In this document: positions 1 through 64,000 of the stretch, in pieces
Numbering within the stretch: the first letter of the stretch is position 1
Layout: every line of letters starts with the position of its first letter
NCBI GenBank assembly: GCA_012932865.1
Contig: SAXG01000055.1
Coordinates: 1-64,000, forward strand
DNA from: Amylostereum areolatum
Taxonomy: Eukaryota > Basidiomycota > Agaricomycetes > Russulales > Stereaceae
Direction of reading: 5' to 3'
DNA length: 64,000 nt
Notes under the pieces: model-generated
Told to the model about the DNA's origin: nothing
The model's input: the letters and a program-made list of their open reading frames with translations, nothing else
Databases searched by the model: none
Made by a program: the position numbers and the translations under genes

Positions 1-189
1 CAATCGAAGCCTGAGTATCAAAATAACACGGGACGCGTGCCCGTACCGATAGAGTCCGTAAGAGAAGTCAAATGGGGATATCCCTGTAGTAGTACAGTCC
101 GAATCAACAATGTGCATATGTACACGAGAACCAGGCCACCGAGGCGCCACAAACCAGTGAGCGAGAGACAAAACTTGGGCTACGATGCC

Positions 190-2600
190 GTGTTACATCG
201 TCAGCACCTCCTCAAAAACCCTCCTTCTTCTCCTCCCACCCTTCGCTGAGCTTGAAGCGTCCATCCATCGCTTTTTCCGTCTCGTTCGGCCGACGGCTCC
301 TACCCATCCTTGGGCGTCTCGAATGTCTGTGCTCGAGCTCCCGCTTTTGGTGGTTCCGTGTACCGGGTCCCCCCCCACATGTCTCGGATGTTCTTCACGT
401 CCACCCTGCAGTCCCGCACCTGTGGCCATTCTGTCCGCAGCGGAAGCATCGCCCCTTGGAGTCGACACGGTTGACGTCATTGGCTGGCCTTTCCACCGGT
501 GCACGTGCCGTTCCATCAACGGCCCATGGGACCGCCCACCCTTGTTGCCCATTGGACATCCTTGTCCTTGGGTTTTTGGTTCTGCACGGTCCACTGCGCT
601 GGTCTTAAGGGTCCTCCCGCTCCTGTCACAGAACCGTCGATCAGGATGATCGCTCTTTGAGGTCTCATATTTCTGAGGAACGTGACCGCGTCGTAGATGG
701 AGTCGATGGTCCGATAGTAGACGTTGTGTTTGAGCAGCTGCATGAGGTGGATAGGGTCCTGCGCGCCGTTGGAGTATCCTGCCTTCCTTGCGAGTTGCTC
801 GAACTTGGCGAAGTATCATGGGCAGTGGTACCCTTCGTCTGTTTGAACCGTCCAGTTCGACTGCGGCACGGTGCTGGCTCATTGACGTCGGTAAGGCCCC
901 TTTGAGTGCTTTGTGGAAGTCCACCCAGGCGACCATGGCTCCTTGGCCAAGTGGCATCCTCATACTCCGCCTTCCAGGTGCGTGCTGCCTCCCCCGTCAT
1001 GTAGGTGAGAATGAAGAGGACTTTGTCCTTGTCCGTCACGAGGTCATCCTCAGCGGCTCGCATGTATCTAGCTCGACGACCGCATCCAGTCATTGAAGTC
1101 CTCTCGTTTCCCAAGAGAGCCTTCAGGGAGTTTTCGCGTGGACTTTCTTTCGGGGGGGTCTGGCGGCGGCGCGGCTGGGGCACTAACAGTGACCCGCAGG
1201 GGGGTTGACGGTGAGGGGGGGGCATGACATTGACGGTGGGGGGTGGCAGGTTGAGGGCAGCAACAAGCACGGCAGGGATGGCAACCCATGGATTCGTCTA
1301 TACACTTCATGAGCCAGGCATCGTCGGTGCCGTTATTCATGTGTTGGATGGGAGAGCCAGTTTGGCCGATGACAATGTTCCATGTTCCACCGATTTCGGT
1401 GGCAGTTGGCAAGTTCGGCGGGGAGAGGGGGTTGGGGGTCGGATGCGGATCACTGGGCAGCCATGATTGGTTCGTCGAGGTCGGAGAAGTCTTCGTCGGT
1501 GACAGGCGGTAGGCAGAGGCGGCGATGAGGTTGAAGTCGGCTTCAGTGAGGTCTCTTGGCTTTCGTTGGCGAAGTACCAACTGATGCCACTTGTTTGGGT
1601 TGCTACAAAGGCGACTTCGACAGTGGTGTCTCCGAGTTGGACAAAGAAGTCGTTTCCTTTGTTCAGTGAACCTAGAGGGAGGGGATATATGTAGCAGTTT
1701 TCGTCTTCAACGTCGGTGTCGGAGTCAGAACTGGAGTCGGAGCGTTGAGTCCAGAACGAGGGAATTGTTATAAGTGGTGAGGTCGATGACCTCTGGCTGG
1801 GTGAGGTCGATGACCTCTGGCTCTGGTGGGGGGCTGGGGTGTTGCCTGTGTAAGGAGGCGGTGGGTGTGTCGAGTGTCTACTGGTATTTTCTCGTTGGGC
1901 GCGTAGAAGGATTTTGGGGGTTGCTCGAGTTTTGTAGCGGTAGGTGAACGTATGGGCAGGAGTAGACGTAGAGGTTTCCGTTTCCTTGTGTCGCTATTTT
2001 GAGGCGATAGAAGTGGATGTCTATGATGGAGTCTTCAAGTTCTTCTACGCCGAGGGCGACCTTCCAATTGTGCCAGGCCCAAGGGTCTTTAGATTCGTTG
2101 ATGAGGAGATGATAGTGTCGTGGGCTGAGGGGGGATGAATCTTGTACTTGCGAGCGCCAATTTCCATGCACGAGCCCCCAGTCGAAATGGTTACTCTCTG
2201 TGCGGCAAGGGAAGATTTTGTCGAGGGAAGGTGGTTCGTTATGAGATCGCAAGACGGTCTGCCTCAGTCTCTCGACCTGTTGCTGTCTCTCTTCTCAGGG
2301 GACACGAGCCCAAAGACTTCCTAAACCGCTTCCTTTCGCCGCTTTTACTACTGTTTCCTACACCAAAGGTTGCACCTTCTACTGTCACCTCTGAGCTTTC
2401 AACTCCTGGTATTGGAGAGTCTCGAGTAGGTGTAACGTTTCGAGGAAACGTCAAGCCGGCACCGGTATACGTGCGCACGACCACAATGTCAGGTAACGAG
2501 TCGCGTACTCGGGGGCAAGGTCTAGGGCGGCACGGGGAAGAACAAGGTCAGTACCAGACGGGTACTAACTACTACACTACGACAGTACGTAGGGACGGTC
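190..2600 (-). pseudogene. Degenerate gag of a Ty3/gypsy-like retrotransposon (minus strand)
   Basis: Reading right to left from the LTR at 2637-3086, minus-strand reading frames give broken gag-type sequence. A segment near 1050-960 contains DKDKVLFILTYMTGEAARTW, typical of retrotransposon Gag. Near 448-422 there is a CFRCGQNGH knuckle core, the start of a CCHC zinc knuckle, with the last Cys displaced. The frames shift several times (about 2484-2239, 2252-1878, 1580-1068, 1270-665, 743-516, 963-193), so no continuous Gag can be made. Gag would package the element RNA. Protease and pol are not present and should lie off the left edge. Family placement is by Gag style and neighbouring LTR only. 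Confidence 0.6.
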
Positions 2601-2636
2601 GTAGGGTGGTGCAAGAGTAAACAGATCTCGAGCTTA

Positions 2637-3086
2637 TGTCAGCAACGACTAGTGCGACAGCACCAAGTTACGACAAAGCTGACAGAGGAAAAGGACGACA
2701 GAGGGGAGCCGATCAGACACGGGACAGACGAGGGAAGGCAAGCAAAGTCGGTAGAATTGACTAGCTCGAGATAAGGAATATGTACAGCGAGAGTGAGCCT
2801 TATATCACAAGAGGAGAGAGACTTAGGTAAGACACCAATACACGGCGATCAGTAAGCAGACCAAGTATAAGTAAGCAGTCATATGTAAAAGAGCACAGCA
2901 TGAGTCAGTACGTACAGCATGAGTCAGAGAAAGGAGTCAGACCCGGACCGAGATGAGTCACGTGGGTCCGGCGGGATATAGATGAGCCGGGTCCGGGCCA
3001 AGGTGGAGCCGGACCGTGATAAGTCGATAAGTCCAAAGCGTGTAACCGATGTAAAGTAAAAAGAAAATTATAGACCGTTCATGACA
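2637..3086 (-). mobile_element. LTR (family A), 5' LTR of the left-edge Ty3-like element
   Basis: A 450-bp block starts TGTCAGCA and ends TTCATGACA, so it has the TG..CA ends and short inverted termini of an LTR. It is clearly homologous along its whole length to the block at 51323-51779, which is a solo LTR with a perfect target duplication. Gag remnants read leftward away from it, so it is the 5' LTR of a minus-strand element. The base after its outer end begins GGAAA and continues into a 655-bp-family MITE. Confidence 0.85.
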
Positions 3087-3383
3087 GGAAATAGATGAGA
3101 AAGGGGCACATAGAAACAACAGTACATAAGGATCTGTCAAGAGAAAATGCTTATATCAATCCATAGCTTATTACGTAATTATATCAAGATCAACCCTGCC
3201 AAAGTACCTGACAGGTATTGACAGGTACTTGCACAGGTAACCTGTGAGCTCAAAAGTCATACCTGTACTCTCACGAGTATCAGGCCACACGAGTAATTTT
3301 ACCGCGATGGCAATACCCACGGATGTGCCTTACAGGTACTCATACAAGGTACTCACGAGTATAGCCACTCGTGAAGAGCTCTA
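3087..3383 (+). mobile_element. hAT-type MITE (655-bp family), right part only
   Basis: The sequence matches the last 300 bases of the complete copies at 43086-43740 and 50371-51025. It includes the GGTACCTGT-rich subterminal part and the terminal GTGAAGAGCTCTA. It begins exactly where LTR family A ends, at the point equal to offset about 354 of the full MITE. A Ty3-like element therefore inserted into a MITE and split it; the left part should be outside the window. Confidence 0.85.
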
Positions 3384-3424
3384 GTCGAAGCACACTCGGT
3401 GAGACCATAGCTAGCAGTGGTGAA

Positions 3425-4140
3425 TTTATCAGCTGTTTCTAATGCAAAGGCAGGTCTGGGAGGTGGTAGGACTCTCTCTGCAACCTCCAGGCTCGCCGAG
3501 ATTTTGCCTAGTTCAAATACCAGCTCTCGGCGAGCTCAGATTTCTCACTGACCCTTGCCACCGGTGAGCCAATGGCAGAATGAATGAATTGTTTCAGCTG
3601 TTTCTAATACAAAGGCAAGTCCGGTGAGGTGTTATTTATGATGTATATGACCTTCTGGTCTCGCCAGGATTTTGCCCAGTTGAGTTACTAGATCTCGGCC
3701 AAGCTGGGAGCTCTCACCGACACCTGCCACCAGTGAGCCAATGGGCAGAAAGAGTACATTGTTTCAGCTGTTTCTAATGCAAAGGCGGTCTGGGTAGGTT
3801 GATATTTGTTGTCTGTACCCTTTCGTATCCACCAAGGTTCATCCAGTTGAAGTAGTAGATCTTACCGAGCTGACAAGTTCTTGCTAGTATATGCACTTGT
3901 AAGCCAAGAGGCAGCATAATAAAACTTTTCAGTGGTTTCCACTGTAAAAATTGGTCTGATGGAGGTGATACAATGTTGATATTTGTATATTGGCTTTGCC
4001 GTGATTCAGCCTAGTGTACATGGTAGAACTCACCAAGCTAGGAATCTCTAGCTAGTGCATATCATCTCTAAGCATCAGCTAAAAAATAGTGAATTGTATT
4101 AGTGGTCCCTAATGCAAAGGTAGCTTCATGAGGTGGTAGA
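3425..4140 (+). repeat. Left arm of inverted ~165-bp tandem repeats (foldback-like)
   Basis: Degenerate tandem units recur at about 3430, 3592, 3765, 3927 and 4094, each opening with a variant of CAGCTGTTTCTAATGCAAAGG. Each continues through a CTCGCC..GATTTTGCCCAGTT block and a GAGCTCTCACC block. Units nearest the centre are most decayed. The same units occur in reverse orientation at 4955-5981. Confidence 0.8.
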
Positions 4141-4954
4141 GCATTTTTCTGAGGTCATGTCCATAGAGATACTAGACTAGTAAAACTATCCAGTCCTGCT
4201 ACCATATCATAGAACTTACAAGAGTTCGTTTGAAAATATATCATGAAACTTGCACATAGGGTAGAGCATACTGATAATGGATTATTACTCTTGAGGGAAT
4301 TTCTTCTGTACCACACAGTTTTAGTGTTGTTGATACTCCATACATATTTCGCAGTTACCAGGTCTAGTAGTATGTAGACAGGTGCAACCACCATCTCAAT
4401 GTTGCTCGGATCAAGTCGGTTATTTGAATAGCTTCTGTATTTTTAGCGATCTTGCTCATGTCAAATGCACACAAGTATGTAGTATAGAATACAGTATGTT
4501 CTCATATGTGTTGTTGTATGCTGAGTGTTCTATGCAACTGTATACTACTCTCAGAGTAATCAGACCACCATTCCTCCGCCAAGAATCATCTCAATATCCG
4601 AGACTGGATTGCAGTAGGTCCTAGAAGTAGTGAAATAACATCATTGAATCAGTATTGCATTGAACTGTGGTCAAATGATGTTAAGACCTTACCACTGATC
4701 CTGACAGCACTCTACCTATGCTCCAATCTGTGCAAATTACACTGCATATACCAGACAGACACAGACAGCATCAAGAGAGTAGTAGTAATACTCAACCATC
4801 TCTGTCAGAGTTCATACTATGCTAAAAACCAGTAAAATAGTTCCATATCTCCCTAGTACTAGCTCTGGTAGCTACTACACTGATAAGATCTTCTAGCTTA
4901 GTCTGAATTGTGGTATGATCATTGATCAATACTGATTTAATACCATCTCACACA
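4141..4954. other. Central region between the inverted repeat arms
   Basis: This 0.8-kb stretch is more AT-rich than the arms and separates the two arms. Short reading frames (4394-4155 minus, 4382-4624 plus, 4644-4835 plus) show no motif I recognise. It may be the unique core of a foldback-type element or simply spacer DNA. Confidence 0.4.
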
Positions 4955-5981
4955 ACCTTGCTTTGCATTAGAAACCGGTGAAACACCTATTCTTTCTGCC
5001 TATTAGCTTGCCAGCAGCAAGGGGGGTGAGAGCTCCTGAGCTGGCCGAGATATAGTAGTGGAGCTGGGTGAAATCTCAGCAAGACCAAAAGGCCATATAC
5101 AACATACAATCATCTCGCCGGACCTGCCTTTGCATTAGAAACAGCTGAAACGATACAGTCTTTCTGCGTGGCAGGTGTCGGTGAGAGCTCCCCAGCTCGC
5201 TGAGGTCTAGTATCTGAACTGGGCAAAATCTCGGTGAGGCCAGAAGGTCATAAAAAACATAATACCACCTCGCCAGACCTAGCTTTGCATTAGAAACAGC
5301 TAGTACAATTTATTCATTCTGCCCATTAGGTCACCAGTGGCAAGGGTCGGTGAGAACTCTTCAGCTAGCCGAGAGCCAGCAGTTCTACTGGGAGAAATCA
5401 CGGTGGGACCAGTAGGTCATAAACAGCATACTATACCTCACCGGACTTGCCTTTGCATTAGAAACAGCTGAAACAATGTACTCTTTCTGCCCTTGGCTCA
5501 CCGGTGGCAGGTGTCGGTGAGAGCTCCCCAGTTTGCCGAGGTTGAGTAGCTGAGCTGGGGTAAATCTCGGCGAGACCAGAAGGACAAATACACATAACGA
5601 CACCTTGCCGGACGTACCTTAGCCAATAGACAGAAAGAGTGAATTGTTTCAGCTGTTTTGATGCAAACCGGTGGCAAGGGTCTGTGAGAGCTCCCCAGCT
5701 TGATGAGATCCAGTGGTTCAACTAGGCAAAATCTCTGCGAGACTAGAAGGTCATAAACAGCATACTATCCCTCACCGGATCTACCTTTGCATTAGAAACA
5801 GCTGAACAATACACTGTTTTGCCCATTGGCTCACCGGTGGCAAGGGCGGTGAGAGCTCCCCTCTTGCCGAGGTCTATTATCTGAACTGCGAATCTCGGTG
5901 GAGACCAGAAGGTCATGTACATCATAATGACACTTCGCCGGACTTGCCTTTGTATTAGAAACAGCTGAAACAATTCATTCT
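4955..5981 (-). repeat. Right arm of inverted ~165-bp tandem repeats (foldback-like)
   Basis: Units recur at about 4960, 5120, 5280, 5450, 5780 and 5945, each marked by CCTTTGCATTAGAAACAGCT, the reverse complement of the left-arm marker. One unit near 5646 appears in the forward sense. The outermost right unit, reversed, matches the second left unit over more than 70 bases with few differences. The arm is cut at 5982 by the copia LTR. Confidence 0.8.
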
Positions 5982-6453
5982 TGTGAACAGACTTATCCAA
6001 GTCAGTGAGACGCTCATATCGAAGGGATACTTCGAGTTATGTATTATACCTTATCCAAGTCAGTGAGACGCTATAGTAAGGTATATAAGCCAAAGAGAAA
6101 TAGGTAGAGGGTATAAAGGATTGCTCACCTCAGTCGAAGGGATACTTCGAGTGAGGAGGCAGGACAAAATACGAGAGCCTTATATACCCAAACCGCTGTG
6201 CCATAAGAGCCAATCATAAAAGCCGTAAGAAAGTGGTGTCATAGTGTAGCATAATTAATCAGCGCCAAGAGTGCGCTCAGTCATCCACCACAGCTTTCAT
6301 GTGAAAGCGTACAGTAAGAATCACATGCTCCGCACAGCCTCGCACAGCCGATTCCATATTGTTCCGGTTCTTCCCAGAACCTTCCGTTCCTTTCCGTCAC
6401 ATATTACATAATGTAGTTGAAGCTAGAGATCGTCCGCATTACTATCTTCAACA
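5982..6453 (-). repeat. 3' LTR of the copia element
   Basis: It begins TGTGAACAG, having lost one T relative to the partner's TGTTGAACAG, and ends CTTCAACA. It is 472 bp, matches 11664-12135 with scattered differences, and contains internal repeats of GAAGGGATACTTCGAGT. Confidence 0.92.
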
Positions 6454-6479
6454 CTCCCACTTAATGGGATGATCGAAAG

Positions 6480-9400
6480 CTAGCGACTCTCCTTCGCTTC
6501 CACTAAACCCATCCTCCCACTCAAACGGATGTGTGTGTCATAAGGGACAGGCTTGGTCAGAGCATCTGCCACTATATCCGCTGAAGGGGCATGAACCAAG
6601 GAAACCAATCCATCATTGACGCATTCCCGAATGTAATGCCAACAAATATCAATGTGCTTTAGACTTTTACCAGTGACAGGGTTTTGTGCACTAATAAGTG
6701 CGCCCCGGTTGTTGCCATACAAGGTAAAAGGCACTTGACTCGGGTAGCCGATCTCTTGATAGAGGTTCCTGTACCAGGCTATCTGCTTTGCCGCTTCTGC
6801 CATTGCGACGTACTCCGCTTCATGGGTAGAATGGGATATCAACTTCTGCTTCTTTGACATCCAGGCGATAGCACCACCGGAGTAGATGAAGACGTATGCA
6901 GATGTCGAGTGACGATTATCCCTATTCTCTGCCCAATCCGCATCAGAGAAACCAAATAGCTTGTCCTTCACTTTGCCATTGTAGTAAATGCGATAGTCCT
7001 GTGTACCAACAATGTACCGCAGAACGTACTTCGCCGCTTTCAGATGGGCCAAAGTGGGGTTTGAGCTGAACTGTGCCAGCCGTGTGACCGCATACGCAAT
7101 GTCCAGACGAGAACCAATGGCGACGTACATGAGACTGCCAATGAGAGACTGGTAGTACGTCCTAGTGTGCGGGTCTGCGTCTTCGGTTGCCTTTTCAAGG
7201 ACAATACCGGATGGCAGGGGAGTGCGAGTGGGGTTCGCTTCAGACATCTCGAAACGGGCAAGCATTTCTGCTATGTTCCGCTTTTGATCTATCTCGATTG
7301 TCTTCTGCTTTCTGTCGCGAATGATTCAAATCCCAAGGAAAGAAGACAATTCCCCTAGGTCCGTCATCTCAAACCGACTAGCGATGGCACTTTTGATGCG
7401 CTTGATTTCGCTAAGCGAGTTCCCCATTAACGCCATGTCGTCGACATACAGTATCAAAATGATGACTGTGTTCCCCTCCTGTCGACGATAGACGTATAAT
7501 CCCGTGTCCAAATAAGTACGGACAAAGCCCAACTCCTTTAGGAGTGCGTCAATTACTGCGTTCCACTGCCTAGCAGCTTGTTTAAGACCATAGATGGCCT
7601 TCAGTAGTAAGACGACTTTCTCCGGATGTGCAGGATCTACGAAACCTTCCGGTTGCTCTATGTAGATTTCTTCCTCCAGTTGCCCATGCAGGAACGCCGA
7701 CTTGACGTCCATGCCATGTATTTCCCAATCTTCTTGTGTGGCCAATGCAAGGCAGAAATGAATTGTTTCGAACCGGGCAACGGGGCTGAAGGTTTCCGTG
7801 TAATCCTTGCCGTACTCCTGTTTGAAGCCTCTAGCGACCATGCGAGCACGAAATAGCGTGTCTGATTTATGCTTGAAGACCCATTTGCAAGTGATAACGT
7901 TCGCATCCTTGGGTCTGTCCACCAATCTCCAAGTTCCCATTTTGTCTAGCGCATTTTTCTCATATTGACACGCTTCCCTCCACTGCGCCGCTTCGCACGA
8001 TGCCATTGCTTCCCCAAAAGACTGTGGGTCAGGCGATGCTGCTGTATCCAGCAAAGCCGAAAGCGAAAGCATTCCTCCCATTACGTGACGACGACCTCCT
8101 CGTCTGCCTATAGTCGCATCGACCTGGCTAGACCTCCCTGCACCATGCGCATTGTCTGGATCATTGTAGCGTGGGTTCAAACCTGCACGATTCCGTCGCG
8201 GCCTTTGTTCAGGTGTGACAGGCTCATGCGAAGGTGGGGAGTAGTCTGCATGTGGGGGGTTTGCCAGAGCGTTGTGGTACCGACTAGTTTGAGGAGTTTG
8301 TGGGAGCGGTGTAACTCCCACTGCAGGAGTACGCGGTGGAGTTTGTGGTGGTGAAGGGGATGGAGAAAGGGTAGTGAGGTCAGAGATGACAGATTCCGTC
8401 TCCTTGACTTCTTCCTCTTCATGCTCGGACGGTGGGGTTTCAACTTCTTCCTCACCGCTGTCTTTCTTTTCTTTGTCTGCTGCAGGACCAGGATCGGCTT
8501 GAGTAGGTGCCGATGGTTGAGCGTGACGATGCTTCTCAGGAATTTCGACATCTGGAACTAAATCTTCCAGACGCACAACAGGTGGCGGCTGAACCGGAGC
8601 TGGCAAACTTGGTTTCTCCGGGAAAGAGGTTTCGTCAAAGTCTACCTCGCCGTAGGCAGCAATGACCATGGTTCTCTTTTCCTTTACCCACAACCGATAC
8701 CCACTGGCACCGGGTTCATAGCCAATGAACGTCGCAGGGAATGTCTTTCCTTGTAGCTTGTGACGTTTGTCCTTGACTATGAATGCCTTAGCAGTGCAAC
8801 CAAATACCCTAAGGTACGTGACATTGGGAATATCCTTTCCCTTTGTCCAGCGCTCAAGCGGAGTGTGCCACTGTTGGATCCGAGTCGGTGTACGATTGTA
8901 GATGTGGACAGCAGCTTCGACTGCATACTGCCAGAATCCTAAGCTAAGGCCAGCGTAGTGAAGCATAGCCATCGCCTTTTCAAGGATTGTACGATTGAAT
9001 CGTTCCGCTCGTCCATTGAGTTGTGGCGTGTACGGCACAGACATGTGATGTTCTATTCCCAGTTCTTTGAACCGATCCTCGAGTTCCCGACTAGTGAACT
9101 CCCCTCCATGATCGGAGTGGAAGATTCCTATCTTTTCACCCGTCTGATTTTTGGCCCACACTCTGAAGTGCTCGAACGCTTTCACGAACTCGCTTTTAGC
9201 CTTCAGATAGTAGATAGCACCGAAAGACGAACTATCGTCGAGGAACGTAGCCATATAGGTATTTCCTTGGATCGATTTTATGCGCATAGGTCCTGCTAGG
9301 TCAGAATGAATCTTTCCCAACACCCGTGTAGCGTGTTTCTCTGAAACCGGGAATGTTTGACGTGTTGACTTTCCCATCTGACAACCATGGCAGTGATCAG

Positions 9401-10913
9401 AGGGACGAGATGCTGGGTCAACGTGCACTCCTTTGACAACGTCTGGTGTTAACTTTGTGAGTGTACCATGAGAGATGTGTCCAAAATGTTGGTGCATAAT
9501 GTCCGCCGTAGTCATTTTGACCTTTTCCGCTTTCGCCGAGTTGACCATTACTGTGGGCGCAGGGTGTAACGTGATCCAGTATACATTCTCCTGCTTTGTG
9601 ACGTGCCCCACAGTAGTGTCTCCCTTTGAAATGGTGCGTCTGCCAGACCCACGGAGTTCGATGGTGAAACCCCGTTCCTCAAGCATGCCGACCGAAATGA
9701 ACCGGTGCATAGCGAGAGGGGCATGGAGGACCTTGTTCAGGGTAACCTCCATTTGTTTCCCTTCAACAACAGAGACCGCGCGCACCGTGCCAACGCCTAT
9801 ATAGGTCATCTGGCCGCCATTTCCGAGTGTTATTGGACGCGAGTCCTTTAACGGTGTGTACGACTCAAAATCGCCTTGGTGCGGGGTTACATGTTGTGAA
9901 CAGCCAGAATACAACATCCAACGGGTGTGCCCAGGGGCGATATACCAGGAAACCTTCATGTCATTGGCATCCGAAGACAAAGACGCCTGCAAGGTATTTA
10001 CAGTAGGTCCCCCGCCGCCGCCCCCTCCACCTTTCTTCTTCGCCTCTTCCTCATCCTTCTTGCACTTGCGACATTCAGCCTTTTTGTGGCCAGGCTTGTC
10101 GCAGTAGTAACATTTGAGGTCCTTGTTGTTTTTCTTCTGCGCAGATGACGACAATGAGAATCCTCCTCCCTTTCCTTTTCCTCCTGCCTTGGAGAACACG
10201 AGGGTAGCGACTTTACCCTTGCGACGAGACTCCTCCTCGATGATGTGAATGAAGATGTCTTCAGAATTCACCTTGGTGATGTCAGGGAAGGAGTTGAGGA
10301 TGACAGGAACTAACTCCTGGAAAGAGTCAGGGAGAGCCTTGAGGACGACGAAGGCGTGGAACATGTTGGATAGTCCGAGACCATTATCGCCTAGGATATT
10401 GTACTCCTCCGTCATCTTGTTGATTTGAGGACAAAGGGGCTCCGACTCGGAGAGGCGATGTTGTTGGTAGAGGTCAAAGCTGGTGAATGCGGTCATGATG
10501 CCAGGTCTAGAGTAGATCCCCTCCAGGACCTCCCAGGTGCCATAGGACAATGTGCAGTACTCTATCTTACTGCGCACAGCAGTGACGCAAGCAAGCTTGA
10601 GAAGACCAAAGGCTGCATCATCATTGTCTTCCCAGTCTCCTCTGACTTCATTGTAGTCTTTGCCAGAGAGAGTGGAGAGTTCTAACTTGGGCGCCAATGT
10701 AATTTGGATGGTAAGTTCACCCTTGGCTTCCACATCCTTCTTCTTCTTCTCGAAGCCAGTGATCTCTGTGCTCGTCGAGGGACGAGGCTTCTGGCCATTG
10801 ACGACACGCCACAGTTTCCTGCTCTGCAGCAGGTCCTGCATGTTGCGCGACCAGGATTTCCAGTTCGTCGCATCAAGTTTGACGAAGCTGGAAGGGAGCG
10901 AGTTTGAAGACAT
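6480..10913 (-). pseudogene. Copia Gag-Pol polyprotein, one in-frame TGA, damaged protease and RNase H sites
   Basis: From the Met at 10913 (MSSNSLPSSF) the frame runs about 1,195 codons to a TGA at 7328-7326. It then continues in the same frame to the stop at 6480, where the element's frame ends. Domains in order are: Gag with a CCHC knuckle (CYYCDKPGHKKAEC); protease; integrase with an HHCC finger, DLAGP and HSDHGGEF; a Pro/Glu-rich linker; reverse transcriptase with YVDD; and RNase H. The protease site reads WMLYSGCS where the family has DSG, so the catalytic Asp is Tyr. The RNase H region reads YGNNRGA where DN is usual. The TGA falls in FLGI*IIRDR, where Arg is common, consistent with CGA to TGA. 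The frame is open upstream to 11198, but that part is leader sequence. Reverse transcriptase and integrase look intact; autonomous movement is unlikely. Confidence 0.9.
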
Positions 10914-11663
10914 GATAAGTCTTGGTGGCGATAATCTGGGTTGAGGAGCGGTCAGACCCAGATCCCCAAAGTCGCAAAGAGGCAGCAACCCTCCCCTGTG
11001 TCTGTACTCTAAACCAGAAACCCAAAGGTTCCTGCTCTTCCTCGACGTCCATGCGCGCCTATAGTACTTGTATGAACAGTTATAGTATGTGATACGCAGT
11101 TGTAACAGGTGCTCCAGGGTGGATTGACTACCTCCCTCTGGATTGGGACACCTAAACCGGTCCGCACTTAAGGGCACCAGCCAACCGTTCACAAGCACCT
11201 ATAGCATCACGCTAGGCTCCCCTAGCGCTTGCCTAATTACCTAAGTATAGTAATTATGTACTGCCTTAGCGACGACACGAGCGTCGCCAGAGGCCCTTCC
11301 TGCCAGCTTCCTAAAGTGAGGTCACTTGGTTTCAGGGTGCTACGACACTACACGTCCTAAGACGTCTTCAGGGCGGCTGGGAACAAAACGCCCGCACGCA
11401 ACCTGGGTAAGTAAAAGACCATGCCCCTAATGGGCCAAACTGTATCGTAGCGCGCAGAGGGACGGAGGACTAGAGGACTTGCAATGGCTTCTGCCTGCTT
11501 CAGGGCTCCCTCGCCGCGCTCGTGTTACCCCTTCAGGGTGAGGACACAATGCAAGGCCCGGGGCCAAGCAAATTGGGGAGCGAGTGGGACTAATGAAAGT
11601 TACTCGCCTTTGAAGAACTTTGTACAACTTGAGGGCTAGATAGATAGGCCAGGGCCCATAACC
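10914..11663 (-). other. Untranslated leader of the copia element
   Basis: About 750 bp lie between the 5' LTR and the Gag start. No further coding domain is recognised here. It holds the candidate primer-binding site at its LTR end. Confidence 0.6.
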
Positions 11664-12135
11664 TGTTGAACAGACTTATGCAAGTCAGTGAGATGCTCAG
11701 TCGAAGGGATACTTCGAGTGATGTATTATACCTTATGCAAGTCAGTGAGACACTACAGTAAGGTATGTAAGCAAGAGAGAAATAAGTAGAAGGTATAAAG
11801 GTTTGCTCACCTCAGTCGAAGGGATACTTTGAGTGAGGAGGCAGGACGAAATACAAGAGCCTTATATAACCAAACCGCTGTGCCATAAGAGCCAATCATA
11901 AAAGCCATAAGAAAGTGGTGCCATAGTGTAGCATAATTAATCAGCGCCAAGAGTGCGCTCAGTCATCCACCACAGCTTTCATGTGAAAGCGTACAGTAAG
12001 AATCACATGCTCCGCACAGCCTCGCACAGCCGATTCCATATTGTTCCGGTTCTTCCCAGAACCTTCCGTTCCTTTCCGTCACATATTACATAATGTAGTT
12101 GAAGCTAGAGATCGTCCGCATTACTATCTTCAATA
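11664..12135 (-). repeat. 5' LTR of the copia element
   Basis: It starts TGTTGAACAG and ends CTTCAATA, where the partner has CTTCAACA; it is 472 bp. On the minus strand a TATATAAG box is visible at 11869-11862, in the expected position for the LTR promoter. Confidence 0.92.
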
Positions 12136-12876
12136 CAGACACTAAAACTGCAACCCACTCTTGCAGCGCCGAGAACTTCCGTATAGACATCCAAGGAATA
12201 CCAAAATCCCCCTGGAACACTTCATCGGGTGTCGTCTTCACCGAATACCTAATACAAAAGCACCAGTGGGAGGATACCATGCAAATACGTCAAGCGCTCC
12301 AAGAGGCTTTCGCTACAAGGGTCAAATCTCTGATCAAGAAATACCACAACAAGACAGACAAGGCACATCACCGACGTGAAGCGCGAAAAGATGCAGTAAT
12401 CCATTCTCTCCTATGCCTTCGAGTATCAGCCCTCTCATCTATGTTTCTTCCAGCGTTTTCACTGTCATCGTCAGGCAGTCCAAGGGTTTGAGGCGCTGCA
12501 CAAGGATCAATCCGCCCTTGATGCGCTTGGTCCAGCTGGCATGTCCGCTGACAAGTCCGAACTGGACGGGCGTTACGTTATGACAAGGCCAGAATGGCGA
12601 TCCGAAGAACTACGCCACTGGCTCAGCATCCTTGACGTCGTATACGATTTGTGCCGACGAGATTACAACATCAAGAAGGACCGTCGCGGTCAGCCTCCCC
12701 ACTGCCGAGAATTCTCAGACAGGATTGACCGCAAGTCTCCTGCTGTCCCTGGACTCCCCAAAAACTTCTATGACAAACAATGGCTGGCCTCCAGATCTCC
12801 TGAATGGGTTAAAGACGTCCTGCAACCGAAGGCTCCTGTACAGGTTGCTGCCTCCAGCATCGAAGTGGCTCAGTAA
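12136..12876 (+). pseudogene. 5'-truncated hypothetical protein gene, Agaricomycete-type family
   Basis: Coding sequence begins directly at the copia LTR edge. Exon 12136-12395 encodes a Lys/Arg-rich helical region (for example KSLIKKYHNKTDKAHHRREA). A 58-bp intron, 12396-12453, has GTAATC and TTCCAG ends and preserves the frame. The second exon, 12454-12876, contains RPEWRSEELRHWL and KSPAVPGLPKNFYD and ends in TAA. I recall similar proteins as expanded, uncharacterised families in mushroom-forming fungi, often near transposons. No function can be given. The start and promoter are missing, presumably displaced by the retrotransposon, so it is unlikely to be expressed normally. Confidence 0.6.
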
Positions 12877-13937
12877 GTTGCTTACGCAGTTTATCATACA
12901 CCGCAGCTCACAGGACGATCATCCAGGCTAATCGCGGTGTTGAGTACGATGGTTGGCGGTGCTTCTAATGACACCCGTGCCGTCTGGATACTATGTATTG
13001 GGTAATCAGCGCAAGGGAAAGACATCTGTGAGGTCAGTGATCGAATTCTGAGACTATGGTACCAAGTGCATACAAATAGAAATGACATTTTGGCACTGCG
13101 GGAGGATATGCGTCTGACTATCTGAGCCTCAGCTCCGCCGTACATCTCGAACTCATACAGTTTGAGCCGGTTACATAATGCTATTCAAACTCGTCACATA
13201 GCACTGTAGCAGCCCGTCCGAGTCACCCACTGTTCTGCCTTCTTTGTTCGCCCTCATTGTCGCTCTCGCCCAGGCCTGCCTTTACCCGAGACATTGATCT
13301 TTGGTCGACAACTTCCCCCACAGTGTCCTCTCCACGGTTGAAGTTGACGGTCGGACACCTGCAAGCCCCTCGAGCACGTCACAGAGCATCCGGCACCGGT
13401 GCTCACAATGAACAGTGTCGCGGAATGCTTCAGAGATCTACTCTCTAGGCACAGCGGTACGCTCAAGGCCGCGGTTGCCGAATGCAAGCAAGCAGCACGG
13501 ACGCAACACATCCAAGGGCTTCAACGCGTAGCTCGCGCAGGCGCGCGATGTCAAGATGATAGATGAATATGACCGGGCTGGTGGAGGATATCACGCTATG
13601 CTAGGAGATGGTGGGTGCTGACTTCAGGAAGAGGACCGTGTAGGTGTGTATTGTTTTGTGTTGGCTTCGTCCATGGTATTCGTGCTGACGAGGTTGCTAA
13701 GGCTGCAGAGTATCACCGGACAAGATACGTGATGATGCGGCGGATATTGTCAACCTCGGTGCGTGTCGCGTTTTCATTCACTTCACTTGGTGCTGTGGAT
13801 CACTCATAAGCACCCATAGCTCCAAGGTATGACTTTTCCCAACCATGGTCCGTCGACGTGTTGTGTATGTTTCTCACTGTTTCTTAAAATTGTTTGTACT
13901 CACATGCGCCCTACATAGCGAAGACGAGGCAACACGT
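12877..13937. other. No confident gene
   Basis: Only short unrelated reading frames are present. A segment around 13408-13530 on the plus strand reads as a plausible helical peptide (AAVAECKQAARTQHIQGLQR) but has no recognised family. Nothing else is supported. Confidence 0.4.
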
Positions 13938-14504
13938 ACTGTGCCTGGTCAGGAAGCTGGACGGCCTAGGTACCTGGACAAAGGTGTCTCTCCGCTTTTC
14001 TCCTCCAGTTTCCTTCACTCTCATAGCTCTATAAATTACTTTATGTGTGGGATCTCAATAATATGTGAACTGAGGGGGAAAAATGTGCTGCACATCGAAA
14101 TATTTGATACAGATCTGGTGGATCTGCAAAAACAGGCAAAACACGGCACCTCCAGTTTGAACCACTCACTGCACAACGAGTTCATGGGCGATCTATCTCG
14201 GATCTACCGGGATTCAATGATACATTTTTTCTTCTGATTATGCACATTTTCCCTCGATTTTTAATCACTCACAGTAAAGAGTGTATACAGAATATCCAGG
14301 TACCCAGACAACCTTGGATTTGGCCTCCTGAGAGATTTGGATACTGTAGTTGCTATACACCATATACCCTCTACTTTAGCATATATAATGACACCCAAGA
14401 TGTATGCCATGTATACTGTACATGTTAGAGGTCACAAGAATCACTAGGTAATATCCAGGATTTTTTTGAGCGTAGGGTGTCCAGCTTCCCGACCAGGCAC
14501 AGTA
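13938..14504 (+). mobile_element. MITE, TA-flanked (family S), copy 1
   Basis: The 567-bp block starts TACTGTGCCTGGTC and ends GACCAGGCACAGTA. The inverted termini run for about 25 bp with one or two mismatches (through GGAAGCTGGAC). Two related copies are at 45443-46014 and 49424-49972. Every copy has TA at both ends, which fits a TA duplication of the Tc1/mariner type with termini CTGTGCC..GGCACAG. No transposase frame is present. Confidence 0.82.
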
Positions 14505-16128
14505 GGACGCGTACCGCCGCACATATTTTCCTCACTCCCCTAGACACGAAATGATCAGTGCCATACATCCTTCGCCTGTGAATGAGACTACCTCCTACGT
14601 CCGGATCCCAACCTCCCCTCTCGGCAGCAAGTTCAAGTTTGCGTGACCTATGTGTGGGACTAGGTCAACCATGAGCAGAGTACAAGTACGACAAGACCTT
14701 CTTCGAGGGCACAGCCGCCGGTGGCCTGAGCTTTCCCCTGGCTTTGCATCGGAGTATCATCGACACATGTACGCATACAACCACTTTCCACTCTCCTTTG
14801 CACACTGTCTCACGGCATTCTGTCAGCTTTGTCCGTGTCGAGAGCAAGCCTTCAAGCAGGAACGCTTACCCATGTCCGCGCACCGGCCGAGCTCTTCAAA
14901 CTACGTCTGCGCCAAGACCTTCACCAACACACTCAGTGAGATCCCATGGATGTCGCCTTCGTTATCTCAGTCGACCACCACAATTATCGAGGACATTGGT
15001 CGGACAGGTACCTCTTGGAACTCGACAGGGTGACTGGGGGCAAGCTCTTCACTTCTTTGACAGCGGACAGCACGGTGGTCAAGTCAAGCATTTACTCCGA
15101 GTTTCTCTCGGACCAGATTCAGTTTCGCGAGATACAATACGTGCATAAGTTACTCTCGGGAGCATCACAGGCAGCACTTCAGGCGACTGACATGGAAGAA
15201 ATGCCGAGTACCATGACTCGAGTACATGTTCGTCCAGACTTCTCTTACTCTCTCCCTTCTAGACCTCTCCGTTCACCCATTATACACCACTCACCCTGGT
15301 CAGTCTCCCGAATCTTAACAATGTGAGACATCCTGACCTCGTCTCGCGCAGGTTTCAGTCCGAAGTATCTTGAAGAGCCGATGGCGCCAGTCACTCACCC
15401 GGAGTAACTCCGTACGTACAAAGTGAAGATGACGACCAGACGAATAACCTGCCTCAACAAAAGAACTGAAGCCTTGTGCACTGTAGGGTAGCGAATGAAC
15501 ACCACCGCCGCTCGCGGAACATTGGGAAGATCGGGGGTCTTCCAGACGACGAATGTCATGGACGCCTTGGAGGACTTCTGGGGTGATGTGCTGCAAGTGG
15601 TATTAATCGTCAAACAACGACCTCGCGGGTATATGGGGCTTTTTCGCAAGTGTGTAAACTGAAGCTAGAGCTTGTTCTGTGCACCAAAAGCACGGTTGTG
15701 TTCTCGCTCAACGACGGTAATACCTCATCTATATGATGTGATGATACTCTTTATGACAGGTATCGTGTGAGAGAGCGCGGCACGGTAAAGGCGAACACGA
15801 AGGATCGGAAGGGGAAGGGTTATGTAAATTTGAATACCGATGAATATACGGGGAATGCGTACACTATATCTAATTCTCACGGGAGAGGGGGACGCTATCG
15901 TCATCCACTGGCACTCCTTGACGCAGGAACAATGGGCATGCTATCACATATGCAGCACACCGCCCCGCTCACAAGAATCGTCCGTCCGCAGCTCCCCTTC
16001 AATCACCTAAACCCCAACTTGAAATCGAGTACATCCTCTCCTCAAATTTAAGATTAAAAGCTGATGATTCATCTCTCCAGTGACCGCCGACAGCCTACCC
16101 CCCGTGAGGTTTCAGGAGATTGTCAGCA
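14505..16128 (+). other. Gene-like exon fragments of unknown identity
   Basis: Two stretches read like decayed plus-strand exons. One at about 14946-15200 contains DVAFVISVDHHNYRGHWSDR. One at about 15765-15900 follows an acceptor-like GACAG and contains GYVNLNTDEYTGNAYT. I recognise no family. The pieces could not be joined into one frame, and on the opposite strand only short frames are seen. Confidence 0.3.
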
Positions 16129-16654
16129 ATGGCCACTCCACCATCGTCCGTCTCTTCTTTCCCTCATACCTTGCTATCTTCTCAGCTTATCCTTTCTTCC
16201 AGGTTGCCCGCATGAAAATCCCCACCGTCCGTATCCTCCGCTCCACTCTTTCCGTTTGCCTGCCCCCCTTTCTGATCCAATCCCCCGCAATCTCGACCAG
16301 CCTCACGGACATGCTTTCATTATCTGCCGCCTTGATACAAATGCAATCAGCCTCACCAGTTTATATCGTGCTGCCTTCTCCACCGCCAATGACGATGCCG
16401 AGGAGGATGAGTCCGACTGGGTCAAGGCCAACTACGATGGATCCGGCTTAAACGACGGATCCGGAGGCAAAGCATGTTTTGCTGGCACCTGGATAAACCC
16501 CGGCGTTGCGAAGGAACTGGCCGAGTCCTACACCCTTGCACACATCGTTACCCCACTCATAAAAGTCAAACCTGACCACAAGGTACTCGATACTAGATTT
16601 TCTCTTGGACCAGCACAGGCTTTTTTCCCGATGAATTTGCACGGGCGTGCGTGA
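16129..16654 (+). pseudogene. KilA-N/APSES-like DNA-binding domain fragment
   Basis: An ATG at 16129 opens MATPPSSVSSFPH. After a one-base frame change the main frame reads DPIPRNLDQPHG, HAFIICRLDTNAISLTSLYR, ESDWVKANYD and ACFAGTWINPGVAKELAES. The order of a proline-rich lead, an FIICRLDT strand, then an ADW..ANYD and AGTW helix resembles basidiomycete KilA-N/APSES-type domains that bind DNA. Homology soon fades and the frame stops at 16654. The frameshift and the short length suggest a broken gene. Family assignment is from memory of the pattern and moderately uncertain. Confidence 0.45.
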
Positions 16655-19492
16655 ATGACAGCCAAGGTGTGTCTTGATAGCAGCTAATAGGTGCATAGCC
16701 GGATAGTTTGTGCGGGTGAGAGATTTGAGTTACGACGATGAGATCTTTCGACATCACGCTGGACATATAAGACCACGATACGCAGTCAGCTCCCTCCATG
16801 TATTATATTTAGTGTATCATATACCTCACTGTACGATGTTTTTCGTCCCTCCAGTCCATTGCGCGCAGTAGGAAAATTGTGTAGAAAGAGGGGCCTGTAG
16901 ACTATGGGTCGAGGGGTCAAGGTGACTTGACGCGAGACGTCGCAGCGACCTGGTTCGCAGGGTATCATCCTCGCGGTTTTCTTGACCATACTCCGCATAT
17001 GTTCGTGTCACCCAGCCCATAGCTTGTCCCTTTATCCACGATCCATGCAATAACAGATATATTGTCACCCTGACTAGTATATCTCCTACCCCCAATTCCC
17101 ATCCACCCGCAAATGTGGCGCACCCACGCATCAGCAACGTCCTTCTCCTATTACACCTTACCTTGTGCTCCGTGTGTGGTTGTACACGCACAGCTTGCGC
17201 TCCACACGAACACTCTTGTCCTTCGGTCCACGAGCAGGTCGCACAAGGCAGAGCAAGGGTGGACGTCCGCTTTGCGCCTAGCTTCTTCAAGCGATAAGTG
17301 AGGCTTGCAAGACGGAGTGGGCTTCGTCATTGTTAAACGCTCCTTCACCAGTGTTTTCATCGTCTTCGTCGTCGGATGCTGTGGGCTTGTGTCCGCAGGG
17401 GCTGTAATGGCTGTTGCAGCCGATGCGTGGACAGACAAAGTTGGGGGACCAAGGTGGACGACATTAATGTGCGTTGCAAGGGCCCTTCTTTACGTGCAAC
17501 AATGACAAGCTGGAATAAGCACAGTCTGACACGGCACGCTGAGTTAGAAATTCAGATCGCGTCGAGAGGATGTGTAAGGACACACTTGGGATAGACGATA
17601 GGTGCTGAGCTGTCCAGAATAGCCAATTGTAGTTGAGTTTGTCGCACGCGAAGAGCAGCTTGGAGTGCAGTAGGTGAGATGGAGTGCACACGAGTATATT
17701 TTACGTGTGAGATTTGTTGGGTGAACACAAACTTCTAGGGATAAACTTGTAAGTGCATACGAGAAAAGAGCACTCCTATTGAGACTGTTGGATGGATTGG
17801 CTTGTGGTGCTTTGGATTTAGATATGGGCATTGGGTGTTGCACTGTTGCAGAGACACTGAACATCAAGTAATTTTTCCGCGTCATTTTCTTCAATATGTT
17901 GTCGTCGTGATGTCGTCGCCTTCGTCGTGGGCTCCATTGCGGTGAGGGAAGGACGTCTGCGAGACTGAGTCAACGACGAGCGTCAGGAGAAGAGGTGGAG
18001 GTGGAGGTGGAGGTGGAGAACGGAGAGCGAAGAAGCTGTTTCAATTACGAGATAAGCACGCGGCTCGAACATTGCTTCGACCCACCATCTCATACTGTTT
18101 CTTCCCCTCCTTCCCCTTCCTTCCCCCTCTCTCCGTCTTCCACACTGGACATACTTAACTCACGTATGCACATTTGAATCCAACCCTGTATGCACCCTTC
18201 TCTTCTCGCCCAGCCCTCGTAACTGTCAATGATCACCCGCGCAGAGCAGGCAGACGTCGCGATGCTCCGACGTCGTGCTCTTCAAGGTCGCCGGATTGAA
18301 CGGGGCGGTCGAACAAGAACACATTGGTACACATTCCATCTGATCCCTCCCCCGACTACACTTAACTTTATTGCCTTGCAATGCTTCCCAGTCATGGTCC
18401 CTGGATCCTCTTGCGCTTTCGAACCCTTCTAACGTCCAAAATGCGGTTATCCTGCTAAAGCGGAACATCACTCTCTATTCGACTCTTTTCTGCCAGGCAT
18501 ACACCGACATTATCTGGACGCAGGTTAGTCCATTGTGGCGCTTTTATGGTCAATGGACAAGCCGAGACCTTTGTCGCATAGTTATATGTCGGCATGACTC
18601 TTTCCAATGCAGAGGTATATCTCAGCATTCCTGTAACTGAACGTGTGCCTCATTCGTATTCTAAACTTTGTGAAGGTGCCCCCAAGTCGTATTTGGAAGT
18701 CTACGTGCCTTCAGCCTTGACTTTCGTTTCAACTTTCAAGACAACGTAACAAGGCAATCTGAACACCTTTCGTTTCAGCTCATGGGTGGTTTGCCCCGAC
18801 TCGCGCGCTCAACTGGCCTCCGGCCTTTTACGTGTTACCTCTTGAATCGCAAACCAAGGTAGCTGGTAAGAAGGTCCTCTGTCGGTCAGACTGGTACGAT
18901 CTAATATTGTGGTTTCAGCCTCATTGGGTGTTCGCGGATGCGGAAATTATCACCCAACCATGCTCGGTTAGAAGCGAAGCGCATTAGATATCCGGCGATG
19001 AAGGAATATGCCAAATATGTTGGATGTAGATCTCTGCAGGTGAGCACGATGGTATACATTTCTGCTTCGTTACCTGACCTCGTGTCCCCTCTAGTGCACC
19101 CGGAACCCGACATCGGACTTGACCTCACAGCGGCAAGCGGGCAGAGAAGGACTGCAGAGATCGAACGGGGTGGAGAAAAGCCGGGACCCTCAAAACGTAT
19201 GGAACAACATCGACGACTGGGAGCAACGCATACATAGAGCTCCCTGTGTCGCTCACAGTCGGAGAATTTCGTCCAGAGTGAATCCTACGCGTCTATGATG
19301 AATTGATTTACGACCTAACCGGCTTGACAGTACGTAACTCCTTCTAACTTCAAGAGTTATGTATGGGTCCGCGTCCGGTGGGAGGGGTGACGCCTACAAG
19401 GACCCACAGCTGAATCAGCACCCCCTGACCTATGTCACGTTCAAGCTAACTTCCATGTCCTTTGTTTCTTTCTGTCCGCCTTCGTGTACATA
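16655..19492. other. Long stretch without a confident gene
   Basis: Scattered short frames occur on both strands. A plus-strand piece at about 18660-18740 (YLEVYVPSALTFVSTF) looks exon-like but is unassigned. A minus-strand piece at 17438-17151 contains several Cys residues (HPCSALCDLL) without a recognisable finger. A GGTGGA microsatellite lies at 17994-18018. Confidence 0.35.
17994..18018 (+). repeat. GGTGGA microsatellite
   Basis: About four uninterrupted GGTGGA units are followed by GAACGG. It is short and has no evident role. Confidence 0.85.
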
Positions 19493-21043
19493 ATGTCTCT
19501 CCACCTCGTCAATACCATCGAAGTCGGACTGTCTGCCATCAACGTGCTGGCGATTTCGCCCGATGGACAGTTGATCGCCAGCGGAAACGAGGCCGGAAAA
19601 GTCTGCATCTACGCCGTTGAATCCCTCCAATCTGCCTACGAAGACTATGCCATTGGCGATCCCGCTGTTTCTGCTCTCGCTTGGAGTTTCGCTGCTCCCG
19701 CCACCCTCATTGTCGACGATACTTGGTCACGGCTCCATGTCCTTGCCTTGGAGAACCAAGCGGTGCATCTATGTATGGTCGGGAGATCTGCTATGCTTAT
19801 CCAGTGTCAGGGTACTGATCATGACGGATTGGCTCGTAACTGTGTCAGTGAAATCGTCAATGCTGGACTAGGTGCCATCTGGACGATCGATGCATACGAA
19901 CACATCGTAGCCGTTGGTGGAAATAAAGGGATCAAGGTTATAGAGCATAAGCCGGGGGGTGAGTACTGCGTTCCTACGCTGCATGCGATTCTCAAATCCA
20001 TAACTTTTCCTCAGCATCACTCTCGTTGATCTCTCGCCTTCCTCCCACTGGCACACCTTTGGTGCACCCTTTGGCATCCTGCCCTAATTCTGTTCATATA
20101 TATGACACGGAAACTCTGTTCGCCTCATACAATGAAGGTTGCCCTTATCACATCGTGTTAGTCTCGTCTTTATGCTCTTAGAGGATGCGACTGACGTGAT
20201 TTTCAAATCAGCGCTTGGAATATGGCGAATGAGGAGTAGCTTTGGGGAGTGACACTGAGTGATGCCGTTAATCGCGACGGAATGTAAGTCAGTGCCCCTA
20301 TATCTGAATGGCGTTACCTGCTAATCAAGCCTCACAGATATCAGTCCTCACTGCGTAAGGGCTTTTCGGCCATGGTGTCCACGACGGTGATGGGTGAGGG
20401 TGTAAACTGGTATCACTTCCCCTATATCTTCGGTGACAACCCTACCAAGGTCTTCTGTTGAACAACCGAAGTCGACGCCTATCTTGCAGCTTTCATCAAG
20501 GATGACATGGTTATGACTTTCGGGAATAGTACAGGCTGCGTACATGTCCTGGATGCTAAAACAGGGCTCCCTATCTCAGTGCAAAAAATCCTCCTAGTGA
20601 GGGTACATATTTCCCGATAAGAATCAACAGGAACTGACTGATGCTGACTGCTGCAGAATGGAAGAAATTTTCGGCCCTGGTGAGGCTCTCGGTCTATCAT
20701 ACTTTCTATCATACTTGGTTGTTGAACATTCACATCGCGGCCATTTCAGGCTGTCACACTGGAGCACGCGTATGCAAGCTCAAGCTCAAGCCCGAGGATC
20801 GTAGCTGTCGCATTTGATTCTGTAGATCTCGATGTCGAAGGACATCATGGAATCAGCCTGTACAAGCTTAACAGTGCTGACGAAACTTCGACTCTTGTCC
20901 CACTGACCTATGTACGTGCTATGCATGGATTGTAATCCGGGGCTATCTTCTGATGGCATTACCGTTCACAGTTATGCTTCGGCTTCGCTTTGAGCTTTAC
21001 CGTTGTTGGTCTCAGCATGGTAGCCGTGCACAAGTTCGATTAG
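19493..21043 (+). pseudogene. WD40-repeat-like protein with C-terminal membrane segment (copy W1), two in-frame stops
   Basis: The start is the ATG at 19493 (MSLHLVNTIEVG). Exons fit as 19493-19958, 20015-20156, 20212-20283, 20338-20596, 20657-20679, 20750-20911 and 20972-21043, with GT..AG introns of about 54-92 bp. The protein has WD40-type blades (SPDGQLIASGNEAGKVCIYA; DPAVSALAWSFA). It ends in a hydrophobic helix, FGFALSFTVVGLSMVAV, then HKFD, so it is probably a tail-anchored beta-propeller scaffold. Exon 3 has a TAG (NEE*LWGV) and exon 4 a TGA (VFC*TTEVD), so it is probably a pseudogene unless these are sequence errors. A diverged paralogue lies at 27770-29509. Confidence 0.65.
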
Positions 21044-22288
21044 GGGGCTCACAACCGGAAGATTCAACACCTTGTTTCTTTTTCGGCATACGTTGTACGA
21101 TACGATACCGGAGGTACAAGTGTACGTTGGAATTAAGTATGATACAGTTAGTGCCCCACACAGGCCTTGGTCTCCTCGGGCACGACGACAAAGACAAGTT
21201 CCCGCGATCCAAACCTCGCCCTTTCCACACGAAGGAGGCCCTTGGCCTGGAAAAGAGCCCGTATGCTCATGGTGTTTTCTTGGGTGAAAGGCAGGAAGAT
21301 GTATGAGAGATATGCTAAGGATGACAAACAAGAAGCTTTGAGCCGAATGGGAGATAGAAATAACACTGTGGTCACTCGCCCTGACACATGAGTGTCTCGC
21401 GCCCACACCCAACTATAACAAGGCCTCTCTTCAGCTCAGCACCCGCACAAATACCTCCGAGCCCACAAACGAGTTGCATGAGGCGATGAAGAGGTCTTCG
21501 AATGCATAGCATGGACACAGCAACATCTTCGCACGTGATCTGCTGCGGACTCTTTTTTAACCGTGGACGGCGGACACGCTCGACACAATGAGGCAGGGAC
21601 AAAGGTTCTTAAACGCATCTAGCCGAAGTAAAGACTTTGCTAGTTGCTATTGTAGGAGGTGTGCCGAGAGGTTGGGGGATGGTTAGGGTGATGTTGAAGG
21701 ACAGTGTGGAGAGGAGCAAGTGGACAAATAGTCTATTGGTTGGTCGGGTATGACGGGAAGAAGGAGGGAGGGGGGCAAGAGGGATTTGACCTGTGCTGAA
21801 GGACTGGGGAGGTGCGTGGGACTCGACATCACCAGACAGGAGTTCAAGAGCGCAGCGGGATAGTCCGGCATTGTATGTACACTGCGACAAATCACAAGGA
21901 GTCAGACAACGTCGATAGAGGAAGTGTGTACACACCTTGGTTGACCTCTAAAGCTCTTAGTGGACCTGCCGATCCTAGACCGTCCGAAAGCACTTGTAGG
22001 GCTCATTACACGCAGGTGGGCTAAAAGATGCAAAAGACTCTACGCGATTTGCACCTTGTGGTTATGTATAAGAGATCTAGTTGTACGCACCTGGCTCATG
22101 TGCGATCGTTCGTGCTCCCCGATATAAGATGCTGGTTGGCGTATGATTTGTCGCAGCGTTCGTGGGGGTCATGTGATGATCTAGATGTGCTGAAGAAAGA
22201 AGGAGTTGTACAAGATAGCCTAGGGTGACGAGGAAGCCGAAGGCTACGATGTCGCACGAATGATGGGAGGGTCTTGGGAGGGTCAAGT
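21044..22288. other. No recognised gene
   Basis: Only short overlapping frames occur on both strands and none has a recognisable motif. Confidence 0.4.
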
Positions 22289-22943
22289 TAGAGCTCTTCA
22301 CGAGTGGCTATACTCGTGAGGACCTGTATGAGTACCTGTAAGGCACATCCGTGGGTATTGCCATCCGTGGATACAAGTACTCGTGTGCCTGATACTTGTG
22401 AGAGTGCAGGTATGACTTTTGAGCTCACAGGTTACCTATGCAAGTACCTGTCAAATACCTGTCAGATACTTTGGCAGGGTTGATCTTGATATAATTACAA
22501 ATAATAGCTATTGAATTGGTATAAGCATTATCTCTTGCAGATCCTTATGTACTGTTGTTTCCATTGTGGCTCCTTTCTCATCCCTTTCCTCTCCTCTCCT
22601 CACATATATGATTAAAAGCCTTGCATGGTACGCTGTATCATAATCTGATGCATGTTTACCTGTACCCAAATGTTACTGGCATTATCCTCACCTTCAAAAT
22701 GGAGTGTCAATATGCTTAACAGAGCTTCCAAGGTGAGTCCGGGAAGGCCCCCGCTGCCACTTATATCATATTTTCTAGGAACAACAAGTACTTGTCATAC
22801 CTGTGTATCTGTGAGTGGGAGTATCCGTGCCACAGGTACCTGTGTGCCTGATACTCATGAGAGTGGGAGTATAAGATCTGGAGCCACAGGTACCTGTCTC
22901 AAGGTTGCAGGTACCTGTAAGAGTGCACTCGTGAAGAGCTCTA
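22289..22943 (-). mobile_element. hAT-type MITE, 655-bp family, complete copy
   Basis: The termini are TAGAGCTCTTCACGAGTG and its inverse. A perfect 8-bp target duplication GGTCAAGT flanks it (22281-22288 and 22944-22951). The length is exactly 655 bp, as in three other copies. It is rich in GGTACCTGT and ACTCGTGAG motifs near both ends. TIRs beginning TAGAG with 8-bp duplications are typical of the hAT superfamily. No transposase is present. Confidence 0.92.
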
Positions 22944-23394
22944 GGTCAAGTGAAAGGTGAACTTAGGAGTCGTAGGCATTCATTTATAGTTATCACTACT
23001 ACCGGCCCGAGCCACTGGCATGGGTTCCGACTTCATCCCACTAAATCTCACGTTCTCCATCCACTCCTCCATTTTTAGCCATTTCTTTTGTCGATATATC
23101 GCTGTGTGCATTGCGACCTAGCTCACCTAGCTCACCTATTCCCGGTGGCCACCCGAATCCCAATCTTCGAGCCTTCAATGTTATGATACGGTCACCCCAG
23201 ACGCACTTGTTCTTGTTCTCATGTCTCATTGATACGCCACTCGCAGTAACTTGGCACAAAGGACCGAAGAACAATATAAGAGTGTGTGAATGTTCCTCAA
23301 GCCCTCCAACTCTTCTTTCCACCCTCAGCGTGAGTCCCCAAATGGTCGCTGCCCACAACAATGCTAATTCCAATTCCGTGTACAGGTCTTCCAA

Positions 23395-24419
23395 ATGAAC
23401 CTTGCATACCTCATCGAATGTACAAGACCGACAGACTCAGACAATGCCAAGCTGAAGTCATTTATGATCTCTCGCCAACGCCGCTGGATGCTACGCAACA
23501 TGGAGCTTTACAAGTGTTCCAACTGCGGCATATTTAGATTCTCTGCACAGTTCAAGACATGCTCGGGTTGCAAGTCTCTCAAGGTGTGTCATCGTTGACA
23601 TCTTACTCTGAACTCGCCCTCACAAGCACTTGATCAGGGAAGATACTACAATAAGGTCTGCCAGCAGGCCCATTGGTACGTTGTTCAATCCTGTTTGAAC
23701 ATGACTAGGTGACAACTTACGGTCCACACAGGTCCTCACACAAAGCTACCTGCTTGTCCATTCGCGCTGCCAGCCATGAAGGTTGAACGGAGATTCATCT
23801 AGTCGAACGAGCTCTTGTATCGCGCGAGATCCTCGGGGACCTCGAGATGATCGTGATCAGAGAGCTCAAGATCCCCACCTCCAACTCTCTCATCCCACGC
23901 CACGGGCTCAAAGTCGCTTGTGCGCTCACATCCACTAACATCCACAAGAACAAGCACCAGTTCGTGCACGGTGGATCTGCCACTGCTAGAGAAGATTGTT
24001 TCCTTACCTTCATCTCCTTCACACCCGTCCCCCTTGACTCAATACCTGCAAAATGCTATGTCGAGCTGGTTCGTCCGCAAGGCGACACGCCTATCACGAT
24101 ATGGTTTGTTGTCGAGGAACTTGGTAATATACATTCCCCGACTTCGTCTCTGCTTGACCTTTCTTTTGCCGTCACTTGGAGCACCTCAACCGGAGCAATT
24201 ACACATGCCCCCATGCAGATGCCTATACACCCCATACTTGATGATCTTCGCTAGTATGTAACTTTCCTGGTGTGAAGGTAGTAATTGACTCTGCTACAGC
24301 TTGATAAATCAATACATCCGAGTCAACGAGAAGAACGTTCTCCGCTTGCATGCTGTACGTACTACATGCTGATCTCACAGCTCTCCGGATACTGATGTGA
24401 TTTTTGTCAGGCTCGCTGA
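23395..24419 (+). pseudogene. MYND-type zinc-finger protein, one in-frame TGA
   Basis: Exons fit as 23395-23583, 23638-23675, 23732-24253, 24300-24354 and 24411-24419, joined by short GT..AG introns. The first exon encodes RWMLRNMELYKCSNCGIF and FKTCSGCKSLK. The next two complete a MYND finger with YYNKVCQQAHW and SSHKATC, giving the usual Cys/His zinc pattern that mediates protein-protein contacts. The downstream part (LKIPTSNSLIPRHGLKVACA and following) resembles the C-terminal region of basidiomycete MYND proteins. A TGA at 23784-23786 (HEG*TEI) interrupts the frame soon after the finger. More upstream exons may exist. The single stop could be a recent mutation. Confidence 0.65.
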
Positions 24420-27270
24420 ATCAACATTCTTGCGCTGTATCGGCCGTCAGGGGTGGTGAAGCGTGTCGCATATTACAGTATCTGGACTGAATTTGATTCG
24501 GTCTTCTGCTATTTTGGGTCTGGATATTGACTCTCAATGTCATAAGGAGCTGTAGGCATGTATTTTCGAGTAAGCCGTAAGAGTGATGCATATAAATCAT
24601 GGAGATTTTCAGCAGGAAGACAGGAAGGCGGTTAGATCATGTGCCTCGCCTCTTGGAGGAATCAAACCGTCATTGACTCAACGGACGAACAACTTTCACA
24701 ATCACCTCCCGATACCTTACTTACCGAGCACTGACGCTCCGGTCACCGTAGAACATGCATCGGTCTTATCTTTCCGTCTCTCACTTTCTCGTTGCACCCA
24801 TTCTCCCTGTGGACAAGGAGGCTCATTTCTACCAGTAAGGGACGCTCGGGACTGCCAAAGCACCTGTCGTCTCAAACGCAACAAAGTGCGCATCTTGTCT
24901 CGCTAAAACTTGTCCCCACCTACTGACGCCAAATTCTCAGTTTGAACATCATTTAAACAATATGAAGCCAGCGTCAGAAGTCCCTTAGGGCACGATACCT
25001 GGGGATGGCTGAAGTAGGAGGCGGAGTGGGCAGGGCCGGCACAACTTGTGATGGGTGACGAGGACAGGGAATGCTGGGAACAAAATCAACCAGAGTACAA
25101 GGAGATTGGGGAACGTGAGTATATGCTCGTAATTGTGGTGTTTCGCTCATCTCAGTATGCAGGTCTCATATCCAACGGTGTGGATAGGTCTTTGTCCGAG
25201 CGGCAACAAGTCACGACTAAGTCTGTCATTATGTCGCCTACAATGTTATCTGGCTTTCCGACTCTTAAAACCGGGATTCACAATGTCCAAGCAGCAAATC
25301 AAATGAGATGGTATGGCACTGACGACACGATTAACGGTTATTCACCTTCCAAGTCTCCTCTCCCCAGCACGGCCAAACCACGGCTCTATCAACTCATGGC
25401 TTGTTCTCTCCCGAGAACCCTCTTCCTTCAGCACCGGGTGTCCCTCCAGAAATCTGCAAATACGCATTCCTATCATTCATATGCACTAACTCCAAGCAAG
25501 GGCTTTACCGGTCCTACCTCAAGACCGGACGATACAACTTCGAAGTGGTCATGGTGAAGTTCTCTTGTATATAGTGTATGGATTCATCGTCATCCATTCC
25601 AGGCATTACCGTGTTCGAACAACCCATGCACGACTTCACGATTCACCACCGGGGTACGTCTGCGTCTCCACCCTAATTTGTGTCCATGTGCGGCAACTTT
25701 GTCTAGGTCAAGTTCTCCGACAGTGTGTGGTACTGGACCGGGTGGTACTGAACCGGGTGTGATGGACGTGTTTGGCTCAATTACATCTGTTGTAAGACTT
25801 GTGTTATTTAGTATGTTGTTCTTAAATACTTCCACAGGTCTCGACGCTGATGCCAATTATTTAGATGGTTTTGCCCCCTCACGAAGTACCTCCCAGAGAT
25901 CATGAACAGTAGGGATGCTCTACGGATTGTCACGGCCATCGGAACAAATGGTCGACTTTTGGCATAATCTCTCTGCCTTTGCCACCCAACCGGAGGTCAA
26001 CATACCACCTGCCTTTTTAACCAGACCGATCCTTCTTGGTGAAAAGCGGGTCGGCCGAACAAGGCATTACTTCCTCAGTATGCTCGAGGCATATCTTGGA
26101 CCTTGGTTTAGTCACTACGTCCTCGCCACCGATAACGACGTGAGTCCTTCCTTCGACACTGAATGAAATCCTCACTGACGACCGACACAGTCCTTGCGTC
26201 CTTCAAGGATCTCATCATCAGGACACACAAACATGTTTGACCACAGAGTGCAAATGGCCGGGCGCGACCCGGCGAAGGCAATAAGGAAAGCCAGTGCGAT
26301 CCCGGAGGCCTCCCATGCCAAGTGCGACCCATGCCAATGCGATGCAACAGCGGACGTCTGGCCTGTTATCTCATACTGCTTACAAGGTGCGACCTTCCTT
26401 CTTTGTCGCGTCCTTTTGCAAACTGAACCTGCGCTCGTAACTTTTTTGTCCACCTGTCAGAGCTGGGTGCGCAATGGTGTCACCTCTGGCCGCACAACGC
26501 TGCGCTTCAACACGTGAAAAAAACTTAACGTAAGGACCTACACCAATAGTCTCGTCGAGACAGGCAAATTCGTGTTCAACATCACGGCTTTGATATCGCA
26601 ATCCACGTCCGCCGCCGGTTTGAAGCTTGCGTGATACGCACACGAAGGCGCTGTACCCGTTGCCGTTTGGCTTTAGGTGCATTTTGGCTGAGACTGGGGG
26701 GGCATGTGCTGATGAGTGTTTGTTTTGTTCTTTATTTGTCAGACATGTGCTAGGAGGAACCTGGTGACAATGGAGATGCCCATCTCTGTCGTGTCGATGC
26801 CCACGCTGCACGAGTTTTATCACAGAATTACCTAGTGCCAAGGTACGGGGGTCTTTCGCGGATACTACGGGTTGAATGGAGTCTTAATGTGTTTCAGACA
26901 GTGACTGGCATGTGCGTAACTGGCTTGGGAATCATAGGCGACGCGATAGAATAATACCGCTTCGCCTCTACAATCATGCGAGTGATGAACGGGCGAGAGG
27001 CCGAAAACAACACTAACAGTGCGCGATGGATGGCAAACACTGTAGAGGGGAAGGAAAGCAACGGGTTGTCGTCGAGGCAAGGGCGGGACGAAGGCGGGAC
27101 ACCGTGTGGACGATGTTGGAGGTCAGCCGAGGTCAGCCATGATGTTAGTCGCGAACTGCCTGTAGTGATATAGCTTCGCACTTGCTTCAACCTCGAGAAA
27201 CCTGCTAAATTGAGTTGCAATGTGTAAGTGCAAGGGTAACCGTTATATACATCAAAAAGGAGTCGTTTAC
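24420..27270 (+). other. Gene-like exon fragments, identity unknown
   Basis: Several plus-strand stretches read like exons with intron-like gaps. These lie at 25048-25557, at about 25604-25653 (TVFEQPMHDFTIHHRG), at 25735-25780 and at 25951-26163 (HYFLSMLEAYLGPWFSHYVL). No known domain is visible and stops interrupt any join. 26520-27270 shows nothing supportable. Confidence 0.3.
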
Positions 27271-27685
27271 ATGCCTCCATCGTCTACCCCTCCAAAAAAG
27301 CATGTATACACAGCCTTGGAGGTTCAATATGGAGCAAATGTCTTAACAAATGAACCATCTCCTCAACCACCTCCACCACCACCTCAGGTGCGTATATGAT
27401 TATGAAATAAATCAGGCCCGTCGTAAACCCGACCTAATTGGACCAAGGAGCCCAGATGTTTCACTAGGACAATGACAGACCTACCAAGATCATGTCCCGG
27501 GCGAAGTGTTGAAAATCACAGATATCCTCGACCCAGACTCGAACCGACACGAGATTGCACTCGTCACCTTCCATGGCTATCAGGATGTACCTGCTGTGAC
27601 GATTGGAGCCAACAGCCTTATAGTTGTCAGGATAGCATTGTGGAAAGACGAGTCCATGAGCTCACCATGGCGCTCATGTTTGTAG
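27271..27685 (+). CDS. Small two-exon hypothetical protein (~107 aa)
   Basis: Exon 27271-27387 starts MPPSSTPPKKHVYTALEVQY and ends in a proline run before GTGCGT. A 91-bp intron ends ATGACAG. Exon 27479-27685 continues in frame (TYQDHVPGEVLKITDIL; HEIALVTFHGYQDVPAVTIG) to TAG. A TATATAC box lies about 25 bp upstream of the ATG. The frame-preserving splice and protein-like composition support a gene, but no family is recognised. It may be a fragment of a larger gene. It converges on the 3' end of the minus-strand WD40-like gene. Confidence 0.45.
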
Positions 27686-27769
27686 AGGCTATAGAGGAAG
27701 ATGAGATCCTACAGGGACAACAAACAACATAACATGATACACACATCTGAAACAATTGTCGGATAGGAT

Positions 27770-29509
27770 TTGTAAAATCCAATCCTCCTTCTGCGCGGCG
27801 ACAGTGACTATGCGAGGGGGGTCATTTTGACCGGCAAGTACGACAGTGTTTCCGTTATTGATGTAAAGTGCGAAATCGTATCTTCATCTTGGGGATGTAT
27901 TGCGTGTGTGGACCACTTGAGGGATGAGTGGGGCATCAAGAATGGAGAACCAGGCTATACCCAATGACACGCGGGTGGCAACGATGGAGAACCCGTCGGG
28001 AGACAAGGATGTCCGAGATCTATATCGATGTATTAGTAGATGAAGAATTGGGGGTAAGAGAGCGAGTGGCGGAAAACATACAAGCCATTCGGTTCAAGCG
28101 CCAACGTCCAGACAATTGCACATTCTTCAATGTTCCAAGCGCTGAAAAGAGACGACAGTCAGGTTTATATCCCTCAAACTCTTGAGCCTTACTTACATCA
28201 AGCCATATCCAGTATATGCCACAACGAGTATAGACTTGCTCTTGAAATGAAGGGTGAAGGGGATAGGGCTGACGGGGTGCAGAACTTGGAGGATCATAGA
28301 GCAACGCAGACTCCTGTCATTTCCTGATGGTGTTGTGAGCGTAGCTCAAGAATTCATGGGATCGCAACTTACCATTTGCCACCTCCTTCATAATCATAAC
28401 GCACGATGGCGAGGCAATCGCGATGACGTTGTCGCATGCAGCAATGTAAGAGATTGTGCCGATGTCCAAGTGTTCCACCTGGTGCGTTTTGAGGTGGATG
28501 GAATCAAGATCCTGGGCGCACTACGTTAGCGCTGAAAACAAAGAGTATCCCAAAGATTAATTCTCACCGGTATAAGATCGAATTCCACGAAGTGAATATT
28601 CGACGAAGTATCTCCCCAAAAGAGCATACGGTCAGTCTTCTGACTCCAGGCGATGGCAGTGACAGCGGGGCCCGGAAATGGGTCTGGGCGTTGGATAGAG
28701 CTCTTCACGAGTGGCTATACTCGTGAGTACCTGTATGAGTACCTGTAAGGCACATCCATGGGTATTGCCATCTGCGGATACAAGTACTCGTGTGCCTGAT
28801 ACTCGTGAGAGTACAGGTATGACTTTTGAGCTCACAGGTTACCTGTGCAAGTACCTGTCAAATACCTGTCAGGTACTTTGGCAGGGTTGATCTTGATATA
28901 ATTACAGATAATAGCTGTTGGATTGATATAAGCATTCTCTCTTGCAGATCCTTATGTACTATTGTTTCTATTGTGGCCCCTTTCTCATCTATTTCCTCTC
29001 CTCCCCTCACATATATAGCTGAAAGCCTTGTGTGGTATGTCGTATCATACTCTGATACATGTTTACCTGTACTTAAATGTTACTAGCATTATCCTTGCCT
29101 TGAAGATGGGGTGTCAATATGTCTAACAGAGCTTCCAAGATGAGTCTAAGAAGGCCACTACTACTGCTTGTATCATATTTTCTAGGAACAACAGGTACTT
29201 GTCATACCTGTGTATCCGCGAGTGGGAGTATCCGTGCCACAGGTACCTGTGTGCCTGATACTCGTGAGAGTGGGAGTATAAGATCTGGAGCCACAGGTAC
29301 CTGTCTCAAGGTTGCAGGTACCTGTAAGAGTGCACTCGTGAAGAGCTCTAGCGTTGGACATGAACCGTCCAAAATTGTGGGGTTCGGTAGATGGCCAGGA
29401 TCCCTGATGTGTCGCCGCTAGCTATGAACTGACCATTCGAAGAGACGGCCAAGCTGAGGATAGCGGAAGGCGTGAATCTGAGGACTGCGACGAGATGGTA
29501 TTCGACCAT
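27770..29509 (-). pseudogene. WD40-repeat-like protein (copy W2), split by a 655-bp MITE
   Basis: On the minus strand the ATG at 29509 opens MVEYHLVAVLRFTPSA, then SSNGQFIASGDTSGILAIYR, aligning blade by blade with W1 at 19493. The frame stops at 29348 inside the MITE end. Beyond the MITE it resumes in register (VTAIAWSQKTDRMLFWGD) to a donor at 28567. Later exons give ISYIAACDNVIAIASPS, SILVVAYTGYGLM joined to AWNIEECAIVWTLAL, and NTVVLAGQNDPPRIVTVAA. A TAG near the start of exon 2 and further stops show decay. It was probably a beta-propeller scaffold like W1. The 3' limit is approximate. Confidence 0.65.
28696..29350 (-). mobile_element. hAT-type MITE, 655-bp family, complete copy inside W2
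   Basis: It is 655 bp with TAGAGCTCTTCACGAGTG termini and a perfect 8-bp duplication GCGTTGGA (28688-28695 and 29351-29358). Removing it with one duplication restores the reading frame of the WD40-like gene. The insertion adds 663 nt, a multiple of three, but the MITE terminus immediately supplies a TAG. Confidence 0.95.
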
Positions 29510-31875
29510 AGAAAGCGAGGATACGGAAGGAGGAGGATGCATGCATTGATCTGCATTCTTGATACTGGCTTGAAGCATGTTTTGCACGAGGCGATGGTCT
29601 AAGAAGCAGTGTTGTGACGCATGCCGCGAGTCAACCCTGGTATATTTCTGCCATTGATTCTGGGAGAATCGGGGGGTTTGGAGGAGGACACAGAGGAGGA
29701 CATGGAAGACAAGACGAGGCTCAGGAGATAAAGACGAAGAGATTGTAAAAGAGGAAGAAGCAGGATAAGGCCGAAGCCAGTCTGCCGGAGTGTCGCAACG
29801 CAAGTCCGAGTCGCGACATCATCCTCAATTCACGGAGCTCCCTCACCACCGCCTTCGACACTCTACAATGCTACACCTCCATCCAGTTCGGCTTATAGAC
29901 TATTCTCTGGTATTCGTTCAGGATTGTGAACCATGCAGTGTAATCAGAAGTCAGCGAAGCTTGAAGCTCGCCATGGACCGAGCATTTTTGGAACTCCATG
30001 ATGTTCTGCGACATATGATATCCCATGCGTCACTCGCGTGCATGTGCATCGTCTTTTCCAAGTCCCCTCTGGACTAATGCCTGGTTCTAGCTCCCGATCA
30101 CTCGTATCTATCTCATCCAAAGACCAACCGTTGAACAAGGTCACCGTCTCTGGCTTAATTGAGCAGTTTGCGAACAAGTCTGACCTCAAGACGCGGTAGC
30201 TTGGCCAATCAATCGTCTCATGATTCATGAGTGTGAGTGTGTGTAGGCTTCCTACGAAGTTCCTTCCTGACCTCTGCACCAGCACGCCATCCCGTCGTCC
30301 CAAAGCTCTTCGTCTCCATTCGCGAAGCTTCCAGGTCGGCGACCTCTATGGTATTCCTTGCGCTCCAACAATGATGGCTTTTCCCCCTAACGCTCACAGT
30401 TTCTAACAGGCGTCATAAGCAATGGCAGTTTTTCTGGGACGTCGCGGGGAACATTTGGGACTGTGCTTTTTGATATCAAATAACCACGGCGCAAGCAGTG
30501 TATGGCTCTCAACTTCAGTGAATTTTGTATCTTCTTGAGCTATCAATGTTCGACGCGGCCGCGGTTTTATGGGTAGATAACGTCGTTTTTCTTCACTGAC
30601 ATAGACTTATCTTGTTCGAATCCCCAGCAAGTCAACAGTGCCACTACTCTCGGGACCAACGGAGAAACTACGGGGTGCGTTCGCCACTGCTTTTGGTTAT
30701 ATTTTGACTTACGTTCACGCGATCCTCGCGTGCGTAGACTGTTTTACCCCCCGGTGTTTCCCTGACTTCCTGGCCTCTCAAGGCTATCTATCTACTCTAT
30801 GAAGCAAACTTTTGACTTTACGCATATTGTTACTGCAACAAAATTGTTTGTATAATGGCACCGTCATTACCGATGCTACGTCTCGCCCGCGAACGATGCT
30901 GACTTGACGTACTATTCCGGTTTCGCCCCCGAGGGCTTCTCCGTGGGAGCCAATGTCACGAAGATTTCGTACTGGATTGCCTTGTACGTGGGATGTGGTG
31001 ATGCCCAATTGTACTAGTACTAACCCTTAGTGTTTTTGAACAGTACGGACAGCCTTATGGTCTCGACAATCAAGTCCTCCAGCTGGACAAGGAGCAATGG
31101 CATAAACTTCGAGGGTACGTGGGCATTGCTTTCGACTACTGATAAACCCACTGACACTTGATTGCAGAGGCGGGAATGCCAACACATTCGGACATGGACA
31201 AATTCGCTAGTGGCCTCAAATGTACGATCTTCATGGATCGACACTAATTGTTTCCCATTTCTCACCAGTGTTCTGTTTTTGATAGCTCTTGCCATACAAA
31301 GAAATTGTGCATTATGACTCTTCTCTGATGTCCCCTTCTTCCGCTAACGCCCACCCTCTATCTTCTCACCTGCGCGTTAAGGCGATGAGGGCCCCTCTTT
31401 GGAGCATAAACTTACCGAAAATCACGCTCGACAGCGACAAGGGTGTTAGCAGGGCGTGCTCACCGGTGGACGCATGACGTGTGCCTGGCACACCCGATTC
31501 TAGGTGGAGGGCAAGAGGTAGCGCGAGATTGAGACAGGCACGCCAAAGTTCAACCAAAAGGTCATTAGCTCTTGGGCTGCACCAGGAGAAATGATGACGA
31601 TAACGCCCGCATAGGTGATCTCGTTATATGCCTAACTTTGTCTCATATCGCTGACGGTAGTCATCCCGTAGGCCACAATGGCTGCTCAACCACTATAACA
31701 TTGCAGCAAGGCGGGCCCTCGGGATTCCCCATGGTCGGTCCATGGCAGGGCGGTTCGGTCGATACAACCCGCTCAGAGGCAGCGATAGGAACTCGAAGAT
31801 AACCATCTATCTTCTCAGGGTCTGTCACCCGGGAAGGAATGCGGACCCAGATCCGCCGCGGATCGAGCAATGGCA
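29510..31875. other. No confident gene; one exon-like patch
   Basis: A plus-strand patch at about 30897-31227 (YYSGFAPEGFSVGANVTKIS, then AGMPTHSDMDKFASGLK after an intron-like gap) looks protein-like but is unrecognised. The remainder holds only short frames. Confidence 0.3.
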
Positions 31876-31883
31876 TATAAAAG
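31876..31883 (+). promoter_or_regulatory. TATA box of the BTB gene
   Basis: TATAAAAG lies about 104 bp upstream of the ATG at 31980 and is followed by a pyrimidine-rich stretch, a usual layout for fungal promoters. Confidence 0.55.
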
Positions 31884-31979
31884 ACATGCATTGCTTTCTT
31901 TCCCGTTCTCTTTCATCACAGCTCCGTTCCACTGCCCTCTCGCATCTAAACCCATCGCCCTCCATTCTACTCCTCCGAG

Positions 31980-33173
31980 ATGTCCCAGCCACGCACAATA
32001 GACCCTTTCTCCCCTCAGGGCACCCCAGTATCCTCTTCCCAGTCTACCGTGCTGGAGCGCGTTGCATCGTTCCCCTTTGACCATGACGGTAGCTCTTCCC
32101 TAGCCCCGACCGATGTCATCCTCAAGTCGACAGATAACGTGTCGTTTTATACCCACCAGCTCCTGATTCAGCTTTCCAGCGTCGCCTTGGGTCGTCGCCT
32201 CGCGGAAGGAAGCATCGATCCCTTGACCGACGGGCTGCCGATTGTCCATATCCCAGAGAACTCCACAACCCTCGACCTACTCCTCTGACACCTTTCTCCA
32301 CACCCCAAACCTCTCTTATCGACGGCACACAACATAATCACTGCCCTAGACATGGACCGCAAGTACGGGATTCTCGTACTTCAAGACGTCGGACAACGGG
32401 CGCTCCAAGCATTCATAGCAAAGGATGCTGTCCATGCCTTCATCATCGCGAAGGATTTCGAAGTGGAGCAACTGCAAGACCTCGCAGCATGGTGCACCCT
32501 ACGCCTTCCACTCTATGAACTGTTCCTATTCCCACTATCATTTCGTCGCAACCACCAAATCCTTGTCCGTTACCATTTTCGGTGTGGAGCCGCTGCCCGT
32601 CGTGCCATATTATCCCCGAACTCACTGTGTCCCGTGGGCAAGCTCGTCTTTGGCATGGTCCCGTCAAGCGGTTACTGTCACACGTGCATCGTCCCTCATC
32701 CCGACTGGCTCAACGAAATGCCCGATACTCCAAGATGGTGGGGTAGAACGGAACTCTGGAAGATAATGGAGGTGCTGGCCAAATCACTCCAAATGCACCC
32801 TTCCATAGACCGCCTTGTCCTCCTGAAGGACAAATTAACCACGCGATGCCAACGCTGCCACGACAAGGTCCTCGCTGACCTCCCGCTCTTGTGGCGGTCG
32901 CTGCTGGCCAGTGCAATGTCTGCCATCCAAGGAGTACACTGCCTCTTTATCCCTATGTTCATGCCCACTGACCGCCAATTTCGAAGGTTTCCCACATGGA
33001 CGAAGACAAAGACAAAGGTGAAGACCAAGATCAAGACCAAGACCGTTTCAGGATGTTGTTCGCGGCGTCTCTGGTGTCTTACCCCGAGCGTTACAGCCAT
33101 ACGATTGATTCTCTTTCTGGAGAGGATACATGCACTCCCGCCGGACGATGGGAGCAATGCGAATTTTCGATGA
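31980..33173 (+). pseudogene. BTB/POZ domain protein, one in-frame TGA
   Basis: One frame of about 397 codons runs from MSQPRTIDPFSPQG to the stop at 33171-33173, broken only by TGA at 32286-32288. The BTB core is clear: PTDVILKSTDNVSFYTHQLL, then DGLPIVHIPENSTTLDLLL, then the stop, then HNIITALDMDRKYG. Family members have Arg after LDLLL, so CGA to TGA is the simplest explanation. The C-terminal half has paired Cys motifs (CHTC, CQRC) usual in the large Agaricomycete BTB family. BTB domains dimerise and often recruit partners for transcription or ubiquitination; this protein's role is unknown. Near 33000 a Lys-Thr repeat (KTKTKVKTKIKTKT) could mark a frame change, and the true C-terminus may differ. 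Confidence 0.75.
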
Positions 33174-34546
33174 AAGCACCGACCGGTCCCGAGCCATTGG
33201 TATGAATGGGTGGTGGTAGGAGATATCCAAACAGAGATTGTCGCAGGAGTTCCCCCGCCATATATTCCCGCTCCCTCTTATCTATCTTGGTTTTCCCTCA
33301 CTTGAACCCCCTTCAACTTTCCCGTCCTCGCCCAGAATGATTGCATTGTATGCGACCTTCTGTAGCTGCTGTGTACGATAGATATATAGGATGTATGCTG
33401 ACTACATAGACAATAAGAAAAATTTGAACACTCTCATTTTCCGAATTCGCGGACCAGTCGTGCAGGGCTCTGATTCAACCTGTTGAGGAGGTCCGAGGCT
33501 TTGCCAGTCATTTGCGACATTGTTCCAGGATGTATACGAGATAATTACTTGTGAGCGATAGGGATCGAATGTGACGCAAGAGTAGGAAAAACAGCAAGTT
33601 TTTTAGGACAGCGCCGCGTCGGGCGAACTTGGTTGTTGATCGCGGTTTGTTTCCCGCCTCTATCTCCCCCTTCCGACACACCGGCTATTCCTGTCCAATT
33701 TTTGGCACAACGATGACACCACTTCTGACATATCACCACCACGCACAACTCATCTGTCATTCACACCAGGTATCTCAATGTCTCGAGGTCTGAGATCAGC
33801 AACGTGGAATCAAACGGCCGCACCATGGACACGTCGAGTGGTCAAGACGCGATTGAGGTTCGCCATCGTAGTTCCTTCAGCTCGTGGTTGACATATCGCA
33901 TTTGCGATGTATGTCGGAGGCATGAGGCTCTTGGGGCTTGCAAGCGAAGACAAGCGAGAGACGGTCGTCGCGACTGTGGTTGACTAGGATATTGTATGTA
34001 TCATATACTTTCCTGCCAATGTTCGTTGCTGATATCGCTATCAGGTATGGTAGCGACTGTGTAGCAGATTCATGGTGCAATATATACGAAGACTGGTTCC
34101 CACATAAACATCAGACCTGTTTCTTACTAGACCTGCCTCAGTCAGGATCCCCTTCTCCTCTTCCTCAAATTCTACTTAACGCTTCGCCACGGCCCTGTAT
34201 AAACCTCAACCCACGCCCTCGAACAGGAAGCCGGCTTGAGAATAAGCATTGAAACAGGTGCATGCCTTCGCTCAACCGCCTTGATTACTTCCACCACTTC
34301 CAAACCCTCCCATCCTCGCATCCGCCTTCGCTCTCACACTCATCTTTGTGTTCGCCCCTTTGCCTCCTCGTCGACCCCTCCTTCATTCACATTTGTCCTC
34401 GATACAGCCCCATATATTCCGCTGATGAATATTGGTGAACTCCTCGCAAACACTATCTACTTACTGCTGCAGTGGTGCGCCTGTCGTCCTCATCGCGTCT
34501 TCCCCGCATCCTTACCTCATTCCACCTCTCATATTCGTCTCCTCAA
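33174..34546. other. No recognised gene
   Basis: Only short frames are present on both strands. This is the flank of the Ty3 element and contains no motif I can name. Confidence 0.4.
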
Positions 34547-34968
34547 TGTCACGGATCGCTCCATTTCTCTCTTCGTTTGCAGACCTTGTACACGCGACGT
34601 GTCATGGCACATGACTTTCCTTCGCATCACATGCTCCAACGACGTCATTGCCCAGACTTCCGAACGGGGTTCCGCATTCTTATCTATGACATCACTGCTC
34701 CGGACTTCCGTCCTCCGCCCCATGACTCCTTTCTTATTGTTCCCCCCGCTCGCACCACTATCGCATCGCATCGCATCATCGTTCCCACTTGTATATAAGG
34801 ACAGTATCTCTTTTCCCTTTTCCTTAGACTGTCCATCTCATCATACGGTACTGTAGCTTGTACTGCACTACCCTAGACCCGGCACTCTCGAATCCATTTG
34901 TTTCCCTCGCTCCTCCCATCATCGCGACTTAGGCGGTTCCTTTGGTCTCATAAACTGCATTTCTGACA
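34547..34968 (+). repeat. 5' LTR of the Ty3 element
   Basis: It starts TGTCACGG and ends TTTCTGACA. A TATATAAG box is at 34792-34799. In the first 180 bp I count 12 differences from the 3' LTR: 11 transitions, 9 of them at CpG, and one transversion (by-eye alignment). Confidence 0.93.
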
Positions 34969-35880
34969 CCTGGACAGTCTACCCTACACCTACCTCGCAC
35001 CCCTCTCCCCTATACCTCCCTTGCCGTCTCTACGATGTTAAAAACCCCCACCCTGGAACCCACCGCCGAACCGATCTTTCTCACCTTCAATCTCTAAGCA
35101 TTCAACCCCGATCGCAACGCCCCCTTCCCCTGGCCCTGAGCAAATGTGGCCACTGTTGATCGCATACGAGCTCTCGAACTCCTCTATAGGGAACATACCT
35201 GGAAGGTCCACAGAGTCAATTGCCGCATATACGAGTGGCACTGGAATCACGATCACGGTAGGCAGACAATCCTCTGCCTCTATGCTCGTGTCGTTGCGTG
35301 CTTTGACGTAGATCGGAACCGGTTTGAGTTCTCGATTCACTCCCCTACCTGGCACACCTGCTGCAACACCCATCTACCTCCATCAATCATCCGACACAAC
35401 TTCTCCACTGTCTACAATTTCGCAATCCCCACACCGGAATCCACCCTGCCACCAGTTCTCCGTCCCACTATCAAGGGCGAGACCCTCCGCCACCGTCACC
35501 TCGAACACAAGATCCGCCAGGCTGTAAAAGCCGGCTACCTCACCCAGAAACTCCTCGGTCGTCGCCCCGTCGCGGCCAACTTCTTCTAGAACCATCGCTT
35601 CCCAAACCTTCACCCGTCCCCCACCCCCGCATTCCCCCCGGGTATCTTCCGTGACTATTGTCCATACGAGTACTCCGTCCTCACCTCCCTAGACACCAAG
35701 ATACCGGTACATTGGGCCCACAACCCTCCCGAAGAAAGCAGGCAAGACTGGTACTTTCAAGGAGGCAACTATCTCACAGACGAAGACTTTGATCTTGCAA
35801 CCGACGTCCTCACCGCCTTCCTTGACCCACCCGCATCCTCTTCCCCACCGCCCCGCTGATCCACTGTCCTCTCCCCCCTA
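34969..35880 (+). pseudogene. 5' part of the Ty3 gag region, interrupted
   Basis: Starting from an ATG near 35035 (MLKTPTLEPTAEPIF) a frame reads through TAA, TGA and TAG stops. It includes VDRIRALELLYREHTW, HLEHKIRQAVKAGYLTQKLL and QDWYFQGGNYLTDEDFDL. It lies in a different frame from the following gag segment, so at least one indel separates them. It probably belongs to an N-terminal extension of Gag. Confidence 0.5.
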
Positions 35881-37196
35881 GGGGATTCAAGTTTGACAGC
35901 GTCACCAAGAAGTGGTACGCGTATCGACGAAACCAGCAAGGAACACCAGGGCGCACAGTAGTTGAGTGGCAGCCCTCTGGTACCAACCCTGTTCAGGATC
36001 TCTGGTTTTGGAGACACAACCAGGAACTCGTCACACCCCTCGACTTCCAAGTCGTGCATGAAGTCCAAATCGAGCTTGACAAAGTTAAAGAACATCGCAA
36101 GGAACTCCGACGCCAACAAGAAGCAGCCTTCACCCGATCCCTCGACATCGCCCTCCCCGCTGACAAAATGCCCAACGAAGAAACCAAACCCTCGACCACC
36201 TCCAAGCGCGAGCTCGGCCCCAAGCCGAAGCCCTTCAAGGGCGACAGACGCGACACCCTCCGATTCGCCCTAGAGCTCCGCATGTTCCTTCGTGTTAACA
36301 AAGATGTTTACACTACAGATGATGCCAAGATGATGCTCCTCCTCAGCCTGATGGAGGGAGACACAGCGAACTCCTGGGCAATGCACCGCCACATGGAGCT
36401 CTTTGCCGACAAGGACAAGAAGGAAGAAGCCGAGGACTCCGGTGAAACACCCCCAAAGCTCCACTACAGCACCTACAAGGAGCTTTCGGACAGGTTTGGT
36501 TGAGACTTTGTACCCATCGAACCGAAGACGGAGGCCCAGCGTAAGATCAACGAGCTCACGATGACTACTCGGGATGTCACTGACTTCATCACCGAGTTTG
36601 AACTGCTGGCAACTATGACGGAGTACGACGAGGAGGCACTGATCCACTTCTTCAAGAAAGGACTGCAGCGAGAACTCAGCAAGCAGGTGGCCCGGTCATA
36701 CCCATTCCCCACTGACCTCGTGGAGTGGAAGGAGCGCGCCCGCCGCATCAACCACCAATGGCTCGAGGAGAACCCGGAGAGGAAGAGCAGTCAGTCCAAG
36801 GGGGCTGTCGCGCCCACCTCGAACGGTTCGGCCAACGACTCCTTGTCACGCCGAGTCGGCGCCTTCACCAACACCTCGACCTGCCCTGCAAAGCTGACAG
36901 ACGATGAGCGCGCAAAGATGATGCGTGAGGGCAGGTGCTTCATGTGTCGACAGGCTGGTCACGTCTTCCGCGACTGCCCCAACCGCGACTCGAGCGCGCG
37001 ACGGGTGGGCGCAGTGGAGACTGAATCTAAGGCCCCTCCCCCACTGACGAGCACGGCTCCACCCACTGCAAAAGCAGCTCCCGACCCGTCCAAAACCATC
37101 GCGGCAATCACTCGCCAGCTGAAGGATCTGGACGTGGAAGGCAAGGAGCAGGCAGTAGCGCTGTTGAAGGACATCCTGGAATCGCAGGATTTTTGA
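35881..37196 (+). pseudogene. Ty3 Gag (capsid and CCHC knuckle), one in-frame TGA
   Basis: The frame from about 35881 (FDSVTKKWYAYRRNQQ) runs to the stop at 37194-37196. It has one TGA at about 36501-36503 (DRFG*DFVPIEPK). It encodes the retrotransposon Gag domain (PFKGDRRDTLRFALELRMFL; LLSLMEGDTANSWAM; VTDFITEFELLATMTEYDEE). A zinc knuckle, CFMCRQAGHVFRDCP, follows near 36940-36980. Gag forms the particle and binds RNA. The end overlaps pol by the stop codon region, with five T residues (37190-37194) at the junction and pol in the -1 frame. Confidence 0.85.
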
Positions 37197-40100
37197 AACG
37201 CCCCCCAGTCGCGTCGTCTGGTGGAGGCAAAGGACCTTTGGTATCATCGTTGAATCGTTTCGCTGTATTATCATCCATGCATACCTGTGAGCAATCGTAT
37301 CCCCTGTGTTTGTATCTGTCTACTGTCACCAAGAACAGGCAGACACCATCGATCACGCTCAAGGTCAAGCTGATCGGACGAATTACCAAAAGAGAAATCG
37401 ACGCAGACACGCTGCTTGATAGCGGCGCAGAAGGGATTATCCTGAACTGAAGCTTCGTTGAACGCAAGAAGCTTACCACAAGAAGACTAGAAAACCCGTT
37501 CCCCGTGCGTAATGTGGACGGTACCGAGAACATCATGGGCTGGGTATGCGACACAACGACCCAGCGGATCCGGGTATACTCGCAAGATTCAAAGGCATAC
37601 CATGAGGAAGAAGCTGAGTTCTTCATCACCGACATCGGCGATCATGACATGATCCTTGGAACAGACTGGCTCGACGAGCACAATCCCACCATAGACTGGC
37701 AATGGGACTGTGTTGACATGCTCCGCTGCCCTCCCTCATGAACTCTGTCCAAACCTCCTGTGACAAACCTCGCAACCAAGCCACGGAAACCATCATTGGT
37801 CCAATCACAGCGTAAGGTTGAAGCAGGTAAAACCCCAAGGACATCTCTTGTTCTGGACGATCCCTTCCCAGAGCCGACGTATGTGTCCTGGACCCCAGTC
37901 CCCACTTATGTCATTCCTGCACGCAGAGTCAAAGGTGTTTGCGTTCACATGGTCCATCGCTCCCCTCTACCTGCATGACTCTTCACTGAAGATGACGACG
38001 AGCGGCCCATGGTATTCTGAGACTGGGAGATCAATGGACTACACCACACTGGAATCCTCCCTGAAACCGATGGTCCTAATCCAGATGCAGTACTTATCCG
38101 TGCGGGCTTTACAAAAGTGCAGGAGCTTGCAGAGCATTCAAAAGAGAACGCACGCCCGCAAACCTTCGAAGACCTAGTCCCCCCTCCGTACCGTGACTTC
38201 GCGTCGGTATTTGACAAGAAAACCTCCGACCGACTTCCTGACCGACAACCATGGGACCATGCTATCAACATGAAAGACGGCTTTGAACCCGCACCGTGCA
38301 AAATCTACCCCCTCTCACCTTCCGAGCAGATCGAACTCGACACCTTCCTTGACAACTACCTGAAGAAGGGCTATATCCGCCCATCGAAGTCACCTCAGGC
38401 GAGTCCGTTCTTCTTTGTGAAGAAAAAGGATGGAAAGCTGCGTCCCGTACAGGACTATCGAGAATTAAACAAGGGCACTGTCAAGAATGAATACCCCTTG
38501 CCACTGATCTCTGAAATTGTCGACCATCTCAAAGGTGCAAAGATCTTCTCAAAGATGGATGTTCGCTGGGGCTACAACAATGTCCGCATCAAGGAAGGCG
38601 ACGAGTGGAAGGCTGCGTTCAAGATGAATCGCGGTCTCTTTGAACCTACAGTGATGTTTTTCGGACTTATGAACTCCCCTGCGATGTTTCAGGCAATGAT
38701 GAATGAACTGTTCAAGGATTTCATCGACTCGGGCAAGATCATTATCTACATAGACGACATCTTGGTGTTCACTTGCACCATGGACGAACACCGTGCCATA
38801 GTGCGGCAGGTTCTGCAACGTTTGCAAGACAACGACCTCTTCCTCAAACCGGAGAAATGTGTCTTTGAGCAAGACTCCATTGAATACCTCGGACTCATCA
38901 TCTCGCACGACAAGATCGCTATGGACCCCGTCAAGGTGGCAGGTATTCAGGACTGGCCGACACCACGAACGGTCAAAGATGTGCAATCCTTCCTCGGCTT
39001 TGGCAACTTCTACCGACGTTTCATCAAGGACTTCTCCAAGGTTGCACGACCCCTATTTGACCTGACAAAGAAGGACTGCACATGGGACTGGTCGACGGAC
39101 TGCCAAACTGCGTTTGACGCACTGAAAGCTGTGTTTACTTCCTCCCCCGTCTTGGTCATGCCTAACCCAAAGAAGCCTTACCTCGTTGAAGTCGACGCCT
39201 CGGACTTTGCTACTGGAGGTATACTCTCGCAGAAAGGCGACGACGGTCACTGGCATCCAGTGGCGTATCTGTCCAAGGCCCTATCGGAACCGGAACGCAA
39301 CTACGACATCTACGACAAGGAGCTACTTGCGATCATCCGTGCACTTGAAGCCTGGCACCACTACCTCGAAGGCGCCCCCGACACCATCGAAATCTGAACA
39401 GATCACAAGAACCTGGAGCACTTCAAGACGGCACAGAAGCTGAGCCGCCGACAGGCACATTGGGCTCTATTCCTCACTTGATTTGACTTCTCGCTCGTTC
39501 ACAAACCAGGAATATCCCATCGCCCGGATCCAATGTCTCGACGACCCGATCACAAGGATGGTGTTGAAAACAACAACAAGGAGCGCGTCTTGCTTGACCC
39601 CAAGTACTTCCAGGTACGCGCAACAAGGCCAGGAGCAGTAACCTCCCTCGGCAATGTCGAACTCCGATGACGTATCCGCGACTGCAAAACCAAGGACATC
39701 GAGGTCGTTCAAGCCCTGGATGCCATCTTACGAAACGGACCACGTACGCTCGTCAAGAACCTCCAGGAATGGAACTACGAAGAAGGCCTAGTCTTGTTCA
39801 GGGGGAAGGTATATGTCCCCGCAGATGACGAGTTGCGACGCGACATTGTCAAAATGTACCATGAATCGCCCCTGGCTGGACACCCTGGTCATTTTAAGAC
39901 CTACAAACTTGTGAGTCGCGAATACTGGTGGCCCGGCATATCTGTCTTTGTCCACGACTTTGTAGCAGGATGCGCAACCTGTCAGTCGATGAAGACACAG
40001 AGCCGCCGACCCCACATCGACATGATCCTGAACGAGGTACCTGATCGACCATTTGGTGTCATCTCTACCGACTTCATTGTCGAACTCCCTGACTGTGAAG

Positions 40101-41284
40101 GCTATAATGCCGTCAATGTTGTAGTCGATTGCCTCACCAAGATGGTGGTTACCACCCCATGCACGACAAAGATTACCAGCGATGGCATGACCGACATCCT
40201 CTTCGACAAGGTATATTGACACTATGGCTTAGCAGACAAGATCATCTCGGATCGTGGACCCCAATTTGCTGGACAGGTGATGCGTACACTCAATGAGAAG
40301 CTTGGGATCAAGTCCGCTCTCAGCACGGCGTATCACCCCCAAATAGATGGCCAGACTGAACGTGAAAACCAGAACCTCGAACAGTTCCTGCGAGTATTTT
40401 GCAACTACCGACAAGATGACTGGGTGAAGTGGTTGCCCTTCTTCGAGTTTTCTCACAACTCTCGCACCCATGCAGCTACTGGAAAAGCTCCCTTTGAAGT
40501 CCTCTACGGTTTCCTCCCGAAGATGTACCCATCTGTAAACCCGTCCTCAAAGGTCCCTGCAGTTGAAGAACGCCTCCGTCAACTTGAAGAAGTCCGACAG
40601 GAGATCAAGGCCAGCCTCGCCCTCGCATCAGACTTGATGAAGCACTACAATGGCGACATGGTCAGCAAATCAACGCAGTTTGCTGTCAGAGACAAAGTAT
40701 GGCTAGAAGGTAAGAATCTGAAGACGACGAGACCGAAAGCTAAGCTCGCCGCCAAACGATTTGGACCCTTCGAAATCATTGACGTCATCAGCCCAGTCAA
40801 CTACCGCTTGAAGCTGCCGAAGACGTGGCAAATCCATCCAGTCTTCCATGCCTCGTTGCTCACCACGTACAAGGAGACAATGGCACACGGTCCAAACTAT
40901 GAACAACCGCCACCCGACCTCGTTGATGATGAAGAAGAATATGATGTTGAAGACATCATTGACTCGAAGCCAACCCGCAACAAGAAAGGCATACAATACC
41001 TCGTCAAGTGGACCGGCTCTCCCGACTCCGAAAATACCTGGCTCCCGCGTTCATCGCTCTCAAAGGTTACCAACATGATTGATGCCTTCCACAAGCACCA
41101 TCCAAATGCGCCCCGCCCTGTGCATTCCCTCGGCATCTCCTTTGACGATTTTCTCGCATCCACCCTTGCAGATGACATCATGCTCCAGGCGAAAGCGCGT
41201 CTTAAAGGGGGGGTAATGTCACGGATTGCTCCATTTCTCTCTTCATTTGCAGACCTTGTACACACGATGTATCACGGCACATGA
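37193..41284 (+). pseudogene. Ty3 Pol with chromodomain; eight in-frame TGA codons, no other lesions seen
   Basis: One frame runs about 1,360 codons in the order below. Protease has LLDSGAEG. Reverse transcriptase has the YIDD box (IIIYIDDILVF). RNase H has VEVDASD and TDHKNL. Integrase has an HHCC finger (HPGHFKTYKLVSREYWW; CATCQ) and a DDE triad (STDFIVELPD; IISDRGPQF; ERENQNLEQF). A chromodomain follows near 40925-41090 (IQYLVKWTG; ENTWLP). Stops lie at 37448, 37739, 37976, 38018, 39395, about 39479, about 39668 and 40217, and all eight are TGA. Some occupy positions where relatives have Arg (LT*FDF, LR*RIRD, VY*HYG). All catalytic residues checked are present. The chromodomain is thought to steer integration to heterochromatin. 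The element cannot make intact Pol under the standard code. Confidence 0.9.
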
Positions 41285-41639
41285 CTTTCCTTCGCATCAC
41301 ATGCTCCAACGACATCATTGCCCGGACTTCCGAATGGGGTTCCGCATTCTTATCTATGACATCATTGCTCCGTACTTCCATCCTCCGCCCCATGACTCCT
41401 TTCTTATTGTTCCCCCTGCTCGCACCACTATCGCATCGCATCGCATCATCGTTCCCACTTGTATATAAGGACAGTATCTCTTTTCCCTTTTCCTTAGACT
41501 GTCTATCTTGTCCTACAGTACTGCACCTCGCATTGCACTATCCTAGACTCGGCACTCTCGAATCCATTTGTTCTCTCTTGCTCCTCCCATCATCGCGACT
41601 TAGGTGGTTCTATCGGTCTTATAAACTGTGTTTCTGACA
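41217..41639 (+). repeat. 3' LTR of the Ty3 element
   Basis: It starts TGTCACGG and ends TTTCTGACA, with TATATAAG at 41462-41469. It carries most of the CG to TG/CA changes relative to the 5' copy. Confidence 0.93.
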
Positions 41640-42347
41640 TAATGGGGAATTGGAGAGGATATGTGTGAAAAGCGACGATTTGGACGAGCAGAGGTTCGAG
41701 GGGGTGCCGAGGGCGAAGGGATAGGGCAATGGGGGCGGTTACGACGGCGATGGGGAGGGTGGATGGTCTAGATGGAGGCCTGAAGAGCGCGTACCAATAG
41801 CACAACACGATGGGGAGCTACACTCGTCCGATCCCAAGGTGAAAATTTCCTCCAGCAGCACTCCTGCAACAACGAGCTCCTGAGTGTGAACAGCTTGAGC
41901 GACGGCTACCGCATTTGGTGAGGGGATAGGTAGGGTGGTAGGGAGGGCTGTCGCGAAGCGAGGGAGCAAACGGTCAAAGGGGGGCTGAGAACACCTTTGA
42001 TGTTGGTGGGAGGAGGAGGAGGAAGTGTTGCAGGCTGTAGAGGCACAACGACAAAAGTGACGGACTTGGGGCTTGGCACAAAGGTGGATAGGGTGTAGTA
42101 GGTGCGGAATATGCAAGGGCAAGGCGAACGGATGAAGGGGTGTTGCGTGCGCGCTTGATATTGCGAAATGCGCGCCCTGGTGGATGGGGATGGTGTTGGG
42201 AAGCAACGGATGGGTTGTTCAACTTGAAACTCGAGGGCTGGGGCCTCTAGGGATGGTAGGGGAGGTGTGTAGAAGGACGAGGCGAGGGGGGTGCTGTGAG
42301 GCGAGATAAAAGTGATAGGTGTTGGCTAGAGCGCAGGGCCCATAACC
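41640..42347 (-). mobile_element. Copia-like element 2, truncated internal region
   Basis: The region lies just inside the LTR at 42348-42798, and the minus strand starts GGTTATGGGCCCT (42347-42335). This is the same primer-site sequence as the first copia element. The remaining 700 bp reads only as Ser/Pro/His-rich frames (42206-41739 minus). It is cut by the Ty3 3' LTR at 41639 without a duplication. Confidence 0.6.
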
Positions 42348-42798
42348 TGTTGAAGTCGCAGTTGAAGGGGCTAGCCAACTAGCTAGAGACGCTCAGAACT
42401 GACACAAACAGTGGATTGCTGCAGCACAGAATGAGCGACTGAGAAACAAGACAGAAACAAGCAAGGGGCATACCTGCAGCACAGAATGAGCAACTGAGGA
42501 GGAGCAGACGCGTGTGGCTGCAGGTAGAGGCCACGGAGCGTGGGAGGAAACTCGGAATAAGCCGAGATTCACCCTAAAGCGGTAACTAACTCAAAACTGA
42601 AGCTAGGGAAGCGAGCTCAGGCTGAACTACAGTAAGTACAGTACAAATGGGTACAGTAGGTGAAGTGGAGAGGGCATGTGAGGGTATAGACGCGGAATAA
42701 GGCGATAATAGGGTGAATGGAGCAGAATAAAAGCGAATAGAAAGGAGATAGGACGGAAGAAAGGTGTAGAAATCAGACATAAAGGAATATCTTCAACA
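42348..42798 (-). repeat. LTR of copia-like element 2 (5' LTR, minus)
   Basis: The 451-bp block starts TGTTGAAG and ends CTTCAACA (perfect 8-bp inverted ends). It adjoins a primer site identical to the one next to the copia LTR at 11664. The sequence otherwise differs, so it is a different family. Confidence 0.75.
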
Positions 42799-43085
42799 AG
42801 AACATGCTGTTAGGTGCAGATCGAGCATGTAGGATATACACATTTGCCAATACTTTGAACAAGCATCTCACTATCTGGCCTTGCTAGTCGTTCCTCCAGA
42901 CCTGGGATGCACATCATATCCAGTAAGACCTTGTATTCATGTTGTTACTTAAGAGATGGTCAGAAACTGTAGTGATACAACAAGGGATCTGGACTCACTC
43001 AAAATCCAGGCTTTTAAAAGTATACTCTCCTTTGTCCATCGTCTGAACATGTTCAATGCTGTTCTCTATAAGAGGAACCACAAGA

Positions 43086-43740
43086 TAGAGCTCTTCACGA
43101 GTGCACTCTTACAGGTACCTGCAACCTTGAGACAGGTACCTGTGGCTCCAGATCTTATACTCCCACTCTCACGAGTATCAGGCACACAGGTACCTGTGGC
43201 ATGGATACTCCCACTCGCGGATACACAGGTATAACAAGTATCTGTTGTTCCTAGAAAATATGATACAAGCAGCAGTAGTGGCCTTCTTGGACTCATCTTG
43301 GAAGCTCTGTTAGGCATATTGACACTCCATCTTCAAGGCAAGGACAATGCTAGTAACATTTAAGTACAGGTAAACATGTATCAGAGTATGATACAGCATA
43401 CCACACAAGGCTTTCAGCTATATATGTGAGGGGAGGAGAGGAAATGGATGAGAAAGGGGCCACAATAGAAACAACAGTACATAAGGATCTGCAAGAGAGA
43501 ATGCTTATATCAATCCAACAGCTATTATCTGTAATTATATCAAGATCAACCCTGCCAAAGTACCTGACAGGTATTTGACAGGTACTTGCACAGGTAACCT
43601 GTGAGCTCAAAAGTCATACCTGTACTCTCACGAGTATCAGGCACACGAGTACTCGTATCCGCGGATGGCAATACCCATGGATGTGCCTTACAGGTACTCA
43701 TACAGGTACTCACGAGTATAGCCACTCATGAAGAGCTCTA
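43086..43740 (+). mobile_element. hAT-type MITE, 655-bp family, complete copy
   Basis: It is 655 bp, with TAGAGCTCTTCACGAGTG termini and a perfect duplication CCACAAGA (43078-43085 and 43741-43748). Orientation is opposite to the copies at 22289 and 28696. On its minus strand it keeps an 83-codon frame (43317-43066, MPNRASKMSPRRPLLLLVSY) also seen in other copies. Confidence 0.95.
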
Positions 43741-43748
43741 CCACAAGA

Positions 43749-44559
43749 CACATTGCATGAATGATTCGTCCAAAGCCGCGGCCATGATGGACCCAATGAT
43801 CTGTTATAACCCTATACAGTTACATGTATCAGTTTTCCACACCCAGATATCCTCACACAGAGATGAGGGTTACAATATACTGTTGTGGGCGCCATTGTCG
43901 CAGTTCCTTCAGTCCTCATTGGTGCTGTTTCATGTATCTTGAGGGGGTTGGTGACGGAGTATGAGACACACCAGAGCTTGAAATGAGTGGATCTGTGGAT
44001 CTACCTGTATCCACGGAAAGGGTACCTGTGATGCCTCAGACCCATACCTCCATCCGTGCAGATATCAGACATAGGAGGGACCTGTTGGCAGGTACTTATA
44101 TCTGCACAGATACAGGTACTATGTCTGCGTTCACCGAGGTTACGCTTTGAGCTTCATCTCTTCCCATTTAAGGCAATTCTCAACATTGGTCTTCATTGCT
44201 GAGGTCAATAATACATGAGCCAGCAATGTTCCCCACTTCATCTCTCTACCCTCCTTCAGTTGCTTAAACATCGACATGAGGTCTCCCTCATGAGATCCTC
44301 CTGTCGACGAGGACCTTTTTGCTTGAGCAGATAGCATGTCTCAGAGCTTGACACGAGTGGACCTGCAGGTACCTATTTGGGTACCCACCAGGCACACCCA
44401 CAGATATCAAACCTACGGATGGAGATACCTTTGTGCCGATACCTGTGTAGATGTAGGTATAATCTGGGAGCATCGTGGATACTTGGCACAAGTACCGGCC
44501 AAAACCCGTGACTGGCCGGGATCTTTATTCAGATATTCCAATTGGCTGCAGTGTCAAGG
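43749..44559. other. GGTACCTGT-rich DNA and a short minus-strand frame
   Basis: Blocks starting near 43974 (CAGAGCTTGAAATGAGTGG) and 44341 (CAGAGCTTGACACGAGTGG) share a start and are rich in CAGGTAC motifs, as in the 655-bp MITEs. They could be ends of a related element, but no closing inverted terminus was found. Between them a minus-strand frame, 44337-44140 (DLMSMFKQLKEGREMKWGTL), looks protein-like and is unidentified. Confidence 0.35.
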
Positions 44560-45345
44560 GTGACATGTTGTCTTCTCATTCTTCTCTTCCTTTCTTTTCT
44601 CTTCCTCCTCGCTCTCCTCTCCCACTTCTACTCCCCTCCATGCATCACCGCCAATGTACCTCACGTGTTGCCACCACAACACACCCCACATGCACCCTGC
44701 TCCAATGCCCCATGCTTGCCCTCGCGCTCAACGCACACTCCCTCTGCTCTTTGCTCCTGCTTCCCCCACGCATCACTGCCATTGATATTCCTCCCCACGC
44801 TGTGCTCGCTCTGTGCTTGATGCACGTGCCCCCTGCCCCCAGTGTATGCCTCTGCCCCTAGTGGGCGCACTCGTGCTCACCCCCAGCTCAATGCGGGCGC
44901 ACCTGAATGTGCTTGCCCCCGAGGTTTGTTCTCCGCTCTTAGTACCCTCATACACACACTGACCCTGCCCATCCCCCCCCCTCAGCTTCCATGCCATCAC
45001 TATTGCCATCGCCCGTGCTCAAGCTACGCACCTGCCTTCAATGACCACCCCTTCCCTCTCCCTCTTGCCTCCAACCTACATGCCCCAACCCACACATTGC
45101 CGCCCTTAATGTGTCCCCATCCTGCCTCAACCATGCTTTCCCCCTGTCTCCATGCTTCAATGCTGTCACCTCGCCCCTTATACATGCTCTCACACAGGCC
45201 CCCCACCCTCATGCACACACCCTCCCACGCTTATGTCTGACACATATGCACTCGCACCTAACGTGCCCGCCTCCGCACTCCTTTGTCCTACACTATCAGC
45301 CTGCACACCCCACCCTCTGCTGTTGATGTGCAGAGGCTACTGACA
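44560..45345 (+). repeat. Pyrimidine-rich low-complexity region
   Basis: Nearly 800 bp of strongly C/T-rich and CA-rich sequence with few G residues on the plus strand. Open frames here result from the biased composition. No gene is supported. Confidence 0.6.
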
Positions 45346-45442
45346 TGTGTGCACCGCTACTGCCTGCTTGCACGTTAGACATGTCTTCTCATGTCCCCCA
45401 CGCACATGGCACTGGTGCGCGTGGAGTCTCCTACACCATACC

Positions 45443-46014
45443 TACTGTGCCTGGTCAGGAACCTGGACGGCCTGGGTAGCTGGACAAAGGCATCTCACTG
45501 TTCACCTCCTCCTACCTCATCCACTCTTGTAGCTTCATAAATTACTTTTTGTATGGGATCTTAATAATATGAAGACCAGGGGACAAAAAATGTGCTGCCT
45601 ATTGAGATATTCGAGAGAGATCTCGTACATCTGTAAAACCGGGCAAAACACAGTACCTCCAGTTTGAGCCCCCCACTGCACAGGGAGTTCATGAGCAATC
45701 TACCTCGGAACGACCGGGATTCAATCATATATTTTTTCTCTTGATTATGCATATTTTGTCTCATTTTTGAATCACCCATTGCAAAGGGTATACTCGGAAT
45801 GTTCAGGTACCCAGTCGAGCTTGAGTTTGGCCTCCTCCAGAAAGGTTTAAGTACTGTAATTGCTGCATGCCACATTCCCTCTATTTTAGCTCACAGAAAG
45901 ATACCTAAGATGTATGCCATGCAGAATGTATGTTGTAGAAGTCATGAGAATCAATGTCAAATATCTAGGATTTTCTGAAGCGTAGGGTGTCCAGCTTCCC
46001 GACCAGGCACAGTA
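45443..46014 (+). mobile_element. MITE, TA-flanked (family S), copy 2
   Basis: It runs from TACTGTGCCTGGTC to GACCAGGCACAGTA and is 572 bp. The inner parts match copies 1 and 3, including CTCCAGTTTGA and GGTGTCCAGCTTCCC. Confidence 0.85.
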
Positions 46015-47499
46015 CCTGAATATATATGTTTAACTGGCTCTCTATAGTGTGAGGATGAGAAAAAGTAAAAGAAGAAAACTACCAGTGGTTTGATAGAGAA
46101 GGAAATTAGATGCTCAGAAAGCTGACTCCTGCAGTGTGTGCACTCCCACCATGCTCTGTGCATGCTCTCATTGTGGTAGGATAGCACAGGTGTGTTACGC
46201 TAAAACTGTATACTAGGTTGTTCAACGACATTGAGGAGGGAGATCTTGAGTCTTCTCAGACATGTTACCAGACCGTATGTGATGGCCTTGTTGAGAATGG
46301 GCTCGTGTTCATTATATGCACATGCTCTTGCATGTCGAGCCGTGTTTTCGACCAAGGTGAGCTGGAGCAAAGCAACAAGTTCTTTCTGGTGTCACACAGC
46401 GTACAGTATAAACAAAGCAATCATTATTGTGACAATAGATAAAACAGCACATAAACAATACAAAGACAATATACATAATACACCCAGCCAAATGTCTCCA
46501 AAGCAATGGGAAATAAGGGTCAGAGAAAGGGATGGTCAAAGGGAGGATGACAGAGGGTATGGAGTCTATGACATACAAACGGAAAGCAAGGACACTTAAA
46601 AGCTATACCACACAAACAAAATTGGATGCTGATGCGGATGATACAGAAGAGGCTGTGGGGCCTGCTGAAGTTAACTGTCAATACCAAATTGGATAGATCA
46701 CGAGAATATGACCTACCCATCTATCCTTGCAATTAGGCCTGGACGGCGCTATCTGAGACCTCGTCCTTCAGCTGCCTGATCGACAGGTGGGAGATAGGTT
46801 CTTCATTGTTATAATTATCTTCTTCCATAAATGTGAGAGCGGCAAGGGGACTAGGGACCATAAGAAGCTAATACACCTCTGTAAATGTCCCTCTGGCTCA
46901 GTTGGCGATAGACCTCGTCACACAACTTCGCACACTCGTTGGAACCCATAGGATGAGCGATAGGAGTGAGACAACCTTCAGGGCCTGGACAACTGGATGA
47001 GGGAGAGGAGATTTAGAAGGAGATGGCATGGAAATGAAGTAAATAGATTGGAGGAATGTGGGTGAGAATTTGCCAACAGAGGAGGCCCGCTTGACGGGGG
47101 ATGTGCTATGTTGGATTGACCAGTGTGAAGTGCAAGAGAGCACCTGAGGAGAGTAGAACCCGGGTGGCGGCAGAGGCGGGAGCTGAAATATCAAGTCAGT
47201 CAGAAAACAATTGTCATACAAGCTATTACAGAGACCTACCTAGATAGAGGTTGGTGGGGTGGGGAAAAAATGTCACGGTCATATTCCTGCAAAGTGAGTG
47301 CTTGTATTGTTTGGGACAAGTAGGGAATCCTCACCACGCTGAAGATATTGCACTTGTTTGGCTTTGTTTGGGATTCTCTACTACAACTGATGTAAGCCAA
47401 CATGTATTGCCTCTTGCCACCACTTTTCACTGCCATGGAACTGCTTTTCTCCGAGGCTCCACCACTAGGTGTTCAGAACATCCACAAAGGCCACGCACA
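46015..47499. other. No recognised gene
   Basis: Short frames only. A minus-strand frame at 47221-46898 is Ser/Pro-rich and unidentified. No terminal repeats were found. Confidence 0.4.
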
Positions 47500-48240
47500 C
47501 AATGTATCAATGTGAGTATTCTATTCATCATATGAGAGATCAGACCGCTCACAAGGCTCTTGAAGACTCCTGACGTATTCTCTTTGCCCCAGCCCGGAAG
47601 ACTTCATCCGCTGACTGTATATCCGTGAAGGATGCACACATGACAAATGGAACATGATGTGAGCATCCTATTCATCACATAAGAGATCAGCTCACTCATG
47701 GGGCTGTTGAAGGCTTCCAATGTGCTCTCTCCCCCCAACCCAGAAGACTTTGTCCACCGACTGCATGTCTATGAAGGATGCACATACAGCGACTAGAATA
47801 TGGGGTGTGCGTCTTGTTTATCGTGTGAGAGATCAGCTCACTTACGAGGTTGTTAAAAGCTCCTGATGTGTTCTTGTCACCTTACTGCCCTATGCCCGCA
47901 GCACTGGTGGTCACATCCTGCCCGATGGCATCTAACCCTTTGCACCCTCATGGTGTGTGTGTGTCGCTTTGAGGTATGTTATTGACTATCTCGTGAGAGA
48001 TTACTTTGCTCATGGTATTCTAGTCACCCCTAGACATGCTCTAGACAACTCCCAATGTATTCTCTTCTCCCAGTTGCCCCATTCCTGTCCGTCACAACCT
48101 GCCCAACGGCATACGGCCCTTTGCCGACGAATGTGCATCGCTTCGAGGTATGTTCTCTGTTATCGCATGAGAGATCAGTTTGCTCATGGCAGCTCTTGTT
48201 GCCTCTAGACACATGTTTTGTGTCCACCCTTACTAAGAGT
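47500..48240 (+). repeat. Degenerate tandem repeat, ~145-175-bp units
   Basis: The marker GAGAGATCAG with CTCA(T/C) following recurs at about 47535, 47683, 47825, 47990 and 48166. It is accompanied by GACTCC/GCTCC-TGTATTCTCTT-type spacers. Five diverged units stand directly before the Plavaka gene, so they may be subterminal repeats of that transposon. Confidence 0.6.
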
Positions 48241-49423
48241 CGAAATGTGAATTACGGCAACACCAGTCCGATGGAATACCCAGAAGGTGATGGTATATAT
48301 CCCTCAAGATGGTGGCACTTCCCGGTGCAATACATGTGGAATAAATACAGCTCAAGAGCTAGTCCTTGAATGAGTCACCTATTGATGCTGAGGGCCACGC
48401 TTCAACTTTCTCCATTGGTGAAGTTCCTGTTCTGTGTGGTCGATCAAAATACTCCTGGCAGAATGTTCGTCAATACGGTCGTGATGACCTCCCAACTGCA
48501 GCTGCTCCATTGCCCCCACCCCACATAACCCCTGCCCCACTAAATACTGATACAAGTTGTCGTGGTCTACCTGTCTTAGACTCCTCTCGCAACTTATTTG
48601 GAATATTTGCTGATACTTTTCCTCCCATTTCCTCTGCCACAACCCTGAGAAACATGTCCAACCTGCGCACTTGTCATATGCGATAAGTCCGCCCTCTCCT
48701 ATCCCCCTGAAGGCCCCCTCTTCAATCCCCGATAAAATATGCCTTATTCAGGTCTACTGGGTCCTGACCTGAAAACACCACATTCAAATGACACGGTGCC
48801 AACACATAATATATTCCCGTTTCTAAACAAGACGACAAGGCATGTTTGGACCTATTTGGACCTGGTACAAGGAGACCTCCCAAAAATCTTGTAAACATCT
48901 CCATGATCTTTTCACCATCATCGGTCATCCACTATTTCAGCCCGAGGATATAAGCTCTGTTTATTGGAATCACATCCCTACACAGCTCAAGGATGGGCCC
49001 TCCGAGTTCGTCCCAGAGCCAGAGGATGACTTGGAAGAGTGGGACAATATGTCTTTACCTGCTGGCGGCAATAGATGGGTAGCAACACTGGTCTATGTAT
49101 CCATCTCTGCCAAGAACCCAACACCCAAACATAGCTTGGCTAAATACTGCACTGGCAAATTCTTCCATCGACCGCTGGTTGTCAATCATGAACAGTTCCA
49201 CCATAAACCATACGAACTTTGGTGGCAACCAGGTTCTGACAAACTGTCTCAACACCTCCATAGGGAGCTCTATACTTCGGAGGTGTTTCTCAAGGTAAAT
49301 CAAAAACTGCAGGACAGTCCTGCAGAACCAGGATGCACCTGTCCTCGCTATATCATCGCTATGATGTTGGGATTGGATAAAACATATCTGGCACAATTTG
49401 GCAACACAAAACTGTGGCCAAGC

Positions 49424-49972
49424 TACTGTGCCTGGTCAGGAACCTGGACAGCCTGGGTAGCTGGACAGAGGCATCTCACTGTTCTTCTCCTACAACCTCA
49501 TCTACTCTTGTAGCTTCATAAATCATATTTTGTTTGAGATCTCAACAATCTGAAGAGTGTTGAGATATTTGAGGGAGATCTCGTAGATCTGCAAAACTGG
49601 GCAAAATATAACACCTCCAGTTTGAGACCCCCACTGCATAGGAAGTTCATGAGCAATCTACCTCAGATTGACCAGGATCCAATTATAATTTTTTTCTCTC
49701 AATTATACATATTTTGTCTCATTTTTGAATCACCCATTGCAAAGGGTATACTCGGAATGTTCAGGTACCCAGTCAAGCTTGAGTTTAGCCTCCTCCAGAA
49801 AGATTTAAGTACTGTACTTGCCACATGCCATATTCCCTCTACTTTAGCACACAGAAAAATACCTAAGATATATGTCATGCTAAATGCATGTTGTAGAAGT
49901 CATGAGAACCAATGTCAAATATGTAGGATTTTCTAAAGTGTAGGGTGTCCAGCTTCTCGGCCAGGCATAGTA
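49424..49972 (+). mobile_element. MITE, TA-flanked (family S), copy 3, inside Plavaka gene
   Basis: It starts TACTGTGCCTGGTC and ends GGCCAGGCATAGTA, 549 bp. A short internal deletion relative to copies 1 and 2 follows TCTCAACAATCTGAAG. It interrupts the Plavaka frame right after KLWP. Confidence 0.85.
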
Positions 49973-50058
49973 TATGGTGTGAGTCAAAATACTGCCATTG
50001 TCGTCCATCATGCCATCTGTGTGAGAACATTGCGTACTCTGTGTGGGTAGGTCTTTAC

Positions 50059-50267
50059 TGTTGAGAACACAGAAGGACCTTCATTCATAAAGTGAAACAC
50101 AAAGTGGACTGACCGGGGATTGAACCCAGGACCTCCCATATTCTAGAAGGGTGCTCTAACCAACTGAGCTACCTATCCGATAGTGGGAACAGGTTGGTAG
50201 TTGATATAGAGGATATCACTGAGCTCTGATTGTGTGCAACAGGCCAGGGCTTAGCCTTATTTCAACA
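50059..50267 (-). mobile_element. tRNA-bearing LTR-like short element, copy T1
   Basis: The 209-bp unit starts TGTTGA and ends TTTCAACA (TG..CA with inverted ends). A perfect 5-bp duplication TTTAC flanks it (50054-50058 and 50268-50272). A second 209-bp copy at 60885-61093 is about 95% identical and has its own perfect duplication. Size, TG..CA ends and 5-bp duplications fit a solo LTR of a TRIM-like retroelement. The tRNA-like gene occupies a third of it. It lies in the Plavaka gene. Confidence 0.88.
50105..50178 (-). tRNA. tRNA-like gene inside element T1 (apparent anticodon AGA, likely not functional)
   Basis: The minus strand folds as a 74-nt cloverleaf. The acceptor GGATAGG/TCAGTCC has one A-A mismatch. 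The D arm is GCTC..GAGC, with an A box TAGCTCAGTTGG. The anticodon stem CCCTT/ATGGG has a T-T mismatch and the loop is CTAGAAT. The T arm is CTGGG/CCCGG with loop TTCAATC, and the B box is GGTTCAATCCC. A class I body with anticodon AGA does not fit tRNA-Ser, which has a long variable arm, so the anticodon arm has probably drifted. No TTTT terminator follows directly. Confidence 0.8.
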
Positions 50268-50370
50268 TTTACTTACACATTCACATTGAGTGTCTGAAAC
50301 CTGACTAGCTTTGCCACTTGCAGCTGTCTGACAACTTCAAAGAATTTGCAACCGATACAGCAGGGTGGTC

Positions 50371-51025
50371 TAGAGCTCTTCACGAGTGCACTCTTACAGG
50401 TACCTGCAACCTTGAGACAGGTACCTGTGGCTCCAGATCTTATACTCCCACTCTCACGAGTATCAGGCATACAGGTACCTGTGGCACGGATACTCCCACT
50501 CGCGGATACACAGGTATGACAAGTACCTGTTGTTCCTAGAAAATATGATACAAGCAGTAGTAGTGGCCTTCTTAGACTCATCTTGGAAGCTCTGTTAGGT
50601 ATATTGACACTCCATCTTCAAGGCAAGGATAATACTAGTAATATTTAAGTACAGGTAAACATGTATCAGAGTATGATACAACATACCACACAAGGCTTTC
50701 AGCTATATATGTGAGGGGAGGAGAGGAAATAGATGAGAAAGGGGCCACAATAGAAACAATAGTACATAAGGATCTGCAAAAGAGAATGCTTATATCAATC
50801 CAACAGCTATTATCTGTAACTATATCAAGATCAACCCTGCCAAAGTACCTGACAGGTATTTGACAGGTACTTGCACAGGTAACCTATGAGCTCAAAAGTC
50901 ATACTTGTACTCTCACAAGTATCAGGCACACGAGTACTCGTATCCGCGGATGGCAATACCCACGGATGTGCCTTACAGATACTGATACAGGTACTCACGA
51001 GTATAGCCACTCGTGAAGAGCTCTA
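50371..51025 (+). mobile_element. hAT-type MITE, 655-bp family, complete copy inside Plavaka gene
   Basis: It is 655 bp with TAGAGCTCTTCACGAGTG termini and a perfect duplication GGGTGGTC (50363-50370 and 51026-51033). Confidence 0.95.
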
Positions 51026-51322
51026 GGGTGGTCTAAACCCAAAAACTCGGCATTTATGGCCTATTGTCGTTGGAAGCTGTATCATGCCTCAAGATTCTCC
51101 TCGACAATGAGTTTGTTGTAGTGTACGAGCATGGAATTGTGGTTTTGTCCCCAGACAGTGTTGAGCACTGGCTCTACCCTCGCATTTTCACTTGTTTGTC
51201 TAACTATCCTGAAAGGTCCCATAAATCCTTTTTTTCTTGTTCACCCCATTCTAATCTTGTTCTGCAGAGTCCTCCTTGCAACGATCCAAAATAAGGGATG
51301 GTGTCCTTGTCCACGGTGCTAC

Positions 51323-51779
51323 TGTCAGCAATGACAAGTGCAAAGGCACCAAGTTATGACTAAGCTGAATAGACAACAAGGGTGAAGAAGGGGAGCCAAT
51401 CAGATACGGTGACAGGATAGTGAAAGCAAGCAAAGTTGGTAGAATTGACTAGCTTGAGATAGGGAATATGTACAGCGAGAGCAAGCCTTATATACATGAG
51501 AGGAGAGAGACTTAGGTAAGCAACCAATACATGGCGATCAGTAAGCAGACCAAGTAGAAGTAAGTAGACGTATGTAAAAGAGCATAGTATGAGTCAGTAT
51601 TATACAGTATGAGTCAATAGAAAGGTGTCAGACCCAGGCTGAGATGAATCATGTGGGCCCGCGCGGGATATGGATGAACCGGGTCTAGGCCGAAGTGGAG
51701 CCAGACTGGTGATAAGTCGATAAGTCCTAAAGCGTGTAACTGATGTAAAGTAAAAGAAAATTATAGACTGTTCATGACA
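51323..51779 (-). mobile_element. Solo LTR, family A, inside Plavaka gene
   Basis: It starts TGTCAGCA and ends TTCATGACA, 457 bp, homologous to 2637-3086. A perfect 5-bp duplication GCTAC flanks it (51318-51322 and 51780-51784). Without it the Plavaka frame reads straight from CPCPRC into the next segment. It is written here in the same orientation as 2637-3086. Confidence 0.93.
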
Positions 51780-52043
51780 GCTACGTGCAGATGGAGGACA
51801 CACACAAGCTTGGAATGGAGGAAGATATGGCTTTCCGAATGCACATGCAACACATAGAGGGCAAGCCATATGGAAGGCTATTGCGGAAGTGCAGCAGTTA
51901 ATATACAAGAAGAGATCAGGAGTATCAAGTGCTGCTGTCAAGTGACTCCTCCAAGCAAAGTCATGGGTACCAACAGAGGTGAGGAGGTTGTGTTCCAATG
52001 TATCATACAGTTTGTCTGCTGACAACTACCACGTGTATCTCAG

Positions 52044-52257
52044 TGTCAGAAACGCAGTTTATGAGACCGAAGGAGCCGCCTAAGTCGCGACGATGGGAGG
52101 AGCAAGAAGAAATAATAGATTCGGGAGTGCCGGGGTCTAGGGTAGTGTAACATGCGCTACAGTACCGTATGATGAGATAGACAGTCTAGAGAAAAGGGAA
52201 GAGAAACACTGTCCTTATATACAAGTGGGAACAATGGTGCGATGCAATGCGATAGTG
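52044..52257 (-). mobile_element. LTR fragment of the Ty3 chromovirus family
   Basis: TGTCAGAAAC..ACTGTCCTTATATAC matches the reverse complement of the right half of the Ty3 LTR at 41217-41639. It breaks off after GATAGTG. Confidence 0.85.
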
Positions 52258-52265
52258 GGGCCTCT

Positions 52266-52428
52266 GCATTAACGCATGCCAAGGATGCTATTACTGAGTT
52301 CCACCACCTCCATCCCAATGCCCTATGATCACTAAAATCATTGGGTCTGACCCAGGCCAAATTCCTTGCATCTACAATGGACAACGAACTCGCGCTCCCG
52401 GCGAAAGCACACCTTAAAGAGGGAGTAA
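52266..52428 (+). pseudogene. 3' end of a second, diverged Ty3 chromovirus pol
   Basis: The plus-strand frame (AITEFHHLHPNALRSLKS; KFLASTMDNELALPAKAHLK) matches the C-terminal tail after the chromodomain of the element ending at 41284. It is followed by a purine stretch and an LTR start, as in the complete element. Everything upstream is missing. Confidence 0.75.
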
Positions 52429-52804
52429 TGTCACAGATTGCCTCGATCCTTTCCCTTTTCGCTGCATCGTGTTTGGTCACATGACTCCATGTCTCTATTT
52501 TCCATCACATGAGGTCGTCAACCTGACTCCTCTTATCTTTTCATCTATAACATTATCACTCTGGACCCCGTCCTCCTCCTTTTCTTTATTGTTCTCTCCC
52601 GCTTGCACCATTATCACATCATTGATCCTGTACATATATAAGGCTCTCCTCTGCGTCTCTTTTCCCTAGATTGTCCTCTTCATTCCTCATGTACTGCTTT
52701 GGCCCTATGCCTGGACTTGGACCCTCTCTTGCCAATTCATCCTCTTTCTTCTCTCTCTTCGAGTGACTTGGGTGATCTGCCAGTTGCTGGACCAATTCCT
52801 AACA
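52429..52804 (+). repeat. 3' LTR of the diverged Ty3 element
   Basis: It starts TGTCACAG, contains TATATAAGG near 52635, and ends CCTAACA. It is similar in layout but well diverged from the LTR at 41217. The right end is approximate. Confidence 0.65.
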
Positions 52805-53351
52805 ATGTCATTTATAAAGACATTCGGGCCCTCAGCTCTGCCAACGTGATAGAATACTAAGTGCTTCTCTTTGACACCGTCATTTCGCCGAGGTCACGGA
52901 TATGCTTAGAATGTGTGGGTGTCATGTCTGCTGACCGCGCACTTTGTACAGTGCCTGCCAGACTTGACTAAGCTGTCAATCAATGTACCAATGTGTAAGA
53001 AAATGTGGCCGACGAACCTGGGAGATGCTCTATAAAAAACAGATGCTACTTTCACAGAACCGAGTTCTATGTCCGGGGAAAAAAATTGACGACAGCATTT
53101 TTCGCAAAGAAGGTTCTTAGTTGCAAAGGAAACTGCCCATGATCTGAGCCTCCTCTCATGAGTGGTGCGAAACGCGCGGAGAGCAGGAACAAATGATACA
53201 CGCAAAGTTTTCCTGCTACTAAGGCCAAAGAGCGGGCAGGCAGAGAGTATTATAATATATTATATTACAGAGGATGTACCTGTCCCTCATCTTTGCACTC
53301 TCAGCCCGAATACCATGTACTCTTAGCTTGTACACTGTTATTCTCTCCGTC
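52805..53351. other. No recognised gene; upstream of the next pseudogene
   Basis: Short frames only. A TATAATATATTATATT stretch at about 53249-53265 could serve as a promoter for the gene starting at 53352. Confidence 0.35.
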
Positions 53352-55850
53352 ATGACTTGGACGTTGCCAGAGCAGCGCACCCTTCTTCAAAGCCTCGTTC
53401 CTCTGTATCGCGAATATCAGTCAAAAGCAACAACCCTGGACTTCTGGCCAATCATCTTTTCCAAGTTCTTTGGCGCATACCTGGAGCTGGATGAGATGTC
53501 GCCAGCCTTCGAGCCTTCCAAGGTTCCCAGGAAGAAGAAAGGCCATCCAAAGAAGGGGAAAAAGGCCTCCAGCAATGACTCAGATAAGGTCTCCAACATG
53601 CGGGAGGTATGTCGCAAATATCGAGATCGTATGTAAGATACGGCTAATACAAGGGCGTCAGTGTTTGCACCAGTGGTACAATAATAATCGCCTCACCACT
53701 CAAGAGGGTGGAGGCTCGACCTACAGTAGCCGGAAGGTTTTGAACCTGACGGGCAAGTCGACATGTCGCCCTCTCATATCGCAAGTCTATCAGTATCTCT
53801 TTTACCCAAAATACAAAGCCCAGATCGACGCAGCCTACGCCAAGCATAAGGCCAAGTTGGCTCCTGATGAGCAACCTCAGGCCATGGTTGCTTTCCAAAA
53901 TGTGCACATGGCCGAGCTTTTTTAGGTAGCTCCAGTGTCAGAGAGGAATGCCATCTTGAAGGAGTGGATGAGCGATTTGGGCGATGATGCCGACGATGCC
54001 AAATCCGACAGCGGCAAGCCCAATGCCTTCTCACATGTGCAATTGAAGGAGTTTGACGAGTAAGTAATTCTCATAGCGATGTCAACATGATGCTTACCAC
54101 CGTACCTCTAAGAAACATTGAAATGCTTCTCAGGACCATTCTCATCTTGATGCGCGAGATACGGTGACAGACAGGATGGGTTGCGAGCATTACACTCGGT
54201 GGTCTGAAGCCGAGTAAGGAGGGGAAACTGGTATCTTATTTGTAAGTTGATATTGTCTAGTTCATATTCAATGCTGAAATTATACCTTCTCGTAGGGTGC
54301 ACACCAAGCTCGAGGACAGTGATACCTTTGGCAGCTGGTACAAGGAGTTTGGGAGTTCAATAAATGAGCCGTTCATCAAGTTTCTAGAGAGAGTTTTTCG
54401 TGAGTCGATTTGGTGAATTCAATTGACAATTTCCTCACCTTATTACATCTAGCTCTCACCGCTCATCAGGAGTACAGCTTGATGCGTGCTTCGGCCCCCA
54501 AGCCTGTTGGCACTTCGGCTAACATGAATGAGGCTCGAGTTCCTATGGCCCAGGCCTCGATTCTGGGCACCAACCCAGACTCCGCTACCTCACTCTCGTC
54601 TTCCCAATGTGTCGACGAAAATACCCCTTCTTCCATCCCGTTCCCTGACACGCCAGGATCAACCCACAGCCCCAGCCAAGGGTCCTCCGGTGATTCTTGG
54701 GCCACCCTTTCTTCCTTATCAAATGTCCCTGCTACCTCCAACCAGGATTTGTCAGCATCTGTCGTCCAGGCCCCAGTCCCTGTGCCCGTTTCAAGTAACA
54801 GCGAGTCTGTAAATGGTCAGAACCAGTCCACATCTACCGGAGGGCAGCGACTCACTGCATATGAGCACAAAGTCCTAGGTCCTCTTGCTCCGAAGCCCAA
54901 GGAAAAGCAGACTCAGCACCATCGACCCAAAGGTGTCAACAAGCTGGTCTTGCCGACATTCAGACCCAGGATAGCGAAGTTGATGAAGATTTTGAAATGG
55001 ACGAAGGCCCATCTAAGGTAGATTGCTCAGAGAAGAGCGTCATTGAGATGTCCCAGATGTTCATTCCACAAAAGGGGTCTGTCGTCGGAGAGAAGCACAT
55101 CAATGACATAGAGAAGCCTGCCGTCGAGAAACCCGCCACCATGAGAAGCCCGCCATTGAGGAGCCTGCCGTTGAGGAGCCCGCCGTCAAGGAGCGTACCT
55201 TTGAGGAAGGCCGCATCAATGGAGATGTCCGTATAGTTGAAGTTGAAGATGTCCATATGGAGGTTGCCATTGAGAAGAAGGCAGATGTCAACGGGATAGA
55301 TGTAGTTCAAGAGCGCATTATTGGGGTAGGTGCTGACTGGGCTCTGGTCAAGTGTGCAAAGGTGGCGGTGATCGGCGCTGTTGACCTTCCAGACTAGATC
55401 TCGGTTGTCAAGAAATGTCTTGCTTGAGACACTGTTAGCCGGGACAAAGGTATGTCATCTGATAGTATATTTTGTACATCCACTCACATATTTTAGGAGT
55501 CAAAACATAACCTCAAGGCCGCCAAACATCTTACTGAGATCGGCAAGTGGTTGAAATGCAAGCGCATTTTGGAGAAGCCTCCGACCATCAAGAATGTCGA
55601 TGATTTTTCCGACGCCTTTCGTGCATGGTGGACCTCACTGCAACCCAAGTAGTGTGGCGAGGAGTGGCCGTTGGTGCGTGTGTTCAAGGCTGATGAAGAG
55701 TGGGATGAACTGGCTCATGGGGGCCCCAACGGGATCATGATTGTTGTCCTCCTTCTCGCTTGGTAGGGTGCGCAGGCCAAGGAAGGATCTGAGAAGCATA
55801 AGATGGAATCCGCCTTGGGCGACATGGAATGGACCCTTGGCCAGGTAATC
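53352..55850 (+). pseudogene. Multi-exon hypothetical protein of an expanded Agaricomycete family, many stops
   Basis: The ATG at 53352 opens MTWTLPEQRTLLQSLVPLYR in exon 53352-53606. Later exons include WYNNNRLTTQEGG and VLNLTGKSTCRPL (from 53662), VQLKEFDE, then LRTILILMREIR (about 54115), and VHTKLEDSDTFGSWYKEFGS. A Ser/Pro-rich region near 54470-54900 and an acidic repetitive part (EEPAVEEPAVKE) follow. The last part, near 55500-55850, has LTEIGKWLKCKRILEKPP, AFRAWWTSLQPK and NGIMIVVLLLAW, which I recall as a signature of an uncharacterised mushroom gene family. Stops include TAG at about 53922, TGA near 54166 and TAG at two Trp-like sites near 55650 and 55765. Frame changes also occur. 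No function is known. Confidence 0.6.
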
Positions 55851-56139
55851 GTATCTCTGCGAGCCCATTCAGTGACATTGTCTGATATATGTGATGTACC
55901 CGAAGTTGACAAAGTCCCTTTCGAAACGGGTCACCCGCACTCGCCCGCATCCTGACCACCGCCCGTTTCCAATGGTCCGCCTACACTGGCGGAGGACTCG
56001 CCCACACCGTGTAATGCGGAGTATATGTGAGGGGTGACTTGATGGCCCGGATCATTGACAGAGGACAATGTCCAGTCCAGCCGTACTGTTTGATACGCCT
56101 CGTGGAGGAGCCATCTTAGGAGTCCTGCACGATGTTTCC
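55851..56139. other. No recognised gene
   Basis: A short spacer between the pseudogene and the minisatellite. Only small frames are present. Confidence 0.4.
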
Positions 56140-57340
56140 TTTGATATGGCCGCACGTACCATATCTTGGATCTACGCCTGGGACGAGCCCTGAACTACCA
56201 CACATCCGTTGCTCTCAGTCCGGCCGGAAGAGTCAACCGGTGCGATGCCTTTTCTCTCGATACGGCCAAACAAAAGGTGATAGAGCCTGCTCCCATTCCC
56301 TTCAATGCAGCCACACGATGGTCTGATCACACGCGGTCGGTGCCTTTGATGCGGGCACACGAGGGCCCGCAGACCTACATCCATTATCTTCAATGCGGGC
56401 ACACGACCGGCTGCATCACAGACTCTCGTTTCACTCGATGCAGCCGCACGGAAGATCTCTGAGTGCACTGCCGTTGCTCTGGATACGGCTGCCGCACGTC
56501 TGTTTGTTGCGAGGCGGCCACACGAACGATTTTGCGCCCGACTGCCTTTCCACTTGATGCGGCCGCACAACGAGGGACCTTGTAACCCCTACCATTCCAC
56601 TTGATGCGGCAGCATGACCAGTTACTGGGCTGCCTCCCGCTCCACACGATGCGGCCGCAGATGGATCTATGAGTCAGCTCCCGTTTCACTTGATACAGCC
56701 GCAGGAGGGACCAGCTGTTGCGTCTCCATTGATCTCGATGTAGCCGCAGACTGAATTTTCTGAGCCGCCTCCATTCCACTTGGTGCGGCCGCAGAGTGAA
56801 TTTCTGGAGTTGCTCCCATTGCACTTGATGCGGCCGCATGATGCACCTTTTGAGCCAGTTCTGTTTCACTCGATGCGGCCGCACGTGTATCTGGGGGTCA
56901 GCTCCCGTTCCACTTGATGCGGCCGCAGGAGGGACCCGTTGTCGTGTCTCCGTTGCTCCCATTGCACTTGATGCGGCCGCATGATGCACCTTTTGAGCCA
57001 GTTCTGTTTCACTCGATGCGGCCGCACGTGTATCTGGGGGTCAGCTCCCGTTCCACTTGATGCGGCCGCAGGAGGGACCCGTTGCCGTGTCTCCGTTGCT
57101 CTCGATGCGGCCGCACGAGGAACTAGCTGCTGCATCTCTGTTGCTCTCAAATCGGCCGCATGGGAATGTGTAGGTCTGCCTCCGTTCCACTCGATGCGGC
57201 CGTACTGTGCATCTGCAGATCCTGTTCTGTTTTGCTCAATGCGGCTGCACACAGCACCATCTGCCGTATGTCTGTTGCTCTCAATGCGGCCGGATAGCGA
57301 CTTGCCTGGAACCCCTTCCTCCCTCTCGATCCGGCTGCAC
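56140..57340 (+). repeat. Minisatellite with ~44-bp units centred on GCGGCCGC
   Basis: About 27 diverged units recur every 42-48 bp, each with a variant of GATGCGGCCGCA. Around ten units keep the exact palindrome GCGGCCGC. Outer units on the left are most degenerate. A higher-order copy of 143 bp (three units) is almost perfectly duplicated, starting at about 56821 and 56964. Since 44 is not a multiple of three, the long open frames here are side effects. Confidence 0.88.
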
Positions 57341-57494
57341 CAGGGGTCCCTGGGTACACTCCCATTCCCCTACCTGTAGCCGCTCCCTGGGTCCTTCTCT
57401 TATCGCCGTGGCCGTCAACGCGAGTGCGGAGAAAAGAACAAATCGGATTGCGGGGGTGGGATAGAGACCAAAGACTTTCATACATTTTCCTCCT

Positions 57495-59239
57495 CTACAT
57501 TCCCGTGTATTCACCCAAGGTAGGTATCTCCAATATGCTAAAAGTTTGGTCATCCTCCTCCTCATAGCCTTCCGTATGCTGACTGTCAGAAACACAGTTT
57601 ATGAGACCGATGGAACCGCCTAAGTCACGACAATGGGAGGAGCGGGAAGAAACAATAGATTTGAGAGTGCCGGGGTCTAGGGTAGTGTAACGTGCGCTAC
57701 AGTACCGTATAACGAGATGGACAGTCTGGGGAAAAGGGAAGAGAAACACTGTCCTTATATACAGGTAGGTACGATGGTGCGATGTGATGCGATAGTGATG
57801 CGAGCAGGGGGAGACAATAAGAAAGGAGTCATGGGGCGGAGGACAGAAGTCCGGAGCGATGATGTCATAGATAAGGGGATGGGGGTCCGCTCGGAAGTCT
57901 GGGCAATGACGTCGTTGGAGCATGTGATGCGAAAAAGAGTCATGTGCTGTGACGCGTCGCGTGTAGGAGGTCTGCAAACAAAGAGAGAAATGGAGCGATC
58001 CGTGACACTGACTTGGTGGCACCGCGTTGAGGACGAAAGGTGCGTATGCGCGCCGCGGAGCCAACCTGGTCTCCAAGTCCTCGATCAAGATGCTAACTGC
58101 AGCTTCAACCTCGTTGAAGTCCGTGAGAATTCCAGTTAACTCCTGGATCTCCTCGTCTAGTGTGCATGCCTCTTCGTGTGCAGATACCTGCACTACTCTA
58201 AAGGGCAGGTAGGCCCGATGTAGGGCCTTCTGGAAAGACCTAACTTTCTTCAAAGTGTTAAACTCAGGCAGAAAATTTTCCAGGGCCGGGTGCAATGCTG
58301 TGTTCCCAACGAGCGATTGAAGTGTTAGCTTTCACTGCTCCTCGGCCTCCTTCAAGTGGGCCTTCCGTGTCTCTTCATTCCTGGCCATGACCTGTTCTAC
58401 CACTGCTTTCCGATCATGCTGATGCTTTATGCGAACAAGGCCCTCCGCCACCTTCCAGAGCTCATCTTGCGTAAACTGAGATGTTGGCGGGTCCGCATGT
58501 GGCCCCATCATTGGCTCTATCCAGGTTGCTCGTCTCTACGTCCGAAGAAGGCGAAGTGAGAAACAACGCATTTGATTGGAAAATGAAACCGGTAGATATG
58601 GAACCCACCTTTACCTTTGCCTTTAAATGCTGACGACAGGTGCAAGATTGGAGAAGACGCAGATGCCACTGTCGGTACCTCCGGTCGTTGAGGGGGATAT
58701 TCAACAGGCCCAGCTGCAGGAATACTCCCCCCCGTGGCAATTTCTTCTGTAGCGGAGATTTCTTCCGCTGCGGTGTTTTTTTCCGGAGCAGAGATTGGAC
58801 CAACCGCGGAACTTTGCGTTGCCGCGGGAATATTCCCGGTGGCGGGATCTCGAACCGCCGCGGGAATATGAGCCGCAGCAGAACGCGGGCCGCTCCAGCA
58901 GGCTTGCCCGGGCGGGGGACCTCTCCTCCCGGGAGTAGTGTTCCTTCCCAGGGGACCTATTTTTGGGGCAGAGGATTTCAAGGCGGGGTGATTGGGCGAG
59001 CTCCCGCCGATGGGTGGGAGGAGTACGATTGGCGGAGCAGTCCTCGAGAGGTCCCGGAAAGGCAGGGGAGACGATTTTCGAGATGGGACGGAGGTTCTTG
59101 TCTCAGATGTGGGCTGGAGATGCTCGTCAGAGGGTGTGGAACTGATTCTCCACGTGGTGACACCGTCTCCCACGGGGCCCCCAATTCTCGTGCTAACCGA
59201 CATTCCACCGGCACCTGTAGAACTTTGCGACAAGGACAT
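57495..59239 (-). pseudogene. Hypothetical coiled-coil protein with an in-frame solo LTR insertion; one upstream TGA
   Basis: Exon 1 (59239-58615) encodes MSLSQSSTGAGGMSVSTRIG, a Pro/Ser-rich region with IPAA-type repeats, and ends at FKGKG before GTAAAG. Exon 2 starts near 58535 (WIEPMMGPHADPPTSQ) and encodes a charged helical region (QDELWKVAEGLVRIKHQHDR; VVEQVMARNEETRKAHLKEA). It then has a TGA at 58334-58332, and continues as ENFLPEFNTLKKVRSFQKAL and DEEIQELTGILTDFNEVEAA. At 58007 it enters a solo LTR and leaves it still in frame for EGYEEEDDQTFSILEIPTLG and the stop at 57495. The family is unknown; it is probably a coiled-coil protein. The TGA sits after EEQ and before KLTLQ, compatible with a former CGA. 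Confidence 0.6.
57584..58007 (-). mobile_element. Solo LTR of the Ty3 chromovirus family inside a coding exon
   Basis: The 424-bp block runs TGTCAGAAAC..CCGTGACA, the reverse complement of the LTRs at 34547 and 41217. A perfect duplication CTGAC flanks it (57579-57583 and 58008-58012). Confidence 0.95.
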
Positions 59240-60100
59240 TGCTGAGGCACAAACACTTTAGTACATGTACAAGGTTAACTGCGTGGACTCTCACCCTTTG
59301 CGAAAGAGGCAAATGGGCCGTATTGTTGAAAATCTTTCACTTATGTTCGGTGTAAATATGAGCACTGTGAGTGGCGGAAGGAAAACTGACGGTCAGCGGG
59401 GTCCGTCAAAGATACATTGGGGGTGGAATGTGAATTGATGTCCATGGGTTCTGACAGGATACATTCATCATTGGTTAGTCTTGCACGACATCTGCGGTAG
59501 CATGGTGGGGGATTACCCGAGAGCGCTGGCTCCACTTTTATTTTGGTCTTCGGGCGCTTATCCATCAGGGGCCGCCAGATCGCTGTGGGCACGGGGCTGT
59601 CAGTATGGAGGAAGATCTCCACGGAAAGATCGACAGACCAAGCGGATCCGACGAATCATCAGATCTACCAATTGGCTTCGAACTACCCTCTCCAGATGCT
59701 GTAAGCACCTGTGAGCTTCAATTGACCCAAAATTGTGGCAACAGGGCCTGAAATCATTGCGCCCACATCGAAAATGGACCCGTCGAGGGCCCCGGCCATC
59801 TGCTGTCTGCTGCTTTGCCGGTTAGTCTGAGCACAACAATGTGCTATCCAAGGTACCTTTGTTGTGTTAGTGGACTTTTCGCTTGCCATAGAGAAAACAC
59901 AGGAGAGATTTGGGAGAGACGAAGACAGTGAGTGGGTCGCGGGGAAGTCGACAGGGAATGTGTGATTAATCCTGTCACGGCACCCGGCAAATGCCGTATC
60001 GACGCGGGATCAGTTCTTCATCGTGGAGAAGTGGTCAGCCTTTTCTTCAACCACCACTCCCCATTCTCCTCCACCGATCCACTCATCCTACCCCAAAACA
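59240..60100. other. Intergenic region between divergent genes
   Basis: It separates the minus-strand gene starting at 59239 from the plus-strand gene starting at 60101. Short frames exist, but no motif is recognised. It probably holds both promoters. Confidence 0.4.
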
Positions 60101-61515
60101 ATGCAATCCAGCGACGCAAGTAGTGAACTGCCCAGCCAGCATGACACGCCTGACAGGCTGTCCGTAGGAGGAGCAATGTCGCCAACCAACCTATCTACGC
60201 CCGCAGCGAGCACCGAGAAGGGAGACCGCAGTGCAGAGGACCGCGTATTGGAAGGAAAAGAGAGTGTAGCAGAAGAAACCATGGTGCGTAGTTGTGATGA
60301 CCATCTGGCTCAGCAGATTGTCTAACATTTTGCAGCAGGTTTCCCCGGGATTGAAGTCTGCCATGCTCGAAGGCAGCAGCACCGCTCCTCACTTTCTCCT
60401 TCAGATTAAGGAGGCTCAGGGAGCCACTGCAGTTCCAGCAGCATCCCAAGTCCCCATGAACCTTGTCAACGATGCCCAGCACCCGACTGAAGTCCGTGAC
60501 GTCGCCGCATCAGTGGTGGGAGTGACACCCCCACCCTCCCCCATGAACGAGCGAGCGGTGTCTCCTTTACTACACAGCAACATCCTGTCCCTGATATCTA
60601 GCACCTCGCAGACGACCACCCCCCTTCCGCAGAGTGAGACGGCAATTGGGCTTGCATCGGACGAGCACAACGACATGGCGGACCACAAAATGCAGCGCTC
60701 CTATGACCCGCGCCCCGGCTGGTCAATTTCCGCAGACATAGCCTGGCTTGTGCGCAGACTAGGCTGGCCTTGCCGTGAATGCCTCGCGGAGCTGATCGCG
60801 CTCCGCCTCCGCAAAGCCCTCGACACGTTGCCCCCTATGACCAAGGTCAGAGAAAATAACACACATATGCACAGCGCAAATAACTGTTGAAAACACAGAG
60901 GGACCTTTAGTCATAAAGTGAAACGCAAAGTGGACTGGCCGGGGATTGAACCCAGGACCTCCCATATTCTAAAAGGGTGCTCTAACCAACTGAGCTACCT
61001 GTCCGATAGTGGGAACAGGTTGGCAGTTGATATAGAGGATAGCACTGAGCTCTGATTGTGTGCAACAGGCCAGGGCTTAGCCTTATTTCAACAATAACAT
61101 CGTTGTAAGTGTCTTTGAGCCCTGGCTTTTATTGATTTACCTGACCTCTCTCGATGCCTGCAGAATCAATACCAGATATGCGTGCAAGAAGCCATCGGAA
61201 GTTCCCTATCGGTGGACGAGGTAGAGGTCTCCCCCAAGATGTTGGCTGCATCTAGGCTGGGGAATTTGCGACGATCATGTGGAAAATGTGGAGCTCGGGA
61301 TCCCCCAATGATCCCCCAATCATGGCCATGGTCCCCAAGGTCGATGCCGTTGGTGTTCCCCGCGGTTCACCTCATGTCCGCGGTGTCAGCATCCCAACCT
61401 CACGGCAGGACAAGGAGACCGGTGCTGCCGTCTCCGCGCTCGCCCCTCTCGGGGTGTACACCAACGCGGCGCTCTTGCAAAATACAGAATTGTACCGTGC
61501 AGGATGGTCAGCGTG
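60101..61515 (+). CDS. Hypothetical protein, at least three exons, tRNA-bearing element in an intron
   Basis: Exon 60101-60283 opens MQSSDASSELPSQHDTPDRL. Exon 60336-60845 (QVSPGLKSAMLEGSSTAPHF to LRKALDTLPPMTK) follows a 52-bp intron in phase. Exon 3 starts at 61164 (NQYQICVQEAIGSSLSVDEV) after an intron of 318 bp that contains element T2. The N-terminal 230 residues are Ser/Thr/Pro-rich with a helical stretch (AWLVRRLGWPCRECLAEL). After about 61270 the best frame changes (VDAVGVPRGSPHVRGVSI), suggesting an indel or a further intron, so the end is approximate. No known domain is seen. Confidence 0.45.
60885..61093 (-). mobile_element. tRNA-bearing LTR-like short element, copy T2
   Basis: It is 209 bp, TGTTGAAAAC..TTTCAACA, with a perfect 5-bp duplication ATAAC (60880-60884 and 61094-61098). 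About ten differences separate it from T1. Removing it leaves a 104-bp intron. Confidence 0.9.
60931..61004 (-). tRNA. tRNA-like gene inside element T2
   Basis: This is the same 74-nt fold as in T1 with a better acceptor stem, GGACAGG/CCAGTCC, and one A-A mismatch. The A box TAGCTCAGTTGG and B box GGTTCAATCCC are intact, so internal Pol III promoter elements are present. The anticodon loop is TTAGAAT, apparent anticodon AGA, with the same T-T mismatch in the stem. A TTTT lies near the element end (60892-60889 region on the minus strand). It is transcribed against the host gene's intron. Confidence 0.8.
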
Positions 61516-61581
61516 ATGGAAGGAAGGAGGTCAGTTTTCCCTCAAACAATATTAGTAGGGACACTAACTTCAATAAATACA

Positions 61582-62881
61582 ATGGCAGCGTCTCCATTGG
61601 CAGTCATCCCATTGCGGGAAGAGCTCCTCCGCATGGCACTCGCGCTCCCAGTCGAGCAACTCACCTTTATTCGGCTCGAAGAAGGACAGGACCTGCAGGC
61701 AATCGCAAGCCCGCACATGCACCCAGTTGGCATCCTCCGGACAAATGTGAAGGGGAAGAAGCGAGCGCGTGACAACATGGAGACCATGGAGGATCCCGCA
61801 GGCCCATCGCGTCCACCCGTTGCCCATTCAAGAGACACGGATGAGGTTCCTCAAGAGGCTCAAGCTCCCCGCGGTCGCTTCCGAGACGAGAAAGGCCACG
61901 TCCGCTCGAGCCGGGTACATTCTCTTTCTTGAGGACCTGCATCATCCCGAGGAACAACACCAACTGCTTTGAGGGAATTGTCACCTCAGCATGGCCGCTC
62001 AACGTCTCGGGGGCCAGCGAGGAAGAAGGTAAAGAAAAGCGGTGCGGCGCATGTCATGACGAAGCAGGGGGATCTTAGAGAGGTAGGCTGACCACCCACA
62101 ACGCTCGCTGACTCTTCTAACTATTTTTTATTCCTAGCATGACCGATGTATGGCATGCAGACAAGATAATCTGCCTTGCTTTGTCGGCGGGAAATCCTTG
62201 AATAGCGTCAAAAGTTGCGTCTCCTGCCGGGCAAAGCGGGGATGCTCACTCACGCAAATGGGTGCCAAAGCCCACCTCCGCCTCTATCGCCAGTATGGCT
62301 TCCTTCACAATGACATCGACTCGGACACCCTGCCCTCCGATGACGAAGGCAGAGCCGCAATGCCATTGACACCCAAATCCCCAGCCCGCCACCGGGCACC
62401 TTCCACGCCTCGGTCGCGCAAAACACAATCTCCATCTCACAGGTCGGGGACACCGGGGCCATCCTGGCAGCGCACACCATCCCTGCCTCCATCTGAAATT
62501 GGGCATGGAGGAGGTCCCATCGTCGTTCAGATTCCGCTAAGGCCTGACGTGGTGCCCAGTCAGGTGCTCGACCTTTCCATGTCAGAACTCGAGGCCTGGA
62601 TAAGCCAGACGAATCCGGCGCAGATTGCGGATGCAGCGCTGCGAATGGCAGCCAGATCCCGGACAGAGATATCCACTCTCCGTTCGCAGCTGACAGAAGC
62701 TTCTTGCCAGGCGCAACGATATCGAGCGGAGTCAGCTGGAGCGCTGCAGGTGATCAAAGGGTTGATGGCAGCCCTCCGTCGCGCGAATATTCCGGGCCTC
62801 CAATTGGCGGCTGATCTCATCCCACCTTCTCCATCTCTTTCCCCGCTGTTGCTTGGCAGGGGTGCATTTACAGCCGTTTGA
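61582..62881 (+). pseudogene. Cys-cluster, coiled-coil hypothetical protein, one in-frame TGA
   Basis: Exon 61582-62082 starts MAASPLAVIPLREELLRMAL. It has a basic segment (KGKKRARDN) and a TGA at 61930-61932 (HSLS*GPASS), then a second basic patch (ARKKVKKSG). A 55-bp intron preserves phase. Exon 62138-62881 begins with a Cys-rich motif, CMACRQDNLPC and CVSCRAKRGC. This resembles Cys-pair clusters of basidiomycete proteins reminiscent of, but not identical to, Zn2Cys6 domains. A Pro/Ser-rich linker and a coiled coil (ISTLRSQLTEASCQAQRYRA) follow. The basic patches suggest a nuclear protein. The function is unknown. The TGA could have been CGA. Confidence 0.55.
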
Positions 62882-64000
62882 TCCCTGGCCCTCACCCCTC
62901 CAGAATGTCATGGCCCTTTTGTCAGCACTCATTGGCAGGAGCCCAGCCCTTGGCTCTATAGCGCCGGCAGGAACGGACACAGTTCCGCAGGCCGCAGATA
63001 CAGACGGTTGTCACGTTGGCTCCCCCAGTGAACATTGTGCAGCAGGATTCCCTACGCCCGACACAGGTGCCAGACGATTCCACGTCGAATAGTGCTGAGA
63101 TCCCTGGTGCAGCGAAGCCAGACAATGACGTCGAGATGATCGCGGCGGACGACGTGCCGCCCCCTCCTTCGAATGCGACCTCACGACCAACTCCGCCGGA
63201 TCTTTCTCTACAGGCTCCGTACGCCACAGGTATCTCCGCTTCCGGTGGGCAGAAGCCTTCCACTTCCGAGTCTGATCCCGTCACACTGGCTCCTGCAGGG
63301 CAGAGCTCTGGCCACGAGGGAAGACTAGAAAGGTGAGCGAGGCCCGTCGTTTCTCCCGGACCATCCGTGCGACGTCTCCCCAAGATCAACTCTTGCCTGG
63401 GAACTCCCCGCGGAGAATACCCCGCGGCAAATTCTCCGTGGCAAATTCCCCACGGCAAATTCCCCGCGGAGAATCCTCTGCAGAGACTTCTGTGTGGCAC
63501 GATGTCCGCGGCAAACTCCTCCAAGCTGGACTTTGTGGCCCACTTTCCCCACGAGACTGGCCTCGTTGCAGCCATCCTACTTCTGTACCCTCTCTGCCCA
63601 CGGGTAGGTACCTGCGGTAGCCAGGAACACCAACCCGCTTGCGAGGACTCCATCGCAGGGAATAACCCGCTGGATACGTCAACTCAAAAGAGCGGCAGTC
63701 GTGAACATCACTCCAGGATTCACCACGGACATCGCCTAACAAAAGCACGTAAAAGAGTACTATCCATCACGAGGGCATCGAGATAAACTGGTTGTTTATA
63801 TCGACCCCTTCCAGACGGATAGTGCTCTAAGCAATCTATTCTCCAGGCACAGTAGAGCTCACCACTTTGCACGCTTTTTCACCTGTGCAGTAGAAACGCT
63901 CGATGAGTCTGTTATCAGTCATGCAATTGATTTATTCAACAAAGGGCAAGAACGCAGTAAATGATTAGATGAACGAATACATTGGACAGCACGAGACAAC
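62882..64000 (+). other. Acidic/proline-rich reading frame and GC-rich short repeats, no confirmed gene
   Basis: Plus-strand frame 63016-63336 (MAPPVNIVQQDSLRPTQVPD; PPDLSLQAPYATGISASGG) looks protein-like and may be the tail of the preceding gene or a new one. At about 63408-63480 CCGCGG and GGCAAATTCCC motifs recur every 15-16 bp. From 63800 to the edge nothing is recognised; a short CCAGGCACAGTA near 63844 resembles the terminus of MITE family S. Confidence 0.35.

Follow-up and report, generated by a model that had tools for sequence, protein, structure and literature searches.

The two 209-bp repeats found in the window (the whole 64,000-nucleotide stretch analysed here, C134:1-64000 of the 57.13 Mb assembly in 182 contigs) are most probably solo LTRs derived from a Helenus-type TRIM of 503 bp, i.e. 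a short retroelement with a tRNA-like sequence inside its LTR. We put the probability of this reading at about 0.9, taken with the steps of RNA polymerase III transcription, help from another element and LTR recombination that are proposed below. What is added here to the known picture of Helenus is its distribution beside one Copia family.

Solo LTRs in the window

LTR 1 occupies positions 50059..50267 and LTR 2 positions 60885..61093. Both are 209 bp long, share 95.2% identity and lie on the minus strand, which is the sense strand of the element because the primer site and the G-rich tract of full copies lie in that orientation. LTR termini (TGTTGAGA or TGTTGAAA .. TTTCAACA) form inverted ends of 8 bp, of the TG..CA type typical of LTRs. 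An earlier note, made from the sequence of the window, had reported such ends with perfect 5-bp target duplications at two copies, and both observations hold: TTTAC flanks LTR 1 at 50054..50058 and 50268..50272, and ATAAC flanks LTR 2 at 60880..60884 and 61094..61098. Each of the two shows 7 differences from the commonest LTR, and both are older solo LTRs, unlike the full copies, which are mostly young.

The 74-nt tRNA-like cloverleaf that the same note had described was recovered in both copies, on the minus strand, by two programs in agreement (ARAGORN and Rfam RF00005). It spans 50105..50178 in LTR 1, with an anticodon loop AGA and without a long variable arm, and 60931..61004 in LTR 2. Boxes A and B, as read in the sequence, are likewise intact in both copies. 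In LTR 1, they correspond on the minus strand to the box A-like TAGCTCAGTTGG at 50160..50171 and to the box B-like GGTTCAATCCC at 50116..50126.

Several other repeats were observed in the window. A Copia element lies on the minus strand at 5984-12136, with LTRs of approximately 470 bp that are 95.5% identical, a stop in its frame, a primer site matching half of a Met tRNA and a TTCAACA end. Pieces of a Gypsy element at 38021-41284 encode reverse transcriptase (RT), RNase H, a Tf2-1-like SH3 domain and a chromodomain. Diverged tandem arrays are found at 5025-5974 (units of approx. 155-167 bp) and 56743-57160 (approx. 45 bp, unit with GCGGCCGC).

The tRNA-like part of the LTR

RF00005 scores of 50.5 bits (LTR 1) and 55.5 bits (LTR 2) lie well above the gathering score of 29, and they span 50.5-56.1 bits over the copies scored. 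Since the fold energy is little better than that of shuffled sequences (z -0.7 to -1.25), it is the covariance model and the two boxes, and not energy, that speak for a tRNA. ARAGORN calls a Ser-AGA type, with some stem pairs mismatched. As tRNA-Ser requires a long variable arm, and the Ser-type call comes here without one, the predicted tRNA is unlikely to decode codons. Variable columns amount to 4 of 74 in the tRNA part versus 12 of 135 outside it, in a set of nine distinct 209-bp sequences, too small and too young to bear on whether the tRNA part is the more conserved. One older copy (84%, 192 bp) displays, when inspected by eye, a paired change in the T stem and also broken pairs.

A second family of tRNA pairs, approximately 226 bp apart, was considered and rejected: the one place read (L135 on C80) looks mitochondrial, C80:7900-8900 having 22% GC and a run of four tRNA genes (Ala, Phe, Thr, Gln). 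Similar tRNA pairs were seen on C77, C85, C91 and C178, and tRNA series of the C80 type on the large contigs C85, C150 and C151 may be nuclear mitochondrial DNA or the result of misassembly.

Architecture of the full element

Full elements consist of an LTR of 209 bp, an internal part of 85 bp and a second LTR of 209 bp, for a total of 503 bp; this internal length recurs in 11 of 12 stretches inspected. The tRNA-like part is in sense with the element, i.e. on the minus strand of the window. Read on this tRNA-coding strand, the internal part opens with TGGTAGCAGCACC and closes with ACGGGGGTG. The former is complementary to 13 nt (14 nt in L003) at the 3' end of a Met-CAT tRNA, including CCA, which is added to the 3' end of tRNAs. 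Four Met-CAT genes (L052-L055) have the same sequence, with the 3' end GAGGTGCTGCTA, and L051 is a variant; judging by their sequence, L052-L055 probably encode the initiator tRNA. An earlier initiator-tRNA pattern had matched five places, with tRNA genes at none of them. By eye, the tRNA-like part within the LTR has a 3' end (CCAGTCCA) that does not fit the primer site.

The earlier note had suggested looking for direct pairs of the repeat with a primer-binding site and a polypurine tract between them. Pairs were indeed found (many of the BLAST matches are direct LTR pairs 294 bp apart), as was the primer site, while the polypurine tract was recovered only as a short G-rich run: ACGGGGGTG, just before the 3' LTR, is a short run of G interrupted by C and T, and resembles ACGGGGGA of the island Copia described below.

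The Met tRNA genes L052 (C27) and L054 (C117) share identical flanks, so that the assembly may hold two haplotypes.

Copy number, target duplications and age

A pattern of 32 bases from one LTR end, allowing at most three mismatches, retrieved 167 places in the genome (101 forward, 66 reverse), versus 0 and 0 for the reversed control. The 100 LTR ends among the matches listed are all exact and lie on contigs C1 to C108. Used as a BLAST query, the 209-bp repeat gave at least 68 matches (40 of 118 candidates scored). Junctions between LTR and internal part, searched with at most two mismatches, were kept at 54 of 56 places (reversed control: 3), once the rearranged copy at C96:474489 and a place with two mismatches on C133 had been set aside. 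Assuming two LTR ends per junction, approximately 59 of the 167 LTR ends are solo or broken.

Perfect 5-bp duplications flank 17 of 22 full elements (9/11 and 8/11 in two sets) and 8 of 20 single copies. As a control, the next five bases match in none of 42 full and single copies (0/31 and 0/11). Among the copies devoid of a duplication, some are recombined or form the end of a duplicated segment, one has a shortened LTR, and others are half-elements whose mate lies past the locus edge.

All 18 LTR pairs of equal length that were compared are identical (8 and 10 in two sets), and the four other full elements among the 22 include one identical over 207 bases and one with a single gap. The LTR pair of a full element on C100 (L049) is just 95.7% identical, and one LTR of another (L138) is truncated. 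Most full copies are thus young, the mostly identical LTR pairs indicating very recent activity.

Rearranged copies were also observed on C96. At 474132-474787, a palindromic Helenus is made of two units of LTR plus internal part in opposite orientations, separated by 67 nt of a second LTR; GATGA flanks the whole on either side, which would fit the insertion of a single inverted dimer. At 533840 and 535274 (L008), two inverted LTRs have exchanged their flanking 5-mers (CAAAC and TGTCA), a signature of LTR-LTR recombination that inverted approximately 1.4 kb.

A member of Helenus

The earlier note had likened the repeat to the LTR of a Cassandra-type TRIM, with a tRNA in the role of the 5S RNA. 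Direct pairs and primer site support this proposal, and TRIMs bearing a tRNA-derived sequence in their LTR had already been described in 2024 as Helenus, or TRIMp3 (Kojima 2024, PMC10886601). The likeness to Cassandra is that of a small RNA gene with an internal polymerase III promoter within a TRIM LTR; Cassandra is found in plants and carries 5S RNA (PMC10886601), and the present LTR carries a tRNA in a fungus-type genome. Accordingly, only RF00005 reaches its gathering score in the window, where no 5S rRNA-derived sequence was detected.

According to its description, Helenus is known from Agaricomycetes, its fungal families make 5-bp duplications, and its boxes (A, TRGCY..YGG; B, with a GGTTC core) are conserved across species; some fungal families are primed by the 3' end of initiator-Met tRNA, and most prime at the anticodon loop (PMC10886601). 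The element reported here shares with these families a TRIM size below 1 kb (503 bp, for a class limit of approx. 1.3 kb), direct LTRs that enclose a short internal part, LTRs that carry boxes A and B in a tRNA-like sequence, a host-tRNA primer site right after the 5' LTR (Met 3' end, as in some families), 5-bp target duplications and solo LTRs. Its predicted Ser-AGA type is reported for some families, and in Helenus too the LTR's own tRNA-like part is not complementary to the primer site (PMC10886601). No difference in kind from the available text of that description was found among the features compared, the purine tract being short here (PMC10886601). By these features, the element, which probably comes from an agaricomycete, is a member of Helenus and not a new kind, and the family may already be in Repbase. 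In the TRIMp3/Helenus literature searched, only Kojima 2024 and a meeting report concern these elements, as judged by title.

A tRNA-like part in so short a repeat is reminiscent of SINEs, and inverted ends of 8 bp of MITEs. The earlier note had named unpaired copies, A- or T-rich tails and variable duplications as signs of a SINE, or else of a tRNA-capturing MITE. The terminal repeats would then be incidental. The genome displays the opposite: direct pairs whose internal part has a fixed length of 85 bp, complementarity of the primer site to a host tRNA, duplications of a fixed 5-bp length, and no A- or T-rich tail. A tRNA-derived SINE is ruled out by these pairs, the TG..CA ends, the fixed duplications and the missing tail, and a MITE by the LTR-type inverted ends, direct pairs and primer site, so that the chance of either is practically nil.

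A Copia family as the likely helper

Kojima regards Copia as the likely helper of Helenus (PMC10886601). In the present genome, one Copia family, which we call island Copia, is likely to fill this role and would then mobilise the element. It has a 1436-codon frame, 451-bp LTRs and 45 RVT_2 matches scoring 203-209 bits, and is represented in the window by a fragment on the minus strand at 41633..42798 (LTR and start of the internal part, 92-94% identical). The named relatives of its protein (best 120 of 163) come from Sparassis, Mycena, Taiwanofungus, Trametes and Phanerochaete, with 42-58% identity; these genera are Agaricomycetes, mostly Polyporales. Among 39 predicted end pairs, 20 had both ends where expected, and a perfect 5-bp duplication was found in 12 of these 20.

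The association of the two families is mainly one of place. Indeed, 93 of the 100 LTR ends among the matches listed lie within 20 kb of island Copia (RT match or primer site), a zone that makes up 2.4% of the genome; with RT matches alone as the Copia marker, the count is 88 of 100. Likewise, 47 of the 54 junctions are within 20 kb of island Copia (7 have no Copia match there), and 44 of 58 island Copia primer sites are within 20 kb of a listed Helenus. Two Copia insertions were found inside Helenus LTRs (L048; L068, a place also in L013), and many others are located within Copia or unmatched DNA.

Other families show no such gathering of their young members near Helenus. The 19 matches of the other, higher-scoring Copia group (at least 210 bits) and the best 150 of 974 RVT_1 candidates are all more than 20 kb away from any listed Helenus (4 of 19 and 5, respectively, within 50 kb), and the same is true of 25 other Copia matches picked by hand (0 within 20 kb, 4 within 50 kb). 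The RVT_2 matches below 200 bits form a mixed, unclassified group, of which 32 of 66 are within 20 kb of a listed Helenus; many of them, at fixed periods on C41, may be pieces of island Copia.

In sequence, the G-rich tracts of the two families are alike, which favours island Copia as the helper. The island Copia primer site is complementary to 17 nt in the 5' half of the Met tRNA: the two families use the same tRNA, but Helenus uses its 3' end, and the primer site is not shared. In addition, the TGTTGAA..TTCAACA ends and the half-tRNA type of primer site common to both families also occur in the unrelated Copia of the window, so that these features do not single out the helper.

The helper could instead be another element, lost or missed, with Helenus and island Copia surviving only in the same gene-poor regions. 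That the Copia is primed by the other half of the tRNA speaks for such a scenario, as does the fact that CA|TGGTAGCAGCA occurs nowhere else but in a rearranged Helenus. In the search for an autonomous family with the Helenus primer site, the exact pattern ACATGGTAGCAGCACNNNNNNNNB matched no place and VNNNNNNCATGGTAGCAGCA a single one, C96:474485, which is the rearranged Helenus. Other elements do enter such regions, since the older Gypsy of the window (38.0-41.3 kb), which is outside the listed RVT_1 control, lies 9 kb from LTR 1. However, identical LTR pairs point to very recent activity, and neither the top-scoring group of other Copia (0/19) nor the best 150 of 974 RVT_1 matches come within 20 kb. 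We thus consider a different helper rather unlikely, and retain island Copia as the probable one.

Transcription and life cycle

We infer from the sequence of the LTR that the element is probably transcribed by RNA polymerase III. Boxes A and B would recruit the polymerase, and transcription would begin in the 5' LTR, close to where the tRNA starts; the polymerase would read past the T4 run of the 5' LTR and stop at that of the 3' LTR, producing an RNA of approximately 409 nt with repeated ends of approximately 115 nt, as reverse transcription needs. Island Copia proteins would package this RNA, the Met tRNA would prime its reverse transcription, and the Copia integrase would insert the new copy into Copia's own target regions. 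LTR-LTR recombination would finally leave solo LTRs, such as the two of the window.

In the full element L017, T4 occurs on the sense strand solely at LTR positions 201-204, once per LTR; this spacing in L017 is consistent with polymerase III read-through. Of the window copies, LTR 1 lacks a T4 run and LTR 2 carries a second one inside the tRNA, which counts against the scheme.

Transcription of this Helenus-type TRIM by RNA polymerase II, as in ordinary TRIMs, with the tRNA-like part as a relic or a processing aid, would fit the TATA-like sequence at LTR position 60, approximately 30 bp ahead of the tRNA start at position 90, as well as the mismatched stems and the Ser-type anticodon without a long arm. 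Promotion by the Helenus tRNA is unproven in its describer's own words (PMC10886601). A mere relic sits poorly, however, with boxes A and B that are intact in both window copies and reported as conserved across Helenus species (PMC10886601), and with covariance scores that stay high in all copies scored. Polymerase II therefore appears an unlikely driver, and polymerase III the better candidate. With a recently active Helenus and its likely helper in one genome, polymerase III use, helper and primer choice become testable in a single species.

Islands and the centromere question

When listed Helenus and Copia places are linked at 100 kb, they form 25 islands on 24 contigs, C76 alone carrying two. 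Twenty of the 25 are shorter than 60 kb; four have only Copia listed and three only Helenus, element numbers per island being lower bounds. No report of Helenus sharing one island per contig with one Copia family was found in the literature searched.

Copia RT matches recur at fixed periods of 4004 bp (C148:185243-197992), 3728 bp (C41:8100-20016) and approximately 4278 bp (C85:71284-80125), a pattern suggestive of Copia pieces arranged in tandem, or of artefacts of the assembly. Groups of Helenus plus Copia repeat every 11327 bp on C1 (approx. 1.63-1.65 Mb), 8682 bp on C56 (approx. 504-516 kb) and approximately 7350 bp on C34 (approx. 136-151 kb); these are local segment duplications inside islands.

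Islands of this kind may be centromeres, by analogy with Ganoderma leucocontextum, in which the Copia element GlCEN427, with LTRs of approximately 427 bp, is found only in predicted centromeres (PMC10817607). By its description, GlCEN427 is a likely analogue of island Copia, which it resembles in LTR length (451 bp here) and in its confinement to one region per contig or chromosome; unlike the Helenus family, it is autonomous and without a tRNA (PMC10817607). LTR elements linked with tRNA genes are also clustered in the centromeres of Schizosaccharomyces japonicus, where most Tj1 insertions fall in the 12 bp upstream of tRNA genes (PMC4600332). Self-seeding, in which the Helenus tRNA would draw new insertions in the manner of Tj1, is not supported: of 53 distances to the nearest neighbour, 18 are no longer than 1.7 kb, versus 23.9 under uniform placement in the islands (contigs with listed copies, mates merged, repeat units removed by hand). 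As insertions are no closer than under uniform placement, targeting looks regional and not aimed at single tRNAs.

A bolder proposal, which we hold as tentative and rather doubtful, is that a TRIM with a tRNA promoter is confined to centromeres through an integrase borrowed from a centromere-targeting Copia, despite priming by opposite halves of the initiator tRNA, polymerase III promoters being thereby spread over nearly every centromere. The available text of the Helenus description makes no mention of centromeres (PMC10886601).

Transposons of such a kind inflate tRNA gene counts in such genomes. If the proposal were true, the spread of polymerase III promoters could help set centromere transcription or chromatin borders. 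Should the islands be centromeres, retroelements of the polymerase III type would be tied to the make-up of fungal centromeres.
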